From assembly GCF_001886615.1 (NCBI RefSeq), contig NZ_CP018139.1:3162001-3226000 (forward strand): a DNA stretch of 64,000 nucleotides, in the 5' to 3' direction. The translations under genes and the position numbers were made by a program. The notes beneath the pieces are model-generated. The model was not told where the DNA came from. It did no database searches and worked only from the letters and a program-made list of their open reading frames with translations. This document shows positions 1 through 64,000 of this stretch, piece by piece. Source of the DNA: Halomonas aestuarii (GTDB lineage: Bacteria; Pseudomonadota; Gammaproteobacteria; Pseudomonadales; Halomonadaceae). The stretch's first letter is position 1. Every line of letters starts with the position of its first letter.

Positions 1-571
1 AGGCCTCGTACAGTGCCACCTGGCTGGGGTCCATCGCGCGAAAGCGCAGGCCCTCGAAGTCGCTGGGGGAGGAGATGGGCTTCTCGTCGTTGGTGAAGGC
101 AAGGAAGCCGCCTTCCTCGACCACGGCCAGCAGCTCCACGCCGGTGCGCTCCCGCAGGGCATCCTCGACGGCCTGCCAGTAGTGGCCTTCATCGAAGAAG
201 GTACGCGCCGATTCGAAATCATCGAAGAGGAAGGGGATGGCGCTCACGAACACCTCCGGCACCAGAGGTGACATGCCGGCGAAGGAGGCGATGTTCAGGC
301 TGGGGGTGTTCATCGTCTGTTCCATCCGCTCCTGCTCCTCCCCCAGCATGCTGTTGGGATAGAGCTTGAGCTCGATCTCGCCTTCGGTCTTCTCCTCGAC
401 CAGCTCCTTGAGGTTGGTGGCGAAGACGTGCACGGCATTCTTGTCGGGATCCGGCGCGCCGTTGTAGCTCAGGTTCACGGTGGTGGCGGCTTGCGCCTGG
501 CTGGCCAGGGCACCCGCGGCCAGCACGGCGGCAGCGAGGGAGGAAACGGCAAAGGATCGAGTGGGGTTCAT
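1..571 (-). CDS. TRAP transporter substrate-binding protein (DctP family), 3' end outside the window
   Basis: Periplasmic solute-binding subunit of a tripartite ATP-independent transporter, which captures a carboxylate-type substrate for the membrane permease. The start at 571 follows a GGAG ribosome site. The first ~28 residues form a signal peptide (MNPTRSFAVSSLAAAVLAAG, ending near SQAQA). The mature part has DctP-like stretches: a conserved YPNSMLGEE region near residue 72 and FEGLRFRAM near residue 175. About 190 residues are visible of the roughly 330 usual for the family. The LysR gene directly upstream on the same strand is a plausible regulator. The substrate cannot be told from the sequence. 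Confidence 0.85.
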   Translation of the reverse strand, partial: MNPTRSFAVSSLAAAVLAAGALASQAQAATTVNLSYNGAPDPDKNAVHVFATNLKELVEEKTEGEIELKLYPNSMLGEEQERMEQTMNTPSLNIASFAGMSPLVPEVFVSAIPFLFDDFESARTFFDEGHYWQAVEDALRERTGVELLAVVEEGGFLAFTNDEKPISSPSDFEGLRFRAMDPSQVALYEA

Positions 572-682
572 GCTTGGACTCCGGTGGTTGTTGTTGGCGG
601 AACTTCCGACCCGCTGGCCGGTGTATCAGCAGACTAGGCGTTGATACGTTGACTAATCAAACCCGCTAGCGTTGCATTTATA

Positions 683-1618
683 TCAACACCCGGGATTCAT
701 CAGACGCGGGGCGTCGGCATTGAAGAAGCGCATCCCGCGGCACAGGTGTTCCAGACAGGCCTTCGAGGCCACCGTGAGTTCGCGGCCAGTGAGGCTGACG
801 ATCTGGGCGCGGGCATCGCGGAGCACGGGGTAGGCCATGGGGAGCACGGTGATGTCCCCCTGCTGGATCTCCTCGGCCACGGTCAGCTCGGGCATGAAGG
901 TCACTCCGATGCCCGAACGCACGAAATTCTTCAGCACGGCCACCGAGTTGGTGTGCAGGCGGGCCTGCAGGAAGATGCGCTCCTGGTGGGCCACGGCATC
1001 GACCATCTGGCGCATGCCGAAGGGGTTGTCCATCAGGCCGATCGGCCATCGCACCAGGTCCTGCAGGGAGACCGGCCGTTGGAAACGGGCCAGCTCGTGG
1101 TCGGTGGGCACGATCAGGTCCAATGGCTGGCGCGTCTCGACATGGCAGGTCAGCATCGGGTCGACGGGGGGCGCATAGAGCAGCGCGAGCTCGACCTCGC
1201 GATCCTTGACCAGGGCCATGGCCTCATTGACCCCGGCCATCACCACCTCCAGCTCGATCCCCGGGTAGGTGGTCATGAAGGATTGCAGGGGGGCTGAGAT
1301 CAGGTCGGCGATGAAGCCCTCGCCCACCGCGATCCGAACCTGGCCGTTGACCAGCCCCTGCAGCGCCGACAGCCGGGAGATCACGGCGTCCTCCGCTGCC
1401 TGCTGGGCATGGTAATGGTCGACGAGCAGGCGTCCCGCCTCGGTCACCTTGATGCCCCCGGCATGGCGTTCCAGCAACCGGGTGTCGAGATGCTCCTCGA
1501 GACAGCGGATCTGTCGGCTGATGGCCGAAACGTCGATGCCGAGGTAGGTGGCCGCCTTGCGCAGTGAGCCGCGACGAATCACTTCGCTCAGGTAGGAGAG
1601 GGCGCGGGTGTTGAGCAT
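683..1618 (-). CDS. LysR-family transcriptional regulator
   Basis: DNA-binding regulator of 311 residues, normal for LysR proteins. Residues 3-62 are the winged helix-turn-helix (SLRKAATYLGIDVSAISRQI); residues ~90-300 are the periplasmic-binding-protein-like effector domain. It lies 111 bases upstream of the TRAP binding-protein gene on the same strand and is divergent from purU. LysR regulators often control a neighbouring transport operon, so control of the TRAP system is an inference. The 111-base gap contains GTTGATACGTTGACTAATCA, an AT-rich stretch that could hold the transporter promoter, but I cannot define an operator. Confidence 0.85.
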   Translation of the reverse strand: MLNTRALSYLSEVIRRGSLRKAATYLGIDVSAISRQIRCLEEHLDTRLLERHAGGIKVTEAGRLLVDHYHAQQAAEDAVISRLSALQGLVNGQVRIAVGEGFIADLISAPLQSFMTTYPGIELEVVMAGVNEAMALVKDREVELALLYAPPVDPMLTCHVETRQPLDLIVPTDHELARFQRPVSLQDLVRWPIGLMDNPFGMRQMVDAVAHQERIFLQARLHTNSVAVLKNFVRSGIGVTFMPELTVAEEIQQGDITVLPMAYPVLRDARAQIVSLTGRELTVASKACLEHLCRGMRFFNADAPRLMNPGC

Positions 1619-1818
1619 CGGCCGAAGTGCCTTGTGTCGGTTGTTGATGGGACGCTGTCACCATACCTCGACAGGCGCGGCATCGCAGGGTCATCTCGAG
1701 CCTCAGGGAAGAAACCACCATCCTGGTGAGCGGCTTGGACATGGCACCGCGCGTGCCCGACGCCCCTGTCTTGGCTACACTGTGGCCCCCAGTCACCGCA
1801 GCAACCCGGGATCTTCCG

Positions 1819-2673
1819 ATGTCACACTACTACCGCCTGGTGGTTTCCTGTCCCGACCGCCTGGGCATCGTCGCCAGGGTCTCCAACTTCATCGCCGGGC
1901 ACGGCGGCTCCATCACCGAGGCGAGCCAGCACTCCGACCTGGAGGGCGGGCGCTTCTTCATGCGCTACGAGATCCTCGCCGACTCGGTGGGCATGCCGCC
2001 GAAGGCCCTGCGCGAGGCCTTCGCGCCCATCGCCGACGAGTTCGACATGGACTGGGCGCTCACCGACACCCGCCAGCGGCGTCGGGTGGTGCTGATGGTG
2101 TCGCGGGAGACCCACTGCCTGGTGGACCTGCTGTACCGTTGGACGGCCGGCGAGCTAGACGGTGACATCGCCGGCGTGATCTCCAACCACGAGGACATGC
2201 GCGGCCTTGTGGAGTGGCACGGCATTCCCTATCACCATGTGCCGGTGAATCCCGACGACAAGGCCACCGCCTTCGCCGAGGTGCAGCGGCTGGTGGACGA
2301 GGCGCGTGCCGACTGCGTGGTGCTGGCGCGCTACATGCAGATCATGCCGCCCGAGCTCTGCCGGCGCTTCCAGGGGCGGATGATCAACATCCACCACAGC
2401 TTCCTGCCCTCCTTCGCCGGGGCAAGGCCCTATCACCAGGCCCACCAGCGCGGGGTGAAGCTGATCGGTGCCACCTGCCACTACGTCACCGAGGAGCTCG
2501 ATGCCGGGCCGATCATCGAGCAGGACATCCACCGGGTCAGCCACTGCCATACCCCCGACGACCTGGTGCGCTTCGGCCGCGACGTGGAGAAGGCCGTGCT
2601 GGCCCGCGGCCTGCGCTGGCACCTGGAGGATCGCGTGCTCATCCACGGCAACAAGACCGTGGTCTTCGCCTGA
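1819..2673 (+). CDS. purU: Formyltetrahydrofolate deformylase
   Basis: Hydrolyses 10-formyltetrahydrofolate to tetrahydrofolate and formate, balancing one-carbon pools. The 284-residue protein has an N-terminal ACT domain (YRLVVSCPDRLGIVARVSNF, residues ~4-23) and a C-terminal formyltransferase fold with the typical INIHHSFLPSFAGA stretch (His-Ser-Phe-Leu-Pro) near residue 192. I chose ATG 1819 rather than an in-frame start at 1726 because family members begin directly with the ACT domain and run about 280 residues. The ribosome site is weak. It is divergent from the LysR gene; the next gene follows after 25 bases. Confidence 0.95.
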   Translation: MSHYYRLVVSCPDRLGIVARVSNFIAGHGGSITEASQHSDLEGGRFFMRYEILADSVGMPPKALREAFAPIADEFDMDWALTDTRQRRRVVLMVSRETHCLVDLLYRWTAGELDGDIAGVISNHEDMRGLVEWHGIPYHHVPVNPDDKATAFAEVQRLVDEARADCVVLARYMQIMPPELCRRFQGRMINIHHSFLPSFAGARPYHQAHQRGVKLIGATCHYVTEELDAGPIIEQDIHRVSHCHTPDDLVRFGRDVEKAVLARGLRWHLEDRVLIHGNKTVVFA

Positions 2674-2698
2674 TCGGCTGGGTGAATAGGGAGTCGAC

Positions 2699-3370
2699 AT
2701 GACGATTGCCGAACCGGTGCTCGCGCCCTGGCTGCTCTGGCTCTGCGGCCTCGTCGCTCTGGTCGTCGTCGGCCTGGCGCTGAGCAAGCGTCCCTGGCTG
2801 GCGCTGCTAGACGACCATCCCCTGCAGCATCGCTGGCTGGCCGCCACCGTCATGGTGATGCTGCTCTGGCAGCTGCGCGCCCAGGCCGTGGACTGGCTGA
2901 CCCTGCACCTGATGTTCACCGCGCTGCTGACGCTGATCTTCAAGGCGCCGCTGGCGCTGCTCTCGATCACCGCCATCAACGTCGCCATGGTGCTGCTGGG
3001 GCGTGTCGACTGGTCACTGCTGGGGGTGAACATGCTGGTCACCGGGGTGGTGCCGGCGCTGGTGATGGGCATCGTCTGGCGGCTGGTCGACCGTCGCCTG
3101 CCCGACAACCTGATGGTCTTCCTGTTCGTCTGCGGCTTCTTCGGCTCGGCGCTCGCCACCCTGGCCGCCGGCCTGGCCGCGGTGGGGCTGATGGCCCTGG
3201 GCGCCTCCGACGCCGAGGCCCTGCGCCAGGCCCTGGAGTACGCCCGCTTCCTGCCGCTGCTGATGCCGAGCGAGGCCTTCATCACCGGCATGCTGATGAG
3301 CATCCTGCTGGTCTACCATCCTGGCTGGGTCGCCACCTTCAACGACCATCGCTATATCGACACGAAATAG
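2699..3370 (+). CDS. CbiM-like integral membrane protein (COG3235-type ECF permease relative)
   Basis: A 223-residue, very hydrophobic protein with about six membrane segments. It resembles the CbiM superfamily of energy-coupling-factor transporter membrane subunits in the variant annotated as uncharacterised membrane protein. Visible hallmarks are the polar LTLHLMFTALLTLIFKAPLALLS-type segment in the first half (around residues 70-92) and the late SEAFITGMLMSILLVYHPGW region. No ECF ATPase or solute gene is adjacent, so transport of a metal or vitamin is unproven. The start ATG 2699 follows GGGAG. It lies 25 bases after purU, probably in the same transcription unit. Confidence 0.7.
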   Translation: MTIAEPVLAPWLLWLCGLVALVVVGLALSKRPWLALLDDHPLQHRWLAATVMVMLLWQLRAQAVDWLTLHLMFTALLTLIFKAPLALLSITAINVAMVLLGRVDWSLLGVNMLVTGVVPALVMGIVWRLVDRRLPDNLMVFLFVCGFFGSALATLAAGLAAVGLMALGASDAEALRQALEYARFLPLLMPSEAFITGMLMSILLVYHPGWVATFNDHRYIDTK

Positions 3371-3497
3371 CCGGGCCCGGTGGCTCAGGCAGACCTGGCC
3401 AAATCGATCCGCGGAATGGCTACGAGGTAGGGAGATTCGATGCCTCGATGTGCCGAATCAGCGGCGATACCCCAGAGAGAGTCGGTGCCGGGTCTTG

Positions 3498-4193
3498 TCA
3501 TTCTGACCGGCCAACCGCTGCACGGATGATCTCATCGGTGGCCTCGCGTGACGTGATGGGCTTTCGATCGAGGGATATCCCCGGGAAAAAGTCGTTGCCT
3601 CCCTCGCGACTGGCGCGGGCCATCCGTTTGAGCTCGAGGATGTAGGGGTAACATTCGCGGAGACTGCGTCCATGGATACACCCCAGCAGGTGATAGCTTT
3701 CATGGACCGCCACGTCGGATGGCCGCTGAAGCAATTGATTGAACGTGACCGATTTTCCCACCACGTATCCTCTGGTGTGGGTATTGGTTTCGACGGCACC
3801 GAGTATTTCAGGGGCAAACCACGAGATGAGGAAGTCTCCGACGTGGCGTCCCACCACCGCCATCAGTCGATCGCACGGTGCTTCAAGGGGCCGAAGCGCG
3901 ACCTCTTCGATGATGCCATTCATCAGGAACGCCGGTCGCTTCCATGGCCTCACCCAGGGGATCTCCACTTCCAGGTCGAAGATGGACAGTTCGTCGCTCA
4001 TCTTCTCGAACAGTGTCCTGGCGCTTTGCTCGGTGATCCCCTCGTCGACGAGTAAACATACCCTTAGTGTTTCCACTGGCCCGAAGTCCAGGGAGTGCAG
4101 GGCATCGGTATCATGTTTCCCTGCCGTCACGCACGCCGAGATGAACATGGCCAGCAGGATGGGGAGGAGTCTTGCCATCTTGATGCGTTGCAT
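3498..4193 (-). CDS. Lipoprotein with a metzincin-type zinc-binding motif (putative metallopeptidase)
   Basis: A 231-residue protein that begins with a lipoprotein signal (PILLAMFISAC; Cys21 would be the lipidated residue). Residues 164-174 read HESYHLLGCIH, an exact match to the metzincin signature HExxHxxGxxH: three zinc-ligand histidines (164, 168, 174) and the catalytic Glu165. Met191 could serve as the Met-turn. The rest of the sequence gives me no family. The start at 4193 has a GAGGG ribosome site; Met6 is an alternative. It is convergent with the CbiM-like gene. The motif suggests a cell-envelope zinc protease; this is inferred from the motif alone. Confidence 0.65.
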   Translation of the reverse strand: MQRIKMARLLPILLAMFISACVTAGKHDTDALHSLDFGPVETLRVCLLVDEGITEQSARTLFEKMSDELSIFDLEVEIPWVRPWKRPAFLMNGIIEEVALRPLEAPCDRLMAVVGRHVGDFLISWFAPEILGAVETNTHTRGYVVGKSVTFNQLLQRPSDVAVHESYHLLGCIHGRSLRECYPYILELKRMARASREGGNDFFPGISLDRKPITSREATDEIIRAAVGRSE

Positions 4194-4329
4194 GCCAATC
4201 CCTCACCAGCCCGATGGATAGCGTGATGGCGAGCGCGTTGCATCGATCTTCCGAGCATCCACCCCTGCCCTGCCGCTCTTTCAATAAAGCTGGTTACGCA
4301 AGGTTACACAAGTACGGCACTCGCGAGGA

Positions 4330-5385
4330 CTACAGCGGCAGGGTCAGCTGCTGGCGCGCATCTTCCGGAAGCAGGCGCACGCCGACGCCGAGCAGGCGCA
4401 CGGGACGCCGAGCCCGGGCCCAGGCTTGCTCCAGCAGTCGCGTGTAGCTCTCGGGGGCGGGGGAGAGGCCACGGCTCTCCAGGGTGGTGAGGCTGAAGTC
4501 GTCGAAGCGCACCTTGACGAAGAGCCCGGCCAGCGGCGGGCGGCCATGGCGCTCGAGGCGGTCCTCCAGCTTGGCGCAGAGGGGTGCGAGGGCGGTGGCG
4601 GCGCTTTCCAGGTCGGGCAGGTCGCGGTCGAAGGTGGTCTCCACGCTGACCGACTTGCGCTCCCGCTCGATGCGCACCGGGCGGTCATCGATCCCCCGGG
4701 CGAGCTCATGAAGCCGGCGCCCGAACTTGCCGAATTCATCCAGCAGACGGTCGATGGGAAGCTCTCGCAGGTCGGCACAGGTGGCGATGCCCAGGGCGTC
4801 GAGCCTGGCGCCGGTGGCCGGCCCCACGCCGTGAAGCTTCTTCACCGGCAGGTCTCGCACGAAGGCGTCGACCCGCTCCGGGGGTATCACCGTCAGGCCG
4901 TCGGGCTTCTCCCAGTCGCTGGCGATCTTGGCCAGGAACTTGGATGGGGCTGCCCCCACCGAGACGGTGATGCCGGTGCGCCGATGGCACTCCTCCTTGA
5001 TCCAGCGGGCCATCCAGGTCGCGCTGCCGCGAAAGCCCTCGACCTCGGTGACGTCCAGGAAGGCCTCGTCCAGCGACAGCGGCTCCACCAGCGGGGTGAG
5101 CTCATGGAAGACCGCCTGGATCTGCCGCGAGACCTCGCGATACTTCTCGAAGTAACCGGGCAGCAGGGTCAGGTGAGGGCAGAGGCGCAGCGCACGGGCG
5201 GTGGGCATCGCCGAATGGATGCCGAAGGCCCGGGCGGGGTAGTTGCAGGTGGCGATGACGCCCCGGCGTTCCCGCGAGCCGCCGATGGCGATCGGGATGT
5301 CGCGCAGGCTGGGGTCGTCTCGCATCTCCACGGCGGCGAAGAAGCAGTCGCAGTCGGCATGGAGGATCTTGCGAAGTTGGCTCAT
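4330..5385 (-). CDS. dinB: DNA polymerase IV (Y-family, SOS mutagenesis)
   Basis: Error-prone translesion polymerase of 351 residues. The palm carries Asp11 in ILHADCDCFFAAVE and the catalytic pair Asp106-Glu107 in SLDEAFLDVT; helix-hairpin-helix, thumb and little-finger regions follow, and the protein ends in ARQQLTLPL. I chose the ATG at 5385 because DinB proteins begin just before the HADCD/HIDMD motif; an upstream ATG at 5433 would add 16 unconserved residues. The first motif has Cys-Asp-Cys-Phe where Asp-Ala-Phe-Tyr is commoner. It lies downstream of lexA on the same strand, separated by a palindromic element, and would be induced with lexA in the SOS response. Confidence 0.93.
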   Translation of the reverse strand: MSQLRKILHADCDCFFAAVEMRDDPSLRDIPIAIGGSRERRGVIATCNYPARAFGIHSAMPTARALRLCPHLTLLPGYFEKYREVSRQIQAVFHELTPLVEPLSLDEAFLDVTEVEGFRGSATWMARWIKEECHRRTGITVSVGAAPSKFLAKIASDWEKPDGLTVIPPERVDAFVRDLPVKKLHGVGPATGARLDALGIATCADLRELPIDRLLDEFGKFGRRLHELARGIDDRPVRIERERKSVSVETTFDRDLPDLESAATALAPLCAKLEDRLERHGRPPLAGLFVKVRFDDFSLTTLESRGLSPAPESYTRLLEQAWARARRPVRLLGVGVRLLPEDARQQLTLPL

Positions 5386-5404
5386 GTGATCAAGATGGCA
5401 CGTT

Positions 5405-5528
5405 CTGAAGCGAGGCGAGCGAAGGCCAGACAAGGCAAAAATCAGCGAAAAAGCGGAGTTTACAAGTCAGTAAATGAGCATTTTGAGCTGATTTTTAACA
5501 CAGTATGGCCGAGCGCAGCCCGTTTCAG
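5405..5528. repeat. Large nested palindrome between lexA and dinB (REP-like element)
   Basis: Roughly 124 bases with nested inverted arms: outer arms at about 5405-5421 and 5510-5528, perfect 10-base inner arms AAAAATCAGC (5437-5446) and GCTGATTTTT (5487-5496), and a core TTTAC/GTAAA pair near 5459-5475. It fills the whole lexA-dinB gap. It looks like a dispersed intergenic palindrome rather than a simple terminator, and as RNA it could modulate read-through from lexA into dinB. Confidence 0.65.
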
Positions 5529-5530
5529 GG

Positions 5531-6187
5531 TCAACCGAGTGCCTGGCCGTTACCACCACGGATAACACCCACGCCGATGCCCTCGATCTCCAGCGGATCA
5601 TGGCGCAGGTCCACCTCGATGGGGGCGAAGTCGGGGTTCTCGGCCTCCAGGGTGACCACATGGCCCTGGCGGTGGAAGCGCTTGACGGTGACCTCGTCTT
5701 CCAGGCGGGCCACCACGATCTGGCCGTCGCGGATCCGCTCGGTGCGATGCACCGCCAGGAGATCTCCCTCGAGGATGCCCACGTCCTTCATGGAGAGCCC
5801 CCGCACCCGCAGCAGGTAGTCGGCGCGCGGAGTGAAGTACTCCGGGGGCAGCGGGCAGTAGCGGTCGATATGCTCGGCGGCGAGGATCGGGCTGCCGGCG
5901 GCCACCTCGCCGATGATGGGCAGGCCCTGGGGCGTCTCTTCCTGCGATTCCTCGCCTACCGCTTCTGATTCCTGTGCGGGCAGGCGAATGCCCCGGGAGG
6001 TGCCGCGGATGACCTTGATGGCTCCCTTGCGCTCCAGGGCACGCAGGTGCTCCTCGGCGGCATTGGCCGACTTGAACCCCAGCGCCCGGGAGATCTCCGC
6101 GCGGGTCGGCGGGTAGCCCAGCTCGTTCATGGTCTTGACGATGAAATCGAGCACGTTCTGCTGACGGGCGGTAAGGGAGCGGCTCAT
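5531..6187 (-). CDS. lexA: LexA repressor, SOS regulator
   Basis: SOS repressor of 218 residues that cuts itself when RecA is activated. The N-terminal winged helix (residues ~1-70) is intact. The cleavage site is Ala97-Gly98 (GEVAAGSP), and the catalytic dyad is Ser132 (RGLSMKD) and Lys169 (VKRFH). The length is slightly more than the E. coli protein because of an acidic linker (residues ~72-86). A LexA box lies about 50 bases upstream. It is divergent from psrA, the arrangement known in Pseudomonas, and is followed by dinB. Confidence 0.97.
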
Positions 6188-6237
6188 GGGACCTCCGGGG
6201 TCGTTGACCGGTGGGTGACGACTCCTTCGTCACGCGT

Positions 6238-6253
6238 CTGGTCAAGTATACAG
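6238..6253 (-). promoter_or_regulatory. LexA box (SOS operator)
   Basis: On the minus strand the site reads CTGTATACTTGACCAG, that is CTGT-N8-CCAG. It differs at one base from the CTGT-N8-ACAG operator of gammaproteobacterial LexA and is placed 51-66 bases before the lexA start, as expected for autoregulation. Confidence 0.75.
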
Positions 6254-6370
6254 CATGTCTTTCCATCCAGTAAAAGTGTCTCCATGGTCAGGGAAGAAAA
6301 CGTCGTTTAAAACACGACGCATACGGCAGCATTGAGAGAACCCCATACGTGTCATACACTCGGTGGCATT

Positions 6371-6384
6371 CAAACAATTGTTTC
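6371..6384 (+). promoter_or_regulatory. PsrA operator (autoregulatory)
   Basis: CAAACAATTGTTTC fits the known PsrA recognition pattern (C/G)AAAC-N2-4-GTTT(G/C) with a 4-base spacer. It lies 18 bases before the psrA start codon, so binding should block the gene's own transcription or early elongation. PsrA-type repressors are released by long-chain fatty acids. Confidence 0.75.
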
Positions 6385-6401
6385 CAATGATGGGGAGCCC
6401 C

Positions 6402-7085
6402 ATGGCCCAGCAGCCCGACACCGTCACGCGCATCCTCGACACCGCCGAGGTGCTGTTCGCCGAGCGGGGCTTCGCCGAGACCTCGCTGCGCAACATCACC
6501 AGCAAGGCCAAGGTCAACCTGGCCGCGGTGAACTACCATTTCGGTTCCAAGAAGTCGCTGATCCAGGCGGTGTTCGCACGCTATCTTGACCCCTTCACCG
6601 TGCGCTTCCATGCGGCGCTGGACGAGCTGGAGGCGCGCCATGAAGGCGAGGTGATTCCGCTGGAGGAACTGCTCGAGACCATGGCGCGCTGCGTGCTCGA
6701 GGTGCCGGCGGAGCGCAACAGCCTCAAGGTCTTCATGCGTCTGTTGGGGCTTGCCTACAGCCAGGCTCAGGGCCACCTGCGGCGCTATATCCAGGACGAG
6801 TACGGCAGCGTCTTCAGCCGCTTCACCGAGCTGGTGCGGTTGGCGACCCCAGACCTGCCCGATGCCGAGCGCTTCTGGCGGCTGCACTTCATGCTGGGCA
6901 CGGTGATCTTCACGCTCTCTGGCCTGGATGCCCTGCGTGATATCGCCGAGAAGGACTACGGCGAGCGCGTCGGTGTGCGCGACCTGGTGCGTCGCCTGCG
7001 TCCCGTCGTGGTGGCGGGAATGAACGCCCCGTTGCCCGAGGGCATGGCGGCACAGCGCGAAACGACCGAACACGAGACAGTCTGA
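6402..7085 (+). CDS. psrA: TetR-family fatty-acid-responsive regulator, PsrA type
   Basis: TetR repressor of 227 residues. The helix-turn-helix (ILDTAEVLFAERGFAETSLR to VNYHFGSKKSLIQAVFARYL) is close to Pseudomonas PsrA, and the C-terminal ligand domain keeps FMRLLGLAYSQAQGHLRRY and FWRLHFMLG. I chose ATG 6402, preceded by GGGGAG, because the family starts with MAQ-(E/P)TV; an in-frame ATG at 6363 would put the operator inside the gene. PsrA controls beta-oxidation and stress regulators in Pseudomonas; the target set here is unknown. It sits divergent from lexA and overlaps the next gene by one base. Confidence 0.88.
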   Translation: MAQQPDTVTRILDTAEVLFAERGFAETSLRNITSKAKVNLAAVNYHFGSKKSLIQAVFARYLDPFTVRFHAALDELEARHEGEVIPLEELLETMARCVLEVPAERNSLKVFMRLLGLAYSQAQGHLRRYIQDEYGSVFSRFTELVRLATPDLPDAERFWRLHFMLGTVIFTLSGLDALRDIAEKDYGERVGVRDLVRRLRPVVVAGMNAPLPEGMAAQRETTEHETV

Positions 7086-7603
7086 TGCGTACTCCCTTGC
7101 TCACCGAACTGCCGCCGGAGGCAGGGCTGTGGCTGGAGATCGATATCGCCGCCCAGCGGCTGACCGTCTGGCAGGGGCGCGAGGTCGAGTGGCAGTGCGA
7201 GGTATCCACCGCCGCGAACGGCAGCGGGGAAGAGGAGGGTAGCGGCGCCACGCCGCGGGGCTGGCATTATTTGCGTGCCGCCATCGGGGCGGGCAATCCG
7301 CCCGGCACCGTCTATCGCGGCCGACGGCCCACCGGCGAGGTCTACAGCGAGGCCCTGGCCGCGGAGCATCCGGGGCGCGACTGGATCCTGACGCGCATCC
7401 TCTGGCTCGGCGGGCTGGAGCCGGGCCGCAATCGCGGCGGCCGGTTTGATTCCCAGCGGCGCTACATCTACCTGCACGGCACTCCGCCGAGCGAGCCCAT
7501 GGGAGTGCCCCGTTCCCATGGCTGCATCCGCGTGCGGGACTTTGACCTGCTGGCGCTGTTCGAGCTTGCCAACCCGGGCACGCCGGTGTGGCTGCATGAC
7601 TAA
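7085..7603 (+). CDS. L,D-transpeptidase (YkuD domain)
   Basis: Cell-wall cross-linking enzyme family: a YkuD fold with a nucleophilic cysteine that acts on peptidoglycan tetrapeptides or attaches lipoproteins. The 172-residue protein carries His131 (LHGTP) and the catalytic SHGCIRV motif with Cys147 and Arg149. No signal peptide is evident, because the first 20 residues are not a hydrophobic core after a charged start, so its route to the periplasm is unclear. Its ATG overlaps the psrA stop (TGATG), which implies translational coupling. It ends 3 bases from the convergent pilC stop, leaving no room for a separate terminator. Confidence 0.85.
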   Translation: MRTPLLTELPPEAGLWLEIDIAAQRLTVWQGREVEWQCEVSTAANGSGEEEGSGATPRGWHYLRAAIGAGNPPGTVYRGRRPTGEVYSEALAAEHPGRDWILTRILWLGGLEPGRNRGGRFDSQRRYIYLHGTPPSEPMGVPRSHGCIRVRDFDLLALFELANPGTPVWLHD

Positions 7604-7606
7604 GGT

Positions 7607-8848
7607 TCAGCCGATCACGTTACCCAACTGGAAGATCGGCAGGTACATTGAGATCACCAGGCCGCCGACCAGCACGCCGAGAATGACGATGATGAAGGGC
7701 TCGAGCAGCGAGGTGAGGGTATCGACCTTGTTGTCGACCTCCTCCTCGTAGTAGTCCGCCACCCGGTTGAGCATGGCGTCCAGCGACCCGGCTTCCTCGC
7801 CGATGCCCACCATCTGCACCGCCAGGGCCGGGAACTGTTCGGTGAGACGCATGGCGAAGTTGAGCTGCTGGCCGGTGGCCACGTCCTCGCGGATCTGGGC
7901 GATGGCGCGCTCGTAGACCATGTTGCCCGCCGCGCCCTCGGCGGTCTCCAGGGCCTCCACCAGCGGAACGCCGGCACCGAAGGTGGTGGCAAGAGTGCGC
8001 GAATAGCGCGCCACGGCGGACTTGTCGAGGATGTCGCCGATCACCGGGATGCGAAGCGAGAGCGCGTGCATACGATAGCGGAAGGCCTCGGACTTCTTCA
8101 TGCCGGCGCGCAGGAAGAAGATGAAGCCCGCGACGCCGAGCAACCCCCACCACCAGTACTGCTGGGCGAACTCCGACATCGTGACGGTCATGCGGGTCAT
8201 GGCGGGCAACTCGGCACCAAAGCCCCGGAAGAGGCTCTCGAACTGCGGTACGACCTTGATCAGCAGCAGCGCGGTGACGGCGAAGGCGACCACGAGGACC
8301 GCGGCGGGGTACCAGAGCGCCTTCTTCACCCGGCTCTTGAGCGACTCTACCTTCTCCTTGTAGGTGGCGATCCGCTCGAGCATGCTGTCCAGCGAGCCCG
8401 ACTGCTCGCCGGCCTCCACCAGGTTGGCGAAGAGGCGGTCGAAGTGCTGGGGATGGCGCCTGAGCGCCTCCGAGAAGCTGGCACCGGCCGCCACGTCGTT
8501 CATCAGCTCCTGCACCATCGCGCTCATCGCCGGCTTCTTGAGGCTCTCCGCCACCACCTGGAAGGCCTGCAGCACCGGCACGCCGGCGCGGATCATGGTG
8601 GCCATCTGGCGGGCGAAGAGCATGATGTCCCGCGGCTTGATCTTGCCCATTCCGCCGCCAAATCCGCTCTTGCGGCGGATCTGCCTGACCATGATGTTCT
8701 GGCCGGCCAGGAGCTTCTCCACCTCGGCCCTTTGGGGCGCGATGATCTCGCCACTCACCTTGCGCCCCTGGGGCCCCTTGCCGGTCCAGCGCCAGCGGTA
8801 GAGCTTGGTCTTCTGTGCCTTGCGCATGGTCTTCGTTGCCACGTTCAT
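7607..8848 (-). CDS. pilC: Type IV pilus inner-membrane platform protein
   Basis: Platform protein that couples the PilB/PilT motors to pilin insertion. The 413 residues hold the two repeated T2SF domains: the first around residues 70-190 (MLFARQMATMIRAGVPVLQ, EAGEQSGSLD) and the second around 270-395 (YSRTLATTFGAGVPLVEAL, GIGEEAGSLD). There are three membrane segments and a C-terminal FIIVILGVLVGGLVISMYLP. The start at 8848 follows AGGGAC. It lies 26 bases downstream of pilB on the same strand. The prepilin peptidase gene pilD, which often follows, is not here. Confidence 0.95.
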   Translation of the reverse strand: MNVATKTMRKAQKTKLYRWRWTGKGPQGRKVSGEIIAPQRAEVEKLLAGQNIMVRQIRRKSGFGGGMGKIKPRDIMLFARQMATMIRAGVPVLQAFQVVAESLKKPAMSAMVQELMNDVAAGASFSEALRRHPQHFDRLFANLVEAGEQSGSLDSMLERIATYKEKVESLKSRVKKALWYPAAVLVVAFAVTALLLIKVVPQFESLFRGFGAELPAMTRMTVTMSEFAQQYWWWGLLGVAGFIFFLRAGMKKSEAFRYRMHALSLRIPVIGDILDKSAVARYSRTLATTFGAGVPLVEALETAEGAAGNMVYERAIAQIREDVATGQQLNFAMRLTEQFPALAVQMVGIGEEAGSLDAMLNRVADYYEEEVDNKVDTLTSLLEPFIIVILGVLVGGLVISMYLPIFQLGNVIG

Positions 8849-8874
8849 GTCCCTGTCCCTGCGTTGTGTTAGCG

Positions 8875-10671
8875 CTAATCCTTCGTCACCCGGTTGACCT
8901 CGGCCAGGCTGGTCAGCCCCTGCATCACCTTCAGAAGCCCGCTGCGGCGCAGGTCCGGATGGCCTTCCTTTCGGGCCTGGGCATCGAAGTCCCGGGAGTT
9001 GCCCTGGGTCATGATCAGGTGGCTCATGTCGTCACTGATCGGCACCACCTCGTAGATGCCCACCCGGCCCTTGAACCCCTGGGTGCAGTGCTTGCACCCG
9101 ACGGGCTCGTAGATGGTGGAACCGGCCACCTCCTCCTCGGTGAAGCCCTGCTGCAGCAGCACCTCGCGGGGGATGTCGGCCGGCTGCTTGCAGTGCTTGC
9201 ACAGCCGCCGCGCCAGGCGCTGGGCGATGATCAGGCTCACGGAGCTGGCGATGTTGAAGGGCGCCACGCCCATGTTGGCCAGGCGGGTGAGGGTTTCCGC
9301 CGCCGAGTTGGTGTGCACGGTGCTGAGCACCAGGTGGCCGGTCTGGGAGGCCTTGACGGCGATCTCGGCGGTCTCCAGGTCGCGTATCTCGCCCACCATC
9401 ACCACATCAGGATCCTGGCGCAGGAAGGCACGCAGGGCGCTGGCGAAGGTCAGGCCGATCTTGGGCAGCACGTTCACCTGGTTGACCCCCGGGACCTTGA
9501 TCTCCACCGGGTCCTCGGCGGTGCAGATGTTGCGCTCCACCTGGTTGAGGATGTTGATGCCGGTATAGAGAGACACGGTCTTGCCGCTGCCGGTGGGGCC
9601 GGTGACCAGGATCATGCCCTGGGGGTCGTCGAGCACCGCCTCGTACATCGCCCGCTGCTCGGGGGTGAAGCCCAGTTGCTCGATGCCCAACTGGGCGGAG
9701 CTGGGGTCGAGGATACGCAGCACCACCTTCTCGCCGTAGACCGTGGGCAGGGAGTTGACCCGGAAGTCGATGGAGCGGGTACTGGAGAGCTTGAGCTTGA
9801 TGGCGCCGTCCTGGGGCAGGCGACGCTCCGAGATATCCAGCCGCGACATCACCTTCAGGCGCGCCGAGATGCGCGAGCGCATGGCGAAGGGGGGGTGCGC
9901 GACGTCGTGGAGGATGCCGTCGATGCGAAAGCGTACCCGGTAGCTGGTCTCGTAGGGCTCGAAGTGGATGTCCGAGGCGCCCCGGTTGATGGCATCCAGC
10001 AGGATCTTGTTGACGAACTTGACGATGGGGGCGTCGTCGCCGGCGGCCGCCACCGCGGCCTGCTCGTCGGTGGCATCGACCACGCCCTCGTCATAGGCCA
10101 GCTGACCCACGGCGTCGTCCACGCCTTCGAGATCATCGAGCATGCTCTTCTCGCTGTTGGCGAGGTAGCTCTCCAGGACCGGGCCGAGCTGGTCCACCGG
10201 GGCCAGGACACCCTCCAGCGTCAGGCCGGTGGCAAACTGCAACTCATCCAGCAGGGCCAGCGTGGAGGGATAGGGCACCGCGACGGTGAGGCGATGCCCG
10301 TGACGCACCAGCGGCAGTACCCCCAGCCGACGAAGGATCTTGTCCGGGTAGTCCTTGGCCGCTGGCAGGCTCTCCAGGCGCAGGGCGTCCAGGTCGATGA
10401 TCGGCAGGCCATACTCCCAGGCCGCGGTCAGCGTGGCCTTGCGAGCGGGCACCATGCCGGTGTCGATAAGGTGCTCGAGCAGGGAGAGTTCGACCTCTCG
10501 CGCCTCGAGTTCGGCCCGTGCCGCCGCCGCCTCACCCAGCAGGCCGTCATTCACCAGCCGACGGGCCAGGCCGCGTAGCCCGCTGCGGTGGGTGGCGCCA
10601 TGCAGCGCCGAGGGAGCGGGCTCCGGCGCTGCCGGCGGCATCTCGGGGGAAGGGGGGCGATAGTCGTTCAT
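8875..10671 (-). CDS. pilB: Type IV pilus extension ATPase
   Basis: Hexameric cytoplasmic ATPase that powers pilus assembly. The 598-residue protein has the N-terminal MshEN-type domains, Walker A GPTGSGKT near residue 358, an Asp box / Walker B region with DPDVVMVGEIRD, and a His box (STVHTNSAAETLTRL). A four-cysteine zinc site is formed by CKHCKQP and CKHCTQG (about residues 495-535). It ends in EVNRVTKD, as PilB proteins do. The N-terminal ~20 residues are Pro/Ala-rich. It is divergent from pilA and forms an operon with pilC. Confidence 0.96.
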   Translation of the reverse strand: MNDYRPPSPEMPPAAPEPAPSALHGATHRSGLRGLARRLVNDGLLGEAAAARAELEAREVELSLLEHLIDTGMVPARKATLTAAWEYGLPIIDLDALRLESLPAAKDYPDKILRRLGVLPLVRHGHRLTVAVPYPSTLALLDELQFATGLTLEGVLAPVDQLGPVLESYLANSEKSMLDDLEGVDDAVGQLAYDEGVVDATDEQAAVAAAGDDAPIVKFVNKILLDAINRGASDIHFEPYETSYRVRFRIDGILHDVAHPPFAMRSRISARLKVMSRLDISERRLPQDGAIKLKLSSTRSIDFRVNSLPTVYGEKVVLRILDPSSAQLGIEQLGFTPEQRAMYEAVLDDPQGMILVTGPTGSGKTVSLYTGINILNQVERNICTAEDPVEIKVPGVNQVNVLPKIGLTFASALRAFLRQDPDVVMVGEIRDLETAEIAVKASQTGHLVLSTVHTNSAAETLTRLANMGVAPFNIASSVSLIIAQRLARRLCKHCKQPADIPREVLLQQGFTEEEVAGSTIYEPVGCKHCTQGFKGRVGIYEVVPISDDMSHLIMTQGNSRDFDAQARKEGHPDLRRSGLLKVMQGLTSLAEVNRVTKD

Positions 10672-11027
10672 GGCGCCTCATGTGTCGCAGCAAGGTGCAG
10701 CTGTAGCGGGAGAGTGTCGTCTGCGCTTGATTCTAGCCCCTCTGGCCTACTCCCGCCCAGCGCTGCGCCACGCTCCTTCAACCTTTTCCTCGCACTTTGA
10801 CTCATCCATCAGTATGAAAATTCTCGTGGTCGCTCACCTTTCGGCTACAATGCCCCTTGCAGGGTTGCAGAGCGTAACTTAATGTAACCCATATCGGGCG
10901 GTGTGACGTCCGACTAACCCGGCGGTTGAGATGACTCATCCTGACCGCCAACCGTAAACCCGCACGGGCGACGAGAAGAAGGCACAGGCCATACGCGCCA
11001 CGGCGGACAGGAGCAAGGGGCAGGGCC
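10672..11027. other. pilB-pilA divergent intergenic region
   Basis: These 356 bases have no gene. They must contain the divergent promoters of pilB (leftward) and pilA (rightward). I searched for the GG-N10-GC core of a sigma-54 promoter, common for pilA, and found no convincing match. TTGCAG at 10858 with TAATGT 17 bases further is only a weak sigma-70 candidate. The stretch just before pilA is A/G-rich and supplies its ribosome site. Confidence 0.4.
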
Positions 11028-11480
11028 ATGAAGAGACAAGGCATGCAGAAGTACGTGAAGACCGGGCAGGGCGGTTTTACCCTGATCGAACTGCTGATCG
11101 TGGTGGCGATCATCGGGATTCTGGCGGCGATTGCGATTCCGCAGTATCAGAAATATGTGGTTAGGTCGGAGGTGTCCTCAGCTCTATCCACGATCCGTGG
11201 TGGTCAGACCACTTATGATGCTAATGTATATTCTGGTGAAGCTTACGACTCTCCAACAGCAATTGGTCTTGCTGCTAGTAATACCCTTGGTACCGTAAGT
11301 GTGCCAGCCGATGTTACTGGTAGTGTGAGTGGTGCGATAGGCTTTGAATTTAGCACAAGCTCTGCTGTTAAGTCACAAAGCCTTGGCAACTATATTGTTC
11401 TGACCCGTGATGCCTCCAGTGGAGAGTGGGCCTGTGCCTCTGACATTGATGCAGAGTATACGCCTAATTATTGTGACTGA
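11028..11480 (+). CDS. pilA: Type IV major pilin precursor
   Basis: Structural pilin of 150 residues. Prepilin peptidase would cut Gly16/Phe17 in QGGFTLIELLIVVAIIGIL; the methylated Phe1 and Glu5 of the mature protein are present. The variable C-terminal domain ends with two cysteines (WACASD and NYCD), which form the usual pilin disulfide loop. The body after residue ~45 is AT-richer and Ser/Thr-rich compared with neighbouring genes, typical of diversifying pilins. The start at 11028 has GGGG ten bases upstream; ATG 11043 would give an 11-residue leader and is equally possible. A glycosyltransferase of PglL type lies downstream. Confidence 0.95.
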   Translation: MKRQGMQKYVKTGQGGFTLIELLIVVAIIGILAAIAIPQYQKYVVRSEVSSALSTIRGGQTTYDANVYSGEAYDSPTAIGLAASNTLGTVSVPADVTGSVSGAIGFEFSTSSAVKSQSLGNYIVLTRDASSGEWACASDIDAEYTPNYCD

Positions 11481-11507
11481 GAGATGTGGTTTGATTTATA
11501 TTTTTTT

Positions 11508-11529
11508 GGCCGGCATTGCCGGCCTTTTT
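11508..11529 (+). terminator. Rho-independent terminator of pilA
   Basis: GGCCGGCA and TGCCGGCC form an 8-base stem with a one-base spacer, followed by a run of five T, 27 bases after the pilA stop. Confidence 0.85.
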
Positions 11530-11589
11530 CATGTGTTGAGATGGCCTTCTTCGATTTTTCGCTATAGTTTTCGAGTGAATATTTTACCT

Positions 11590-11660
<71 letters not shown>

Positions 11661-11984
11661 CACACACACCCTCTCTCTGTTCTATGTAACCTCTGAATAG
11701 ATTGTAAATGTTCATTGGATAATTATCTGTCGGATACTAGTATTGATGAAACAGCGCATAATCGCTGACTTTTTACCTGGCAATAGTTTTACACTTAAAA
11801 ACTTTGTCGATTTTTTCAGTCAGGACAGAATCAAGAGAAAAGTCTTTGATTCGCTCAGCTGTCAGCAGCGACAAGTTCGATTAAATCGAGATGCTTTATA
11901 GAATAAAGTGCCATTAAAGTACGATGTATATCTCATCGTCATGCATTTAATGCGAAAAATTTCACATTCGGAACCTAATTGTAG

Positions 11985-12945
11985 GGCCCCGTGTGATTGA
12001 CCACTCGCTTGGTAAATAACTCAGGACGTTTAGTCTGCCATTCCTTCATCACCTCGATTGGTGATTGATGGTGCAGCGCCTTATGCGGGACGTGGTGATT
12101 GTACAGCCACGTGTAGCGTTTCACCGTCTGCTACAGGTTATCTACTGAGGTATGCGCCGAGTCGCCAGCACGTTGCTGATACGTCCGTTGAAGCGCTCCG
12201 CCATGCCGTTGGTCTGCGGCCTTTCCGGCTGGATTAAGGGGTGTTCGATGCCATTGGTCTGGCACTTTTAGTCGAAGGGGTAGCGGCCGATGGGAGTGCG
12301 CTCACCCGCCCGCGTGAAGCGATCGGTGAAAGACTTGCCGTTGTCGGCTAGTACCGCCTGGATCTTGAATGGGGCCTTCTCCTCCACCCGCTTCATGAAC
12401 GGCCTGGCATCCTTGGCGGACGGGCTGCGCCTGACCTCCATATAGACCCAGCGTGTGGCAGGGTCGACGGCGACGTACAGGTGGCGTTTCTGCTGCTCGC
12501 CGGGCATCTGGGACAGATGCTTGATGTCGATGTGAACGTAGCCCGGCTCGTAGTCCCTGAATGGTTTGTGCCGGGGTCTGATCACCTCCTGCATCGTGCC
12601 AAGCCATTTCCGCGAGTCTTGGCATTTCACGTCGTTAAAGCATGAGTTGTAGGCAATTACGTGATAGCAGAGGATTCAAGAACTTGTGGGTAACGATCAG
12701 CAGCTCATCGAGGCCGAGGCGCAGGAAAGTACATGCAGTGATCAGCACCTCCTTCTGTTCTGTCGTCAGAGTGGCCAGCAGGTTGTGCCGCCTGTGGGTC
12801 GGTTATAGACATCATTACGGTACTGCCAATAACGAGTCATCGAATCGCCGACCCCATACTGTCGGGCCATCTCACTATCGCTGATAATGGCGGGTGCACT
12901 GGAACTCGGCACGAATCTTTGGTGAGGTGGTTGCTTAGTTATCCA
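11985..12945 (-). pseudogene. Decayed IS481-type transposase
   Basis: A remnant of an rve/DDE integrase-type transposase. The longest open piece (12268-12630) has YVHIDIKHL (first catalytic Asp), the AVDPATRWVYMEV strand and VLADNGKSFTD (second Asp). Upstream in reading direction, 12640-12880 translates in pieces to an N-terminal helix-turn-helix part (FLRLGLDELLIVTHKF, DSMTRYWQY). Downstream, 11990-12230 gives the C-terminal part (TNGMAERFNGRISNVL, LYNHHVPHKALHHQSP). Stops and frameshifts separate the pieces, so it is dead. I could not define clean terminal inverted repeats. It separates pilA from its likely glycosyltransferase. Confidence 0.8.
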
Positions 12946-13072
12946 ACTTGAGGCCCATGCTCTTGCTCTCAGATTAATTTCTATAGAAACTCTCCGGCTG
13001 CCATCAGAGTATGAATAACATAGCTCATTTTGTTGCCATGAGCTCTATAGTAGGAGTATTTCCTTGACCAGT

Positions 13073-14794
13073 TCAAGGTGTGTTTACCACATCCTGTGAA
13101 GATGATGAACTTTCTGAAACTGGGTCTTTTCTTGCCTCAATCATGACTTTCTCAATACCTGGGAATAGGTATGTCGCTTTTTTATAAAGCTCTGTATTAG
13201 TTTCTTCATGGTTCCTGTGAAGCCTCATCAAGTTTATGTATAGTTCTGGTGAAGGCTTGGTTCTTTCGGCTCTAGTGGCCCATCGTTGATAGTCCTCAAC
13301 TACTCTTCTCATGCCTAGCGCCGTTCCAGCATCAAGTTGTTGTGACATGACTAAGAACTCAAGATCATATGGGAGTCCCATAGGATTTATTATTTTTGAC
13401 AAGGCGCCGCTATCTCGTCCTGATGCGTATGTTTTTATTTTCCATAATGCTTGAAGATGTGTGGACATGAATAGTATTAGTACAGGAATTGCAAGCCATG
13501 TGCCTGTCTTGATGATGAAGGTATAGCGATTCCTTCTTTCTTCTGTCTTCCAAGTATAGCTAGCTGACATGCCAAGTAGAAGAATGAAGACGAGCCAGTG
13601 ATTGATCGAAAGGTAAAACGGGTACTCGAGCATGGAGTGGATGCTCAAGGGAAGCAGGAGAGAAATGAGTAGCAATCTTTTACGTTTTGGGCTACGAGTC
13701 CATAACCTCCAAAAAAGCCAAATAGCAAAGATAAGGATTGCAATTATTGGAAGCAATCCTCCCTCGATACCCCAATAAAAAAACTCGTTATGCGGATGAC
13801 TATACTGTTCTTCAAGTGGGGGGCGACTTTCTTCTTCGCTACGCCAGTTGGCATAACTGTAGAGGAAATCATGTTGGAAGCGACCATAACCCCAGCCGGT
13901 AATAGGCTTCTCGGCAATCATGCGCAGGCTGTGCTCATAGACTTGGGGGCGGTAACCCTGCGAAGAAATCGAGTCGGCACTTCGTCCTCCCTCGCCTTGC
14001 GTCATAGTTACAATCAAGGCTAGGAGGCAGCCTGCAGCCAAAGTGCCTGCCCAGGCTTTGAAGCGGGAATGGTCAAGATTCCTCAGGTGTATGAGTACCA
14101 TGGGGATTGTGACCAATGCCGCCAGCCAACCCATGCGGGAAGCAATCACTAGGATTAAAGCAGGCATGAAGAGTGGGGCCAGCAGGATAACGACCCGCCA
14201 GAGCCTGCTGTCGCGTGCCTCGCCGAAGAGCCAGGCCGAGATCACTAGCCCTGTGACCAGGAAGCTGGCCATTACGTTGACCTGCTGGAAAATACCGTAG
14301 GGGCGACCGATCTCGGGGTTATAGCCTAGCCAGTTGCCGGGCTCGAGCAGGTAGAACTGCACATACCCCAGAACGGTTTCCATCAGGGCGCCAAGCATGA
14401 TGGCCATCCCCAGCCACCACCAGTCACGGTGGGTCAGTTGGAGTTGGGCCAACCCCAGCAGCAGGATGGCTCCGGCGGTGACCGTCAGCATCCGCGGCAG
14501 GGCGATCAGCGAGGCCTCGTTCCAGCTCCAAAGGAAGGGTAACCAGAGTGCCAGCAGCAGCAATCCGAGCCCGATGTGGAACTTGCTGTATCGAATCACG
14601 CCGCGGGTGGCGGGCCACATGGCCAGTGCCATCATCAGGCCGAATCCCATCCAGACGGTGGCATTGAAGGGCAGTCGGAGACCTGAGCCTCCCACATTTG
14701 GAATAAGAATGTGCAGCAACACTGTAAAGGTAAAGAACGCCGTGCCGATGAACCACTTGATCAGACGGCGATTGGGGGCGGTGTCGGTGGTCAT
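13073..14794 (-). CDS. PglL/TfpO-type O-oligosaccharyltransferase (pilin glycosylation ligase)
   Basis: A 573-residue membrane protein with about 12 membrane segments, a Wzy_C ligase core and a long C-terminal soluble part. The periplasmic loop holds the ligase signature region PITGWGYGRFQHDF and the conserved histidine in EQYSHPHNEFFYWGIEGG. PglL/PilO/TfpO enzymes move an undecaprenyl-linked glycan to Ser or Thr of type IV pilin, and their genes usually sit next to pilA. Here pilA is 1.6 kb away with IS debris between them, which supports pilin as the substrate. WaaL O-antigen ligase is the alternative. The C-terminal part of the gene is AT-richer than its start. Confidence 0.75.
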   Translation of the reverse strand: MTTDTAPNRRLIKWFIGTAFFTFTVLLHILIPNVGGSGLRLPFNATVWMGFGLMMALAMWPATRGVIRYSKFHIGLGLLLLALWLPFLWSWNEASLIALPRMLTVTAGAILLLGLAQLQLTHRDWWWLGMAIMLGALMETVLGYVQFYLLEPGNWLGYNPEIGRPYGIFQQVNVMASFLVTGLVISAWLFGEARDSRLWRVVILLAPLFMPALILVIASRMGWLAALVTIPMVLIHLRNLDHSRFKAWAGTLAAGCLLALIVTMTQGEGGRSADSISSQGYRPQVYEHSLRMIAEKPITGWGYGRFQHDFLYSYANWRSEEESRPPLEEQYSHPHNEFFYWGIEGGLLPIIAILIFAIWLFWRLWTRSPKRKRLLLISLLLPLSIHSMLEYPFYLSINHWLVFILLLGMSASYTWKTEERRNRYTFIIKTGTWLAIPVLILFMSTHLQALWKIKTYASGRDSGALSKIINPMGLPYDLEFLVMSQQLDAGTALGMRRVVEDYQRWATRAERTKPSPELYINLMRLHRNHEETNTELYKKATYLFPGIEKVMIEARKDPVSESSSSSQDVVNTP

Positions 14795-15065
14795 GGCTGT
14801 CCCTGCGGCCCGGTGGGCTTAGAATTCTCATGTCCGATTCGTATCGGAATGTAACGCTGCTAGTGTCGCGGGGCGGGCAATCGATGTAAAGCGCCGCTGA
14901 GCCGATTGGGGGTGAATCTCGAAGGGTCGAGAACAGGCTATGCTTCACTGCCGGTTTACGGCTTGCCCTCGGTCCTATCCATAGGCTGAACGGTTTTTCC
15001 TTTATGCTCGAGTCCATATGCTTGGCTGAGTACTGGGTCAAAGTGCTTTCACACGGAGACTGCCC

Positions 15066-15935
15066 ATGGGGATCTACCTCGACACCATCGAACAACTGAT
15101 CGCCGGCGTGGAGGCTGCCGGGCTCGAGGTGATGGTGATCTATCATCGAGACTTCGATATACAGCAGAAGAATGACAACAGCCCGCTGACTGAGGCGGAC
15201 ATGGCCGCTCACCACGCCCTGCTGGCGCTGCTCGAGCATGAAACGCCGGGCGTCCCCGTGCTCTCCGAGGAGTCCGGCGAGATCCCCTTCGCCACCCGCC
15301 GGTGCTGGTCGCGCTACTGGCTGGTCGATCCGCTGGACGGTACCCGGGAGTTCATCGCCGGCAACGGCGAGTTCACCCTCAACCTGGCGCTGGTCGAGGA
15401 GGGCGTGCCGGTGTTCGGCATCGTGCATGCCCCGGCGCTGCCCGGGGGCGCGGTGACCTGGTGGGGCCAGGTGGGGCAGGGTGCCTTTCGGCGCGAGGGC
15501 GATGGCGCAGGAAAAGGCGAAGGCAAGCACGAGCAGCCGATCCGGGTGCGGGTTCTGCCCGATCCTGACCGTGAGCCCTGGCAGGTTGTGGGTAGCCGTC
15601 GCAACGGCAGGGCGGCCTTCGATGTCTTCTGTCAGGCGCTGCCGGCCCACACCACGCAGACGATCGGCAGCTCGCTGAAGTTCTGCCTGATCGCAGAGGG
15701 CCAGGCCGATCTCTACCCGCGCCTGGCACCCACCAGCGAGTGGGACACCGCCGCCGCCCAGGCCATCGTTACCGCCGCCGGCGGCCAGGTGCTGGAGGCC
15801 GAGACGCTCCAGCCGCTGCGCTGCAATCGGAAGGAGAGCCTTCTCAATCCCGACTTTATTGCCTGCGGGCAGCGGGATGCGCGCTGGGAGGTAGCGTTGG
15901 CCAAGGCCCTGGAGGCCGACCCCGACAGCCGCTGA
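15066..15935 (+). CDS. cysQ: 3'(2'),5'-bisphosphate nucleotidase
   Basis: Inositol-monophosphatase-fold enzyme that removes the 3'-phosphate from PAP/PAPS during sulfate assimilation. Metal-binding motifs are present: SEESGE near residue 68, WLVDPLDGTREF near 85, and SEWDTAAAQAI near 225. At 289 residues it is slightly longer than E. coli CysQ because of a Gly/Lys/Glu-rich insertion around residues 142-158. A GGAG ribosome site precedes ATG 15066. It is divergent from the oligosaccharyltransferase gene. Confidence 0.92.
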   Translation: MGIYLDTIEQLIAGVEAAGLEVMVIYHRDFDIQQKNDNSPLTEADMAAHHALLALLEHETPGVPVLSEESGEIPFATRRCWSRYWLVDPLDGTREFIAGNGEFTLNLALVEEGVPVFGIVHAPALPGGAVTWWGQVGQGAFRREGDGAGKGEGKHEQPIRVRVLPDPDREPWQVVGSRRNGRAAFDVFCQALPAHTTQTIGSSLKFCLIAEGQADLYPRLAPTSEWDTAAAQAIVTAAGGQVLEAETLQPLRCNRKESLLNPDFIACGQRDARWEVALAKALEADPDSR

Positions 15936-16047
15936 GAGGGCTGTCCCGGGGCGGCTCCCTGAAGCCGTTTCCTCCCCGAAGGCAACCTTGCCTACACTGA
16001 GGCCATCGGATAGCGGGTATTGTATAGCAGGCAGGGAGGCCACCCGG

Positions 16048-17466
16048 ATGCAACCCCCACGAATTGTTCACCATGGCGCCGCCGAGGGCGTGACGGGAAG
16101 CTGCCATCGCCTGCAGGTGAGCGACGACCGCGCGTTGCTGGTGGACTGCGGGCTCTTCCAGGGCCAGGACGCCGACCACCTCGACAGTCTCGCGCAGCAT
16201 GAAGTTCGCTTCCCGGTGGAGGACGTGCTGGCGCTGGTGGTCACCCATGTGCACATCGACCATATCGGCCGGCTGCCCTACCTGCTCGCCGCGGGCTACC
16301 GGGGGCCGATCCTCTGCTCGGTGCCCTCCGCACGGCTGATGCCCCTGGTGATCGAGGATGCCCTGAAGATCGGCTTCACCCGCGACCGGGCACTGATCGA
16401 GCGTTTCCTGGCCGAGGTGGAGGAGCGGCTGGTGCCGCTGGACTACCGGCAGTGGCATACCGTGATCGACGACGCGCGCCACCGGATCCGACTCAAGCTG
16501 CAGCGTGCCGGGCATATCTTCGGTTCGGCCTACGTGGAGGTCGACGTGCGCGACCACGCCACGGGCGAGGCCCACCGCACGGTCTTCTCCGGCGACCTGG
16601 GCGCACCTTACGCGCCATTGCTGCCGGCGCCGAGATCGCCGTATCGTGCCGATACCCTGGTGATCGAGAGCACCTATGGCGACCGCCTCCACGAGGACCG
16701 CACTGAACGGCGAGGCCGGCTCAAGGGCGCCATCGACCGGGCCCTCGAGAACGCCGGCTGCGTGGTGATCCCCGCCTTCAGCATCGGCCGCACCCAGGAG
16801 CTGCTCTACGAGCTCGAGGGGCTGATCCACGATTCCAGCGACCCGCGCTGGCGTGAGCTAGAGATCATCGTCGACTCGCCGCTGGCCGCGCGCTTCACGG
16901 AAGTCTATCGAGAGATGAGGCCCTGGTGGGATGCCGAGGCTCACCGGCGGCTGCGCGGCGGCCGCCATCCGCTGAGCTTCGAGAATCTTTATACCGTTAG
17001 CTCTCATGAGGAGCACGAGCAGACGGTGGACTACCTGGCCCGCACCCACCGGCCCGCGGTGGTGATCGCCGCCAGCGGCATGGTCACCGGCGGGCGGGTG
17101 GTCAACTACCTCAAGCGTATGCTGGGTGACCCTCGCCACGCGGTGGTGTTCATCGGCTACCAGGGCGCCGGCACCCCGGGCCGCGACATCCAGCGCTTCG
17201 GGCCGCGCGGCGGCTGGGTGCTGCTCGACGATGAGCGCCTCGACATTCGCGCTCACATCGAGACCGTCAGCGGCTACTCCGCACACGCCGATCAGAAGAA
17301 CCTGCTCGACTTCATCCGCCGCATGCGCCACCCGCCGCGGCACATCCGCCTGGTACACGGCGACCACGACGCCCAGCTTGCCCTCAAGGCGAGGATCGAG
17401 GAGTGGGCGAGGGAGGCGGGCCGGAAGGTCCAGGTCACCCTGGGGGCCGATTACCAGGTGGGCTGA
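16048..17466 (+). CDS. MBL-fold / beta-CASP nuclease (RNA-processing exonuclease family)
   Basis: A metallo-beta-lactamase-fold protein of 472 residues with a beta-CASP insertion, related to CPSF-73-type and YsgA-type RNA nucleases. The zinc site is His67-Val-His69-Ile-Asp71-His72 (THVHIDHIGRLPYL); further ligands lie in RAGHIFGSAY and FSGDLG, and the beta-CASP His motifs include SGMVTGGRV and SGYSAHADQKNLLDF. I chose ATG 16048, preceded by AGGGAGG, over an in-frame ATG at 15988, which adds unconserved residues. The last 16 bases overlap the 3' end of the convergent small gene. Confidence 0.88.
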   Translation: MQPPRIVHHGAAEGVTGSCHRLQVSDDRALLVDCGLFQGQDADHLDSLAQHEVRFPVEDVLALVVTHVHIDHIGRLPYLLAAGYRGPILCSVPSARLMPLVIEDALKIGFTRDRALIERFLAEVEERLVPLDYRQWHTVIDDARHRIRLKLQRAGHIFGSAYVEVDVRDHATGEAHRTVFSGDLGAPYAPLLPAPRSPYRADTLVIESTYGDRLHEDRTERRGRLKGAIDRALENAGCVVIPAFSIGRTQELLYELEGLIHDSSDPRWRELEIIVDSPLAARFTEVYREMRPWWDAEAHRRLRGGRHPLSFENLYTVSSHEEHEQTVDYLARTHRPAVVIAASGMVTGGRVVNYLKRMLGDPRHAVVFIGYQGAGTPGRDIQRFGPRGGWVLLDDERLDIRAHIETVSGYSAHADQKNLLDFIRRMRHPPRHIRLVHGDHDAQLALKARIEEWAREAGRKVQVTLGADYQVG

Positions 17467-17666
17467 GGAGAGGGAGACGGTTCGACGTCGAGGCCCAGGC
17501 GAGCCTGCCGGTCGCAGCGGTCGCAGGTGACCCTGGCCAGGTCGTGGTCGAGGGCTTCGATGGTGAACTCCTGCCAGTCGTTGGCCCGGGCGATCTCGAT
17601 GGTGCCGCAGGCGCAGGACAGGATGCGCCGGCCCTGCGGGTCGAGGTCGAGCGTGATGGGTCGCAT
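17451..17666 (-). CDS. Small protein with CxC and CxxC pairs
   Basis: A 71-residue protein with no family I recognise. Two cysteine pairs (SCACGT near residue 18 and TCDRCDRQ near residue 47) are spaced like a zinc-ribbon. The start at 17666 is preceded by GGGAGGG, a strong ribosome site; a longer reading frame from 17732 lacks one. It overlaps the 3' end of the MBL nuclease gene on the opposite strand by 16 bases. The good ribosome site and the ordered Cys pairs argue that it is real. Confidence 0.6.
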   Translation of the reverse strand: MRPITLDLDPQGRRILSCACGTIEIARANDWQEFTIEALDHDLARVTCDRCDRQARLGLDVEPSPSPQPTW

Positions 17667-17776
17667 GGGAAATCCCTCCCCGGATTGTCCCGATGGTACG
17701 TCAGGGCGACGCTCCAACCCGTGCGAGAACACGGCGATGGGGCGTAAGCGATAACGTCGGTTTGACTCACGCGGGC

Positions 17777-19834
17777 CTAGTCCCAGCTGTTGTCGTAGTC
17801 CTCCCAGTAGCGGCCGAGGTCGCGTTCCTCGGTGAGGTCGTAGAGCTGATAGCGACGATTGAGGCGGGCGCCGCCGTCGCGGGTGAGGGGCTGCCAGGCG
17901 ATGCTGGCGCGGCTGCGGCTGGAGCGCACGAAGAAGGCGTCCATGGGGATGGAGAGGTAGAGCGCCTTGTCGAAGCTGCCTTCGCCGAATTTGTCGCCGG
18001 CATCGGTGAAGGTGGCCCAGGCGCCCACGCGCACGCCGTTGTCGAATTCCCGGGAAAGGTCCAGGGTGGTGCCGATATCGCCGGCGAGGTAGCGCCCCAC
18101 GCTCAGCTTGGCCAGCACGTCCTCGATGCCGGTCTCCAGGTAGGCGCTGAGGTGGCCCGTCCAGACGTCATAGTCGCGCAGGCCGAACTGCTGGTCGAAC
18201 TCGCGCTGGCGCACCCAGTTGAGGTCCGCGCCCAGGGCCAGCGGGCTGTTGAAGGGGCGGAAGAGCAGCTCGCCCCCCGCGCCGGCATACATCATCTCCA
18301 GCAGGCCGCCGTAGCCCATGGCGTACCAGTCGTCGCCGAGCTGGGCGGTGCGGGTGTACTGCAGGTTGCCGATGCCCACGTCGGCCTCGGCCAGGTAATC
18401 GCCGATGTAGGTACGCACCCGCGGCAGGTCGGAATTGGCGATGTAGTCGTAGTCGTCGAGGTTGTCGGCCAGCGTGGCGGTCAGGCTGCCGGAGAACCAG
18501 CCATTCGGGTCGGTCGCGTATTCCGCGGACGCATGGGCCGAGAGGCGATAGAGGTAGCCGTCCGGGCCACCGAAGTTCTGCTCGATGGCGGGGCCGACCT
18601 GCCAGCTGAAGCGTTGCGGATCGGCCTGGTAGAGCAGCTCTCCGCCGGGCTCGTCCAGGCTGGCGTGGGCATAGAGGCCGTAACGGTGATCGTGCTGCCG
18701 CTCGCTGGAAGCCGCCGCCGCGGTGAAGGCCGCACGGTCATGGACGTCCTCGCGCAGGTCCATGCCGCGGCTCTGCCAGCGGTAGCGGAAGGTCTCCACG
18801 GAATCGTCGGCATTGGCCTCGAGGATCCGTCCGGCCCGTGCCTCGCTCTTCGCCAGGTTGCGGAAGGTGGTGGGCTCGCCGGTCACCGTCAGGTCGTCAC
18901 CCTGCTGGCGGATCTCGCGTACGCGGATGCCGGCGTTGGCCTGCAGGCGGCTCGCCACTGCGGGCCAGTTCTGTTCCGGCGCGGCATCCAGCGGGCGGGG
19001 AGGCGGGTCGCGCTTCACCTGGGCGAGCCCCGCCAGGTTGGTGGAGAAGCTCACCCCGGCCATGGCGGTGTTGCCTCGCTGCCAGCCGGTGCGCAGCTCG
19101 ATGTTGTCGGTGAGCCGGAAGCGGGCCCCCAGGTTGATGCGCGAGTCCTGGACCTGGTCGTTGTCCAGGGGCTCGTTGGCGTAGTCATTGCCCTCGACTT
19201 CCAACTGCAGCACCAGGGGCTCCCAGGGGGTCTGGTACTCCACGCCGCCGAAGATCGCCATGGGGCCTCGGAACAGCTGGCTCAGAGCGAATTCGCCGCC
19301 CTGGTCGCCGCCGGCATCCTCCGGGCGGTTGTCGAAGCGATGGTCCAGCCAGCCCAGCGGGGAGTCCACGTCCGCCGCGTTGCCTAGGTAGCCCCAGCCG
19401 AGTCCCAGGGTAAAGTCCAGGTCGTACCAGCGCTTGCTGGCCACCAGGTATTCGGCGCCGAACTGAGTTGTGCCGCCCCCGTCCCTCAACCCGACGGCTA
19501 GTTCCGGCCAATAGCGGCTCTCTTCCCGCAGGCGCAGCTTGGCGTCGATGCCCTTGTCGAGGTAGTCACGATCCCCCGCGATGCTGGGTCCGAACAGGCG
19601 GTTCTCCACCGAGACATAGCGAAAGCCCGCCTCCAGCCAGTCGGTGGGCTGCACGAATACCGAGTAGCGGCGATAGGGCGCGGTGCGGCTCCAGTTGACC
19701 GAGAAGTGACCGAGCTCACCCATGCGGGCAGTCGGGGTCTGCATCAGGCCGACGCCACCGAAGTCGCTCTGGCCACGGCCCAGGCGCACTGAATCGCCAT
19801 CTGCCAGGGCGGGGACTGCAGCTACAAGGCTCAA
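17777..19834 (-). CDS. yjbH: YjbH/GfcD-type outer-membrane exopolysaccharide protein, 5' end shifted out of frame by heptamer repeats
   Basis: Large predicted outer-membrane beta-barrel of the yjbEFGH (gfcABCD) exopolysaccharide operon. The start of the mature protein (QSDFGGVGLMQTPTARMGEL) is the YjbH hallmark, followed by alternating beta-strand sequence and a C-terminal aromatic residue pair. As written the frame opens only at a TTG (19834), giving 685 residues with a signal-peptide fragment (SLVAAVPALA) but no basic n-region. An ATG at 19922 overlaps the yjbG stop (ATGA) but is one base out of frame with this gene because of three 7-base repeats at 19836-19856. Removing one repeat joins the frames and restores a full signal peptide. 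The gene may therefore be in an OFF state. Confidence 0.8.
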   Translation of the reverse strand: MSLVAAVPALADGDSVRLGRGQSDFGGVGLMQTPTARMGELGHFSVNWSRTAPYRRYSVFVQPTDWLEAGFRYVSVENRLFGPSIAGDRDYLDKGIDAKLRLREESRYWPELAVGLRDGGGTTQFGAEYLVASKRWYDLDFTLGLGWGYLGNAADVDSPLGWLDHRFDNRPEDAGGDQGGEFALSQLFRGPMAIFGGVEYQTPWEPLVLQLEVEGNDYANEPLDNDQVQDSRINLGARFRLTDNIELRTGWQRGNTAMAGVSFSTNLAGLAQVKRDPPPRPLDAAPEQNWPAVASRLQANAGIRVREIRQQGDDLTVTGEPTTFRNLAKSEARAGRILEANADDSVETFRYRWQSRGMDLREDVHDRAAFTAAAASSERQHDHRYGLYAHASLDEPGGELLYQADPQRFSWQVGPAIEQNFGGPDGYLYRLSAHASAEYATDPNGWFSGSLTATLADNLDDYDYIANSDLPRVRTYIGDYLAEADVGIGNLQYTRTAQLGDDWYAMGYGGLLEMMYAGAGGELLFRPFNSPLALGADLNWVRQREFDQQFGLRDYDVWTGHLSAYLETGIEDVLAKLSVGRYLAGDIGTTLDLSREFDNGVRVGAWATFTDAGDKFGEGSFDKALYLSIPMDAFFVRSSRSRASIAWQPLTRDGGARLNRRYQLYDLTEERDLGRYWEDYDNSWD

Positions 19835-19835
19835 G

Positions 19836-19891
19836 CTACAAGCTACAAGCTACAAGCTTCGGCAGCTTGCAGCTTGCGGCTTGCGGCTTGC
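19836..19891 (-). repeat. Heptanucleotide repeat arrays at the yjbH start
   Basis: On the minus strand, four GCAAGC(C/T) heptamers (19864-19891) are followed by three exact CTTGTAG heptamers (19836-19856). The two arrays are partly inverted copies of each other, so the region can also fold as a hairpin. Seven is not a multiple of three, so each gain or loss of a unit changes the reading frame between the ATG at 19922 and the yjbH body. Confidence 0.9.
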
Positions 19892-19918
19892 GCCTTAAAT
19901 GTTTGAATTCCTTGCTAA

Positions 19919-20728
19919 TCATTCCCCGGCCTCGTGCCTCTGCATCCCCTCGGCTCCTTTCGCCTTCCAGAGCATGCAGTCATCGCCGGGCAGGCGGGTG
20001 GCGAGCCAGGCGGCAAGCTTGCGGTTGATCAGGTCGCCTTCGCGGGTGCCGCCGAGGCCTCGCTCGGGCAGCTGGACGACGATGCGGGCGCCGGGGGCCA
20101 GGGGGGCGTTCTGGTGGTTCCAGGCGGCGATACCCCTTTCGTGCCGTTCACCCTGGGGCGTGATTACCACAGCGGTGTCGATGCCTCGGGTGGCGCCGGC
20201 GGGCAGGGCGGCCAGGGCCGTATCCAGCCTCATCCCGGGCTGCCACGCCAGGCGCTCGACCCCGTTCCGCGTCCAGGCCTCGATCCAGGCCGGCGGCGCA
20301 CAGGTGCCCAGCAGGGTGATATTGGCCATCGCGGGATTGCGGCGCAGATCACTGGCGAGGGCTGGCAGGCCCAGCGCTTCCGGTGAGCGGGCGGGCAGGG
20401 CGTCGTGCTCTGCCAGCGCCAGCGCCAGCGCCTGCGCCCAGGCCGCCAGGCCGCGGGCGCTCTGGCGGTCGCCACGGGCCGTTACCACCGCCGCCAGCCC
20501 CTCCAGTTCGGCGACCAGGCGTGCCTGACGAGCGTCAAGATCGGCGGCATCGTTGGCGCGCAGCGCATAGCTGTAGGCCCAGTCGAAGGGCGGCTGGTCA
20601 CGGGCCTGGTTCTCTTCCTGCCAGGCCAGCCAGGCCTCCACCAGGGTGGGCGGCGCCGTGGCGGGCTGGGCCTCAGCCACAAGGGGAAGCATGGCCAGCA
20701 GGGCGGCCAGTAACGTGGTTCTGTGCAT
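19919..20728 (-). CDS. yjbG: YjbG/GfcC-family capsule/exopolysaccharide periplasmic protein
   Basis: A 269-residue protein with a signal peptide (MHRTTLLAALLAMLPLVAEA) and the GfcC-type body: an early LARNDAADLDARQARL-like region, LLGTCAPPAW, and two ubiquitin-like domains expected for the family. GfcC/YjbG acts in the periplasm in group 4 capsule or exopolysaccharide secretion. I chose the ATG at 20728; a start at 20776 would place 16 unlikely residues before the signal peptide. It lies 20 bases after yjbF, and its stop codon overlaps the natural ATG of yjbH (ATGA). Confidence 0.82.
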   Translation of the reverse strand: MHRTTLLAALLAMLPLVAEAQPATAPPTLVEAWLAWQEENQARDQPPFDWAYSYALRANDAADLDARQARLVAELEGLAAVVTARGDRQSARGLAAWAQALALALAEHDALPARSPEALGLPALASDLRRNPAMANITLLGTCAPPAWIEAWTRNGVERLAWQPGMRLDTALAALPAGATRGIDTAVVITPQGERHERGIAAWNHQNAPLAPGARIVVQLPERGLGGTREGDLINRKLAAWLATRLPGDDCMLWKAKGAEGMQRHEAGE

Positions 20729-20748
20729 GGGAAAGGGTGCCTTGCGAA

Positions 20749-21441
20749 CTACCACCAGTGACGAGCGACCTGCCACTGCATTGTTGGGGCGCCGGGCCAG
20801 GGCGTCTCACGCACCGCCCAGAGGTGGCGGCTGACCGGATCACGCCAGAAAATGGATCTGGTCGTCTCGCCATTGGCCCAGGCCAGGGTCGCCTCGCAGC
20901 GTTCCAGAGACCGGCTGCCTAGGGGGAGATCGACCGTATCGGTAGCGTTACAGCGCATCTCGGCGCGCGCCTCACCTTGCCGTAACTGCGCCTCACGATC
21001 ACGCCAGTGGCGCACCAGCGAATAGGAGTAGGGGGTATCCTGGCGCCAGGGCCGGCTGGATCCATACTGGGTCTGACCATGCCGGGCCGCGCTGTAGCGG
21101 GTGCCGAGCAGGTCCTCCGGCAGGCCGGCAGTGGCATGCAGGCCACCATCGTGCAACTCGAGCACACCACCGCTTCGCGAGGGCCAGTAGCTGATGCTTC
21201 CCGCCTGGGCGCCCATCACCAGCAGCCCCTGCACGTCGCCCAGTCGCGCCGAGAGCGTGGCATGGGGGATCGAGGCGGCCCGTTCATCGACGCGATCGTT
21301 TGCCGGCATGAGCGCCTGGAATGACGCCCCCAACGGGGTGGCGCCCGAGCTGGCGCAGCCGGCCAGGAGCAGCGGCAGCAGGCACGACAAGACCGCCCGA
21401 AGGCGGCCTTGAGTCATGCCTGTGGCGTACCGTCGTTGCAT
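20749..21441 (-). CDS. yjbF: YjbF/GfcB-family lipoprotein
   Basis: Outer-membrane lipoprotein of the yjbEFGH operon, 230 residues from the first ATG. The lipobox is LLLAGC (Cys29 from this start). The body has the family's beta-rich repeats with DLLGTRYSAARHGQTQYG and the C-terminal FWRDPVSRHLWAVRETPWPG. The ATG at 21441 lies two bases after the yjbE stop, which suggests translational coupling; ATG 21417 would give a shorter, equally good signal peptide. Neither has a clear ribosome site. Confidence 0.82.
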   Translation of the reverse strand: MQRRYATGMTQGRLRAVLSCLLPLLLAGCASSGATPLGASFQALMPANDRVDERAASIPHATLSARLGDVQGLLVMGAQAGSISYWPSRSGGVLELHDGGLHATAGLPEDLLGTRYSAARHGQTQYGSSRPWRQDTPYSYSLVRHWRDREAQLRQGEARAEMRCNATDTVDLPLGSRSLERCEATLAWANGETTRSIFWRDPVSRHLWAVRETPWPGAPTMQWQVARHWW

Positions 21442-21443
21442 GA

Positions 21444-21797
21444 TCAGTTGGTACCGGTGGTTCCCGTGGTGCCGGAGCCGCCGCCGTCATCACCGCCACC
21501 GACGGCGCTGACCCCGACCCCCACGGCCACGGCACCGGCGACGGCCAGGCCGGTCAGCGCCGCGGTGGAAAGCCCGGTGGCGGCGGCCAGGCCGGCCAGG
21601 CCGCCGGAGGTGGCGGCACCGCCAGCAGCAACGCCGGTTGCCGACGCCGCGCCCGCCCCGGCGCCCGCACTGGCTCCAGCGCCTGCGCCCGCACCGGATC
21701 CGGCACCCGCGGCGGCGCCGGTTTCCGACTGGGCCATGGCCAGCGGAGATGCCAGCATCCCGGCAATGGCGATCAAAGCAGCAACTTTCTTGAACAT
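21444..21797 (-). CDS. yjbE: YjbE/GfcA-like small secreted Gly/Ala/Thr-rich protein
   Basis: A 117-residue protein with a clear signal peptide (MFKKVAALIAIAGMLASPLA, cleavage near AMA/Q). The mature part is almost entirely Gly, Ala, Ser and Thr, with a hydrophobic stretch (AGAVAVGVGVSAVGGG) and a Gly-Thr tail. YjbE/GfcA proteins have this composition and open the operon. The function is not established; a surface or secreted role tied to polysaccharide export is the usual inference. A strong AAGGGAG ribosome site precedes the ATG. It is divergent from wza. Confidence 0.78.
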   Translation of the reverse strand: MFKKVAALIAIAGMLASPLAMAQSETGAAAGAGSGAGAGAGASAGAGAGAASATGVAAGGAATSGGLAGLAAATGLSTAALTGLAVAGAVAVGVGVSAVGGGDDGGGSGTTGTTGTN

Positions 21798-22183
21798 CCT
21801 GTTTCTCCCTTGCGTTGCGTACGGCAGCTAATACGATTGGCTGCCCACCCTAATGCTTCGGCAGAGTCCATGTTAGGCCCTGAGGATGAGGATGTCTTGG
21901 TGGTAAATCGAAAAAACCATTATCTGCCAAGGGCGTACGAGGCTGCCGACGGTGCTTGTAAGAGATATCGTACAAAGAGTCTTTATCACCTCGATACGGT
22001 AGAAATACCCGACTGACATATGTAAAGTTCTGGCCCTTTCAAGATCGTTTTTTCAATACCGACAGGCACTTGCATGTTGTTGCATGTTGTCAAACAGCGA
22101 CAGGCCTCGGGGATGCGCCATGACACCTCGGGGCGGTAGCGTGTTCGAACGCCCGAGTTTCCCCATTGAACAGGCATCTCCCT
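21798..22183. other. yjbE-wza divergent regulatory region
   Basis: These 386 bases have no convincing gene. They hold the promoters of yjbEFGH (leftward) and wza (rightward), an AT-rich centre, two tandem TTGCATGTTG copies at about 22072-22091 and the ops element described separately. I could not assign -35/-10 boxes with confidence. Confidence 0.5.
22132..22143 (+). promoter_or_regulatory. ops element (RfaH recruitment site) before wza1
   Basis: GGCGGTAGCGTG matches the operon-polarity-suppressor core of JUMPstart sequences that pauses RNA polymerase and loads RfaH. It ends 40 bases before the wza start. The wza ribosome site is weak, which fits RfaH-assisted ribosome loading. Confidence 0.88.
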
Positions 22184-23314
22184 ATGCACCATTCAAAGCC
22201 CATCAAGCTGCTGCTGGCACTGAGTGGTGCCATCCTGTTGTCCGGTTGCGCCTTCGCACCGGGCAGCCATTTCTCATCCCGCACCGAAAGCGCCCCCGTC
22301 GATGATCTCGTCGATATCGAGCCGATCACCCTGGGCCTGATCAATGCCCAGCGCCCGGCGGCAGGCGCCGATCGACTCGAGACCCTCAGCGAGGAGCAGC
22401 GAGCCGCGATCGAGGGCTACGACTATCGTATCGGCAAGGGCGACATCCTTAGCATCATCGTCTACGACCATCCCGAGCTGACGATCCCCTCCGGCAGCGA
22501 GCGCAGCGCCGAGGAGGCCGGCAATACCGTCCATCAGGACGGCACCATCTGCTATCCCTTCATCGGGCGCCTCGAGGTGGCCGGGCGAACCGTCAAGGAG
22601 GTCCGCGACGAACTTGCGCGGCGCCTCGAGCCCTATATCGCCGCGCCTCAGGTAGAGGTGAAGGTCGCCGCCTTCAACTCGCAGGAGGTGCAGGTCACCG
22701 GCGAGGTCAATGAACCTTCTCGTCTGCCGGTCACCAATGTGCCGATGACCGTGATGGATGCCATCAGCCTGACTGGCGGGCTCGGGCCGCAGGCCAACTG
22801 GCATGACGTGATCCTTCTGCGCTACGGAGAGAGGCGCGTCCTGTCGCTCTATGACATGCTCAACGAGGGCGAACTCAGCCAGGACCTGCTGCTGCGCGAC
22901 GGCGACGTCCTGCATGTGCCGGACCTCGGCAGCCAGAAAATCTTCGTGATGGGCGAGGTAGGTGAGCCCCAGGTCCTTCCGATGGGCCGCTCGCCCATGA
23001 GCCTCACCGAGGCGCTCACTCGCTCCGGCAGCTTCAACGAAGCCCAGGCCGACGCCAGCGGTATCTTCGTGTTTCGCCGCCACCAGAAGCGCAGTGACAA
23101 GCTGGTGACCGTCTATCAGCTGGACGCTCGCAACGCCGCCGCCATGGTGCTGGGCACCGAGTTCCGGCTCGAGCCCACCGATGTCGTCTACGTCATCACC
23201 ACACCGCTGGGCCGCTGGAACCGCGTGATCGGCCAGCTGCTGCCGACGGTGACCGCGGTTTATCAGGTGACCCGCGCGGCGAATGATGCTAACGACCTGC
23301 GGAATGACTTCTGA
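22184..23314 (+). CDS. wza: Wza-type outer-membrane polysaccharide export lipoprotein (first copy)
   Basis: Octameric outer-membrane channel for capsule or exopolysaccharide. 376 residues, close to E. coli Wza (379). It has a lipoprotein signal (LLLALSGAILLSGC), a poly-export domain beginning YRIGKGDILSIIVYDHPELT near residue 85, SLBB-like domains (VQVTGEVNEPSRLPVTNVP, IFVMGEVGEPQ) and the C-terminal amphipathic helix that lines the pore. I chose ATG 22184; the frame extends to a TTG at 22166 without added conservation. The stop overlaps the wzb ATG (TGATG). Confidence 0.95.
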   Translation: MHHSKPIKLLLALSGAILLSGCAFAPGSHFSSRTESAPVDDLVDIEPITLGLINAQRPAAGADRLETLSEEQRAAIEGYDYRIGKGDILSIIVYDHPELTIPSGSERSAEEAGNTVHQDGTICYPFIGRLEVAGRTVKEVRDELARRLEPYIAAPQVEVKVAAFNSQEVQVTGEVNEPSRLPVTNVPMTVMDAISLTGGLGPQANWHDVILLRYGERRVLSLYDMLNEGELSQDLLLRDGDVLHVPDLGSQKIFVMGEVGEPQVLPMGRSPMSLTEALTRSGSFNEAQADASGIFVFRRHQKRSDKLVTVYQLDARNAAAMVLGTEFRLEPTDVVYVITTPLGRWNRVIGQLLPTVTAVYQVTRAANDANDLRNDF

Positions 23315-23754
23315 TGTTCCAGCACATTCTGGTGGTCTGCACCGGCAACATCTGCCGCAGCCCGGTGGCCGCCGCCATGCTGGCCAGGAACTTGCCCGAC
23401 AGGCGGGTCGAATCCGCCGGGTTGGGCGCCCTGGTCGGCCACGGCGTCGAGCCCACCGCCCGCGAACTCGCCGAGGCCGACGGCCTGGACCTGTCCGACC
23501 ACCATGCCCGCCAGCTGACCGGCAAGATGCTGACCGAGGCCGACCTGGTCCTGGTGATGAGCGAAGGCCAGCGCCACGCCGTCGCCGACCTCGCCCCCGA
23601 GGCACTTGGCAAGACCATGCTGCTCGGCAAATGGCTTGATGATGGCCGAGGACGCGAGATCCCGGATCCTTACCGAAAGAGCCGCCAGGCGTTCGAGCAT
23701 GTGCATGAGCTGTTGAAGGAAGCCACAGCAGCCTGGGCGAAGAAGCTGTCGTAG
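23314..23754 (+). CDS. wzb: Low-molecular-weight protein tyrosine phosphatase (Wzb)
   Basis: Cytoplasmic phosphatase that dephosphorylates the Wzc tyrosine tail and so allows polymer assembly to cycle. The 146-residue protein carries the P-loop CTGNICRSP (Cys9, Arg15) and the general-acid loop DPYRKS near residue 116. It overlaps wza by one base. The stop codon directly abuts a CAAGCTAC-type repeat. It is the only phosphatase of this type in the window and would have to serve both Wzc kinases. Confidence 0.95.
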   Translation: MFQHILVVCTGNICRSPVAAAMLARNLPDRRVESAGLGALVGHGVEPTARELAEADGLDLSDHHARQLTGKMLTEADLVLVMSEGQRHAVADLAPEALGKTMLLGKWLDDGRGREIPDPYRKSRQAFEHVHELLKEATAAWAKKLS

Positions 23755-23755
23755 C

Positions 23756-23828
23756 TACAAGTGGCAAGCTACAAGCTGCAAGGAACCCCAAAGGGCGAAC
23801 TGCGAGGGGCGAGGGGCGAGGGGCGAGG
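23756..23828 (+). repeat. Heptad repeat block downstream of wzb
   Basis: The first part (23756-23792: GCTACAAG, CAAGCTACAAGCTGCAAGG) belongs to the same CAAGCTA family found at the yjbH start and is nearly the inverted copy of 24243-24275. It is followed by three exact GAGGGGC heptamers (23804-23824). Confidence 0.8.
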
Positions 23829-23848
23829 AATCGCGATGAGGTAGCGTC

Positions 23849-24190
23849 ATGCAATTCGAGGATCTCCAGGTCTGGAAGCGGTCCGCTCGGCTATGTGCCG
23901 ATGTCTACATCCAGCTCAAGAGCTGCCGCGACTTCGGCTTCAAGGACCAGATAACGCGTTCTGCCTTGTCAATTGCCAGCAATATCGCCGAAGGCTATGA
24001 GCGAGAGAGCGAAAAGGATCGAGTCAGGTTCTTGAGTTATTCGAAGGGCTCGTGTGGCGAACTGAGAACGCAAATCTATATCGGCATCGAGATCGGCTAC
24101 ATAAGCAAGCCACTGGGTCATAAGTGGGCTCAGGAAACCCTTGAAATCTCCAAGATGCTGCACGGCCTGATGGCCTCCTTCCGTCGCTAG
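23849..24190 (+). CDS. Four-helix-bundle protein (S23 / 23S-rRNA-intervening-sequence family)
   Basis: A 113-residue helical protein matching the bS23-like four-helix-bundle family: FEDLQVWKRSARL at the start, FGFKDQITRSALSIASNIAEGYER in the middle and a C-terminal EISKMLHGLMASF helix. Members occur inside 23S rRNA intervening sequences and also, as here, in polysaccharide loci; their role is unknown. It has a GAGGT ribosome site. It sits between wzb and wzc, which are normally adjacent, and is bracketed by inverted heptad repeats, so it looks like an inserted cassette. Confidence 0.88.
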   Translation: MQFEDLQVWKRSARLCADVYIQLKSCRDFGFKDQITRSALSIASNIAEGYERESEKDRVRFLSYSKGSCGELRTQIYIGIEIGYISKPLGHKWAQETLEISKMLHGLMASFRR

Positions 24191-24242
24191 TCACGCCCGC
24201 AACATATTCTTCACTATTCATCAACATATTGGACGCTGGGTT

Positions 24243-24275
24243 TCCTTGCAGCTTGCTCCTTGTAGCTTGTAGCTG
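24243..24275 (-). repeat. Inverted copy of the CAAGCTA-family repeat upstream of wzc
   Basis: Contains CCTTGCAGCTTG and CCTTGTAGCTTGTAGC. Read on the minus strand it is close to the block after wzb, so the two form inverted repeats around the four-helix-bundle gene. Confidence 0.75.
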
Positions 24276-24304
24276 AACCACACGGCCCGGAGAACTCACC
24301 CCAG

Positions 24305-26500
24305 ATGTCAGACTCGCATATCCCTGGAACGAAACCACCTGCAGTGGCAGATGATGAAATCGACCTCGGCCGCCTCTTCGGCCTGCTGATCGACCACAAG
24401 TGGTGGATCATCGGCATCACCACGCTGTTTGCCGTGATCGGGGTGGCCTATGCCCTGCTGGCTACGCCGGACTACCGGGCGGATGCGCTGGTGCAGGTGG
24501 AAGAGAAGGCCGGGATGAGCAACCCGCTGGAAGACGTGCGGGCCATGCTGGGCGAGGAGCCGAGCACCGATGCACAGCTGGGCATCCTGCGCTCGCGGAT
24601 GGTGCTCGGCCGCGCCGTGGACCATGAGCGGCTCGACCTGGTGGTCGAGCCGACCCGCTTACCGGTCGTCGGCGACCTGCTGGTTCGCCTGGGCGTCGAG
24701 CGGCCAGACTTCGCCGAGAGCAGCGTCTGGGCCGGTGAGACGCTCAACATCGGGCAGTTCCAGGTCGACTCGCCGCTGACCGGCAGGGCCTTCACGCTGA
24801 CGGCTGGGGAAGGGGGATATTACAGCCTCTCCCTGGAAGGGCAGTCCATTGGGGAAGGCGAAGTCGGCAAGGACAGTACCTTCCTGGATGGCCAGGTCAC
24901 CTTGCGGGTGGCCGAGATCATGGCGGCGCCGGGCGCCGAATTCACCCTGATCAAGCGCTCTCGCCTGGCCGCCATCAATGACCTGCGCTCACGGTTCAGC
25001 GTCAGCCAGCAGGGCAGCGACAGCGGCCTGCTGGACCTGGACCTGACCGATGCGAAGCCCGAGCGCGCCGCACGGGTGCTGGATGCCATCAGTGAGATCT
25101 ACCTGACCCAGAACATCCAGCGCCAGAGCGCCGAGGCCGAGCAGAGCCTGGACTTCCTGGTGGGCCAGGAACCTGAGATCCGCGAACAGCTACGTGAGGC
25201 CGAGAATGCCCTTAATGCCTACCGCACCGAGCGGGATAGCGTGGACCTCTCCCTGGAGACCCAGTCGATCCTTAAGCGACTGGTCGACCTCGAGGCGCAG
25301 CTCAACGAACTGGAGTTCACCGAGGCGGAGATCTCCCGGCGCTTTTCCCCGGAGCATCCGACCTACTCGGCCCTGCTGGACAAGAAGCAGCAGCTGGTCC
25401 AGGAGCGAGAGCGGCTGAACGAGCGCATCGAGAACCTGCCGGAGACCCAGCAGCAGGTGCTGCGCCGCACCCGTGACGTGGAGCTCAACCAGGAGATCTA
25501 CCTGCAGTTGCGCAACAAGATCCAGGAGATGAAGATTGCCAAGGCCAGCACCGTGGGCAATGTGCGTATCCTTGACGAGGCCGTGGTGCAGCCCAACCCG
25601 GTGGAGCCCAAGAAGCCGCTGATCGTGGTGCTGGCGACCCTGATGGGCGGCATGCTCTCGGTGGGCATCGTGCTCGTGCGCGGCCTGCTGCGCCACGGGG
25701 TGGAGTCACCCGAACAGGTCGAGGAGGCCGGCCTTCCTGTCTATGCCAGCGTGCCGCTCTCCGACGAGCAGCATAAGCTGGTCAAGCGGGTGAAACACCG
25801 CCGTGAGCGCCATGGCCATGACGTGGTGAGCGGCATCCTGGCCGAGAGGGCGCCGGCCGATACCTCCATCGAGGCGCTACGCGGCCTTCGCACCAGCCTG
25901 CACTTCGCCATGCTGGAGGCCGGCGACAATCGTCTGATGATCACCGGGCCGAGCCCCGGGATCGGCAAGAGCTTCGTGTCAGCCAACCTGGCGGCCGTCT
26001 GCGCCCAGGGCGGCCAGAGGGTGCTGATGGTGGACGCCGACATGCGCAAGGGGCATCTCCACCATGCCTTCCAGGGCGGCAGCGAGTGCGGGCTCTCGGA
26101 TCTGCTTTCCGGCAAGGCGAAATGGGCAGCAGTGGTGCGCGACAGCGGCATCGAGAACCTGAGCTACGTGGCGCGCGGCACGGCACCGCCCAACCCCGCC
26201 GAGCTGCTGATGAATGCAGACTTCACGGCCTTCCTCGAACAGGCCAGCCGAGAGTTCGACCTGGTGATCGTCGACACCCCGCCGGTGCTGGCCGTGACCG
26301 ATGCCGCCCTGGTCGGCAAGCATTGCGGCACGAGCCTCATGGTTGTCCGCTTCCAGCTGAACCCGGCCAAGGAGCTGCAGATCGCCGCCCGCCGCCTCGA
26401 GACCGCCGGTGTCACGGTCAAGGGGGCCATCCTCAATGCCGTGGAGCGCAAGGCTGCGACCCGCTACGGCTATGGGTACTACAATTATGCCTACCGGTAG
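24305..26500 (+). CDS. wzc: Wzc-type polysaccharide co-polymerase / BY tyrosine kinase (first copy)
   Basis: Inner-membrane tyrosine autokinase controlling chain length and export through Wza. In 731 residues (E. coli 720): N-terminal Wzz domain with a membrane segment near residues 36-56, a periplasmic coiled-coil region (~270-410), a second membrane segment near 440-460 (LIVVLATLMGGMLSVGIVLV), and the kinase domain with Walker A GPSPGIGKS (~546), Walker A' LMVDADMRKG (~574) and Walker B LVIVDTPPVL (~653). The C-terminal tail RYGYGYYNYAYR is the tyrosine cluster that is phosphorylated and cleaned by Wzb. Confidence 0.96.
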   Translation: MSDSHIPGTKPPAVADDEIDLGRLFGLLIDHKWWIIGITTLFAVIGVAYALLATPDYRADALVQVEEKAGMSNPLEDVRAMLGEEPSTDAQLGILRSRMVLGRAVDHERLDLVVEPTRLPVVGDLLVRLGVERPDFAESSVWAGETLNIGQFQVDSPLTGRAFTLTAGEGGYYSLSLEGQSIGEGEVGKDSTFLDGQVTLRVAEIMAAPGAEFTLIKRSRLAAINDLRSRFSVSQQGSDSGLLDLDLTDAKPERAARVLDAISEIYLTQNIQRQSAEAEQSLDFLVGQEPEIREQLREAENALNAYRTERDSVDLSLETQSILKRLVDLEAQLNELEFTEAEISRRFSPEHPTYSALLDKKQQLVQERERLNERIENLPETQQQVLRRTRDVELNQEIYLQLRNKIQEMKIAKASTVGNVRILDEAVVQPNPVEPKKPLIVVLATLMGGMLSVGIVLVRGLLRHGVESPEQVEEAGLPVYASVPLSDEQHKLVKRVKHRRERHGHDVVSGILAERAPADTSIEALRGLRTSLHFAMLEAGDNRLMITGPSPGIGKSFVSANLAAVCAQGGQRVLMVDADMRKGHLHHAFQGGSECGLSDLLSGKAKWAAVVRDSGIENLSYVARGTAPPNPAELLMNADFTAFLEQASREFDLVIVDTPPVLAVTDAALVGKHCGTSLMVVRFQLNPAKELQIAARRLETAGVTVKGAILNAVERKAATRYGYGYYNYAYR

Positions 26501-26810
26501 CGACGGGCATCTTCTGTGCCTGCGGGCACGCTACACAAGCTGATCTGCGACCTGCCCCACGAATAATGCCGTAACTACGCCGTCTTCCCGTGGAGACAGG
26601 TCTCCTTGCCAGTCACGTCCTCACCGCCCTGCTGGCCAACGGCACGGTAGAGTCGGCACCCGCGCTGACGTACAATCCCTTCTCCGTGAACAAGACGTTG
26701 CCGACCCCATGGGGCCTGGCAAGACAAGGACTGAAGGGTTCGAGGACATGCCCGGAGCGACCTCCGGGCGGTAGCGTGCCCGTGACCTGGCAGAAGGTAA
26801 TTCCAAGATA
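26501..26810 (+). other. Leader region before the wzz-like gene
   Basis: These 310 bases have no gene I can support. They begin with a weak hairpin (GTGCC/GGCAC near 26517) after the wzc stop and end with an ops element, so a new RfaH-dependent transcript probably starts here. No clear -35/-10 pair was recognised. Confidence 0.5.
26767..26778 (+). promoter_or_regulatory. ops element before the wzz-like gene
   Basis: GGCGGTAGCGTG, identical over 12 bases to the sites before wza1 and wza2. It ends 32 bases before the start codon and would place the long downstream glycan operon under RfaH-type antitermination. Confidence 0.88.
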
Positions 26811-27599
26811 ATGAACAACTCTCCGGACGGGCAGACATCCCGAGTGGCAAACGATGATGAAATCTCCCTGGTGGACCTTGCCAAGATCCTGATCAAGCGC
26901 TGGAAGCTGATGACGGTGACCTTTCTTATCATCGTGCTGGGGGCCCTAGCCTACGCGCTGATGATGGAACGTACCTACGAATTTGTCTCCCTCTATCAGG
27001 TCGCCGAGCAGGCAACTACTGATAACAAGGAAATCGGTGCCCTTGAGCCTCCTGCCACGGTAGTAGCCAAGACCAGCAATCTCTATCTCGGTTCCGTGAC
27101 CCGCCAGATCCTGGCTGACGAAGGTATGGCATCGCTCCCGTTCGAGACCTCTGTCAGCAACCCGGAGGACACCCTGCTGGTGAGGCTAGCGTCGCAAGCC
27201 GCCGAGGCCAACGCGGCCATGGTTAAGTCCCTGCATGCCCAGGTGCTGGAACGTATCGAGACCGACCAGCAAGCCCTTCTCGAGCGCCGTCGCGAGGCCA
27301 TGCAGCGCCAACTCGTAAGTGCCGAGCGCTCCCTGGAACTCGCCAATGAGTCCACCAGCCCTTCTGCCGCGGAACTCGTGGCCAGCTACTCCCAACGCGT
27401 GGCAGATATCCAGGATCGTCTAGCACAACTGCAGGAAGGTCAGGTGGTACAGACTGCCACGCAGAGCCTCTCGCCGATGGGGACCAGCCGTAGCCTGGTG
27501 ATGGCGCTGGCGATTGTGCTTGGTGGCATGTCGGCTGTGATTATGGCATTTCTTTCACAGTTTGCCGTGGCTGTGCGGGAGAGTTTACAGGAAGAGTAG
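26811..27599 (+). CDS. Wzz-type chain-length determinant protein
   Basis: A 262-residue inner-membrane protein with the Wzz architecture: cytoplasmic N-terminus, a first membrane segment (LMTVTFLIIVLGALAYALMM, ~33-52), a periplasmic region with a long coiled coil (residues ~125-215), and a second membrane segment (LVMALAIVLGGMSAVIMAFL, ~228-247). No kinase domain. It would set O-antigen or capsule chain length with a Wzy polymerase. AAGGT precedes the ATG. It is the first gene after an ops element and opens the main glycan cluster. Confidence 0.85.
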   Translation: MNNSPDGQTSRVANDDEISLVDLAKILIKRWKLMTVTFLIIVLGALAYALMMERTYEFVSLYQVAEQATTDNKEIGALEPPATVVAKTSNLYLGSVTRQILADEGMASLPFETSVSNPEDTLLVRLASQAAEANAAMVKSLHAQVLERIETDQQALLERRREAMQRQLVSAERSLELANESTSPSAAELVASYSQRVADIQDRLAQLQEGQVVQTATQSLSPMGTSRSLVMALAIVLGGMSAVIMAFLSQFAVAVRESLQEE

Positions 27600-27823
27600 T
27601 TGAAACTAATGTAGGGGTATTCCTCATTGGATGTGGAAGGCGAAGCCATGAGCGTTCTGATATTAACCTCCGCCTTTCGCTAGCTTTATATTAAATTAAA
27701 AATTAACATTAATGCGCGTTGCTAGTAAAAGTAAACTTGATAATGTTTTCCCAACCACTCCATACTCCGAGCATCCATGGTTTACCTTGTGGATTTTTCT
27801 TTGACCCTTGTAGCTGATATCTT

Positions 27824-28885
27824 ATGAAATTTCTCATCACCGGCGGCGCGGGCTTTATTGGATCGGCCGTGATTCGCTATATCATCCAGAACACCGCCGA
27901 CCGCGTGGTCAATGTCGATAATTTAACCTACGCCGGCAACCTAGAATCCTTGACCGAAGTCAGCGACAGCCCGCGCTACGCTTTCGAGCAGGTGGATATA
28001 TGCGATAATGAGTCCCTCGAGCGAGTGTTCCAGCAACATCGGCCTGACGCGGTGATGCACCTGGCCGCCGAGAGCCACGTCGACCGCTCCATCGACGGCC
28101 CGGCGACGTTTATCGAGACCAATATCGTCGGCACCTACACGCTGCTAGAAGTCGCCCGCGCCTATTGGAATGGCTTGGATGCTGAGCGCCGCGACGCCTT
28201 CCGCTTCCATCACATCTCCACCGATGAGGTATACGGCGATCTGGAGGGACCTGTGGGGCTGTTTACCGAGCAGACCTCCTATGCACCCAGCTCGCCGTAT
28301 TCGGCCAGCAAGGCCAGCTCGGACCACTTGGTACGCGCCTGGCAGCGCACCTATGGCCTGCCCACGCTGATCACCAACTGCTCCAACAACTATGGCCCCT
28401 ATCACTTCCCCGAGAAACTGATCCCGCTGGTGATCCTCAACGCCCTGGAAGGCAAGGCGCTGCCGGTCTACGGTAAGGGCGAGCAGGTCCGCGATTGGCT
28501 CTATGTGGAAGACCACGCCCGTGCGCTCTACCAGGTGGTGACTGAAGGCAGAGTAGGGGAGACCTACAACATCGGCGGCCACAACGAGAAGCAGAATATC
28601 GAGGTGGTACACACCATCTGTTCACTTCTCGATGAACTTGCTCCTTCACACCTCACCCCTCACGCCTCACTCATCACGCACGTTACCGACCGCCCCGGAC
28701 ACGACCTTCGCTATGCCATCGATGCCGACAAGATCGAGTGCGAACTCGGCTGGCGCCCGGAAGAGACCTTCGAATCCGGCATCCGCAAGACGGTGCACTG
28801 GTACCTAGATAACCTCGAATGGTGCCGCCGCGTTCAGGACGGCAGCTATCGTCGCGAGAGGCTGGGAACGGGGAGTGCGTTATGA
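27824..28885 (+). CDS. rfbB: dTDP-glucose 4,6-dehydratase
   Basis: Second enzyme of dTDP-L-rhamnose synthesis; extended SDR of 353 residues. NAD-binding [10 protein letters not shown] (residues 7-16), the catalytic Asp-Glu pair in STDEVYGDL and the [11 protein letters not shown]yr/Lys motif are present. Around residues 270-285 the loop before [11 protein letters not shown] is encoded by a low-complexity CCTCACCCCTCACGCCTCAC stretch (SHLTPHASL). The start has a weak ribosome site. The last bases overlap rfbD (ATGA). The 224 AT-rich bases before it may hold a promoter. Confidence 0.95.
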
Positions 28886-29778
28886 AGCTCCTCTTGCTCG
28901 GTAAGAACGGCCAGGTCGGCTGGGAGCTGCAGCGTGCCCTGGCACCGCTTGGCAAAGTCGTGGCCTTCGACCGCCATGGACACAACGGGCTCATCGGTGA
29001 CCTGGCCGATCTTGAAGGACTTCGTCGTACCGTGCGTGAGCTGAGGCCGGATGTGATCGTCAACGCCGCAGCCTACACTGCGGTGGACCGTGCCGAGGAA
29101 GAACATCAGCTGGCCTCGTTGATCAATGCCGATGCCCCCGGTGTGCTGGGAGAGGAAACCAAGGCGCTGGGCGCGCTGTTGGTGCACTACTCGACTGACT
29201 ACGTGTTCGACGGCAGCGGCGATGCCCCCTGGCAGGAAACCGATACTCCTCGGCCGGTGAACCATTATGGCGCCACCAAGCTCGCCGGTGAACGTCGTAT
29301 CCAGGCCAGTGGTTGCCGTCATCTGATTTTCCGCACCAGTTGGGTCTATGCCGCCCGGGGCGGTAACTTCTTGGCCACCATGGCCCGCTTGATGCGGGAA
29401 CGCGACGCCCTTCAGGTCATCGATGATCAGGTGGGCGCCCCCACCGGCGCTGAACTGATTGCCGACGTGACAGCCCACGCCATTGTCCCGGCGCTGGGCG
29501 ACAGCATAAAGGAAGGCCTATACCACCTGGCACCCGCCGGCGAGACCAGTTGGCACGGCTACGCCACCTTTAGCGCCGAATGTCTGCGGGCGCATGGTAT
29601 CGAGATAAAGGCTACACAGGATTGCATTGCGCCGATCCCCACCAGCGAATGGCCTACACCGGCGGCCCGCCCTCTCAACTCTCGGCTCGATACCACCAAG
29701 CTCGAGAGTGCCTTCGACCTGACGATGCCTTCCTGGCAGCAGGGAGTTGTTCGCGTACTTCTTGAAACAGAGAGTTAA
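28882..29778 (+). CDS. rfbD: dTDP-4-dehydrorhamnose reductase
   Basis: Final reductase giving dTDP-L-rhamnose; 298 residues. It has the Rossmann motif [10 protein letters not shown] (residues 7-16), the STDYVFDG strand and the catalytic [12 protein letters not shown] 28882 overlaps the rfbB stop, so an upstream in-frame start at 28819 was rejected. The order rfbB-rfbD-rfbA-rfbC is the common one. Confidence 0.95.
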
Positions 29779-29881
29779 GCACGGAACCGGTTTTCGTGGG
29801 AACGCACGGTTTGACGCCTCGACTTGTATCGCGATCCATCGCGAAGCGATGGGCGCAAGCTGAACCAAGAAAGGAATTACC

Positions 29882-30760
29882 ATGGCACGCAAAGGCATCA
29901 TCCTCGCCGGTGGCTCCGGCACACGCCTCTATCCCATCACCAAGGGTATCTCCAAGCAGCTGCTGCCCATCTATGACAAGCCGATGGTCTACTACCCCCT
30001 CTCGGTGCTGATGCTGGCGGGCATTCAGGAGATCCTGATCATTACCACGCCGGAAGATCAGCAAGGCTTCCAGCGTTTGTTGGGTGACGGCAGCCAGTTC
30101 GGCATCTCGCTGAGCTACGCCGTGCAGCCAAGCCCCGATGGCTTGGCTCAAGCCTTTATCATAGGCGAGGAATTCATCGGCGACGATCCGGTGTGCCTTG
30201 TACTAGGCGATAACATCTACCATGGCCCGGGCCTATCCAAGCTGCTGCAAGCAGCCAATGCCCGCGGGAGCGGCGCCACGGTGTTTGGCTACCAGGTCCC
30301 TGACCCAGAGCGCTTCGGCGTGGTAGAGTTCGACGCGAATAAGCGCGCTATCTCCATCGAGGAGAAGCCCGAGAAGCCCAAATCACGCTATGCGGTGACC
30401 GGCCTCTACTTCTACGACAACGACGTGGTGGAGATCGCCAAGGCAGTGAAACCCTCGCACCGCGGCGAGCTGGAGATCACCAGCGTCAATCAAGCCTACC
30501 TGGAACGCGGCGATCTCAACGTGGAGCTGCTCGGTCGGGGCTACGCCTGGCTGGATACCGGCACCTTCGATTCGCTGCACGAGGCCTCGGGCTTTATCGA
30601 GACACTTGAGAAGCGCCAGGGGCTCAAGGTGGCCTGTCTGGAAGAGGTTGCCTACCGCATGGGCTACATCGGCCGTGACCAACTGCTCGCCCAGGCCGAC
30701 GAGCTGCAGAAGAATAGTTACGGGGCCTACCTCAAACAACTTGCTGACTACGAGCACTAA
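29882..30760 (+). CDS. rfbA: Glucose-1-phosphate thymidylyltransferase
   Basis: Makes dTDP-glucose from glucose-1-phosphate and dTTP, the first step to dTDP-rhamnose. The 292-residue protein has the nucleotide-binding [17 protein letters not shown] and [15 protein letters not shown] regions and [14 protein letters not shown] precedes the start. The 103-base gap after rfbD contains a palindromic ATCGCGATCC/ATCGCGAAGCGAT stretch but no gene. Confidence 0.97.
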
Positions 30761-30761
30761 T

Positions 30762-31343
30762 ATGGAAGTACTTTCCACCCGCATTCCCGATGTCAAGTTG
30801 ATCAAGCACCGCGTTTTCGGCGACGAGCGCGGCTTCTTCATGGAGACGTGGAACGCCCGAACGTTTGCCGAGGCCGGCGTCGACGCTACCTTCGTGCAGG
30901 ACAACCACAGCCGCTCGCTACAGCACACCCTGCGTGGGCTTCATTACCAGATCCAGCAGCCCCAAGGCAAGTTGGTACGTGTGACTCGCGGAGAAGTGTT
31001 CGACGTGGCGGTGGACCTGCGCAAAGGTTCGACCACCTTCGGCCAGTGGGTGGGCGAGGTGCTTTCCGAAGACAACCAGCATCAGCTTTGGGTGCCGCCT
31101 GGATTCGCCCACGGTTTCTACGTGATGAGTGACTCGGCGGACTTCCAGTACAAGTGCACCGACTACTACGCACCGCAGCACGAACGCTGCATTCACTGGG
31201 CAGACCGGGCGCTGGGAATCGACTGGCCGATTCCGGATGGCATTGACCCTAACATTTCTCCAAAAGATTCTACGGGTCGTGGGATATATGACTCAGAAGT
31301 TTATACTGAGAAGTCAGTTCTAAAACCTATTATTGATTTTTAA
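30762..31343 (+). CDS. rfbC: dTDP-4-dehydrorhamnose 3,5-epimerase
   Basis: Cupin-fold epimerase of 193 residues acting between RfbB and RfbD. It has GDERGFFMETWN, the catalytic His in LRGLHYQIQQPQGKLV, and PPGFAHGFYVMSD. It starts one base after the rfbA stop and its stop overlaps the ATG of the ABC transporter (TAATG), so the genes are tightly coupled. The last 20 codons become AT-rich, marking a junction in the cluster. Confidence 0.95.
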   Translation: MEVLSTRIPDVKLIKHRVFGDERGFFMETWNARTFAEAGVDATFVQDNHSRSLQHTLRGLHYQIQQPQGKLVRVTRGEVFDVAVDLRKGSTTFGQWVGEVLSEDNQHQLWVPPGFAHGFYVMSDSADFQYKCTDYYAPQHERCIHWADRALGIDWPIPDGIDPNISPKDSTGRGIYDSEVYTEKSVLKPIIDF

Positions 31344-33139
31344 TGATAACTCGTCTTAAAGAACTCTGCGCTCTCCTCACCCCCGAACAGCGTCGCCGCT
31401 TGCTGCGCCTGCAAGTTCTTGTGGTATTGATGGCCTTTGCCGAGGTGGCCGGTGTGGTCGCAATCGGCCCCTTCATGGCCCTGGTGGGCGATATAAGCCG
31501 ACTGCAAGGAGAGGGTGCCTTGGCCCAGCTTTACCAAGCTACCCCTTTTTCCGATCCGGCCGATTTCCTTTTCTGGCTGGGACTCGCCGTGCTCGTTGCA
31601 CTCGCCGGAGCTGCCGCCGTTTCGATGTTCACTACCTGGCGCCTAGCGCTCTATGCCAATCAGGTCGGTGCCGATCTCAGTGTCCGACTCTACAAGCACT
31701 ACATGCAGCAGCCTTGGCTGTTCCACGCCAGTGGTACTAGCAGCCAGTTGACTAATCAGATCGCCCAAGAATGTAATCGTATCACCGATGCCGTGATTCA
31801 ACCGCTTATGATGATGAGCGCTAAGGCGGTATTGGTGCTGGTCATGGCCCTGGCGATCTTTCTTTTCAATCCCTACGTGGCTCTGGCGGGTTTGGCTATC
31901 TTTGCTGGCGCTTATCTCGTTCTTTATCGTACCGTGCGTCGGAATCTAGCCCGAAACGGCCAGGCGATAACCCGTTCGAACCGTGAACGCTTCAAGCTGA
32001 TGAACGAGGGCTTCGGCGGCATCAAGGACACGCTGCTGCTGGGCCGCCAGACCGAGTTCAACCAGCGCTTTGAAGCCAGCAGCCGTATCTTCGGCCGTGC
32101 CAAGGGCACCACCCAGGCTCTTTCCCAGGCACCGCGCTATGCCATGGAATTGATCGCCTTCGGCGCGGTGATCTTCCTGGTGCTTTACCTTCTGGCCGCC
32201 CACCAGGGCAACTTGGGCACCATCCTGCCGGTGCTTTCCATTTATGCCCTGGCGGGGTTCAAGCTGCTGCCCGCTTTTCAGCAGATCTATACCAGTGTGG
32301 CTCAGCTGCGCGGCAACCTGGCTGCTTTTGACAGCTTGGAGGAGGACCTTAAAGCCAGTCAGCACGCTACCACGGGCACGCCTGCTGAGAAGGCTGGCCA
32401 TCTCGTTCCTCGTCACGTGATACGCTTGGACAAAGTCATCTTCCACTATCCGAGTAAGGAAGAAGCGGCGCTGAACGGTCTGAGTCTGACTCTGCCGGTC
32501 AATCAGGTGATCGGTCTAGTGGGCGCCTCGGGATCTGGAAAGTCCACCGCCATTGACCTGCTGCTGGGGCTGATCGAGCCCGAGCATGGCACTCTGAGCG
32601 TGGATGGCCAACTCCTGGGGCCGGAGAATAAGCGTGCCTGGCAGAATAGTCTGGGCTTCGTTCCCCAGAGCATCTTCCTGGCAGATGCGAGTATCCGCGA
32701 GAATATCGCTTTTGGCCTTCCACCGGAACGTATTGACGAAGCCCGGGTAGAAAAGGCTGCCCGTCTCGCCCATCTGGATGAACTCTTGGAGCGCCTTCCC
32801 GAGGGCCTGGATACGCCAGTGGGCGAACGCGGAGTTCAACTCTCGGGCGGCCAGCGACAGCGTATCGGTATCGCCCGGGCGCTCTACGGCGACGCTGATG
32901 TACTGGTACTGGATGAAGCTACTAGTGCGCTAGATGGCATCACCGAGAAGCAGGTGATGGACGCCATACACGACTTCTCCGGCAAGAAAACCATCATCAT
33001 GATCGCTCACCGTCTGGCTACGGTGAAGCAGTGCGACTGTATCTATTTGATGGCGAATGGCCAAGTAGTCGATAAAGGTAGTTACGATGAGTTGGTTTTT
33101 CGCAATGAAGTGTTCCGGCTCATGGCAGAACATGCATGA
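31343..33139 (+). CDS. ABC exporter of PglK/MsbA type (probable lipid-linked glycan flippase)
   Basis: A half-size ABC exporter of 598 residues: six membrane segments (residues ~20-330) fused to an ATPase domain with Walker A VGASGSGKST (~395), signature LSGGQRQRIGIARAL (~496), Walker B VLVLDEATSAL (~521) and the H-loop MIAHRLATV. PglK and relatives flip undecaprenyl-PP-linked oligosaccharides. No Wzx-type flippase is visible in the window, so this protein may take that job in an otherwise Wzy-dependent cluster. Translation is coupled to rfbC. Confidence 0.85.
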   Translation: MITRLKELCALLTPEQRRRLLRLQVLVVLMAFAEVAGVVAIGPFMALVGDISRLQGEGALAQLYQATPFSDPADFLFWLGLAVLVALAGAAAVSMFTTWRLALYANQVGADLSVRLYKHYMQQPWLFHASGTSSQLTNQIAQECNRITDAVIQPLMMMSAKAVLVLVMALAIFLFNPYVALAGLAIFAGAYLVLYRTVRRNLARNGQAITRSNRERFKLMNEGFGGIKDTLLLGRQTEFNQRFEASSRIFGRAKGTTQALSQAPRYAMELIAFGAVIFLVLYLLAAHQGNLGTILPVLSIYALAGFKLLPAFQQIYTSVAQLRGNLAAFDSLEEDLKASQHATTGTPAEKAGHLVPRHVIRLDKVIFHYPSKEEAALNGLSLTLPVNQVIGLVGASGSGKSTAIDLLLGLIEPEHGTLSVDGQLLGPENKRAWQNSLGFVPQSIFLADASIRENIAFGLPPERIDEARVEKAARLAHLDELLERLPEGLDTPVGERGVQLSGGQRQRIGIARALYGDADVLVLDEATSALDGITEKQVMDAIHDFSGKKTIIMIAHRLATVKQCDCIYLMANGQVVDKGSYDELVFRNEVFRLMAEHA

Positions 33140-33163
33140 AGCGGTAGAACGAGGCGCCACAAA

Positions 33164-34762
33164 ATGAAATTTCTGGATTGTACCCTTCGCGACGGTGGTT
33201 ACTACAACGCTTGGGATTTCTCCACAGAACTGATTCACCAATACATTGATGCCATGCAGGCCGCCGGTGTGAATGTGGTAGAGCTAGGCTTTCGCACCCT
33301 CAAGAATCAGGGTTTTCAGGGGCCTTGTGCATTCACCACTGATGATTTTATCCGCAGCCTTAAGGTTCCACCTGGCCTGACTATCGGCGTGATGGTCAAC
33401 GGAAACGAGTTGGTAGGTGATTTACCACAGCAGGAGGCGCTTGAACGCTTGTTCCCAAATTCTGCCGCCGCTTCACCTGTCGATCTGGTGCGTATTGCCT
33501 GCCATGTTCACGAGTTCGAAAAGGCCTTGCCGGCAGTAGACTGGTTGAAGGAGCGTGGCTATCTGGTCGGTTTTAACCTAATGCAGGTGGCGGATCGCAC
33601 CGAAGTGGAAGTTAGAACTCTTGCCCGCCAGGCAAAGGCCTACCCGATGGATGTGCTCTACTTTGCAGACAGCATGGGTAGCATGAATCCGGATCAAGTG
33701 GCACAGATCATCCAGTGGTTCCGCACCGAGTGGGAAGGTGCCATGGGCATCCACACCCACGACAATCTTGGCTTGGCGCTCGTCAACACTCTGCGCGCGC
33801 TGGACGAAGGCGTGAACTGGGTGGACTCCACGGTAACTGGCATGGGGCGTGGTCCGGGTAACGCTTTCACTGAGGAACTGGCCATCGAGATCGCCGAGCG
33901 CCGCGGTAAGCCGGCCAATCTGGTGCCGTTGATGGCATTGCTGGATCAGCACTTCAAACCCATGCAGTCGCACTACGGTTGGGGCACCAACCCTTACTAC
34001 TACCTGGCGGGCAAGTACGGCATTCACCCCACTTACATTCAGGAGATGCTCAGCGACTCGCGCTACGACGAGGAAGATGTGTTGGCGGTGATCGAGCATC
34101 TGCGCGTGGAAGGCGGCAAGAAGTTTAGCCTAAATACCTTAGATGCCGCCCGTCACTTCTATCGTGGAGAGCCCAAGGGACAATGGTACCCGAAGGAGCA
34201 GTTTTTGGGGCGGGAGGTATTGCTGCTGGGCACTGGCCCCGGGGTGGCGCGCCATCGCGATGCGCTGGAGCGCTATATCCGCACCAATCAACCGCTGGTC
34301 CTGGCACTCAATACTCAGACGGCCATTGAGGCCGAACTGATCAATCTGCGTGTTGCCTGCCACCCGGTGCGCCTTTTGGCTGACTGTGACACCCACGTCA
34401 GGCTACCCCAGCCGCTGATAACCCCAGTCTCCATGCTGCCCGACGACGTGCAAGTCTCTTTGGCCGAGAAGGAAGTGCTCGACTTCGGTCTCAACGTCCA
34501 GGCCGAGACCTTCGGCTTCGCCGAGACCTACTGCATCGCGCCCACCTCTCTGGTGGTGGCCTATGCGCTGGCTGTTGCCACCAGCGGACAAGCCGAGCGT
34601 GTGTTGATGGCCGGCTTCGACGGCTACGGTGCCGACGACCCGAGAAGCCAGGAGATGCAGCAGCTGTTCGAGCATTACCAGGCGGCCGAAGGGGCGCTGC
34701 CGATCACCGCTATCACACCGACGCGTTACGGGCTGCATACCGAATCCATCTACGCTCTCTGA
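33164..34762 (+). CDS. DRE-TIM aldolase (HMG-lyase-like) fused to a GT42/DUF115-like domain
   Basis: 532 residues with two parts. Residues 1-~330 are a DRE-TIM metallolyase of the 4-hydroxy-2-oxovalerate aldolase type: LDCTLRDGGY (Arg9, metal Asp10), VELGFRTL, the metal-binding GIHTHDNLGLAL (His197, His199, Asn201) and GMGRGPGNAFTEEL. Residues ~348-532 start with VLLLGTGPGVARH and continue to AERVLMAGFDGY and HTESIYAL, resembling the Rossmann-like core of DUF115/GT42 proteins. These aldolases join or release pyruvate and an aldehyde, so condensation of pyruvate with a sugar to a 2-keto-3-deoxy acid is plausible. It is followed by CMP-sugar synthetase, HAD and GT42-like genes. The substrate is unknown. 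Confidence 0.75.
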   Translation: MKFLDCTLRDGGYYNAWDFSTELIHQYIDAMQAAGVNVVELGFRTLKNQGFQGPCAFTTDDFIRSLKVPPGLTIGVMVNGNELVGDLPQQEALERLFPNSAAASPVDLVRIACHVHEFEKALPAVDWLKERGYLVGFNLMQVADRTEVEVRTLARQAKAYPMDVLYFADSMGSMNPDQVAQIIQWFRTEWEGAMGIHTHDNLGLALVNTLRALDEGVNWVDSTVTGMGRGPGNAFTEELAIEIAERRGKPANLVPLMALLDQHFKPMQSHYGWGTNPYYYLAGKYGIHPTYIQEMLSDSRYDEEDVLAVIEHLRVEGGKKFSLNTLDAARHFYRGEPKGQWYPKEQFLGREVLLLGTGPGVARHRDALERYIRTNQPLVLALNTQTAIEAELINLRVACHPVRLLADCDTHVRLPQPLITPVSMLPDDVQVSLAEKEVLDFGLNVQAETFGFAETYCIAPTSLVVAYALAVATSGQAERVLMAGFDGYGADDPRSQEMQQLFEHYQAAEGALPITAITPTRYGLHTESIYAL

Positions 34763-34789
34763 CTCGCCAATACTTGAAGGATCCTCTAT

Positions 34790-35536
34790 ATGCGAAGTGT
34801 CGTCATGATTCCGGCCCGCTACGGTTCCAGTCGCTACCCGGGCAAGCCGTTGGTGCCGCTGCTGGGTAAACCGATGATCCTGTGGGTCGCTGAGCTCTCA
34901 GCCCGTGCCGTGGCCAAAGAGAATGTGTATGTCGCCACTGAAGACCGCCGCATCGCCGAGGTGGTGGAGAAGGCCGGTTTCCAGGCGGTAATGACTACTG
35001 ACGACGCCATGACCGGCACCGACCGGCTTGCCCAGTCCGCTGAACACGTCGATGCAGATCTATACATCAATGTCCAGGGCGATGAGCCGCTAGCCGACCC
35101 GGCCGATATACTCAAGGTGCGCGACGCCAAGTTAGATCACATGAATGAAGTGATTAACGCCTTCAGCTGGGTATCGGACCTGGAAGATCCGCACAGCGTC
35201 AATATTCCCAAGGTGATCACCACCGAGCGTGAAGAGCTGGTTTACATGTCGCGCCTCGCTCTGCCTGGCTTCAAGTCCGAACAGTGTGCGCCTAAGCGCT
35301 ACAAGAAGCAGGTATGCATCTACGCCTTCACCCGCGAGGAGCTGACGGCCTTCCGTAACTTCGGGCGAAAGAGCAAACTGGAGTATAGCGAGGACATCGA
35401 GATTCTGCGCTTCATGGAGTTGGGCAAGACGATTCGCATGGTGGAAACCAAACCTGGCAGTCTGGCAGTGGATGTGCCTGAGGATGTCGCCAAGGTGGAA
35501 GCCGCTTTGCGCAAGATCGGGAAGGTGCTGGCATGA
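34790..35536 (+). CDS. KdsB-like CMP-ulosonate cytidylyltransferase
   Basis: A 248-residue nucleotidyltransferase of the CMP-Kdo synthetase family: IPARYGSSRYPGKPL (residues 7-21), YVATEDRRIAE, TGTDRLAQ and the metal-binding INVQGDEPL. These enzymes activate 2-keto-3-deoxy sugar acids with CMP. Several internal stretches (KSEQCAPKRYKKQVCIYAF, KSKLEYSEDIEILRFME) match KdsB closely. Its position after an aldolase and before a phosphatase suggests a second, cluster-specific substrate rather than lipid A-core Kdo. AAGGA precedes the start; it overlaps the next gene (ATGA). Confidence 0.88.
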   Translation: MRSVVMIPARYGSSRYPGKPLVPLLGKPMILWVAELSARAVAKENVYVATEDRRIAEVVEKAGFQAVMTTDDAMTGTDRLAQSAEHVDADLYINVQGDEPLADPADILKVRDAKLDHMNEVINAFSWVSDLEDPHSVNIPKVITTEREELVYMSRLALPGFKSEQCAPKRYKKQVCIYAFTREELTAFRNFGRKSKLEYSEDIEILRFMELGKTIRMVETKPGSLAVDVPEDVAKVEAALRKIGKVLA

Positions 35537-36204
35537 GGCGCCTGGTGACCGGTTACACTACGCTCGTGTTCGACTGCGACGGCGTCGTGCTTGACTCCAA
35601 TCAAGTCAAGACCGAGGCCTTCTATCAGTCAACCTTACCCTATGGTGATGTCGCAGCTCAGGCGATGGTAAAATACCATGTCGACAACGGTGGAGTTTCG
35701 CGTTATAAGAAGTTTTCTCACTTTCTGGAACGAATTGCTCTGGAACACGCCCGTGGCCAGCAAGGCCCTGACTTGGGTGAGCTATTGCAGGCCTATGCTG
35801 ACCATGTGCGCGAGGGGTTGCTGAGTTGTGAGGTAGCACCTGGTCTAGAAGCGCTTCGCCAGCAAACACCTGACGCCCGTTGGCTAATTGTCTCTGGTGG
35901 CGATCAGGCCGAACTGCGAGATGTGTTTGCACAGCGCGATATTGCCCAATGGTTCGATGGCGGTATCTTCGGCAGTCCGGATACTAAGGAAGAGATTCTT
36001 GAGCGTGAAATTGCCTCAGGAAATATCCGGAAGCCTGCATTGTTTTTGGGAGATAGTAAGTATGATTACGAATCTTCACGTCGCGCAAAGCTAGACTTCC
36101 TCTTCATGACATGTTGGTCAGATTTCTTAGAATATCAAGCATGGGTAACAAAACACAGTATACCCTGTGTTGGAAAAATGTCAGATCTTTTATTTAAATT
36201 ATGA
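35533..36204 (+). CDS. HAD-family phosphatase (probable ulosonate-phosphate phosphatase)
   Basis: A 223-residue haloacid-dehalogenase hydrolase: motif I VFDCDGVVLDSN (nucleophile Asp and acid Asp), motif II IVSGGD, and motif III/IV FLGDSKYDYESS. The cap after motif I is helical, like phosphoglycolate-type HADs rather than cap-less KdsC. In Kdo and sialic-acid routes a phosphatase acts between the condensing enzyme and the CMP-synthetase; by position this could play that part. The start and stop overlap both neighbours by four bases. The 3' third is distinctly AT-richer than the 5' part. Confidence 0.8.
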   Translation: MRRLVTGYTTLVFDCDGVVLDSNQVKTEAFYQSTLPYGDVAAQAMVKYHVDNGGVSRYKKFSHFLERIALEHARGQQGPDLGELLQAYADHVREGLLSCEVAPGLEALRQQTPDARWLIVSGGDQAELRDVFAQRDIAQWFDGGIFGSPDTKEEILEREIASGNIRKPALFLGDSKYDYESSRRAKLDFLFMTCWSDFLEYQAWVTKHSIPCVGKMSDLLFKL

Positions 36205-36980
36205 TAAATATAGTTATGGTTAGGTTAAAGTCTGCTATAGGTTTTTTGCAATGCCTTATTAGGAGGGGGGCGTCAAGTAGAAAGGATCTACAAACAATAT
36301 TCCGCGATAAAAATGTTGTCATAGTGGCTTCAGGGCCTTCTCTAGATAAGACAGATTTAAAAAAAATAAAAAATTCATTAGTCGTGTTTGTCAATCATTC
36401 TGTCGAGATTAAAGATAGTTTCGATGAGAGCAATTTTTTTATTTGGTTTAGTGCTGATAATGAAAGAGTCCTTGAATGTGAAAAAAGCTCTAAAAAAGTA
36501 AGTTTGAGGCTGATTACAATATATAAATATATCGGTGCAGGTTTGGTCTTAAATACTTTGAGCGATAAGGATGTCTTCTTAATCCCAAAGCCAGACTGGA
36601 AGGCGCTGTTTACTCGATTTATATTCAACGTCAAGATTTTTGAAGACGGGGAAGAGGCTTTATTGACTGATCCTTTAGAGACGAATTTTATTACCTTGTA
36701 TCCGCGCACTGGAGTTTTGACCCTGATTTCCATTAGCGCTGGTCTTGGCTGCAGGTCAATAGATATACTTGGGTTTGACGCAACAAGAAAATCTTTGAGC
36801 TATGCTTCTGGGCTTAGCCCACAAAAGAAAATAGAGGGTTTTGAAACCAAAACGATTGATAAGGTTTTGCGTCATTTAAGAGAAAAAGTTGAAGCCAAGG
36901 GTGTTAGAATTTTAAATTGTTCGCCCCTCACAGAGCTGACGGCTGTTGAGGTTTCCAAAAAATATTCCCATGATGAATAA
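36201..36980 (+). CDS. GT42/DUF115-like protein, probable transferase for the CMP-activated sugar
   Basis: A 259-residue protein in AT-rich DNA. Residues 39-50 (VVIVASGPSLDK) match the nucleotide-binding loop of GT42 sialyltransferases and of DUF115/MptE-like proteins. Later it has the PRTGVLTLISISAGLGCRSI stretch followed by DILGFDA, and a C-terminal VRILNCSPLTEL, in the same order as Campylobacter CstI-type sialyltransferases. GT42 enzymes use CMP-sugars, which fits the CMP-synthetase two genes upstream and the ATGA coupling to the HAD gene. The alternative is a DUF115 protein of unrelated role. Confidence 0.6.
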   Translation: MINIVMVRLKSAIGFLQCLIRRGASSRKDLQTIFRDKNVVIVASGPSLDKTDLKKIKNSLVVFVNHSVEIKDSFDESNFFIWFSADNERVLECEKSSKKVSLRLITIYKYIGAGLVLNTLSDKDVFLIPKPDWKALFTRFIFNVKIFEDGEEALLTDPLETNFITLYPRTGVLTLISISAGLGCRSIDILGFDATRKSLSYASGLSPQKKIEGFETKTIDKVLRHLREKVEAKGVRILNCSPLTELTAVEVSKKYSHDE

Positions 36981-37040
36981 ATATTAGGCGAGTTTTTTAG
37001 TTTTAGAATCTTCTTGTTAAATGAAAGGTATAAGTTTAGC

Positions 37041-37871
37041 ATGTCCATAATTATTTCTTTGACATCCACATTGGCTAGGTTGCCTTTGTTGAGATTTACA
37101 TTATTATCTATCTTTGATCAAGATTCTTCTGCAGATCGAATTGTGCTTTGCTTATCAAGTGATCCTTATCTAATTGATGAGGGTGTAAGAGAGTTGCCCC
37201 ATTGGTTAAGCGCAATGGCTGCGCAGGGAATGGTAGAAATAATGTGGGTAGAGAATACAGGCCCATATAGAAAGTTAATTCCTGTGTTTAGGTCGGCGTC
37301 ATCTCATGATTGGATCATAACTTGTGATGATGATGTTATATATGATAAAGGTTGGCTTTCTTCGCTTGTGAAAACGGGTAAAGACCACCCTGATGCCATT
37401 GTATGTGGCCGGGCACGTCGCTCGGTTGAAAATTTTTTTGGGCGTAGACAAAGTTATCTAAATTGGCCACTCGTGCCTATGGGAACCAGCGGAACTGAAC
37501 TTTTGCCGATTGGGGTTGCTGGGGTCTTGTATCGAAAGCCTCTCATGGATCATCGCATCATGCTCAGTGATGACTATAAAAAGCTAGCTCCCAAGCAGGA
37601 TGATTTATGGTTCAATTTGGCAAGGCAGTTGTCAGGTAGGGAAGTTGTTGTTTCGCTCGAAGCGGATAATTATGTTTATCCGATAGAAGCTCCAGGAGCT
37701 CTATCAAAAACTAACGTAGGAACAAATCTTTGTGGGTGGGATAGATTTTTTCTAGCTTTATGTGGCCGACTATTGTTAAAATTCAAGGCATATATGGGTG
37801 TATCGTTATGTGATAATGATCTTGTTATTAAAAAGCTGGAGCATTATAAGCGCTCCATGATGACTTCTTGA
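37041..37871 (+). CDS. Glycosyltransferase, GT2-like (GT-A fold)
   Basis: A 276-residue protein. SIIISLTSTLARLPLLRFTL at the start, a DRIVLCLSSDPY strand and the acidic metal/nucleotide motif ITCDDDVIYDKGWL near residue 105 point to a GT-A glycosyltransferase. GPYRKLIPVF and ALSKTNVGTNL occur in family relatives that transfer galactose or glucose, but I cannot name the sugar. I chose ATG 37041; the frame opens at a TTG at 37014. AT-rich, clearly unlike the flanking high-GC genes. Confidence 0.7.
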   Translation: MSIIISLTSTLARLPLLRFTLLSIFDQDSSADRIVLCLSSDPYLIDEGVRELPHWLSAMAAQGMVEIMWVENTGPYRKLIPVFRSASSHDWIITCDDDVIYDKGWLSSLVKTGKDHPDAIVCGRARRSVENFFGRRQSYLNWPLVPMGTSGTELLPIGVAGVLYRKPLMDHRIMLSDDYKKLAPKQDDLWFNLARQLSGREVVVSLEADNYVYPIEAPGALSKTNVGTNLCGWDRFFLALCGRLLLKFKAYMGVSLCDNDLVIKKLEHYKRSMMTS

Positions 37872-37914
37872 CTTATATAAAAGATCTTTCGAAATTCCAT
37901 ATGAATTTAGTCTA

Positions 37915-38122
37915 GTGAAGCAGACGACTCATAGGTTTTCCAGTTAAGTATATGTTGGCGAAGTCGTTGATATCATCCAGCCGTGCCTTCTTCAGTCTTC
38001 ACATCAAACGCCGCACCACTTGGCCCTCATGCCGCTTAAAATTGGTCAGCGTTTTCGTTATCGGCTTGAGCTATATCTTATCCTTGACTGCTTGCCATAT
38101 TTTTTTATATTTCGTGTAGCGC
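37915..38122 (-). pseudogene. Decayed coding remnant of unknown family
   Basis: On the minus strand one frame reads through about 70 codons with only two stops: pieces LWRYTKYKKIWQAVKDKI, LKPITKTLTNFKRHEGQVV and RLKKARLDDINDFANIYLTG. It is too coherent for random AT-rich DNA but has no start and I do not recognise the family. It lies between a glycosyltransferase gene and a dead IS30 element. Confidence 0.35.
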
Positions 38123-38256
38123 CACAAGGCTATACTTTTTGTAGAAGCCTGTTGGTTCCACTGTAGCCTCTCCTTGATTACCCTAGGTATCGGAGTTTTC
38201 TACACTATCTCTTAACATAGTTGACACCTCTGGATTCATAGAATAACTGCAGTACT

Positions 38257-39030
38257 TTGGACAGCACGCAGAGGCAAGAAGGCCAGCACCAAGCCGCCTG
38301 GAAGTGGACGAAGCGCTTACCCCGCATGATCGCCGCCGTTGTCGATCGGCTGCGTGAGGAGTGGAGTCCGCAGCAATTCAGCGGTTTTATGGCGCCTTTG
38401 GCCGGCGTAGGCGTCAGTCATCAGTGGATCTACTCCTTGATCTGGGATGACAAGGTACAGGGTGGAAGTATATGGCGGCATCTGCGTCAGCCCAAACGGC
38501 GCAGTAAGCACCGGGCCCAGGCCAAGAGTGCAGGGCTTGGCAAGATTCCCAACCGAGTGGGTAACGAGCATCGTCCAGCTGAGGTCGATGATCGGCTCTT
38601 TCTCGGTCACTGGGAGTGCGACACCGTGATTCAGCGGCACAAGCAATAAGGGCTGGTCACGCTGGCAGAACTTCGCAGTGGCTACCTGCTGGCAGCACGG
38701 TTGCCCAGGTTCTCAGCAGACCTGACGCAAGCGGCCATGATCCGCCTGCTAAAGCCTCGTCGGAGTGCTGTCTAAACCATCACACTGAACAATGGCTCGG
38801 AGTTCGCCGGTCATGAAGCCGTGGCCAAGGCGGTGACCGCAGCGACGTACTTTTGTGACCTCTACTGCTCCGGCCAGCGTGGGAGCAACGACAACACCAA
38901 TGGCCAGGTACGGTAGTACTTCCCCAAAGGAGCGGAGTTCCGGCAAGTCACTTATGCCGAGCTGCGCAAGGTGGTCAAGAAGCTGAATGACCGCCATTGA
39001 AAGCGCCCGGGTTATTGGACGCCGGCAAAG
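38257..39030 (+). pseudogene. Decayed IS30-family transposase
   Basis: One frame encodes an IS30 transposase: LREEWSPQQFSGFM, the RRSKHRAQAKSAGLGKIPNR linker, and HWECDTVIQ with the first catalytic Asp. An in-frame TAA at 38647 ends the first part, but the same frame continues with GYLLAARLPRFSADLTQAA, NNGSEFAGHEA (the second catalytic Asp changed to Asn) and a C-terminal TYAELRKVVKKLNDRH, with further stops. The 5' end and the terminal repeats are lost. An old insertion in the AT-rich island. Confidence 0.85.
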
Positions 39031-39183
39031 GTAAACCTGAGAGAGTAATCAGGTGCAATTAACACCGCAGGTGCTGCGCTTATTGCTTGAATTCAAGCCC
39101 AGATCCAGTCTTTAATAAACCCTTTAGCTCGGCTTTTAATCCGGAACCCTCCATTTAATCAATCAATTCTACACGTTTGGAAA

Positions 39184-40302
39184 ATGAAAAAAGCGCTTTA
39201 TATAACTTGTTATAATATCACAGACCCCACGGATGGGATATCCAAAAAAATACAGCAACAATTAGTTGCCCTGCACGAAATTGGCTACGAAGTGAATGCT
39301 GCTTATTCAGAAAAGGGATGCTTACGATTAGTGTATAATTGTGGTCAGTCCTTTTCTTCAGGAAATCTTTCGGAAATAAAATCATCGAAACCTTTATTTT
39401 TTTTAAGACTCGCAGCCTTTTTAAAGAATGAAGCCACAAATTATGACGTTTTTTACATAAGGAATCCTCATGGTAATTTGTATTCCCTTTTCTTTTCTTA
39501 CTTTCTCTATGCAGCTAGCCACCTCTCTAAAAAAGTTATCCTTGAAATTCCAAGTTATCCGTACGATGATGAAGTTCAAGGGTTGCTGTCAAAGCTTTCT
39601 TTGATTATTCATAAAATACAGCGGCCTTTTTTCAAGCTTTACATTTCGAAAATTTTTTATACGGGAATGCTTGTAGATCAAATATGGGGAGTTCCATCAT
39701 CAAGAATTTATAATTCTTGCGATCCGAGTGATGTGCCACTGGCTAACTTTAACCATTCTCCATGTCCAAAAGCTATAAGACTGATTGCAGTTGCCAATTT
39801 AGCACCTTGGCATGGTTATGATAGAGTGCTGTATGGTTTGCATTATTATATTAACTCTTCAAGTCATGAATGCAATGTTTTTTTTCATATAGTCGGTGAT
39901 AATGAGCCAGAGTTTTCCAGGTTAAAAAAAATCACGGAAAATCTTGGCTTGGATCATTATGTAAAATTCCATGGAAGAATGATCTCTTCTCAAATTGATA
40001 ATTTGTTTGTTGGTTGTTCAGTTGGAGTCGACTCTTTAGGCAGGCATAGAAGTGGCAATTCATATAATGACTCAATTAAGTCTAAAGAATATGCTTTTAG
40101 AGGTGTTCCATTTATAAAAAGCCATCGCGATGACTCTTTCAATAACGTAGGGTTTGTTTACAATGCCCCTCAAGATGATTCATGGTTAATGATTGAAGAA
40201 ATTGTCGACTGGGTTTCCTGTTCTGATTTTGACACTTATGCGATTAGAGATTTTGCTATGAATAATTTTCAGTGGAAAAAACAATTGGAAAAGTTTATTT
40301 AA
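39184..40302 (+). CDS. Glycosyltransferase, GT4-like (GT-B fold)
   Basis: A 372-residue protein in AT-rich DNA. The N-terminal domain carries DGISKKIQQQLVALHEIGYEV and YDVFYIRNP; the C-terminal domain has RLIAVANLAPWHGYDRVLYGL, FHIVGDNEPEFSRL and the acceptor-site region SIKSKEYAFRGVPFI, corresponding to the EX7E area of retaining GT4 enzymes. Donor and acceptor are unknown. No strong ribosome site precedes the ATG. The gene follows the IS30 remnant. Confidence 0.78.
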   Translation: MKKALYITCYNITDPTDGISKKIQQQLVALHEIGYEVNAAYSEKGCLRLVYNCGQSFSSGNLSEIKSSKPLFFLRLAAFLKNEATNYDVFYIRNPHGNLYSLFFSYFLYAASHLSKKVILEIPSYPYDDEVQGLLSKLSLIIHKIQRPFFKLYISKIFYTGMLVDQIWGVPSSRIYNSCDPSDVPLANFNHSPCPKAIRLIAVANLAPWHGYDRVLYGLHYYINSSSHECNVFFHIVGDNEPEFSRLKKITENLGLDHYVKFHGRMISSQIDNLFVGCSVGVDSLGRHRSGNSYNDSIKSKEYAFRGVPFIKSHRDDSFNNVGFVYNAPQDDSWLMIEEIVDWVSCSDFDTYAIRDFAMNNFQWKKQLEKFI

Positions 40303-40671
40303 CTGTCTTTTTAAGTATTCTGAACCATTTCGTGGTATTCAAAGGTGCCTTTATAATTCACAACCTACATGATTTCTGTTCCTCTGCATTTCATACCATG
40401 AAATAAGCATATTATGCGTCTTTACATTTCTGGAACCTTTGGATTACCGTAACATGCTAGTAATCTCTGTATTGTTTTCCCCAATTGAAAGAAGGCTCGA
40501 TTATCGGTGGAGAAATAATCATAGCTTGTAGTGGCGTCCCATTTTTCGAGCCTTAATATTATTTTTTAATCCAAATGAGACAAAATGATTTGTGAATTTG
40601 ATGCTTCATGGCGCATGGCTGTTCCTCTATAATTCTATTATCTAAGCGCACTTTTTTATAGTAGGCAATAA
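40303..40671. other. AT-rich gap without a recognisable gene
   Basis: 369 bases between two cluster genes. I see short open stretches only, no repeat and no terminator with a T run. It may be the relic of a lost gene; nothing in it can be assigned. Confidence 0.4.
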
Positions 40672-41640
40672 ATGAAGTTGACTAATGTAGTTCCTCTCTC
40701 CTTTTTTTTGTTATGCTCGGTTTTTGTTTTTTTTCTTTCGATTTATATAGTTCCGCATGTTGTCTCAGGCGATCAACAATCTTACATTGGTTTATACAAT
40801 AGTGTAGAGGGGGTGTCATATTCTGATGGATATGAGCTTTATCGGCTTTACACTGGCGCGTTCGAGCCATTTTATTTTTCCATTATTTGGTTTTTTTCGA
40901 ATATTGGGGCTGATAAAGTTCTTTTAGTATCTTTCGTGAACTCAGCGCTTTGTTTCTTATTCCTCAGGCTGTCGCAGAAAATCGGCTTGAATGTGGTTAT
41001 TTCTATTGTTATTGTTTTTTCGTGTTATTATTTTGTTGCTCTCTATACTGAGATTGAAAGGCTTAAGTTCTCTTTTGTTTTTTTATTTATGTCTTTGTTT
41101 TTTTTAGAGAGGCGGGTTTATTTTATTGCACTGTCTGTCCTTGCTGTTCTTACTCAATTTCAAGCTTTCATTTTTTACTTCTGCCTTTTCATGCCGTGGT
41201 TTTTTTACCAAGTAAGGCTGATAATAATTAATTTTAAAATATCTTATTGGTTTTTGGTTTTTCTGTCGCTCGCTTTAGTTGTGGCCCTTAATTTTAAAGA
41301 TCCAATTATCTTCAAGTTTAACTATTATTTTTCCGCAGACTCTCTTGTTGAACATGCCTTATACGATTTTCCGAAGATATTTGTTTTTTTTGGATTATCA
41401 TATGCTTATGGCAGATTTGATAAAAGTGCCATTGTAACGTTTTTCCCTCTTGCTGCTATTTCTTTTTTTATTGGTGCTGACAGGTTGAGCCTCATAGCCT
41501 TCTTTCTTTTGTTGTATTATGCTTCTCGAACAAGATCAGGTTGGAATATGGGGTTGTTAATGCCAGTAATATTCCTTTCGCTGAAAGGTTTTGATGCATA
41601 CTTAAATATTTTCGAGATGGGGCGTGTTTATGCGGGATGA
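40672..41640 (+). CDS. EpsG-family polysaccharide polymerase (Wzy-like)
   Basis: A 322-residue protein with about ten membrane segments and very AT-rich coding, typical of Wzy polymerases. The early loop DQQSYIGLYNSVEGVSY and FEPFYFSIIWFFSNIG match the EpsG family, which polymerises repeat units at the periplasmic face. It is followed with a short overlap by a GT2 gene. As with most Wzy proteins, identification rests on topology and short motifs. Confidence 0.75.
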   Translation: MKLTNVVPLSFFLLCSVFVFFLSIYIVPHVVSGDQQSYIGLYNSVEGVSYSDGYELYRLYTGAFEPFYFSIIWFFSNIGADKVLLVSFVNSALCFLFLRLSQKIGLNVVISIVIVFSCYYFVALYTEIERLKFSFVFLFMSLFFLERRVYFIALSVLAVLTQFQAFIFYFCLFMPWFFYQVRLIIINFKISYWFLVFLSLALVVALNFKDPIIFKFNYYFSADSLVEHALYDFPKIFVFFGLSYAYGRFDKSAIVTFFPLAAISFFIGADRLSLIAFFLLLYYASRTRSGWNMGLLMPVIFLSLKGFDAYLNIFEMGRVYAG

Positions 41641-42352
41641 TCATTTTGTAAGTGTTTGCTTGGCATCCTATAATGGGGAAAAGTTTATAATTGATCAGAT
41701 CGCTTCAATTTTAAACTCTCTTGAGTATGCAGGGGTTGATGATTTTGAGTTGATAGTTTCTGATGATGGTTCATCTGATAGAACAGTTGAGATGGTTAAG
41801 TCTTTTGATGAACCTAATGTACGGTTGATAAAGGGTCCTGGAAAAGGATTAGTCATGAACTTTGAACATTTATTAAGTGTTGCTTGTGGTGTTTTTGTTT
41901 TTCTCTCAGATCAAGATGATATTTGGGAGGAAAAAAAAGTGGCTACGAGTATCGCTGCATTAGAACATGCAGACTTGGTTGTATCTGATGCAAAAGTTGT
42001 TGATGAGAATTTAAATACAATAAGTGAATCTTTCTTTGAGCACCGGTTGTCTGGCCCTGGAGTGATTAAGAATTTATATAAAAATTCATTTCTGGGGTGC
42101 TGTATGTGCTTTAAAAGGAAGGCTATGCTAGAGTATGGCTGTTTGCCGTTCCCTCGGGGGTTGCCAATGCATGACTGGTGGGTTGGTATGAAGTTTAATT
42201 GGCTTGGGAAAGTTGAATTTATAAATGATAGGTTGGTTTTGTATAGAAGGCACGGTAACAATGCATCGCCAACTGCTGAACGTTCAGCTAGCTCTATAAA
42301 AGAGAAGGTCTTGTGGAGAGCTGTTCTTGCATACAATGTTTTTTTATCTTGA
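41630..42352 (+). CDS. Glycosyltransferase family 2 (rhamnosyltransferase-like)
   Basis: A 240-residue GT-A enzyme: VSVCLASYNGEKFIIDQIAS, LIVSDDGSSDRT, the DXD-containing FLSDQDDIWEEKKV, and PMHDWWVGM near residue 180. This combination is common in WbbL/RfbN-like rhamnosyl- or glucosyltransferases, and rhamnose genes are in the same cluster. I chose ATG 41630 (a GTG at 41624 is also in frame); it overlaps the polymerase stop by 11 bases. AT-rich. Confidence 0.82.
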   Translation: MRDDHFVSVCLASYNGEKFIIDQIASILNSLEYAGVDDFELIVSDDGSSDRTVEMVKSFDEPNVRLIKGPGKGLVMNFEHLLSVACGVFVFLSDQDDIWEEKKVATSIAALEHADLVVSDAKVVDENLNTISESFFEHRLSGPGVIKNLYKNSFLGCCMCFKRKAMLEYGCLPFPRGLPMHDWWVGMKFNWLGKVEFINDRLVLYRRHGNNASPTAERSASSIKEKVLWRAVLAYNVFLS

Positions 42353-42425
42353 GACTTCCTGTCGTTGTCAATTTTTAAGTCTGACATTGTTCCATGTTTA
42401 ATTATTAGTCTTGGTGAGGGTGGTG

Positions 42426-43544
42426 ATGAAGAAGGCGCTTATAACGGGTGTGACCGGGCAGGACGGCTCCTATCTCGCTGAATTCCTTCTCGGTAAAGGT
42501 TACGAAGTGCACGGTATCAAACGGCGTGCATCTCTGTTCAATACCCAACGGGTTGATCACATTTACCAGGATCCGCACGTAAAGGATCAAAATTTTGTGC
42601 TTCACTATGGTGATCTCTCGGACTCATCAAATCTGACTCGTATCATTCAGCAGGTGCAGCCGGATGAGGTCTATAATCTGGCGGCGCAGTCCCATGTGGC
42701 AGTCAGCTTTGAGTCACCGGAGTATACCGCCGATGTGGACGCGATAGGCACGCTGCGGATTCTCGAAGCAATTCGCTTGTTGGGCCTAGACAAGAAGATC
42801 AAATTTTATCAAGCTTCCACTTCTGAGTTGTTTGGTGAAGTTCAGGAGTCGCCGCAGCGAGAAACTACTCCCTTTTACCCCCGCTCCCCCTATGCAGTAG
42901 CCAAGCTCTACGCCTACTGGATCACCGTGAATTATCGCGAGTCCTACGGGATGTATGCCTGTAATGGCATCCTGTTCAATCACGAATCACCGCGTCGTGG
43001 CGAAACCTTCGTGACCCGCAAGATCACTCGTGGCTTGGCCAATATTGCCCAGGGTCTCGAGGAGTGTCTGTACCTAGGCAATATGGATGCGCTGCGTGAC
43101 TGGGGACATGCCAAGGACTACGTGCGCATGCAATGGATGATGCTGCAGCAGGACGAGGCGGAGGACTTCGTGATCGCTACTGGCAAGCAGATCTCGGTAC
43201 GAGACTTTATTCGCCTTAGTGCCGAGGAATTAGGCATTACCCTGCGCTTCGAGGGGCGAGGCGTAGATGAAGCGGCCATTGTCGACCGTATCGAAGGTGA
43301 CAAGGTCCCGGCGCTCAAGCTGGGCGATGTGATCGTGAGGGTCGATCCGCGCTATTTCCGTCCGGCCGAGGTCGAGACGCTGCTCGGCGATCCCGCCAAG
43401 GCCAAGGCCAAGCTGGGTTGGGAGCCGGAGATCACCGTGCAGGAGATGTGCGCCGAGATGGTCGCCGAGGACCTCAAGGTGGCCAAGCGTCACGCGCTGC
43501 TCAAGGAGCACGGCTACGAGATTCCGGTCACGGTGGAGGGTTGA
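42426..43544 (+). CDS. gmd: GDP-mannose 4,6-dehydratase
   Basis: First step from GDP-mannose to GDP-L-fucose or GDP-rhamnose. The 372-residue SDR has [16 protein letters not shown], the Ser/Thr-Glu motif QASTSELFG and [12 protein letters not shown], plus the [17 protein letters not shown] stretch of Gmd. GAGGGTGG precedes ATG 42426, which I preferred over an in-frame start at 42411. At this gene the base composition returns to high GC, which marks the right edge of the AT-rich island. Confidence 0.96.
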
Positions 43545-43546
43545 AC

Positions 43547-44521
43547 ATGGCACGTGACCTTGACCAGACCATCTTTGTCGCCGGTCACCGGGGCATGGTG
43601 GGGTCGGCCATCGTGCGCCGGCTAAAGGTGCTGGGCTATCGCCACATCCTGACGGCTGGCCGTGATGACGTGGATCTTACCGATCAGGCTCAGGTACAGG
43701 CCTACTTCGAGCGCCACGCCATCGATCAGGTCTATCTGGCGGCGGCCAAGGTGGGCGGCATCCAGGCCAACAATAGCTATCCGGCCGAGTTCATCTATCA
43801 AAACCTGATGATCGAGGCGAATCTCATCCATGCCGCCCATCAGGCCGGCGTGAACAAGCTGTTGTTCCTGGGTTCTTCGTGCATCTACCCCAAGCATGCC
43901 GAGCAGCCGATGCGTGAGGAGGCACTTCTCACCGGCACCTTGGAGCCTACCAACGAGCCCTATGCCATCGCCAAGATCGCCGGCATCAAGCTCTGCGAGA
44001 GCTACAACCGCCAGTATGGATGCGACTATCGCAGCGTGATGCCGACCAATCTTTATGGACCCAATGACAACTTTCATCCTGAGAACTCCCATGTGATCCC
44101 AGCACTGCTGCGCCGCTTCCATGAAGCCAAGCACCGCGGCGATCGCGAGGTGGTGGTATGGGGCAGCGGCACGCCGATGCGCGAGTTTCTGCACGTCGAT
44201 GATATGGCCGCGGCCAGCGTGCATGTAATGGAACTGGATGACGAGACCTACGAAGCCAATACCTCACCGATGCTCTCGCATATCAACGTGGGCACCGGGG
44301 TGGACTGCACCATCCGCGAACTGGCCGAGACGGTAAAGCGGGTCAGTGGCTTCGAAGGCGCGCTGACTTTTGATGCCAGCAAGCCTGATGGCACGCCGCG
44401 CAAGCTGATGGACGTCTCACGGCTCAAGGCGTTAGGTTGGCAGGCCAGCGTCACTCTGGAAGATGGGCTGCAGGATGCCTACCACTGGTTCCTCGACAAC
44501 CAGGACCGCTTCCGCCGTTGA
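43547..44521 (+). CDS. fcl: GDP-L-fucose synthase
   Basis: Epimerase-reductase that turns the Gmd product into GDP-L-fucose; 324 residues. [16 protein letters not shown] (NADP site), [16 protein letters not shown], and the catalytic [15 protein letters not shown] are present. It begins two bases after gmd and overlaps the Nudix gene by one base (TGATG). Confidence 0.96.
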
Positions 44522-45021
44522 TGCCCATGTGTGAGACTCAATCGCCCAGTCAGGGCTGGCTAGCCGATGACGCTTTTCGCCAGGTGATTGCGCATGCCCC
44601 GCTGGTCTCGTTGGACTTCGTGGTGACCAATACTCAAGGCGAGTGGCTGCTGGGCCAGCGTTTGAATCGCCCGGCCCAGGGAAGCTGGTTCGTGCCCGGT
44701 GGGCGAGTGCGCAAGGGCGAGACGCTCGAAGCTGCCGCGCTTCGCCTGACCATGAGCGAGCTAGGGCAAGCCGTCGAGCTTGCCTGCATGCGCTTTCTGG
44801 ACGTGTACCAGCACTTCTACGCCGACAGCATGTTCGACCCCGGCCTCTCGACCCATTATGTTGTGCTGGCCTATCAGGTAACCTTGGCGCCGTCTCTCCA
44901 AGCTCTGCCGCGTCAGCAGCACGGCGGTTATCACTGGTACTCGCCGGACGCCGTCGCTCATGACGAGAGGGTGCACGCCAATACGCGTGCCTATCTGCCT
45001 GCCGTTTCGGCACTCACTTAG
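44521..45021 (+). CDS. gmm: GDP-mannose mannosyl hydrolase (Nudix)
   Basis: A 166-residue Nudix hydrolase that cleaves GDP-mannose and related GDP-sugars. The Nudix box is the Gmm variant GGRVRKGETLEAAALRLTMSELG split over residues ~59-81, in which the usual REXXEE glutamates are replaced (RLTMSE), as in E. coli Gmm. FVVTNTQGEWLLGQRLN precedes it. It sits in the classical gmd-fcl-gmm-manC order. It probably tunes GDP-sugar pools. Confidence 0.92.
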   Translation: MPMCETQSPSQGWLADDAFRQVIAHAPLVSLDFVVTNTQGEWLLGQRLNRPAQGSWFVPGGRVRKGETLEAAALRLTMSELGQAVELACMRFLDVYQHFYADSMFDPGLSTHYVVLAYQVTLAPSLQALPRQQHGGYHWYSPDAVAHDERVHANTRAYLPAVSALT

Positions 45022-45051
45022 AACTAAGATTCGCGAATACGGAGATTCCCC

Positions 45052-46458
45052 ATGATCACGCCCGTCATCATGGCCGGGGGAAGTGGGTCGCGGCTATGGC
45101 CGTTGTCGCGCCAGTTGCGCCCCAAGCAGTTCCTGCCGCTGACCGGCGAGGACAGCATGCTGCAGGAGACGCTCAAGCGCCTGGCTCCCGTCGATCATCG
45201 GCCTCCACTGCTGATCTGCAACGAGGAGCATCGCTTCCTGGTGGCCGAGCAGGTGCGTCAGCAGGGCATCACAGACGCGCGCATCCTGCTCGAGCCGGAA
45301 GGGCGCAACACCGCCCCGGCCATCGCCCTGGCGGCCCTGCACTCGGTTGAAGAGGATCCCGAGGCGCTGCTGTTGGTGCTGGCCGCCGACCATCTGATTC
45401 GTGATGTGGCGCAGTTCCACGAGAGCGTGGATCATGCCCGCGTGCTTGCCGAGCACGGCCAGTTGGTCACCTTCGGCGTGGTGCCGACCCACGCCGAGAC
45501 CGGCTATGGCTATATCCAGCGCGGCGAGAGCAAAGGCGACGTTGGCTTTCGCGTCAAGCGCTTCGTCGAGAAGCCCGACCGCATCACCGCAGAAGGCTAC
45601 CTGGCAACCGGTGACTACTACTGGAACAGCGGGATGTTTCTGTTCTCGGCCCAGCGTTACCTGGAAGAACTCGAGCACTTCCAGCCGGCCATGGTGGCAG
45701 CCTGTCGCGCGGCGCTGGCCGGGGCCAGTCAGGATCTCGATTTTACGAGGCTTGACGCCGAGGCCTTCAAGGCCTGCCCGGCCGACTCCGTCGACTATGC
45801 GGTGATGGAGCGCACCGAGCATGCTAGCGTGGTACCGCTGGACGCCGGCTGGAGCGATATCGGCTCCTGGTCGGCGCTGTGGGAGGTCAGTGAGCGCGAC
45901 GCGCAGGGCAATGCTTGCCAGGGCGACGTGATGCTCCACGATAGCCACAACCTGCTGGTGCATTCCGATCATCGCCTCGTGGCCACGGTGGGGGTAGAGG
46001 ACCTGGTGATTGTGGAAACCAAGGACGCGGTGCTGGTGGCTCGTAAAGACCGAGTGCAGGAGGTAAAGCAGATCGTTTCGCGTCTTCAGGCTGAAAAGCG
46101 CAGTGAGCAAGAGAGCCACCGCGAGGTCTACCGCCCCTGGGGAGTCTACGACAGCATCGATCACGGAGAGCGTTATCAGGTCAAGTGCATCACCGTTAAG
46201 CCTGGTGCCAAGCTCTCGGTGCAATTGCATCACCACCGCGCCGAGCACTGGGTGGTGGTCTCCGGCACCGCCAAAGTTACCATTGGTGATAATACCCGAC
46301 TCGTCAGCGAGAATGAGTCGACCTATATTCCTATCGGCCAAATCCATTCTCTGGAAAACCCCGGTAAGATCCCTCTGGAACTGATCGAGGTGCAGTCGGG
46401 TTCCTATCTGGGCGAGGACGATATCGTGCGCTTCAATGACCGCTACGGACGTTGCTGA
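45052..46458 (+). CDS. manC: Mannose-1-phosphate guanylyltransferase / mannose-6-phosphate isomerase
   Basis: Supplies GDP-mannose for gmd. The 468-residue bifunctional-type protein has the guanylyltransferase motif [19 protein letters not shown] (residues 6-24) and FVEKPD, and the C-terminal cupin isomerase domain ([31 protein letters not shown]). GGAG precedes the start. No phosphomannomutase (manB) is in the window, so it must be elsewhere. It overlaps the next gene by one base. Confidence 0.96.
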
Positions 46459-47243
46459 TGAGTGAACCGTTGACGATTTCCGTGATCACCGCTTGCTTCA
46501 ACAGTCAGGCGACCATCGGCGAGGCCATCGCCACGCTTAAGCAACAGCGGTGGCCCAACATCGAGCATGTGGTGATCGATGGCGACTCGAGGGATGACAC
46601 CGTAGCTGTCGCTCGGCATACGTTGGCAGAGGGTGATGTGCTGGTCTCTGAGCCGGATCGGGGCATCTACGACGCACTCAACAAGGGCATCAACCGAGCT
46701 AGCGGCGAGGTGGTGGGGTTCTTGCACTCAGATGATCTCTACGCCCATGACGAGGTGTTGGCCAAGGTTGCCGCCTGTTTCGAGGATTCTTCAGTGGGAG
46801 CGGTCTATGGCGACCTGCAATATGTGAATGCGGCCGATACCTTGCAGGTGGTTCGCCACTGGACGTCCGGTACCTTCAGCCATGGCAAGCTCAAGCGCGG
46901 CTGGATGCCGCCGCACCCGACCTTCTTCATGCGGCGTGAGCTCTACCGGGAGCTGGGCGGCTTCGACCTGGGCTACAAAATCTCAGGCGATTATGATGCA
47001 CTGCTGCGTTATCTCGCCAGCGAAAAGGTCAAGGTCGCCTACCTGCCCGAGGTACTAGTGAGAATGCGCGTTGGCGGTGCCAGCAACGGCAGCTTGAAGC
47101 AGATCCTTCGCAAGTCGCGCGAAGACTTCACCGCTATGCGCAACAACGGCATCAACCCCTTGGTAGCACTGCCCTGCAAGAACCTATCGAAGCTGCCCCA
47201 GTTCCTGGCATGGGGTAAAAGCAAGGCTAAGGAAATCGAATGA
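46458..47243 (+). CDS. Glycosyltransferase family 2 (WcaA/WbbX-like)
   Basis: A 261-residue GT-A enzyme: ISVITACFNSQATIGEAIAT, VVIDGDSRDDTV, SEPDRGIYDALNKGI and the metal-binding FLHSDDLYAHDEV, then PPHPTFFMRRELY and YKISGDYDALLRY, which are hallmarks of the colanic-acid-type GT2 subfamily found beside gmd-fcl-manC. GDP-fucose or GDP-mannose are likely donors given the neighbours. Its 3' end overlaps the broken galE by four bases (ATGA). Confidence 0.88.
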   Translation: MSEPLTISVITACFNSQATIGEAIATLKQQRWPNIEHVVIDGDSRDDTVAVARHTLAEGDVLVSEPDRGIYDALNKGINRASGEVVGFLHSDDLYAHDEVLAKVAACFEDSSVGAVYGDLQYVNAADTLQVVRHWTSGTFSHGKLKRGWMPPHPTFFMRRELYRELGGFDLGYKISGDYDALLRYLASEKVKVAYLPEVLVRMRVGGASNGSLKQILRKSREDFTAMRNNGINPLVALPCKNLSKLPQFLAWGKSKAKEIE

Positions 47244-47581
47244 ATATTTTGGTAATCGGTGTCACCGGTTACATCAGCCCGCACACCTTGGTTGAACGAT
47301 TGCAGCCAGATTATTATATTGTCGTGCTGGACAACTTGGTCAACGGCTCCCGCGATATGCTGCGCCGGGTGGTAGTGATCACCGGCAAGACGGAGGATTT
47401 AATTCAGGGTGAAGTGCTCAATCGGCTCTTCGCCGAGCACGATGTGGAGGCGGTTAGCCACTTCGATGACTTCAAGGCCCTGCTCGCGATGCCGTTGGTG
47501 GTTTTTGGCCGTATCTTACTTTCACTAAAGGCAAAAAGGACGCAGGCCTTATGTTTTATGCTGCTGGAGGCGGAGAGTTGA
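47240..47581 (+). pseudogene. Truncated, decayed galE (UDP-glucose 4-epimerase) remnant
   Basis: The 113-codon frame resembles only the N-terminal third of GalE: MNILVIGVTGYISPHTLVE (normal GGTGYIGSH changed to GVTGYISPH), VVLDNLVNGSRDMLRRV, RLFAEHDVEAVSHF. The NAD glycine motif is damaged, an internal segment is missing and the last ~40 residues no longer match. It cannot be active. It still sits in phase with its neighbours (ATGA overlap), which marks a former operon gene between the GT2 and the priming transferase. Confidence 0.8.
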
Positions 47582-47588
47582 TAAAGGC

Positions 47589-48869
47589 ATGGATGTGACA
47601 TACCCATATGAACGGCGCCACTCACGGTGGTATGAGGCCTTCTTCCTGGGGCTTCCGTTTCAGCTTATCATTGGGGTATCGCTGGTCGTAGGCCTTCCTT
47701 CAGTTGAACGCTGGGGCTGGGAATTCTGGCAATACTTGCCTGCGGTGCGTAGCAACACGATTGTGGCGTGCGGCTTTGCTTTTGTGTTCGTGCTTCTCAC
47801 ACTTAGACGCCTAAACCGTTTCCCTGGGGCTCAGGTATCGGCGTATATCGTACCTGCTGTATCCGTAGCTTATCTGATTGTGGTTGCAATCCTCTTCTTT
47901 ACCCGGGAGGATTATACCCGCCAAGTCTTCTTCGGTAGCTACCTGATGAGTTTGGCCTGGTTCTATATGGCATTCTTCCTGGGACGACGCTATCGAAAGA
48001 TGAAGCTTGCCGTTGTGCCGGTGGGGCGTATAGACAACTTGATGTCAGATGGTGGCATCGACCTGCGTTTCCTGGAGCAGCCTGACTTGGCCGGCGTGCG
48101 CTACGACGGCGTCGTGGCCGATCTGCGATCGGACGATCTTTCCCCGGAGTGGGAGAAATTTCTGGCTCGCTGTACCCTGAACCATATTCCCGTATATCAC
48201 GTTCGCCAGATTCAGGAGTCTATCAGCGGCCGTGTGGAGGTCGAGCACCTGACCGAGAATGAATACGGTAGCCTGTTGCCATCTTTCTTTTACCAGGGAC
48301 TCAAACGTTGCGTCGATCTTGTGGCGGCACTTCTACTATTGCCGCTATTGGCTCCAGTGATGGTGGCCGTCGCCGTGGCTATCCGGTTGGATAGTCCGGG
48401 GCCTGCGTTGTTCATCCAGCACCGAATGGGCTTCCGGGGCGTGCCGTTTCGCGTCTACAAGTTTCGTAGCATGTATATCGACCAGAAGGGGAGTGGCTTC
48501 ACGGAAGTCGACGACGATCCGCGTATCACCCGGGTAGGGCGTTTCATACGTAAGTGTCGCCTCGACGAGCTGCCCCAGCTGTTCAACGTGATCAAGGGTG
48601 AGATGAGCTTCATCGGCCCACGTCCGGAATCCATGGAGCTTTCAAAATGGTACGAGCGTGACGTGCCCTTCTTCAGTTATCGCCACGTGGTGCGGCCAGG
48701 GATCTCCGGGTGGGCTCAAGTGGAGCAGGGCTATGCCGCCGAGGTGGACGGAATGACCACCAAGCTACAATACGACTTTTACTACATCAAGCACTTCTCG
48801 CTGTGGTTGGACGTGCTGATCGCCTTCAAGACCCTGAAGACCATTGTCACCGGGGACGGGGCCAGGTAG
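47589..48869 (+). CDS. Polyprenyl-phosphate glycosyl-1-phosphate transferase (priming transferase, WbaP/WcaJ type)
   Basis: Starts repeat-unit synthesis by moving a sugar-1-phosphate to undecaprenyl phosphate. 426 residues: N-terminal membrane helices (~20-140), a CoA-binding-like soluble linker, and the C-terminal catalytic domain with KRCVDLVAALLLLPLL, RLDSPGPALFIQHRMG, PFRVYKFRSM and CRLDELPQLFNVIKGEMSFIGPRPE. The C-terminal region is preserved in full. The donor is likely UDP-glucose or UDP-galactose, but this is not proven by the sequence. A perfect hairpin follows the gene. Confidence 0.93.
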   Translation: MDVTYPYERRHSRWYEAFFLGLPFQLIIGVSLVVGLPSVERWGWEFWQYLPAVRSNTIVACGFAFVFVLLTLRRLNRFPGAQVSAYIVPAVSVAYLIVVAILFFTREDYTRQVFFGSYLMSLAWFYMAFFLGRRYRKMKLAVVPVGRIDNLMSDGGIDLRFLEQPDLAGVRYDGVVADLRSDDLSPEWEKFLARCTLNHIPVYHVRQIQESISGRVEVEHLTENEYGSLLPSFFYQGLKRCVDLVAALLLLPLLAPVMVAVAVAIRLDSPGPALFIQHRMGFRGVPFRVYKFRSMYIDQKGSGFTEVDDDPRITRVGRFIRKCRLDELPQLFNVIKGEMSFIGPRPESMELSKWYERDVPFFSYRHVVRPGISGWAQVEQGYAAEVDGMTTKLQYDFYYIKHFSLWLDVLIAFKTLKTIVTGDGAR

Positions 48870-48882
48870 TGTAAGTGCGTCC

Positions 48883-48933
48883 ATGCAGAAACGACAGCGC
48901 CGCGGATTCTCCGCGGCGCTGTCGTTTCTGCAT
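48883..48933. terminator. Perfect 24-base inverted repeat (hairpin) after the priming transferase gene
   Basis: Arms at 48883-48906 and 48910-48933 are exact reverse complements with a TTC loop; the centre is GCGCCGCGGA/TCCGCGGCGC. There is no T run directly behind it. It ends 17-52 bases before the possible starts of the next gene. Likely a transcription-attenuating or transcript-stabilising hairpin. Confidence 0.8.
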
Positions 48934-48985
48934 CTTGAAATTCTGTTAAGATGTGCGCTTTGCGTCGATTCGTCTAGGTAAATTG

Positions 48986-50227
48986 ATGGCTTTTTTTTCG
49001 CGTGAACTTGCCCTGTCGATCAATTTGTGGGCCTTGACGTTCGTGCTTGCTTTTCTAATTGCCACACCCGTGCCCATTCAGGCGGTGGTGGCGTCGATCA
49101 TGTTGTACGCCATCGCCTACCTGGTTGCGCATCGGCGAACCTTCGCGATGAGCCGCCTTGATTGGGCAGTGTTAGTTCTGCTGAGCTTGTATGCGCTGTC
49201 CCGCATGCCATTGTTCGTGCTCGACGGTTACGCGTTTCGCTACCTTAGCCCCGGGCTGCACATGGCAGGATTGATTCCGGTGTATTTGATGCTGCGTCAT
49301 CTTTTATCGCCGATCGATGAGCGCCAATTTCGGTGCTTCATGGAGTGGGGTGTCGTCATCGGTTGCGTTGGAGCCTTGTGCATCGCGGTGGTACAAACCC
49401 AAGTTCAAGGTGCTCACCGCGCTGACGGTTTCTTGTTCAGCATCAACTTCGGTTATCTCAGCTGTGCCATGACGTTTCTGGCCCTTTCGCTGCTTCGCGG
49501 TGGCCTCTATCCTGGCTGGTTGCTGCTGGCGGCGCTGGCAGGGGCAGTAGCCTGTATGCTGACGCTTACGCGAGGGGCTATCCTGGCTATTCCACCGCTG
49601 ATTCTGCTTATATTGGCACTGAATGCCGACCGGCTGGGGAAAGTGAGGATCCTCGGGTTTGTGATTGCGGTGGCCGCTTTGGCGCTGCTCAGCTATGTTA
49701 CCATGCCTTCTGTAGAGCGCCGGGTTACACACTCAATTTCGGAGTTTACTCATATTGCCGAAGGCAATGTCGAGGCGGCAGTGTCTAGCGGTGGACGACT
49801 GCAGCTATGGACGGCGGCAACCCATGCATTCATGGCTCGTCCATTAGTTGGATTGACCTACGATGAGCGCGAGAGATTGAATGCCGAGTTAGTGGAAGAG
49901 GGGGTGGTCACCTCATGGGTACTGGGTGTCTCTCGTGGCCACGCGCATAGTCAGTATTTCGAGATGGCGGCAAGTGGTGGTCTGCTCGGGCTGATGGGAT
50001 TATTCGGCTATCTCGTGATGCCTGGGCTTTATCACTGGCGGAATTACAGAGCGGATCGCGATAATATATGGTCTCAAGTGGCCTTGGTGTTCACAGCAGG
50101 GTTTATACTTTATTCACTCACCGAGGCAGCTATTCACAAGGAAATGATGGCAACTTTTTACGCTTACATGCAGGTGGTGCTGTTGAGTCTGGCTCTTTGT
50201 CACAGGAAAGATGAGAAAACATTATGA
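48986..50227 (+). CDS. O-antigen ligase / polymerase family membrane protein (Wzy_C)
   Basis: A 413-residue protein with about 11 membrane segments and the Wzy_C domain: LTLTRGAILAIPPLILLIL, SGGRLQLWTAATHAFMARPLVGL and the large-loop SRGHAHSQYFEMAASGG with the conserved His. It could be WaaL ligase or a second Wzy polymerase; sequence alone does not decide. I preferred ATG 48986, preceded by TAGGTAAATTG, to a GTG at 48953. The stop overlaps the GT32 gene (ATGA). Confidence 0.8.
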   Translation: MAFFSRELALSINLWALTFVLAFLIATPVPIQAVVASIMLYAIAYLVAHRRTFAMSRLDWAVLVLLSLYALSRMPLFVLDGYAFRYLSPGLHMAGLIPVYLMLRHLLSPIDERQFRCFMEWGVVIGCVGALCIAVVQTQVQGAHRADGFLFSINFGYLSCAMTFLALSLLRGGLYPGWLLLAALAGAVACMLTLTRGAILAIPPLILLILALNADRLGKVRILGFVIAVAALALLSYVTMPSVERRVTHSISEFTHIAEGNVEAAVSSGGRLQLWTAATHAFMARPLVGLTYDERERLNAELVEEGVVTSWVLGVSRGHAHSQYFEMAASGGLLGLMGLFGYLVMPGLYHWRNYRADRDNIWSQVALVFTAGFILYSLTEAAIHKEMMATFYAYMQVVLLSLALCHRKDEKTL

Positions 50228-51009
50228 ATGTTCTTCATGTTGTACTCACCAGCCGCTTCATCAAGCTGGTCGCTAATTTTCTTAAGCTGGCCAGCTATCC
50301 CTTTCACTGGCTCTTTCCACGAAAGCGTTTTACCATCCCTGCGCATGCGGGCCCTTGGTGGAAGAGGCCTGACAATACTGAGGATATTCCTCGAATCATT
50401 TGGCAGACGAACTTTACAGACCGCGTAACATTGCCTGTCTATCTCAATTACCTGTTCAACCGCCTGATGGCGCCCGGCTTCGAATACCGTTTCATGGTCA
50501 CCCAAGCGCGTGGCGACTTTATCAAGACCCATTATCCTGAAGAAACCTTTCAGAACTACAATCGGTTACAGATTGGCGCCGCTCAGGCCGATGTCTGGCG
50601 AGTGCTGGTGCTGCTGAAGCACGGCGGGGTCTATCTGGATATCGATGCCCATCTGGTATGGCCATTGGCATGGATTCTCAGGCGAACGAAAAAAGAGCTT
50701 TACGTAACCACCCGCAAGGGGCAATTGAGTAACTACTTCATTGCCAGCCAACCTGAGAGCTCACATTTGCAGAAAGTAGCAGATCGTATTAATTTAAACA
50801 TCAATGAGCGACGCTTCTCTGGCGTGTTCCAGTTGACCGGCCCAGGTGTCTTCAACGAGGTGCTAGATCCGGCGGAAGTAAACACCATTTCTTACCGTCA
50901 TGCCTGCAATCAGGGCAACTTTACCAACCGTCACTTTCAGTATATCGACAAGAAGGAAGGAAAATGGCATGAGCAACAGCGCAGGGAAAAGCTGATTCGC
51001 GAGGACTGA
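50224..51009 (+). CDS. Glycosyltransferase family 32 (DXD-containing, capsular type)
   Basis: A 261-residue enzyme with the GT32 core: IPRIIWQTNFTDR near residue 55, ADVWRVLVLLKHGGVYLDID with the DXD motif near residue 139, and LTGPGVF near residue 216. GT32 enzymes (OCH1-like) transfer mannose, galactose or related sugars. The usual length is somewhat longer but the catalytic part is complete. It overlaps the upstream gene by four bases; the next gene is 250 bases away. Confidence 0.85.
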   Translation: MNVLHVVLTSRFIKLVANFLKLASYPFHWLFPRKRFTIPAHAGPWWKRPDNTEDIPRIIWQTNFTDRVTLPVYLNYLFNRLMAPGFEYRFMVTQARGDFIKTHYPEETFQNYNRLQIGAAQADVWRVLVLLKHGGVYLDIDAHLVWPLAWILRRTKKELYVTTRKGQLSNYFIASQPESSHLQKVADRINLNINERRFSGVFQLTGPGVFNEVLDPAEVNTISYRHACNQGNFTNRHFQYIDKKEGKWHEQQRREKLIRED

Positions 51010-51259
51010 TTTTTTGTCAATAGAGAACTGTCAAGTATTGCTGTAGATCTCCAGGCCTTATGCTGATATTGCCGATGACGCCTTACTGTAATTTATATGC
51101 TGAGGTTACTAGGCCGCGAAACGGTAACGGTGGTCCAATTGGAAGGCTCTAGCGTCCACTTAGCCTTTTCGGTCGATCGCTGTTTTCTCAGTCGTTCAGC
51201 TCGCACCATCTATAAAACTTTTGCATATTTTCTTGGTCCGGCGCAACACAGGGAATACC

Positions 51260-52267
51260 ATGAAGCTTCTGATCACCGGCATGGCCGGTTTCATCGGCCA
51301 CGCTGTGGCCCGGCGGCTGGCCGGCCAGGGTCACGAGATCGTCGGTATCGACAATCTCAATGACTACTACGATGTCTCGCTCAAGCAGGCGCGACTCGAC
51401 GACCTCGCCGGCTGCGAGGACGTGCAGTTCGTGAGGCTCGACCTGGCCGACCGGGAGGGCATGTCGGCATTGTTCGTCGAGCACCACTTCGATCGGGTCA
51501 TCCATCTGGCGGCCCAGGCCGGGGTGCGCTATTCGCTGGAGAATCCCCACGTGTATGCCGACAGCAACCTGGTGGGGCACCTGAACGTGCTCGAGGGCTG
51601 TCGCCACGGCCAGGTGGAGCACCTGGTCTATGCCTCCTCGAGCTCGGTGTATGGCATGAACGAGCATGTGCCCTTCGCCACGTCGGACGCCGTGGACCAT
51701 CCCATCAGCCTCTATGCCGCCACCAAGAAGGCCAACGAGCTGATGTCGCACACCTATTCCCACCTCTATCGGTTGCCGACCACCGGGCTTCGGTTCTTCA
51801 CGGTCTACGGTCCCTGGAGCCGGCCGGACATGGCGATGTTCAAGTTCACCCGTGCCGTGCTGGCCGGTGAACCGATCTCAGTCTACAACCACGGGGACAT
51901 GGAGCGGGACTTCACCTACATCGACGACATCGTCGAGGGGATCGTGCGCGTGCTCGACATCATCCCGCAGCCCGACCCGCAGTGGCGAGCCAGCGAGTCG
52001 GGCCCGGACAGCTCCAGCGCGCCCTATGCCCTCTACAATATCGGCCATGGCAGTCCGGTACCGTTGATGGACTTCATCCGCGCGGTGGAAACTGCCACCG
52101 GTCGCGAGGCGATCTGCGACTTCCAGCCGATGCAGCCTGGCGATGTGCCGCGCACCTGGGCGGACACCGAGGCGCTCTTCCGGGCGACGGGGTATCGGCC
52201 GAGGGTCGGCGTGGAGGAGGGCGTGAGGAAGTTCGTGGAGTGGTACCGGGCGTATTACGCCATCTAA
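51260..52267 (+). CDS. UDP-glucuronate 4-epimerase-like NAD-dependent epimerase
   Basis: A 335-residue extended SDR: LITGMAGFIGHAVARRL, GIDNLNDYYDVSLKQARL (typical of UDP-GlcA epimerases), YASSSSVYGMNEHVPF, and catalytic SLYAATKKANELM. It would convert UDP-glucuronate to UDP-galacturonate, and the following gene makes UDP-glucuronate. I chose ATG 51260, since an upstream start at 51221 adds 13 unconserved residues. The 250-base gap before it holds no gene I recognise and may carry a promoter. GC content is high again here. Confidence 0.92.
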   Translation: MKLLITGMAGFIGHAVARRLAGQGHEIVGIDNLNDYYDVSLKQARLDDLAGCEDVQFVRLDLADREGMSALFVEHHFDRVIHLAAQAGVRYSLENPHVYADSNLVGHLNVLEGCRHGQVEHLVYASSSSVYGMNEHVPFATSDAVDHPISLYAATKKANELMSHTYSHLYRLPTTGLRFFTVYGPWSRPDMAMFKFTRAVLAGEPISVYNHGDMERDFTYIDDIVEGIVRVLDIIPQPDPQWRASESGPDSSSAPYALYNIGHGSPVPLMDFIRAVETATGREAICDFQPMQPGDVPRTWADTEALFRATGYRPRVGVEEGVRKFVEWYRAYYAI

Positions 52268-52339
52268 GCGTGCAAGACGTGGGTCGTTAATAGAACAGAT
52301 GAACTGAACAGTTGAACGGAATAGATCGGGAGACAGGGA

Positions 52340-53674
52340 ATGAAGATCACCATTTTCGGGACGGGGTACGTGGGGCTCGTGACCGGGACCTGCCTGGCCG
52401 ATGTGGGCCATGATGTGCTGTGCGTTGACGTCGACGCGGACAAGATCGCCCGGCTGGAGGCGGGCGAGATCCCGATCTTTGAGCCGGGGCTCGAGCCCAT
52501 GGTGAAGGCCAACATGGAGGCGGGACGGCTGCGCTTCACCACCGACCCGGAAGCGGCGGTCGCCTTCGGGACCCTGCAGTTCATCGCCGTGGGCACGCCG
52601 CCCGACGAGGACGGTAGCGCCGACCTGAAGTACGTGCTGGCGGTGGCCGAGACCATCGGCCGCCACATGAGCGAGTACAAGGTGATTGTCGACAAGTCCA
52701 CGGTGCCGGTCGGTACGGCCGACCGGGTGCGCGACACGGTGGCGAACACCCTCGAGGACCGGGGCGCGGCGCTGGACTTCGATGTCTGCTCCAACCCGGA
52801 ATTCCTCAAGGAAGGCGCGGCCATCGAGGACTTCACCCACGGCGCGCGGATCATCGTCGGCACCGAGTCAGAGCGGGTGATGGCGCTGATGCGCGAGTGC
52901 TATGCCCCCTACATCCGCCAGCAGGAAAAGCTGATGTTCCTGGACGTGCGGGCCGCCGAACTCACCAAGTACGCGGCCAACGCCATGCTGGCCACCAAGA
53001 TCAGCTTCATGAACGAGATCGCCAATCTGGCCGAGCGGCTGGGCGCCGACGTGGAGCAGGTGCGTCGTGGCATCGGCAGCGACCCCCGCATCGGCTACCA
53101 GTTCATCTATCCCGGTTGCGGCTATGGCGGGTCCTGCTTTCCCAAGGACGTGCAGGCCCTGGCGCGGACCGCGGCCGACGTGGACTACCGGGCGGAACTG
53201 CTCACCGCCGTCGAGTCGGTGAACCAGCGCCAGAAGCGGACGCTCTTCGCCAAGCTGGCCCAGGCCTTCGACGGCGACCTGGCCGGCAAGACCATCGCGC
53301 TGTGGGGCCTTGCCTTCAAGCCCAACACGGATGACATGCGTGATGCGCCGAGCCGCACCCTGATGGAGGCGCTGTGGGACGCCGGCGCCCGGGTCCAGGC
53401 CTATGACCCGGAGGCGATGAAGGAGTGCCGCCGGCTCTACGGCGAGCGTGACGACCTGGTGCTGGTGGGCGATCGCATCCAGGCGGTGAAGGGGGCGGAT
53501 GCCCTGGTGATCTGCACCGAGTGGAAGGAGTTTCGCACCCTGGACTTCGCCTGGCTGAAGCAGCAGCTGGCCATGCCGGTGGTCGTCGACGGTCGCAACC
53601 TCTTCGAGCCCGAGGCCGTCAAGGCCGCCGGACTGCTCTACTTCGCCGTGGGACGGGGCGACTCGCTGAAGTAG
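52340..53674 (+). CDS. ugd: UDP-glucose 6-dehydrogenase
   Basis: Oxidises UDP-glucose to UDP-glucuronate. 444 residues: NAD site [19 protein letters not shown], the [12 protein letters not shown] strand, [15 protein letters not shown] [15 protein letters not shown], and the active-site [13 protein letters not shown] with the catalytic Cys near residue 262. GGGAGACAGGGA precedes the ATG. It forms a GlcA/GalA supply pair with the preceding epimerase. Confidence 0.97.
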
Positions 53675-53684
53675 CAGGCCGGCG

Positions 53685-54989
53685 ATGGCGCGGGGAGCAC
53701 CCGGCATGCCACGTTCAGGGAACCCCTGTGGTCGCGTCAGCAGTGTTGGGGTCGCCATGCTGACCGCCCTGCCACTGGTCGTCCCGGGGGGATACTGGGC
53801 GGGGCTGGTCTGCCTGGCGGCGGGGGGGCTGCTGGGCCTGGGGCGTCGACGATGCCATCTCGCACGGCTCACCATGCCAGATCGACTGCTGGCCGCCGCG
53901 CTGCTTCTGCTGGGCCTGGCCCAGCTGATCTCCTGCCTCATCGCCCCTCAGGGCACTCGTGGCCTGCCGCTGGTGCTGGCGGCCTGGCTGGCCGTCCCGG
54001 CACTGTTGCAGTTGCGCAGCTTTCCTCCATCGCCGGCCTGGTGGTGGGGCGGCATGGCGTCAGGGGGGCTCCTGACGGGGGCCTCGGCGCTGTGGCAGGC
54101 GCTGGTGCAGGGGCGCGTTCGCCCCGACGGTGTAGGGCTCGACCCCATCCTCTACGGCAATCTCAGCCTGCTGACCGGCCTGCTCTGTCTGGCCGGCCTG
54201 AGCTGGGCCCTGCACCGGCATGACGGGAGGTGGTTCTGGCTGCTGGTGCTGGGCGCCCTTGGCGGGCTGGTGGCCTCGGGGTTCGCCGGTGCCCGAGGTG
54301 GGTGGCTCGCTTTGCCATTGGTGGCATGGGTATTCCTGAGAGGCTGGCGCCAAGGGCAGGGTCACCTCCTGCGGCCATGGGTCCGGAAATTGCTGCTGGT
54401 GCTCTTGCTTACCCTGCCGCTGGCGCTCTACCTGGTGCCGGAGACGCGGGTCAAGGTTCGCTTCGACGAGGCGGTGGCGGAGCTCCAGGCCTATGTGGCC
54501 CATCCCGAGACGCCGAGTTCGGTGAGTACCCGGATCGCCCTTTGGCAGGGTGCCTGGCAACTGATTCCCGAGTCGCCCGTACTAGGTCATGGTGAGGCAG
54601 GCTTTCACGAGGGCATGGCCAGGCTGGTGGCGAGGCCGGATTCCCCCTTCGGTAGCCACCTCCTGGGATTCTGGCATCCGCACCAGGAGCTGCTGGATGC
54701 CTGGGTCAGGCGGGGGTTCCTGGGCCTATGCGCCCTGCTGGCGCTGTATCTGCTCCCCTGGTGGCATTTCCGTGGCGGGCGTCGGGAAGATCCCTCCGGA
54801 AATGCCGCGCTGGCCCTGGCCGGCGTGCTGGTGCCGGTGGCCTACCTGGGGTTCGGGCTAACCTACGGCTTCTTTGCCTATCCGGCCGGCGTCCTGATGT
54901 TCCTGGGGTGGGTGATGGTGCCCTGGGTGCTGGTGGACGCGCCGTGGCGTCGGCCCGCTGCCTTCCCGGGGAACGCATCCGGCCTATGA
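53685..54989 (+). CDS. O-antigen ligase / polymerase family membrane protein (Wzy_C), second
   Basis: A 434-residue protein with ~10 membrane segments. The Wzy_C region shows ASGFAGARGGWLALPLVA, SSVSTRIALWQGAWQLIPESPVLGHG and LLGFWHPHQELLDAWVRRG, with the conserved His of ligases. It starts 10 bases after ugd; ATG 53706 or 53760 are alternative starts, and the first 25 residues are not hydrophobic. With the 48986 gene this makes two ligase/polymerase-like proteins in one cluster; one may be WaaL and the other Wzy. Confidence 0.78.
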   Translation: MARGAPGMPRSGNPCGRVSSVGVAMLTALPLVVPGGYWAGLVCLAAGGLLGLGRRRCHLARLTMPDRLLAAALLLLGLAQLISCLIAPQGTRGLPLVLAAWLAVPALLQLRSFPPSPAWWWGGMASGGLLTGASALWQALVQGRVRPDGVGLDPILYGNLSLLTGLLCLAGLSWALHRHDGRWFWLLVLGALGGLVASGFAGARGGWLALPLVAWVFLRGWRQGQGHLLRPWVRKLLLVLLLTLPLALYLVPETRVKVRFDEAVAELQAYVAHPETPSSVSTRIALWQGAWQLIPESPVLGHGEAGFHEGMARLVARPDSPFGSHLLGFWHPHQELLDAWVRRGFLGLCALLALYLLPWWHFRGGRREDPSGNAALALAGVLVPVAYLGFGLTYGFFAYPAGVLMFLGWVMVPWVLVDAPWRRPAAFPGNASGL

Positions 54990-55005
54990 CTCGATGGCGA
55001 GTCAT
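54986..55005. terminator. Short perfect hairpin over the stop of the Wzy_C gene
   Basis: ATGACTCG-ATGG-CGAGTCAT: an 8-base stem and 4-base loop that includes the stop codon. No T run follows, so termination is uncertain. Confidence 0.4.
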
Positions 55006-55020
55006 CCGGCGACCCTGCCT

Positions 55021-55041
55021 CCCAGCTCCCAGCTCCCAGCT
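55021..55041 (+). repeat. Three CCCAGCT heptamers
   Basis: Exact tandem CCCAGCT x3, non-coding. It is a third heptanucleotide repeat family in this polysaccharide region, beside CTTGTAG and GAGGGGC. Confidence 0.9.
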
Positions 55042-55490
55042 CCTGCTTCCTGACCTGCCAGGCGTCCCGTTCTTACGTCGAGACAGTGTCTGCCGATACT
55101 CTCTCATGGCCATGGGTATCTCACCGGTTTCCCCTGACTCCACCGCCCTCCGGCTTACCGCCATCCCCCTGTGGGTATGAGACCTGCCTGATGCAAGGTC
55201 ACCCTAGCGACTGAAACAATGATGATGCGCTGGTCACGCTTTCCTACCTGATCCCTCTCCATCCTTTCCCGCCTTTCCTGAATCGTACTTATCACCCCTT
55301 GTGGGGCAGGAAAACCCCAATGTGGCTGATCTGTAACTCTGTAAGCTTACGTTATCTGTCTGGTGATTCTTGTTATCGACATGTATCCCGTCACCTGCTG
55401 TTCAGGGCGTCGGGTGTCGACAGGCAACAGGCAAGCTGCAGTGCGTATGGCAGCAAGGGGCTTCGGGGTGATGCCAGACGACATCCTCGG

Positions 55491-55502
55491 GGCGGTAGCG
55501 TG
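55491..55502 (+). promoter_or_regulatory. ops element before wza2
   Basis: GGCGGTAGCGTG, identical to the other two sites. It ends 28 bases before the wza2 ATG. It is preceded by CCTCGG like the wza1 site. Confidence 0.88.
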
Positions 55503-55530
55503 GCCTGATGAATGAACGGGGGATGTCGTG

Positions 55531-56706
55531 ATGATCATGCACGCCGAACACGTGGAAGAAGAAGAGACCACCACCCGTGCAGGGCACGGGTACCCGTGGG
55601 GCACCTGGGTCGGGATGATGGCATTGCTTTCGGCCCTGCTGATTCTCGGGGGCTGTGCCATGGCGCCTGGCGGCCATATCGACGAGGACAAGATCGGCGA
55701 GTCGCTGGACGAACGGGTCGCCCTCGAGCCGATCACGCCACAGCTGGTGGCGGCGATGGCGCCGGTTCAGGAGTCGCTCTCGCGTCCGGTCTCGAAGGCG
55801 CTGCGTAGCGCGCTCGAGTCCTACGAGTATCGGCTAGGGCCGGGCGATGTGCTGAGCATCATTGTCTACGATCATCCCGAGCTGACCATTCCCGCCGGCG
55901 CCGAGCGCGCGGCGTCGGAGACCGGCAACCGCATCCGGCCAGACGGCACCATGTTCTACCCCTATGTGGGCCGCGTGCGGGTCGCCGGAATGACCCTGGA
56001 AGAGGTGCGCCGTGTGATCACGCGGCGACTCTCTGACGTGATCACCGACCCTCAGGTGGAGGTAGGCGTGGCGGCCTTCCGTTCCCAGAAGGTCTATGTC
56101 AGCGGGGCGGTCGCGTCCCCAGGTACCCTGCCGATCACCATCGTGCCGATGACCATCCTGGATGCCATCAGCCAGGTGGGAGGGGCCAACCCCAATGCCG
56201 ACTGGCATAACATCCTGCTGGTGCGTGAAGGCCGTGAGCGGCGCCTGTCGCTCTATGGCCTGCTGCGCCAGGGCGACCTGAGCCAGAACCAGCTGCTCCG
56301 CGATGGCGACATGCTGCACGTGCCGACCTCGGAGAACCAGAACGTCGTGGTGCTGGGCCAGGTCCGGCGCCCGGGCGCGATCGCCCTGGGCAACGAGCGC
56401 ATCACCCTCACCGATGCACTGGCCCGGGCCGGCGGCGTCAACGAGCTGCGTGCCGAGCCTTCCGGCATCTTCGTGGTGCGGGGCCATGCGCCCGACAGCG
56501 AGAAGCTGGCCACCGTCTACCAACTGGATATCAGCGATGCGACCCGGCTGATGCTGGGGACACGCTTCCCGCTGCAGCCCCAGGATGTGGTCTACGTGAC
56601 CTCCGCCCCGCTGGCCCGCTGGAACAGCGTGATCAGCCTGCTCCTCCCGACCCTTACCTTCCCTGGCGACATCGCAAGCTCGGCCGACAGCGTCGGTCAG
56701 TTGTAG
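55531..56706 (+). CDS. Wza-type outer-membrane polysaccharide export lipoprotein (second copy)
   Basis: A 391-residue paralogue of the first Wza. The lipoprotein signal lies unusually far in (LLSALLILGGC, Cys near residue 42) after an acidic, Thr-rich start (HAEHVEEEETTTRAG). The export domain YRLGPGDVLSIIVYDHPELT and both SLBB-like domains match the first copy closely. ATG 55531 lies about nine bases after a GGGGG ribosome site; GTG 55528 and ATG 55537 are also in frame. wzc2 follows after 21 bases; no wzb lies between. Confidence 0.93.
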   Translation: MIMHAEHVEEEETTTRAGHGYPWGTWVGMMALLSALLILGGCAMAPGGHIDEDKIGESLDERVALEPITPQLVAAMAPVQESLSRPVSKALRSALESYEYRLGPGDVLSIIVYDHPELTIPAGAERAASETGNRIRPDGTMFYPYVGRVRVAGMTLEEVRRVITRRLSDVITDPQVEVGVAAFRSQKVYVSGAVASPGTLPITIVPMTILDAISQVGGANPNADWHNILLVREGRERRLSLYGLLRQGDLSQNQLLRDGDMLHVPTSENQNVVVLGQVRRPGAIALGNERITLTDALARAGGVNELRAEPSGIFVVRGHAPDSEKLATVYQLDISDATRLMLGTRFPLQPQDVVYVTSAPLARWNSVISLLLPTLTFPGDIASSADSVGQL

Positions 56707-56727
56707 CCCCAGCAAGAGGCCACCGTC

Positions 56728-58983
56728 ATGTCCGTATTTCCGAGTCACCCGGGGGCGCCACAGCCCCCTCAGGAGAACCCTGACATCAGCCTGGGCAAGC
56801 TGGTCTCTGCCATGCTTGACCACAAATGGATGATCCTGCTGACGGCTCTGATTTTCCTGCTTGGCGGCTACTTCTACGCCAGCTCTCAGCCCCGGATCTA
56901 CCAGGCCGATGCCTTGATCCAGATCGAGAACCGCGGGGCAGGCCTCGGGGTGCTGGACAGCCTGGCCGTGGGCAATCAGATGGGCAACCCGACGTCCGCC
57001 GAGATGGAGATCCTGCAGTCGCGGCTGGTGATGGGAAATACCGTCGACCGCCTCGACCTGGCGATCGAGGTCGAGCCGAGACGGCTGCCTTGGGTAGGAG
57101 ACTTTCTGGTCAACCATGGCATGAGCCACGAGTGGATCGCCCGACTCACTCCCGGTGCATTGCTGGAATGGCTGCCGGGTATCGATGCTCGGTTGGCGGA
57201 TCAGTATGTCTGGGACGGTGAGACCCTGGAGGTCAGCCGTTTCGAGGTGCCGCCCGGCATGGTCGGCCGGGAGCACCTGCTGAGGGTCACAGGGCCGCGG
57301 AGCGTGGAGCTGTGGCAGGGCGGCCGACGAATCCTGGCCGGAGACATCGGCGATACCCTGCAGGATGACAGCGGCTACCGGATGTTCATCGGGCGCCTGG
57401 AGGCACACCCCGGAGCCGAATTCGGGGTCCAGCGGGTCTCCCGGCTCAATGCCATCGGCAAGCTGCAGCAGCGCTTCACCATCGTGCCCCGTGGCAATGC
57501 CTCGGGGGTCTTCCAGCTGACCCTGAACGGCCCTGACCACGAGCGCATCGACCTTATCCTGGAGACCATTACCGGTGTCTTCCTGACCCAGAACGTTCAG
57601 CGCCAGTCCGAGGAGGCGGAGAAGCAGCTCGCCTTCCTGGATGCCCAGATCCCCCAGGTGAACCAGCAGCTCACCGCTGCCGAGAATCGCCTGAACACCT
57701 ATCGCGCCGAGCGTGATTCCGTGGACCTCAACTTCGAGACCCGCAACCTGCTCAACAGCCTGGTCGCGGTGGAGAACCAGCTGACCGAGCTGGCCCTGGC
57801 TGAGTCGGACCTGGCGGAGCGGTTCCGCCCCACCCATCCCAACTATCAGGCGTTGCTGCGCCAGCGTGCCCAGCTGATGCAGGAGAAGGAGCGGCACGAG
57901 GCGCAGGTGAGCCTGCTGCCGGAGACCCAGCAGGAGGTGCTGCGGATGACGCGCGACACCGAGGTGAACCAGCAGATCTACGTGCAGTTGCTCAACCAGC
58001 GTCAGGAGATGCGACTGCTCAAGGCCGGTACGGTGGGCAATGTCCGTATCCTCGACGAGGCGGTCCTGCTCAGGGGCACCATCGCCCCGCGGGTGCCTCT
58101 GGTCTCCGTCGCCAGTGCACTGTTCGGCGCCCTGCTGGCGATGGTGGTCGTCGTGTTAAAGCTGGTGCTGAGCCGTGCGGTGGAGTCGCCCGACCAGTTG
58201 GAGGAGCTGGGGCTTCCGGTCTACGCGGTAGTGCCGGCCTCCGACGAGCAGACGCGCCTGGCGCGACGCATCCGCTCTCGCCATGCCAAGCAGGGCCAGA
58301 ACATCTTCCGCGGCCTGCTTGCCGATCGGGACCCCAACGAGGTGGCCGTCGAGTCGCTGCGTGCCCTGCGCACCAGCCTCTACTTTGCCATGCTGGAGTC
58401 CGGCAACAACCGGCTCATGATCGCCGGGGCCAGCCCGGAGGTGGGCAAGAGCTTCGTCGCGGCCAACCTGGCGGCGGTATGCGCCCAGGCGGGGCAGCGG
58501 GTATTGCTGGTTGATGCGGACATGCGCCGTGGCCACCTCCACCACGCCTTCCACGACAGGGGCGACAACGGCCTGTCCGACCTGCTGGCCCAGCGCATCG
58601 AGATCGATGAAGCGATCCGTCCCACCTCGATCGAGGGTCTGGACTACATCGCCCGGGGCAGCGTGCCACCCAACCCCTCGGAGCTGCTCATGCAGCAGGG
58701 CTTCCATGACTTCCTGGATGAGATGAGCCGGCGGTACGAGTTGGTGGTGCTGGACACCCCGCCGGTACTGGCCGTCACCGATGCTGCGATAGCGGGCAAG
58801 CTGGCGGGGACCAGCCTGCTGGTGGTGCGTTATGGCCGCAACACCCTGAAGGAGGTGCGAGCCGCCAAGCGCCGTCTGGAGCATGGCGGGGTGAGTCTCA
58901 AGGGCACCATCCTCAATGGCATCGAGAAGACCGCCACGGGCCGTTACGGCTATGGCGACAGCTACCTCTATGCGTATCGTTGA
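56728..58983 (+). CDS. Wzc-type polysaccharide co-polymerase / BY tyrosine kinase (second copy)
   Basis: A 751-residue paralogue of the first Wzc. It has membrane segments near residues 32-48 and 455-475, a periplasmic coiled-coil domain, Walker A GASPEVGKS (~567), Walker A' LLVDADMRRG (~594), Walker B LVVLDTPPVL (~672) and the C-terminal tyrosine cluster YGYGDSYLYAYR. As its locus has no Wzb, dephosphorylation probably depends on the Wzb of the first locus. It is followed after 15 bases by a polymerase gene. Confidence 0.95.
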   Translation: MSVFPSHPGAPQPPQENPDISLGKLVSAMLDHKWMILLTALIFLLGGYFYASSQPRIYQADALIQIENRGAGLGVLDSLAVGNQMGNPTSAEMEILQSRLVMGNTVDRLDLAIEVEPRRLPWVGDFLVNHGMSHEWIARLTPGALLEWLPGIDARLADQYVWDGETLEVSRFEVPPGMVGREHLLRVTGPRSVELWQGGRRILAGDIGDTLQDDSGYRMFIGRLEAHPGAEFGVQRVSRLNAIGKLQQRFTIVPRGNASGVFQLTLNGPDHERIDLILETITGVFLTQNVQRQSEEAEKQLAFLDAQIPQVNQQLTAAENRLNTYRAERDSVDLNFETRNLLNSLVAVENQLTELALAESDLAERFRPTHPNYQALLRQRAQLMQEKERHEAQVSLLPETQQEVLRMTRDTEVNQQIYVQLLNQRQEMRLLKAGTVGNVRILDEAVLLRGTIAPRVPLVSVASALFGALLAMVVVVLKLVLSRAVESPDQLEELGLPVYAVVPASDEQTRLARRIRSRHAKQGQNIFRGLLADRDPNEVAVESLRALRTSLYFAMLESGNNRLMIAGASPEVGKSFVAANLAAVCAQAGQRVLLVDADMRRGHLHHAFHDRGDNGLSDLLAQRIEIDEAIRPTSIEGLDYIARGSVPPNPSELLMQQGFHDFLDEMSRRYELVVLDTPPVLAVTDAAIAGKLAGTSLLVVRYGRNTLKEVRAAKRRLEHGGVSLKGTILNGIEKTATGRYGYGDSYLYAYR

Positions 58984-58998
58984 GGGGGAGGGCGCCGC

Positions 58999-60165
58999 AT
59001 GAATCAGCTGGGAGGCGTATTCCTGTGCCTGGGACTGTCACTGTCATCCTTCTACCTGTTTCCCAGCGGCCTGCCCCAGCCGGCCGACATCATCCTGCTG
59101 CCCTTCATCGCCATCATGCTGCTGATGTCGCTGAGGGACGACCAGGGGCTGATGCACCACCCCTTCGTGCTGGCCTGGCTGGCCATGGTCACCTGGATCA
59201 CCCTGGTCAGCCTGGGCTGGACCGTGGTTGACCAGGACGCGGGCTACCTGCGCTTCCCACTGTTCTTCCTCTTCAACTTCCTCGCCGGAGCCGGACTACT
59301 GCGTTTCCTGACCGCCGTACCCGAGGGATTGCGGTGGGTCCGCCTGGCGGTGATGGTTGCGCTGCTGGTGGCCTTCGGCGGCGTGATGCTGGACCTCGGC
59401 CTGGGCCGGATAAGAGCCACCGGGACCTTCAACAATCCCAATCAGCTGGCTTTCTTCTCCCTATGTGCGCTGGTGATTCTGCTGGCCAGCCATGGCTTTC
59501 GGCTGCCGCTTCGTACGATGCCCGTGGCAGCCGTGGTGGCCGCTATAGGCAATATCCTGGCGGCCTCGTCTCTGGCGGCCATGGGCGGGCTCTGCCTGGT
59601 GTTGCTGAGTTGGGCACTGGCCAATGTCGGTCAGCTGCGCCATCTGTTGAGGCTGGTGCTGCTGATGCCCCTGCTGCTCGTGCTGCTGGTGGGCTTCGAC
59701 GCCTGGACCGGGGGACGGATAGAGCACAATCTCACCCAGCGCTTCGAGCGTGCACCCGGCAAGGTGGAGGGGGTGTACGAGGATCGTAAGTACCAGCGTA
59801 TGGTCGAGTTCCCGGCCTATAACCTGCTGGGGGCCGGGGAGGGCAACACGGATCGCTTCCGCCCCTACCACGGCAACGAGATCCACTCGTCGTTCGGCAC
59901 CATGCTGTTTTCCTACGGGGTGCCCGGGCTGGCGCTGTTTCTGTCCACCCTTGTGACCGTGGTGTGGCGCGCACCACCACATGTCTGGCTGGCGCTATCC
60001 GGACCACTGCTCTATTCGGTGACCCATAACGGCCTTCGCACGACCCTTTTCTGGCTGATGCTGGTGGTCCTGTGGCACAGCCATCGTCTGTGGCGCGAAC
60101 GTGAGGCGTTGGCCCGTCCGGCTCCCAAGGCAACCCTGAGATTCCCCTGGTCGATGGAGACCTGA
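58999..60165 (+). CDS. Wzy-like polysaccharide polymerase of the second locus
   Basis: A 388-residue protein with about ten membrane segments and the O-antigen ligase/polymerase features RIRATGTFNNPNQLAFFSLC, VEFPAYNLLGAGEGNTDRF and NEIHSSFGTMLFSYGVPGL. The FNNPNQ and HSSFGT stretches are common in Wzy/ExoQ-like proteins. Its place between wzc2 and a glycosyltransferase points to polymerase rather than ligase. GGGGGAGGG precedes the start region. Confidence 0.82.
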   Translation: MNQLGGVFLCLGLSLSSFYLFPSGLPQPADIILLPFIAIMLLMSLRDDQGLMHHPFVLAWLAMVTWITLVSLGWTVVDQDAGYLRFPLFFLFNFLAGAGLLRFLTAVPEGLRWVRLAVMVALLVAFGGVMLDLGLGRIRATGTFNNPNQLAFFSLCALVILLASHGFRLPLRTMPVAAVVAAIGNILAASSLAAMGGLCLVLLSWALANVGQLRHLLRLVLLMPLLLVLLVGFDAWTGGRIEHNLTQRFERAPGKVEGVYEDRKYQRMVEFPAYNLLGAGEGNTDRFRPYHGNEIHSSFGTMLFSYGVPGLALFLSTLVTVVWRAPPHVWLALSGPLLYSVTHNGLRTTLFWLMLVVLWHSHRLWREREALARPAPKATLRFPWSMET

Positions 60166-60168
60166 ATC

Positions 60169-61353
60169 ATGGACATGAAGGTCATCGATCAGTCCGGCGG
60201 GAGAGCCGTGGACGCCATGCGCCCCCCGGGGACACGGGTGGACGTGCTGATCGTGGCGGGTAACGCCCGTTCGCTGATCGCCAACCGCGGCGACCTGATC
60301 CGCGAGATGCAGGCACGGGGACATGCCGTGGCGGCCGCGGTGCCGCGGGCCGACTACCTCCCCGAGGTGGAGCTGTTAGGGATTCCGGTCATCCCGCTGG
60401 ACATGGCCCGGGCGTCGCTGGCGCCCTGGCAGGACCTGCGCACCCTGGCTGCGCTGTGGCTAGTGATGCGTCGGCTGCGTCCTCGGGTGGTGCTCGGCTA
60501 TACGGTCAAGCCGGTGGTCTACGGCAGCCTGGCCGCCCGTCTCGCCGGGGTTCCGCGGGCCTATTCGCTGATCACTGGCCTGGGCCTGGCATTTGGGGAG
60601 GCCCGGACGCGACGAGCACGCCTGCTGCGTAGCCTGGTCTCTTTACTCTATCGGGTGGGGCTTGCCGGAAACCGCACGGTGTTCTTCCAGAATCCCGACG
60701 ACCAGGAAGAGTTTCTGGCGCGCCGAATCCTGACCGCTCGCTCGTGCAGCGTTCGCGTCAATGGCTCGGGCGTGAATCTCACGGAGTATCCTCCCTGCCC
60801 GATTCCCGAGGGGCCAATGCTGTTCCTTTACGTCGGCAGGCTGCTGCTCGACAAGGGCGTTGACCAGTTCGTGGCCGCCGCCGAGCAACTCAAGCCTGCC
60901 TTCCCCGACGCACGTTTCGTGGTGGTCGGTCCCCATGATCCCAAGCTCCCCCATGCCTGCCCGGCAGAGGAAGTGGCGGGCTGGAACGAGCGTGGCCACG
61001 TGGAGTTCATCGGCGGGGTGCGCGATGTGCGTCCCTGGCTCGCGAAATGCCATGTCTTCGTCTTTCCCTCCACCTACCGGGAAGGCATCCCGCGCTGTGT
61101 GCTCGAGGCCATGGCCACCGGTCGCGCGATCGTCACCACCGATGCGCCGGGCTGTCGCGAGACGGTGCTCCCTGGCGACAACGGGATCCTGGTCCCGCCA
61201 CGCGATGTCCAGTCGCTGACAAGGACGATGCGCAGGTTCCTGGAGACACCGGAACTGGCAGAGCGAATGGGACGTGCCTCGCGACGCCTGGCGGTCGAGC
61301 GCTTCGATGTTCGCCTGGTCAACCGGGTGATGCTGGAGGCCATGGGACTATGA
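60169..61353 (+). CDS. Glycosyltransferase family 4
   Basis: A 394-residue GT-B enzyme. N-terminal: VDVLIVAGNARSLIANRGDL, RPRVVLGYTVKPVVYGSLAA. C-terminal: FLYVGRLLLDKGVDQFVAAA, FIGGVRDVRPWLAKCHVFVFPS and the EX7E motif in REGIPRCVLEAMATGRAIV. It resembles PssE/WbpH-like enzymes that add an early sugar to a lipid-linked unit, in line with the priming transferase that follows with an ATGA overlap. Confidence 0.88.
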   Translation: MDMKVIDQSGGRAVDAMRPPGTRVDVLIVAGNARSLIANRGDLIREMQARGHAVAAAVPRADYLPEVELLGIPVIPLDMARASLAPWQDLRTLAALWLVMRRLRPRVVLGYTVKPVVYGSLAARLAGVPRAYSLITGLGLAFGEARTRRARLLRSLVSLLYRVGLAGNRTVFFQNPDDQEEFLARRILTARSCSVRVNGSGVNLTEYPPCPIPEGPMLFLYVGRLLLDKGVDQFVAAAEQLKPAFPDARFVVVGPHDPKLPHACPAEEVAGWNERGHVEFIGGVRDVRPWLAKCHVFVFPSTYREGIPRCVLEAMATGRAIVTTDAPGCRETVLPGDNGILVPPRDVQSLTRTMRRFLETPELAERMGRASRRLAVERFDVRLVNRVMLEAMGL

Positions 61354-62024
61354 AACAGCCATTCGCCAAGCGTGCACTGGATCTCATCGCCAGCCTGACC
61401 GCGCTGGTGCTGCTGGCCCCCCTCCTGGGCATCCTTGCACTGTGGGTTCGCCTGGACAGTCCGGGGCCGGCGCTGTTTCGTCAGACGCGACTGGGTCGGT
61501 CGGGGAGGGCCTTCGAGCTCTACAAGTTCCGCAGCATGGTGGTCCGCGAGTCCGTGGATCAGTATCGCGAGGCGGTGGTGGAGGAGGGGCGGGATCCCCG
61601 CATCACCCGGGCGGGACGATGGCTGAGGGCCTCCAGCCTCGACGAGCTTCCCCAGCTGTGGAACGTGCTGAGAGGCGACATGAGCCTGGTGGGGCCGCGT
61701 CCCCTGCTGCCGGAGCAGGAGGAGGCCGTGCCGGCGCGGATGCGCCGCCGGTTCATGGTGGTGCCTGGACTGACGGGGCTTGCCCAGGTGCGGGGTCGAC
61801 GAGGGCTGGACTGGCCGGAGCAGCTGGCCGCGGACTGCGACTACGTCGACCGGCGCAGCCTGGTGATGGACCTGGCGATCCTGCTGGCCACGGTGCGGGT
61901 GGTGTTTGCGGCGCAGGGGGTCTATGGAGGGGCGGGCAGCAACTGGCGGGCCTATTTGCCTGATCACCAGGCCTGCCTCCCGGATACACAAACACGCCAG
62001 GACGCAGAGGTGAGGGAGTCATGA
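61350..62024 (+). CDS. Short polyprenyl-phosphate glycosyl-1-phosphate transferase (WcaJ/PglC-like)
   Basis: Priming enzyme of 224 residues made of the catalytic domain only: one re-entrant/membrane helix (KRALDLIASLTALVLLAPLL), RLDSPGPALFRQTRLG, FELYKFRSMV, ASSLDELPQLWNVLRGDMSLVGPRPL and PGLTGLAQVRGR. Compared with the 426-residue enzyme at 47.6 kb it lacks the N-terminal domains, like PglC/WbpL-type mono-topic transferases. So each locus has its own priming enzyme, suggesting two different polymers. It overlaps both neighbours by four bases. Confidence 0.93.
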   Translation: MKQPFAKRALDLIASLTALVLLAPLLGILALWVRLDSPGPALFRQTRLGRSGRAFELYKFRSMVVRESVDQYREAVVEEGRDPRITRAGRWLRASSLDELPQLWNVLRGDMSLVGPRPLLPEQEEAVPARMRRRFMVVPGLTGLAQVRGRRGLDWPEQLAADCDYVDRRSLVMDLAILLATVRVVFAAQGVYGGAGSNWRAYLPDHQACLPDTQTRQDAEVRES

Positions 62025-62881
62025 GGTCACTCAAGCTGATGATGATTACCGCCTGTCCCGAGGTGGCCTTGCTGGCCGAACAGAGCGGAGTGGCACGTAT
62101 CTTCATGGACCAGGAGGTGCTGGGCAAGGCGGTGCGCCAGGGCCACCTGGACACCCACAAGGCATGTCACAGCCTGGTGCAGATCGCGGCGGTGGCAAAT
62201 CGGCTCCGGCACGCCGAGCTGATGGTGAGGATCAACCCCTTCAATCCCGACACCCCTGGCGAGGTCTCGGCGGCCATTGACCATGGTGCCCAGCGGCTCA
62301 TGCTGCCCATGTTCACCTCCTCCTGCGAGGTCCAGCGCTTTCAGTGGCTGGTCGCCGGTCGTGTGCCGGTGACCTACCTGGCCGAGACGCCGGCGGCACT
62401 GATCCGTCTGGGGCACTGGCTGCCGCTGCTCAGGCCGGGACACGACGAGGTGCACATCGGCCTTAACGACTTGTCGCTGGGGCTCGGTTTGGGCTTCCTG
62501 TTCGAACCCCTGGCGGGCGGAATGATCGATGCCGAGGCCAGGATGCTGGATGAAGCGGGTATCAGCTGGGGGTTCGGCGGGGTCGGGTGCATGTCGGGGA
62601 ACGTGCTGCCCGCGGACTGGATTCTCGGCGAACATGTTCGCCTGGGCTCCCACTGGGTCATCCTGAGCCGTGCCTTCCACGGCGGGGCCGAGTCCCTGGA
62701 GGAACTGCAGCGCAAGGTGGACCTGCCGGTGGAGATCCAAGCCCTGCGCATCGCCGAGTCGCGCTGGCGCCGGGCCCATGAAGCGCATCTTCAGGCCAAT
62801 CACCGGCGTCTGTCGGAGAGGGTCTTTGAGATGGCCGAACCGCTGCTGGCGCCCATGCAGCAAGTCCCGCTGGAGCTGTGA
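62021..62881 (+). CDS. HpcH/HpaI-family aldolase (citrate-lyase-like) of the second locus
   Basis: A 286-residue TIM-barrel protein. Features in order: RIFMDQEVLGKAVRQGHLDT (early acidic loop), LMVRINPFNPDT, AQRLMLPMFTS, the conserved LAETPAALIRL glutamate and HIGLNDLSLGLG aspartate for metal/pyruvate binding, and a late EHVRLGSHWVILSRAFHGG. Such enzymes split or make 2-keto-4-hydroxy acids using pyruvate. The setting between a priming transferase and a D-2-hydroxyacid dehydrogenase suggests a role in making a polymer substituent, but no substrate is visible. ATGA overlap with the gene before. Confidence 0.82.
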   Translation: MRSLKLMMITACPEVALLAEQSGVARIFMDQEVLGKAVRQGHLDTHKACHSLVQIAAVANRLRHAELMVRINPFNPDTPGEVSAAIDHGAQRLMLPMFTSSCEVQRFQWLVAGRVPVTYLAETPAALIRLGHWLPLLRPGHDEVHIGLNDLSLGLGLGFLFEPLAGGMIDAEARMLDEAGISWGFGGVGCMSGNVLPADWILGEHVRLGSHWVILSRAFHGGAESLEELQRKVDLPVEIQALRIAESRWRRAHEAHLQANHRRLSERVFEMAEPLLAPMQQVPLEL

Positions 62882-62883
62882 CG

Positions 62884-63852
62884 ATGCCCCGGGAGACGCT
62901 GCTGTTCCTCCAGCACGAAGACGTGCTTGCACGGCAGCGCGAGGCCCTGCTCTCGCAGCTTGCCGAGGGGCTGCCGGAAGCACGGGTGCTGCTGGCCTCA
63001 AGTCCCGTGCAGGTTCCCGACAGGTTAAGGGTCGATGCGGTGATCACCCCGACCCTGCCTTGGCTGCCTGAGGCCCTGTCGCGACTGGAGCACTATGACT
63101 GGATCCACTTCTTGTCCTCGGGGGTCGAGGCAATCTGGGCGATGCCCTTTGACAAGCACCGGGTGCTGATGACCCGAAGCGCAGGGGTGCATGCACCGGC
63201 CATGAGCGAATTTGCCCTGGGCGCCATGCTCTATTTCGCCAAGCGCTTCGGCAGCTGGACCCGGCAATCCGCGTCCCCCCACTGGCGACGTGAGTGGCTG
63301 GGCGAGCTGACCGGTGCGCGCCTGACCATCCTCGGCATGGGGCGGGTCGGTAGCCTGCTGGCCGAGCGCGCCCGACTCTTCGGCATGCAGGTCAACGGCC
63401 TGCGTCGTCATGCCGACAATATCTCCGAGGGGATGACGCCCCTGACCCTGTCGCGGCTCCCCGAGGTACTGGCCGACACCGACTATCTGGTGGTCTGCCT
63501 GCCGCTGACCGACGAGACTCGCGGCCTGGTAGACGAGCGCTTGCTTGAATCGCTGCGGCCGGGCGCCGTGCTGGTCGACATTTCACGGGGAGGGGTGGTG
63601 TGCGAGTCGGCCGTGATCAAGTCCCTGGAGGCCGGGCGACTCAGCGGTGCCGCCCTGGATGTTTTCGAGCGGGAGCCCCTGCCGAAGAGCTCACGCCTGT
63701 GGGGTCGCGAGGACGTGCTGCTGACTCCGCATGTCTCCGGGACCACTCCCTTCTATCTGGAACGCGCCGTGGCGCTGTTTCTCGACAATCACAGAGCGCT
63801 GGTCGCAGGCCAGGCACCGCTCACGCCAGTGGATGTCGAGGCGGGCTACTGA
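62884..63852 (+). CDS. D-isomer-specific 2-hydroxyacid dehydrogenase
   Basis: A 322-residue NAD(P)-dependent dehydrogenase: the Rossmann motif TILGMGRVGSLLAERA near residue 150, CLPLTDETRGLVDERLL, the catalytic Arg in DISRGGVVCESA, and the late His in LLTPHVSGTTPFYLERA. It would reduce a 2-keto acid to a D-2-hydroxy acid (lactate, glycerate or similar), or the reverse. It follows the aldolase with two bases between, so the two probably act in sequence. I chose ATG 62884; GTG 62878 overlaps the upstream stop. Confidence 0.88.
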   Translation: MPRETLLFLQHEDVLARQREALLSQLAEGLPEARVLLASSPVQVPDRLRVDAVITPTLPWLPEALSRLEHYDWIHFLSSGVEAIWAMPFDKHRVLMTRSAGVHAPAMSEFALGAMLYFAKRFGSWTRQSASPHWRREWLGELTGARLTILGMGRVGSLLAERARLFGMQVNGLRRHADNISEGMTPLTLSRLPEVLADTDYLVVCLPLTDETRGLVDERLLESLRPGAVLVDISRGGVVCESAVIKSLEAGRLSGAALDVFEREPLPKSSRLWGREDVLLTPHVSGTTPFYLERAVALFLDNHRALVAGQAPLTPVDVEAGY

Positions 63853-63862
63853 GGAACGATTC

Positions 63863-64000
63863 ATGCGATGGCTAATGGCGTTGGTGATGCTGCCCCGTCG
63901 GGCAAAGCGTTGGCTACTGAGAATGGCGGATGGGCTGCTGGTAGCTGGCTGCCTGCTGCTCGCCATGATGCTGCTCGGCGAGCGGGAGGTGCTGCTGGGG
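63863..64000 (+). CDS. Start of a CapD/WbpM-type nucleotide-sugar 4,6-dehydratase (partial)
   Basis: Only the first 46 codons are visible. MLPRRAKRWLLRMADGLLVA and a following hydrophobic helix (GCLLLAMMLLG) match the N-terminal membrane part of FlaA1/CapD/WbpM-like UDP-HexNAc dehydratases, whose genes often close such loci. GAGG precedes the ATG, ten bases after the dehydrogenase stop. The family call rests on this short stretch. Confidence 0.6.
   Translation, partial: MRWLMALVMLPRRAKRWLLRMADGLLVAGCLLLAMMLLGEREVLLG

Follow-up and report, generated by a model that had tools for sequence, protein, structure and literature searches.

An inverted-heptamer hairpin at the start of yjbH in Halomonas and a possible copy-number switch of YjbH export

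The 5' end of yjbH in the window, that is the whole stretch of 64,000 nucleotides analysed here, appears to lie within a hairpin of inverted heptamers of the kind that flanks S23/IVP genes, and the best-supported reading of this arrangement, one that we consider reasonably probable, is that yjbH would be functionally OFF as sequenced. Ribosomes starting from the ATG at 19922, which is coupled to yjbG, would stop after 28 codons, while any restart at the TTG at 19834 would give a YjbH without a usable export signal, and it is from these two predictions that we infer the OFF state. Loss of one unit from the right arm of the hairpin would be the single copy-number change that joins the two frames, so a slow and reversible switch of YjbH export between two and three units may be possible.

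The hairpin at the yjbG/yjbH junction

The genome is a single 3.54-Mb contig, assigned to the genus Halomonas from its relatives, and the junction belongs to a polysaccharide export cluster with yjbEFGH on the minus strand and wza, wzb, an S23/IVP gene and wzc on the plus strand (Table 1). The Pfam match to PF06082 covers residues 22-669 of YjbH, most of the protein, which places it in the YjbH/GfcD family; GfcD is modelled, in the part of PMC11494523 available, as an exporter of lipid-anchored polysaccharide. The proteins of the cluster align with their H. ventosae counterparts over nearly their whole length. No promoter- or terminator-like matches were found in 19700-22200 and no Rfam matches in 17500-26600.

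Table 1. Features of the yjb and wz genes and their heptamer arrays, in window positions
Feature	Position	Strand	Remark
yjbH (PF06082)	17777..19834	-	685 codons counted from TTG 19834; Pfam E 2.9e-224
Right hairpin arm, CTTGTAG x3 + CTTGAGC	19825..19858	-	all three frames closed
28-codon frame from coupled ATG (MISKEFKHLRRKPQAASCKLPKLVACSL)	19836..19922	-	TAG 19838-19836 inside right array
Left hairpin arm, GCAAGCY units	19864..19897	-	basic stretch in ATG frame
yjbG (GfcC_C, PF06251)	19919..20776	-	Pfam; stop overlaps ATG 19922
yjbF (PF11102)	20749..21441	-	Pfam
yjbE-like small protein	21444..21797	-	without Pfam match; name from position only
wza-type polysaccharide export protein	22166..23314	+	Pfam
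wzb-type low molecular weight tyrosine phosphatase	23314..23754	+	Pfam
Heptamer arm AGCTACA..	23753..23783	+	upstream of IVP gene; reverse complement of yjbH array unit
GCGAGGG array	23802..23828	+	immediately before IVP gene
S23/IVP four-helix-bundle gene (PF05635, TIGR02436)	23849..24190	+	between wzb and wzc
Inverted arm ..CTTGTAGCTTGTAGCT	24243..24275	+	downstream of IVP gene
wzc-type tyrosine kinase	24305..26500	+	Pfam

The sequence-only reading had placed an ATG at 19922-19920 (minus strand), overlapping the yjbG stop as ATGA, at the head of a 28-codon frame, and had put the distance from this ATG to the TTG at 19834 at 88 nt, or 81 nt with one unit removed; on re-reading, these coordinates are correct, as is the statement that the TTG is the only start available to the yjbH frame, as written, before the mature part. 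The ATG has GAGG 7 nt upstream, and the anatomy of the junction supports it as the natural start of yjbH. The stop and the TTG are separated by one base (TAG-C-TTG), and mature YjbH probably starts at about 19801, with DGDS following AxA, the cleavage site being judged by eye.

Both arrays are detected by TRF. The left one has two GCAAGCC and two GCAAGCT units, and the right one has three CTTGTAG units followed by CTTGAGC and then by one further CTTGTAG. The first three TAGs lie at offsets of 70, 77 and 84 from the ATG, which are 1, 2 and 0 modulo 3, so that ribosomes arriving from upstream would be stopped whatever their frame. That two units would be in frame and stop-free, as had been claimed, holds by frame arithmetic on the coordinates, and two is the sole copy number for which both are true, as arrays of 5 or 8 units are in frame and hit the third TAG. 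By the same arithmetic, changes in the left array cannot reopen the frame while the right array keeps three units. The tandem repeat thus sits between start codon and gene body, as in SSR switches, and a one-unit change shifts yjbH between full-length and truncated frames (again arithmetically); the unit itself is not stop-free, since CTTGTAG contains TAG and at least three units close every frame.

Absent from the sequence-only reading was the relation between the two arrays, which form the arms of one symmetric hairpin of 31 pairs (19825-19897) with a 5-nt loop and no bulge. Since both arms are equal in unit number and unbulged, the sequenced state with its three TAGs is not obviously the mutated or added one. 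Folding of the 121-nt stretch gives -53.3 kcal/mol (z -3.6), a stability reached by 0 of 200 shuffles. The arms are inverted heptamers, as in S23/IVP (IVS-like) elements; no PF05635 ORF lies between them in the 5-nt loop, while the separate element at 23753-24275 has one. A chance origin of the array is ruled out by its period-7 score: this is 25, and 20 Markov-1 simulations of 64 kb reached maxima of 7-11. At 11591-11659 the window has a run of 69 C, which dominates every period and makes the per-period maxima of the whole window (57-66) uninformative.

Heptamer arrays have coding properties of their own. As 7 equals 1 modulo 3, such an array encodes the same cyclic heptapeptide in every frame, and across the full set of 16384 heptamers, when stops are ignored, its hydropathy is anticorrelated between a unit and its reverse complement (r -0.58), so a hairpin with its purine arm first tends to encode a basic and then a hydrophobic stretch. 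At yjbH the basic n-region would come from the purine arm and the hydrophobic core from the pyrimidine arm. CTTGTAG itself reaches hydropathy percentile 99 (stop left out), CTTGTTC 96, CTTTCTA and CTTGTCC 89, CTTTTCA 83 and CTTTCCA 69; the reverse complements of these six give more hydrophilic peptides with a net charge of +1 or +2, and two of them contain a stop. Typical units of IVP flanks are less hydrophobic (CTTCCAG at the 64th percentile, GGCGCTC at the 46th), which confines the signal-peptide property to a subset of heptamers.

The same junction in relatives and the rival explanations

By fixed criteria, repeats (heptamer, octamer or palindrome) were found at 14 of 49 yjbG/yjbH junctions but, elsewhere within those loci, in 2 of 147 control windows, and the junction is a repeat hotspot in Halomonas. 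Inspection by eye shows two of the 14 to be false positives, urmiana (an array in yjbG codons) and lactosivorans (a partial palindrome), and daqiaonensis to be a false negative (score 7, long stem); counts are quoted raw, and the tree uses the corrected labels. The 49 junctions are a hand-picked set of rows with one YjbH locus each, one genome per species and a few outgroups (Salinicola, Litchfieldella, Thioalkalivibrio and MFB021). Among the genus genomes covered, 50 bear YjbH, and the set omits split copies (G032, G061), the G076 fragment, the MAG G097, second copies and unretrieved loci.

An in-frame ATG (GTG in G091) precedes mature YjbH at 48 of the 49 junctions and the window alone has neither, the search taking the first ATG of the open frame, which may differ from the true start. 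Heptamers read through in frame are of the CTTTCTA type in H. ventosae and H. alimentaria, CTTTTCA-like in H. daqiaonensis and of the CTTGTCC type in strain SSL-5 and G002; an array of the octamer GGGTCAAG is read likewise in G004, and palindromes of the GGGGTCAGACCCC type in H. getboli, H. beimenensis, H. smyrnensis, G067, G007 and, altered, G091. Several relatives thus read their junction repeats in frame to form the YjbH signal peptide, and the same kinds of signal peptide occur in protein records (e.g. P0002, P0015, P0019, P0029). It may be that heptamer hairpins and the unrelated palindromes have repeatedly been recruited in Halomonas to encode this peptide. In the YjbH tree (corrected labels, midpoint root) all repeat-bearing rows fall within one half, which holds 27 of the 49 rows, and the heptamer label has to change at least 3 times. 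H. ventosae has the nearest YjbH (91% over 662 columns); together with the window and H. daqiaonensis it makes up a starred group of three in which each member has a different unit, which points to fast turnover of the unit. One candidate for a second closed case, locus L064 of G097 (MAG M30B70), has CTTGTAG-type units and an ATG frame that ends early by eye; it was rejected as its yjbH is in pieces, and G097 is excluded from both the junction count and the tree.

The dN/dS of yjbH to H. ventosae is 0.17, with 16 nonsynonymous and 42 synonymous changes on the branch of the window and 15 and 42 on that of H. ventosae, which shows that yjbH is under purifying selection. For this reason the closed state looks like a recent OFF state, and it would thus be young, reversible or so far without cost.

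The odds that we give to the OFF reading and to its rivals overlap and need not sum to one. The strongest rival is fixed loss, in which the array would have put a permanent end to YjbH export in this strain, with yjbH now starting to decay and no switching taking place. Arrays of three units slip rarely in known systems, there is a single ON copy number and the closed state was found once among 49 junctions, all of which agree with such a loss; the window branch, however, carries no nonsynonymous excess relative to H. ventosae and the proteins of the cluster align nearly in full with those of that species, so we regard fixed loss as possible but doubtful. Normal expression and export as sequenced, by way of a TTG restart one base past the TAG or of an unrecognised start, could be argued from this very closeness of stop and TTG and from the selection on yjbH, but the TTG product has only 11 residues before the likely cleavage site and lacks a basic n-region, the TTG has no Shine-Dalgarno sequence by eye, and the other 48 junctions give a longer signal sequence from their in-frame ATG or GTG, all of which makes this explanation unlikely.

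The hairpin could also act at the level of the mRNA, where it would lie between yjbG and yjbH as an element for RNase III or for translational coupling, with the codon frame being minor. Its 31-pair stem and the inverted arms that flank S23/IVP genes would suit such a role, and RNase III cuts the 23S rRNA intervening sequence of the S23/IVP kind according to the part of PMC4990558 available. Against this, relatives keep their frames open, and the folding z over 19 junctions ranges from -4.1 in the window to +1.9: among heptamer relatives it is -2.9 in G002, -1.6 in SSL-5, -0.8 in ventosae and +0.1 in daqiaonensis and alimentaria, so that folding is unremarkable in several of them, while one of eight repeat-free junctions reaches -3.6. 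We consider this role very unlikely. An error of assembly or sequencing in the repeat number is equally improbable, for although hairpin repeats are error-prone and the run of C lies in the same window, neighbouring genes align nearly in full with those of H. ventosae and so reveal no frame errors there, and arms of equal length are disfavoured by random miscounting.

For the copy-number switch of YjbH proposed by the sequence-only reading, the outcome is divided. The ATG at 19922 as natural start, the relatives that read repeats into their signal peptides, the uniquely closed frame and the selection on the gene all speak for it, but the low number of units, the stop within the unit and the symmetric arms would argue against rapid switching, CTTGTAG carrying a stop, unlike an evolved coding repeat. 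That a two-unit class could be detected in the species is, in our judgement, conceivable though somewhat doubtful, and adaptive phase variation of yjbH we judge to be distinctly unlikely.

S23/IVP genes and their inverted 7-bp arrays

The IVP gene of the window lies 4 kb from the yjbH array (PF05635 E 4.9e-33, TIGR02436; one solved relative, 2gsc) and is flanked by the unit of that array in inverted orientation. PF05635 is present in 41 of 90 genomes of the genus, 57 of 274 of the class and 52 of 299 of the phylum. In the best-scoring loci, period-7 arrays with a score of 10 or more lie within 250 bp of the PF05635 match in 63 of 79 cases, compared with 2 of 79 controls taken 750-1250 bp away; by level these are 24 of 30 loci in the genus, 18 of 23 in the class and 21 of 26 in the phylum, with 1, 1 and 0 controls, respectively. 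The genus loci are the best 30 of 55 matches, and, because their flanks were short, 6 of the 29 loci from the class and 4 of the 30 from the phylum were dropped. Of the remaining periods between 4 and 12, only two occur in these flanks: period 8, in 6 of 30 genus loci, and period 12, in 2 of 23 class loci. The two flanks match each other in inverted orientation in 53 of 78 best-scoring loci and directly in 7 of 78 (far controls 0 of 78; L128 not included), and flanks from different loci match inverted in 12 of 180 pairs. Since some loci come from close relatives (for example L181, L184 and L188; L157 and L159; L197 and L198), these counts are not independent.

The flank units differ between genomes. 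In the 16 genomes for which both were compared, yjbH junctions share more 9-mers with the IVP flanks of their own genome than under permutation (p 0.002), a result that rests on four of them, the window, G109, G102 and G002, with 26-52 shared 9-mers, and in which the IVP copy used for G022 and G002 is not that in or near the yjb cluster. The junctions of G072, G097 and G004 share 2, 6 and 0 with their own flanks, and when only junctions with 7- or 8-mer arrays are taken, 7 in number, the result is marginal (p 0.05, or 0.017 without the MAG G097). The junction of the window shares 34 9-mers with the IVP flanks of G004 as against 26 with its own. The IVP proteins of the window and G004 are 88% identical and their YjbH proteins only 69%, which suggests transfer. 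In its own genome the yjbH-type heptamer has 8 matches (control 0), 4 of them within this cluster. The sites at 760-kb and 1682-kb flank features that resemble intrinsic terminators by eye, and the site near 1081 kb is inside a long ORF.

A wider model would unite S23/IVP (PF05635) genes with inverted heptamer arrays in a single genetic system spanning Pseudomonadota. Within each genome the arrays would be made, spread or homogenised by the gene or by its RNA, with solo hairpins of that unit being copied to other sites, and Halomonas yjbH would use such hairpins as ready-made signal-peptide codons, gain or loss of units toggling polysaccharide export; we hold this model to be speculative and on the whole improbable. 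The link of S23/IVP genes to inverted 7-bp arrays could be tested easily in many genomes, and would give a handle on a family that has no known function according to the available part of PMC4990558. If the reading of yjbH given above is true, it would point to dispersed hairpin repeats as a source of new signal peptides.

Comparison with known repeat systems

In Neisseria opa, many CTCTT pentamers lie in the signal-peptide codons and switching is proven, the repeat not being known to form part of an inverted hairpin. As in yjbH, the repeat supplies the hydrophobic signal-peptide core and determines the frame of a gene for an outer-membrane protein; the yjbH repeat differs in being a heptamer, with few units, within an inverted hairpin. 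Among the literature matches listed, none described a phase-variable member of YjbH/GfcD (PF06082), phase variation of yjbH, or heptamers in Halomonas, and PMC4990558, as far as its available text goes, was the only one that reported heptamers with S23/IVP genes.

That text describes two or three heptamers before the S23p gene in the 23S rRNA IVS of different Coxiella strains (PMC4990558), and the likeness to yjbH is in the inverted-repeat arms and the heptamers beside an S23p/IVP (PF05635) gene. The difference is that the IVS is found in rRNA genes, whereas the yjbH hairpin is in a protein gene and has no ORF between its arms. Heptameric repeats of Xanthomonas and Nostoc are likewise short arrays that are over-represented between genes; they are G-rich and mostly intergenic, their authors judged phase variation unlikely, and none of the words four-helix, intervening and Halomonas appears in the portion of the text available (PMC4692102).

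The closest known case is neuO of the E. coli K1 prophage CUS-3, a proven frame switch by phase variation of the heptanucleotide AAGACTC, for which the available part of the source gives 3 to 53 units in 64 genomes, the ON state when the number divides by 3, and variation measured in colonies (PMC13001214). Here too a capsule-related gene has 7-bp tandem units at its 5' end and their number sets the frame, but yjbH, known from one sequence, has three units, which is the bottom of the neuO range, a stop in the unit and a single ON state. By likeness to neuO, reversibility of the yjbH state is possible, and if it is true, the heptamer frame switch of a capsule gene and repeats serving as signal-peptide codons would be combined in an environmental halophile.

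Repeats beside the IVP gene and elsewhere in the genome

Period-7 arrays were found at most 250 bp from the gene of the S23/IVP family (PF05635) in 63 of the 79 loci sampled at genus, class and phylum level. The corresponding gene of the window is listed below together with other features of the Halomonas aestuarii genome, among them two hairpins that, like the arms around them, were recognized by eye. The C run in the window is either a genuine homopolymer or an assembly artefact.

Coordinates of repeat-associated features in the window and in the remaining H. aestuarii genome
Feature	Coordinates	Position
S23/IVP four-helix-bundle gene with flanking inverted heptamer arrays	window 23753-24275	between wzb and wzc
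Run of 69 C	window 11591-11659	followed by CA and CT repeats
Terminator-like hairpin between heptamer-like arms	near 760 kb (locus L096, about 1494-1605)	just 3' of gene end
Terminator-like hairpin between heptamer-like arms	near 1682 kb (locus L099, about 1496-1610)	just 3' of gene end

N-termini of public YjbH records

Four public YjbH records (P0008, P0033, P0035 and P0049) have their N-terminus within or past the signal peptide. Some of them may be additional closed-frame cases and the rest plain misannotations of the start site, which is what P0033 looks like, its contig measuring 9348 bases as in genome G002.

Palindromes and octamers at the yjbH starts of relatives

At the yjbH starts of the relatives' loci L003, L004, L136, L137 and L009, the signal-peptide codons are read-through GGGGTCAGACCCC-type palindromes (GVRP..GLTP), and signal peptides of this type are also present in YjbH records P0019, P0022, P0026, P0029 and P0039. 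The yjbG/yjbH junction of another relative (genome G004, locus L007) carries, at the yjbH start, an array of about eight units of the octamer GGGTCAAG.
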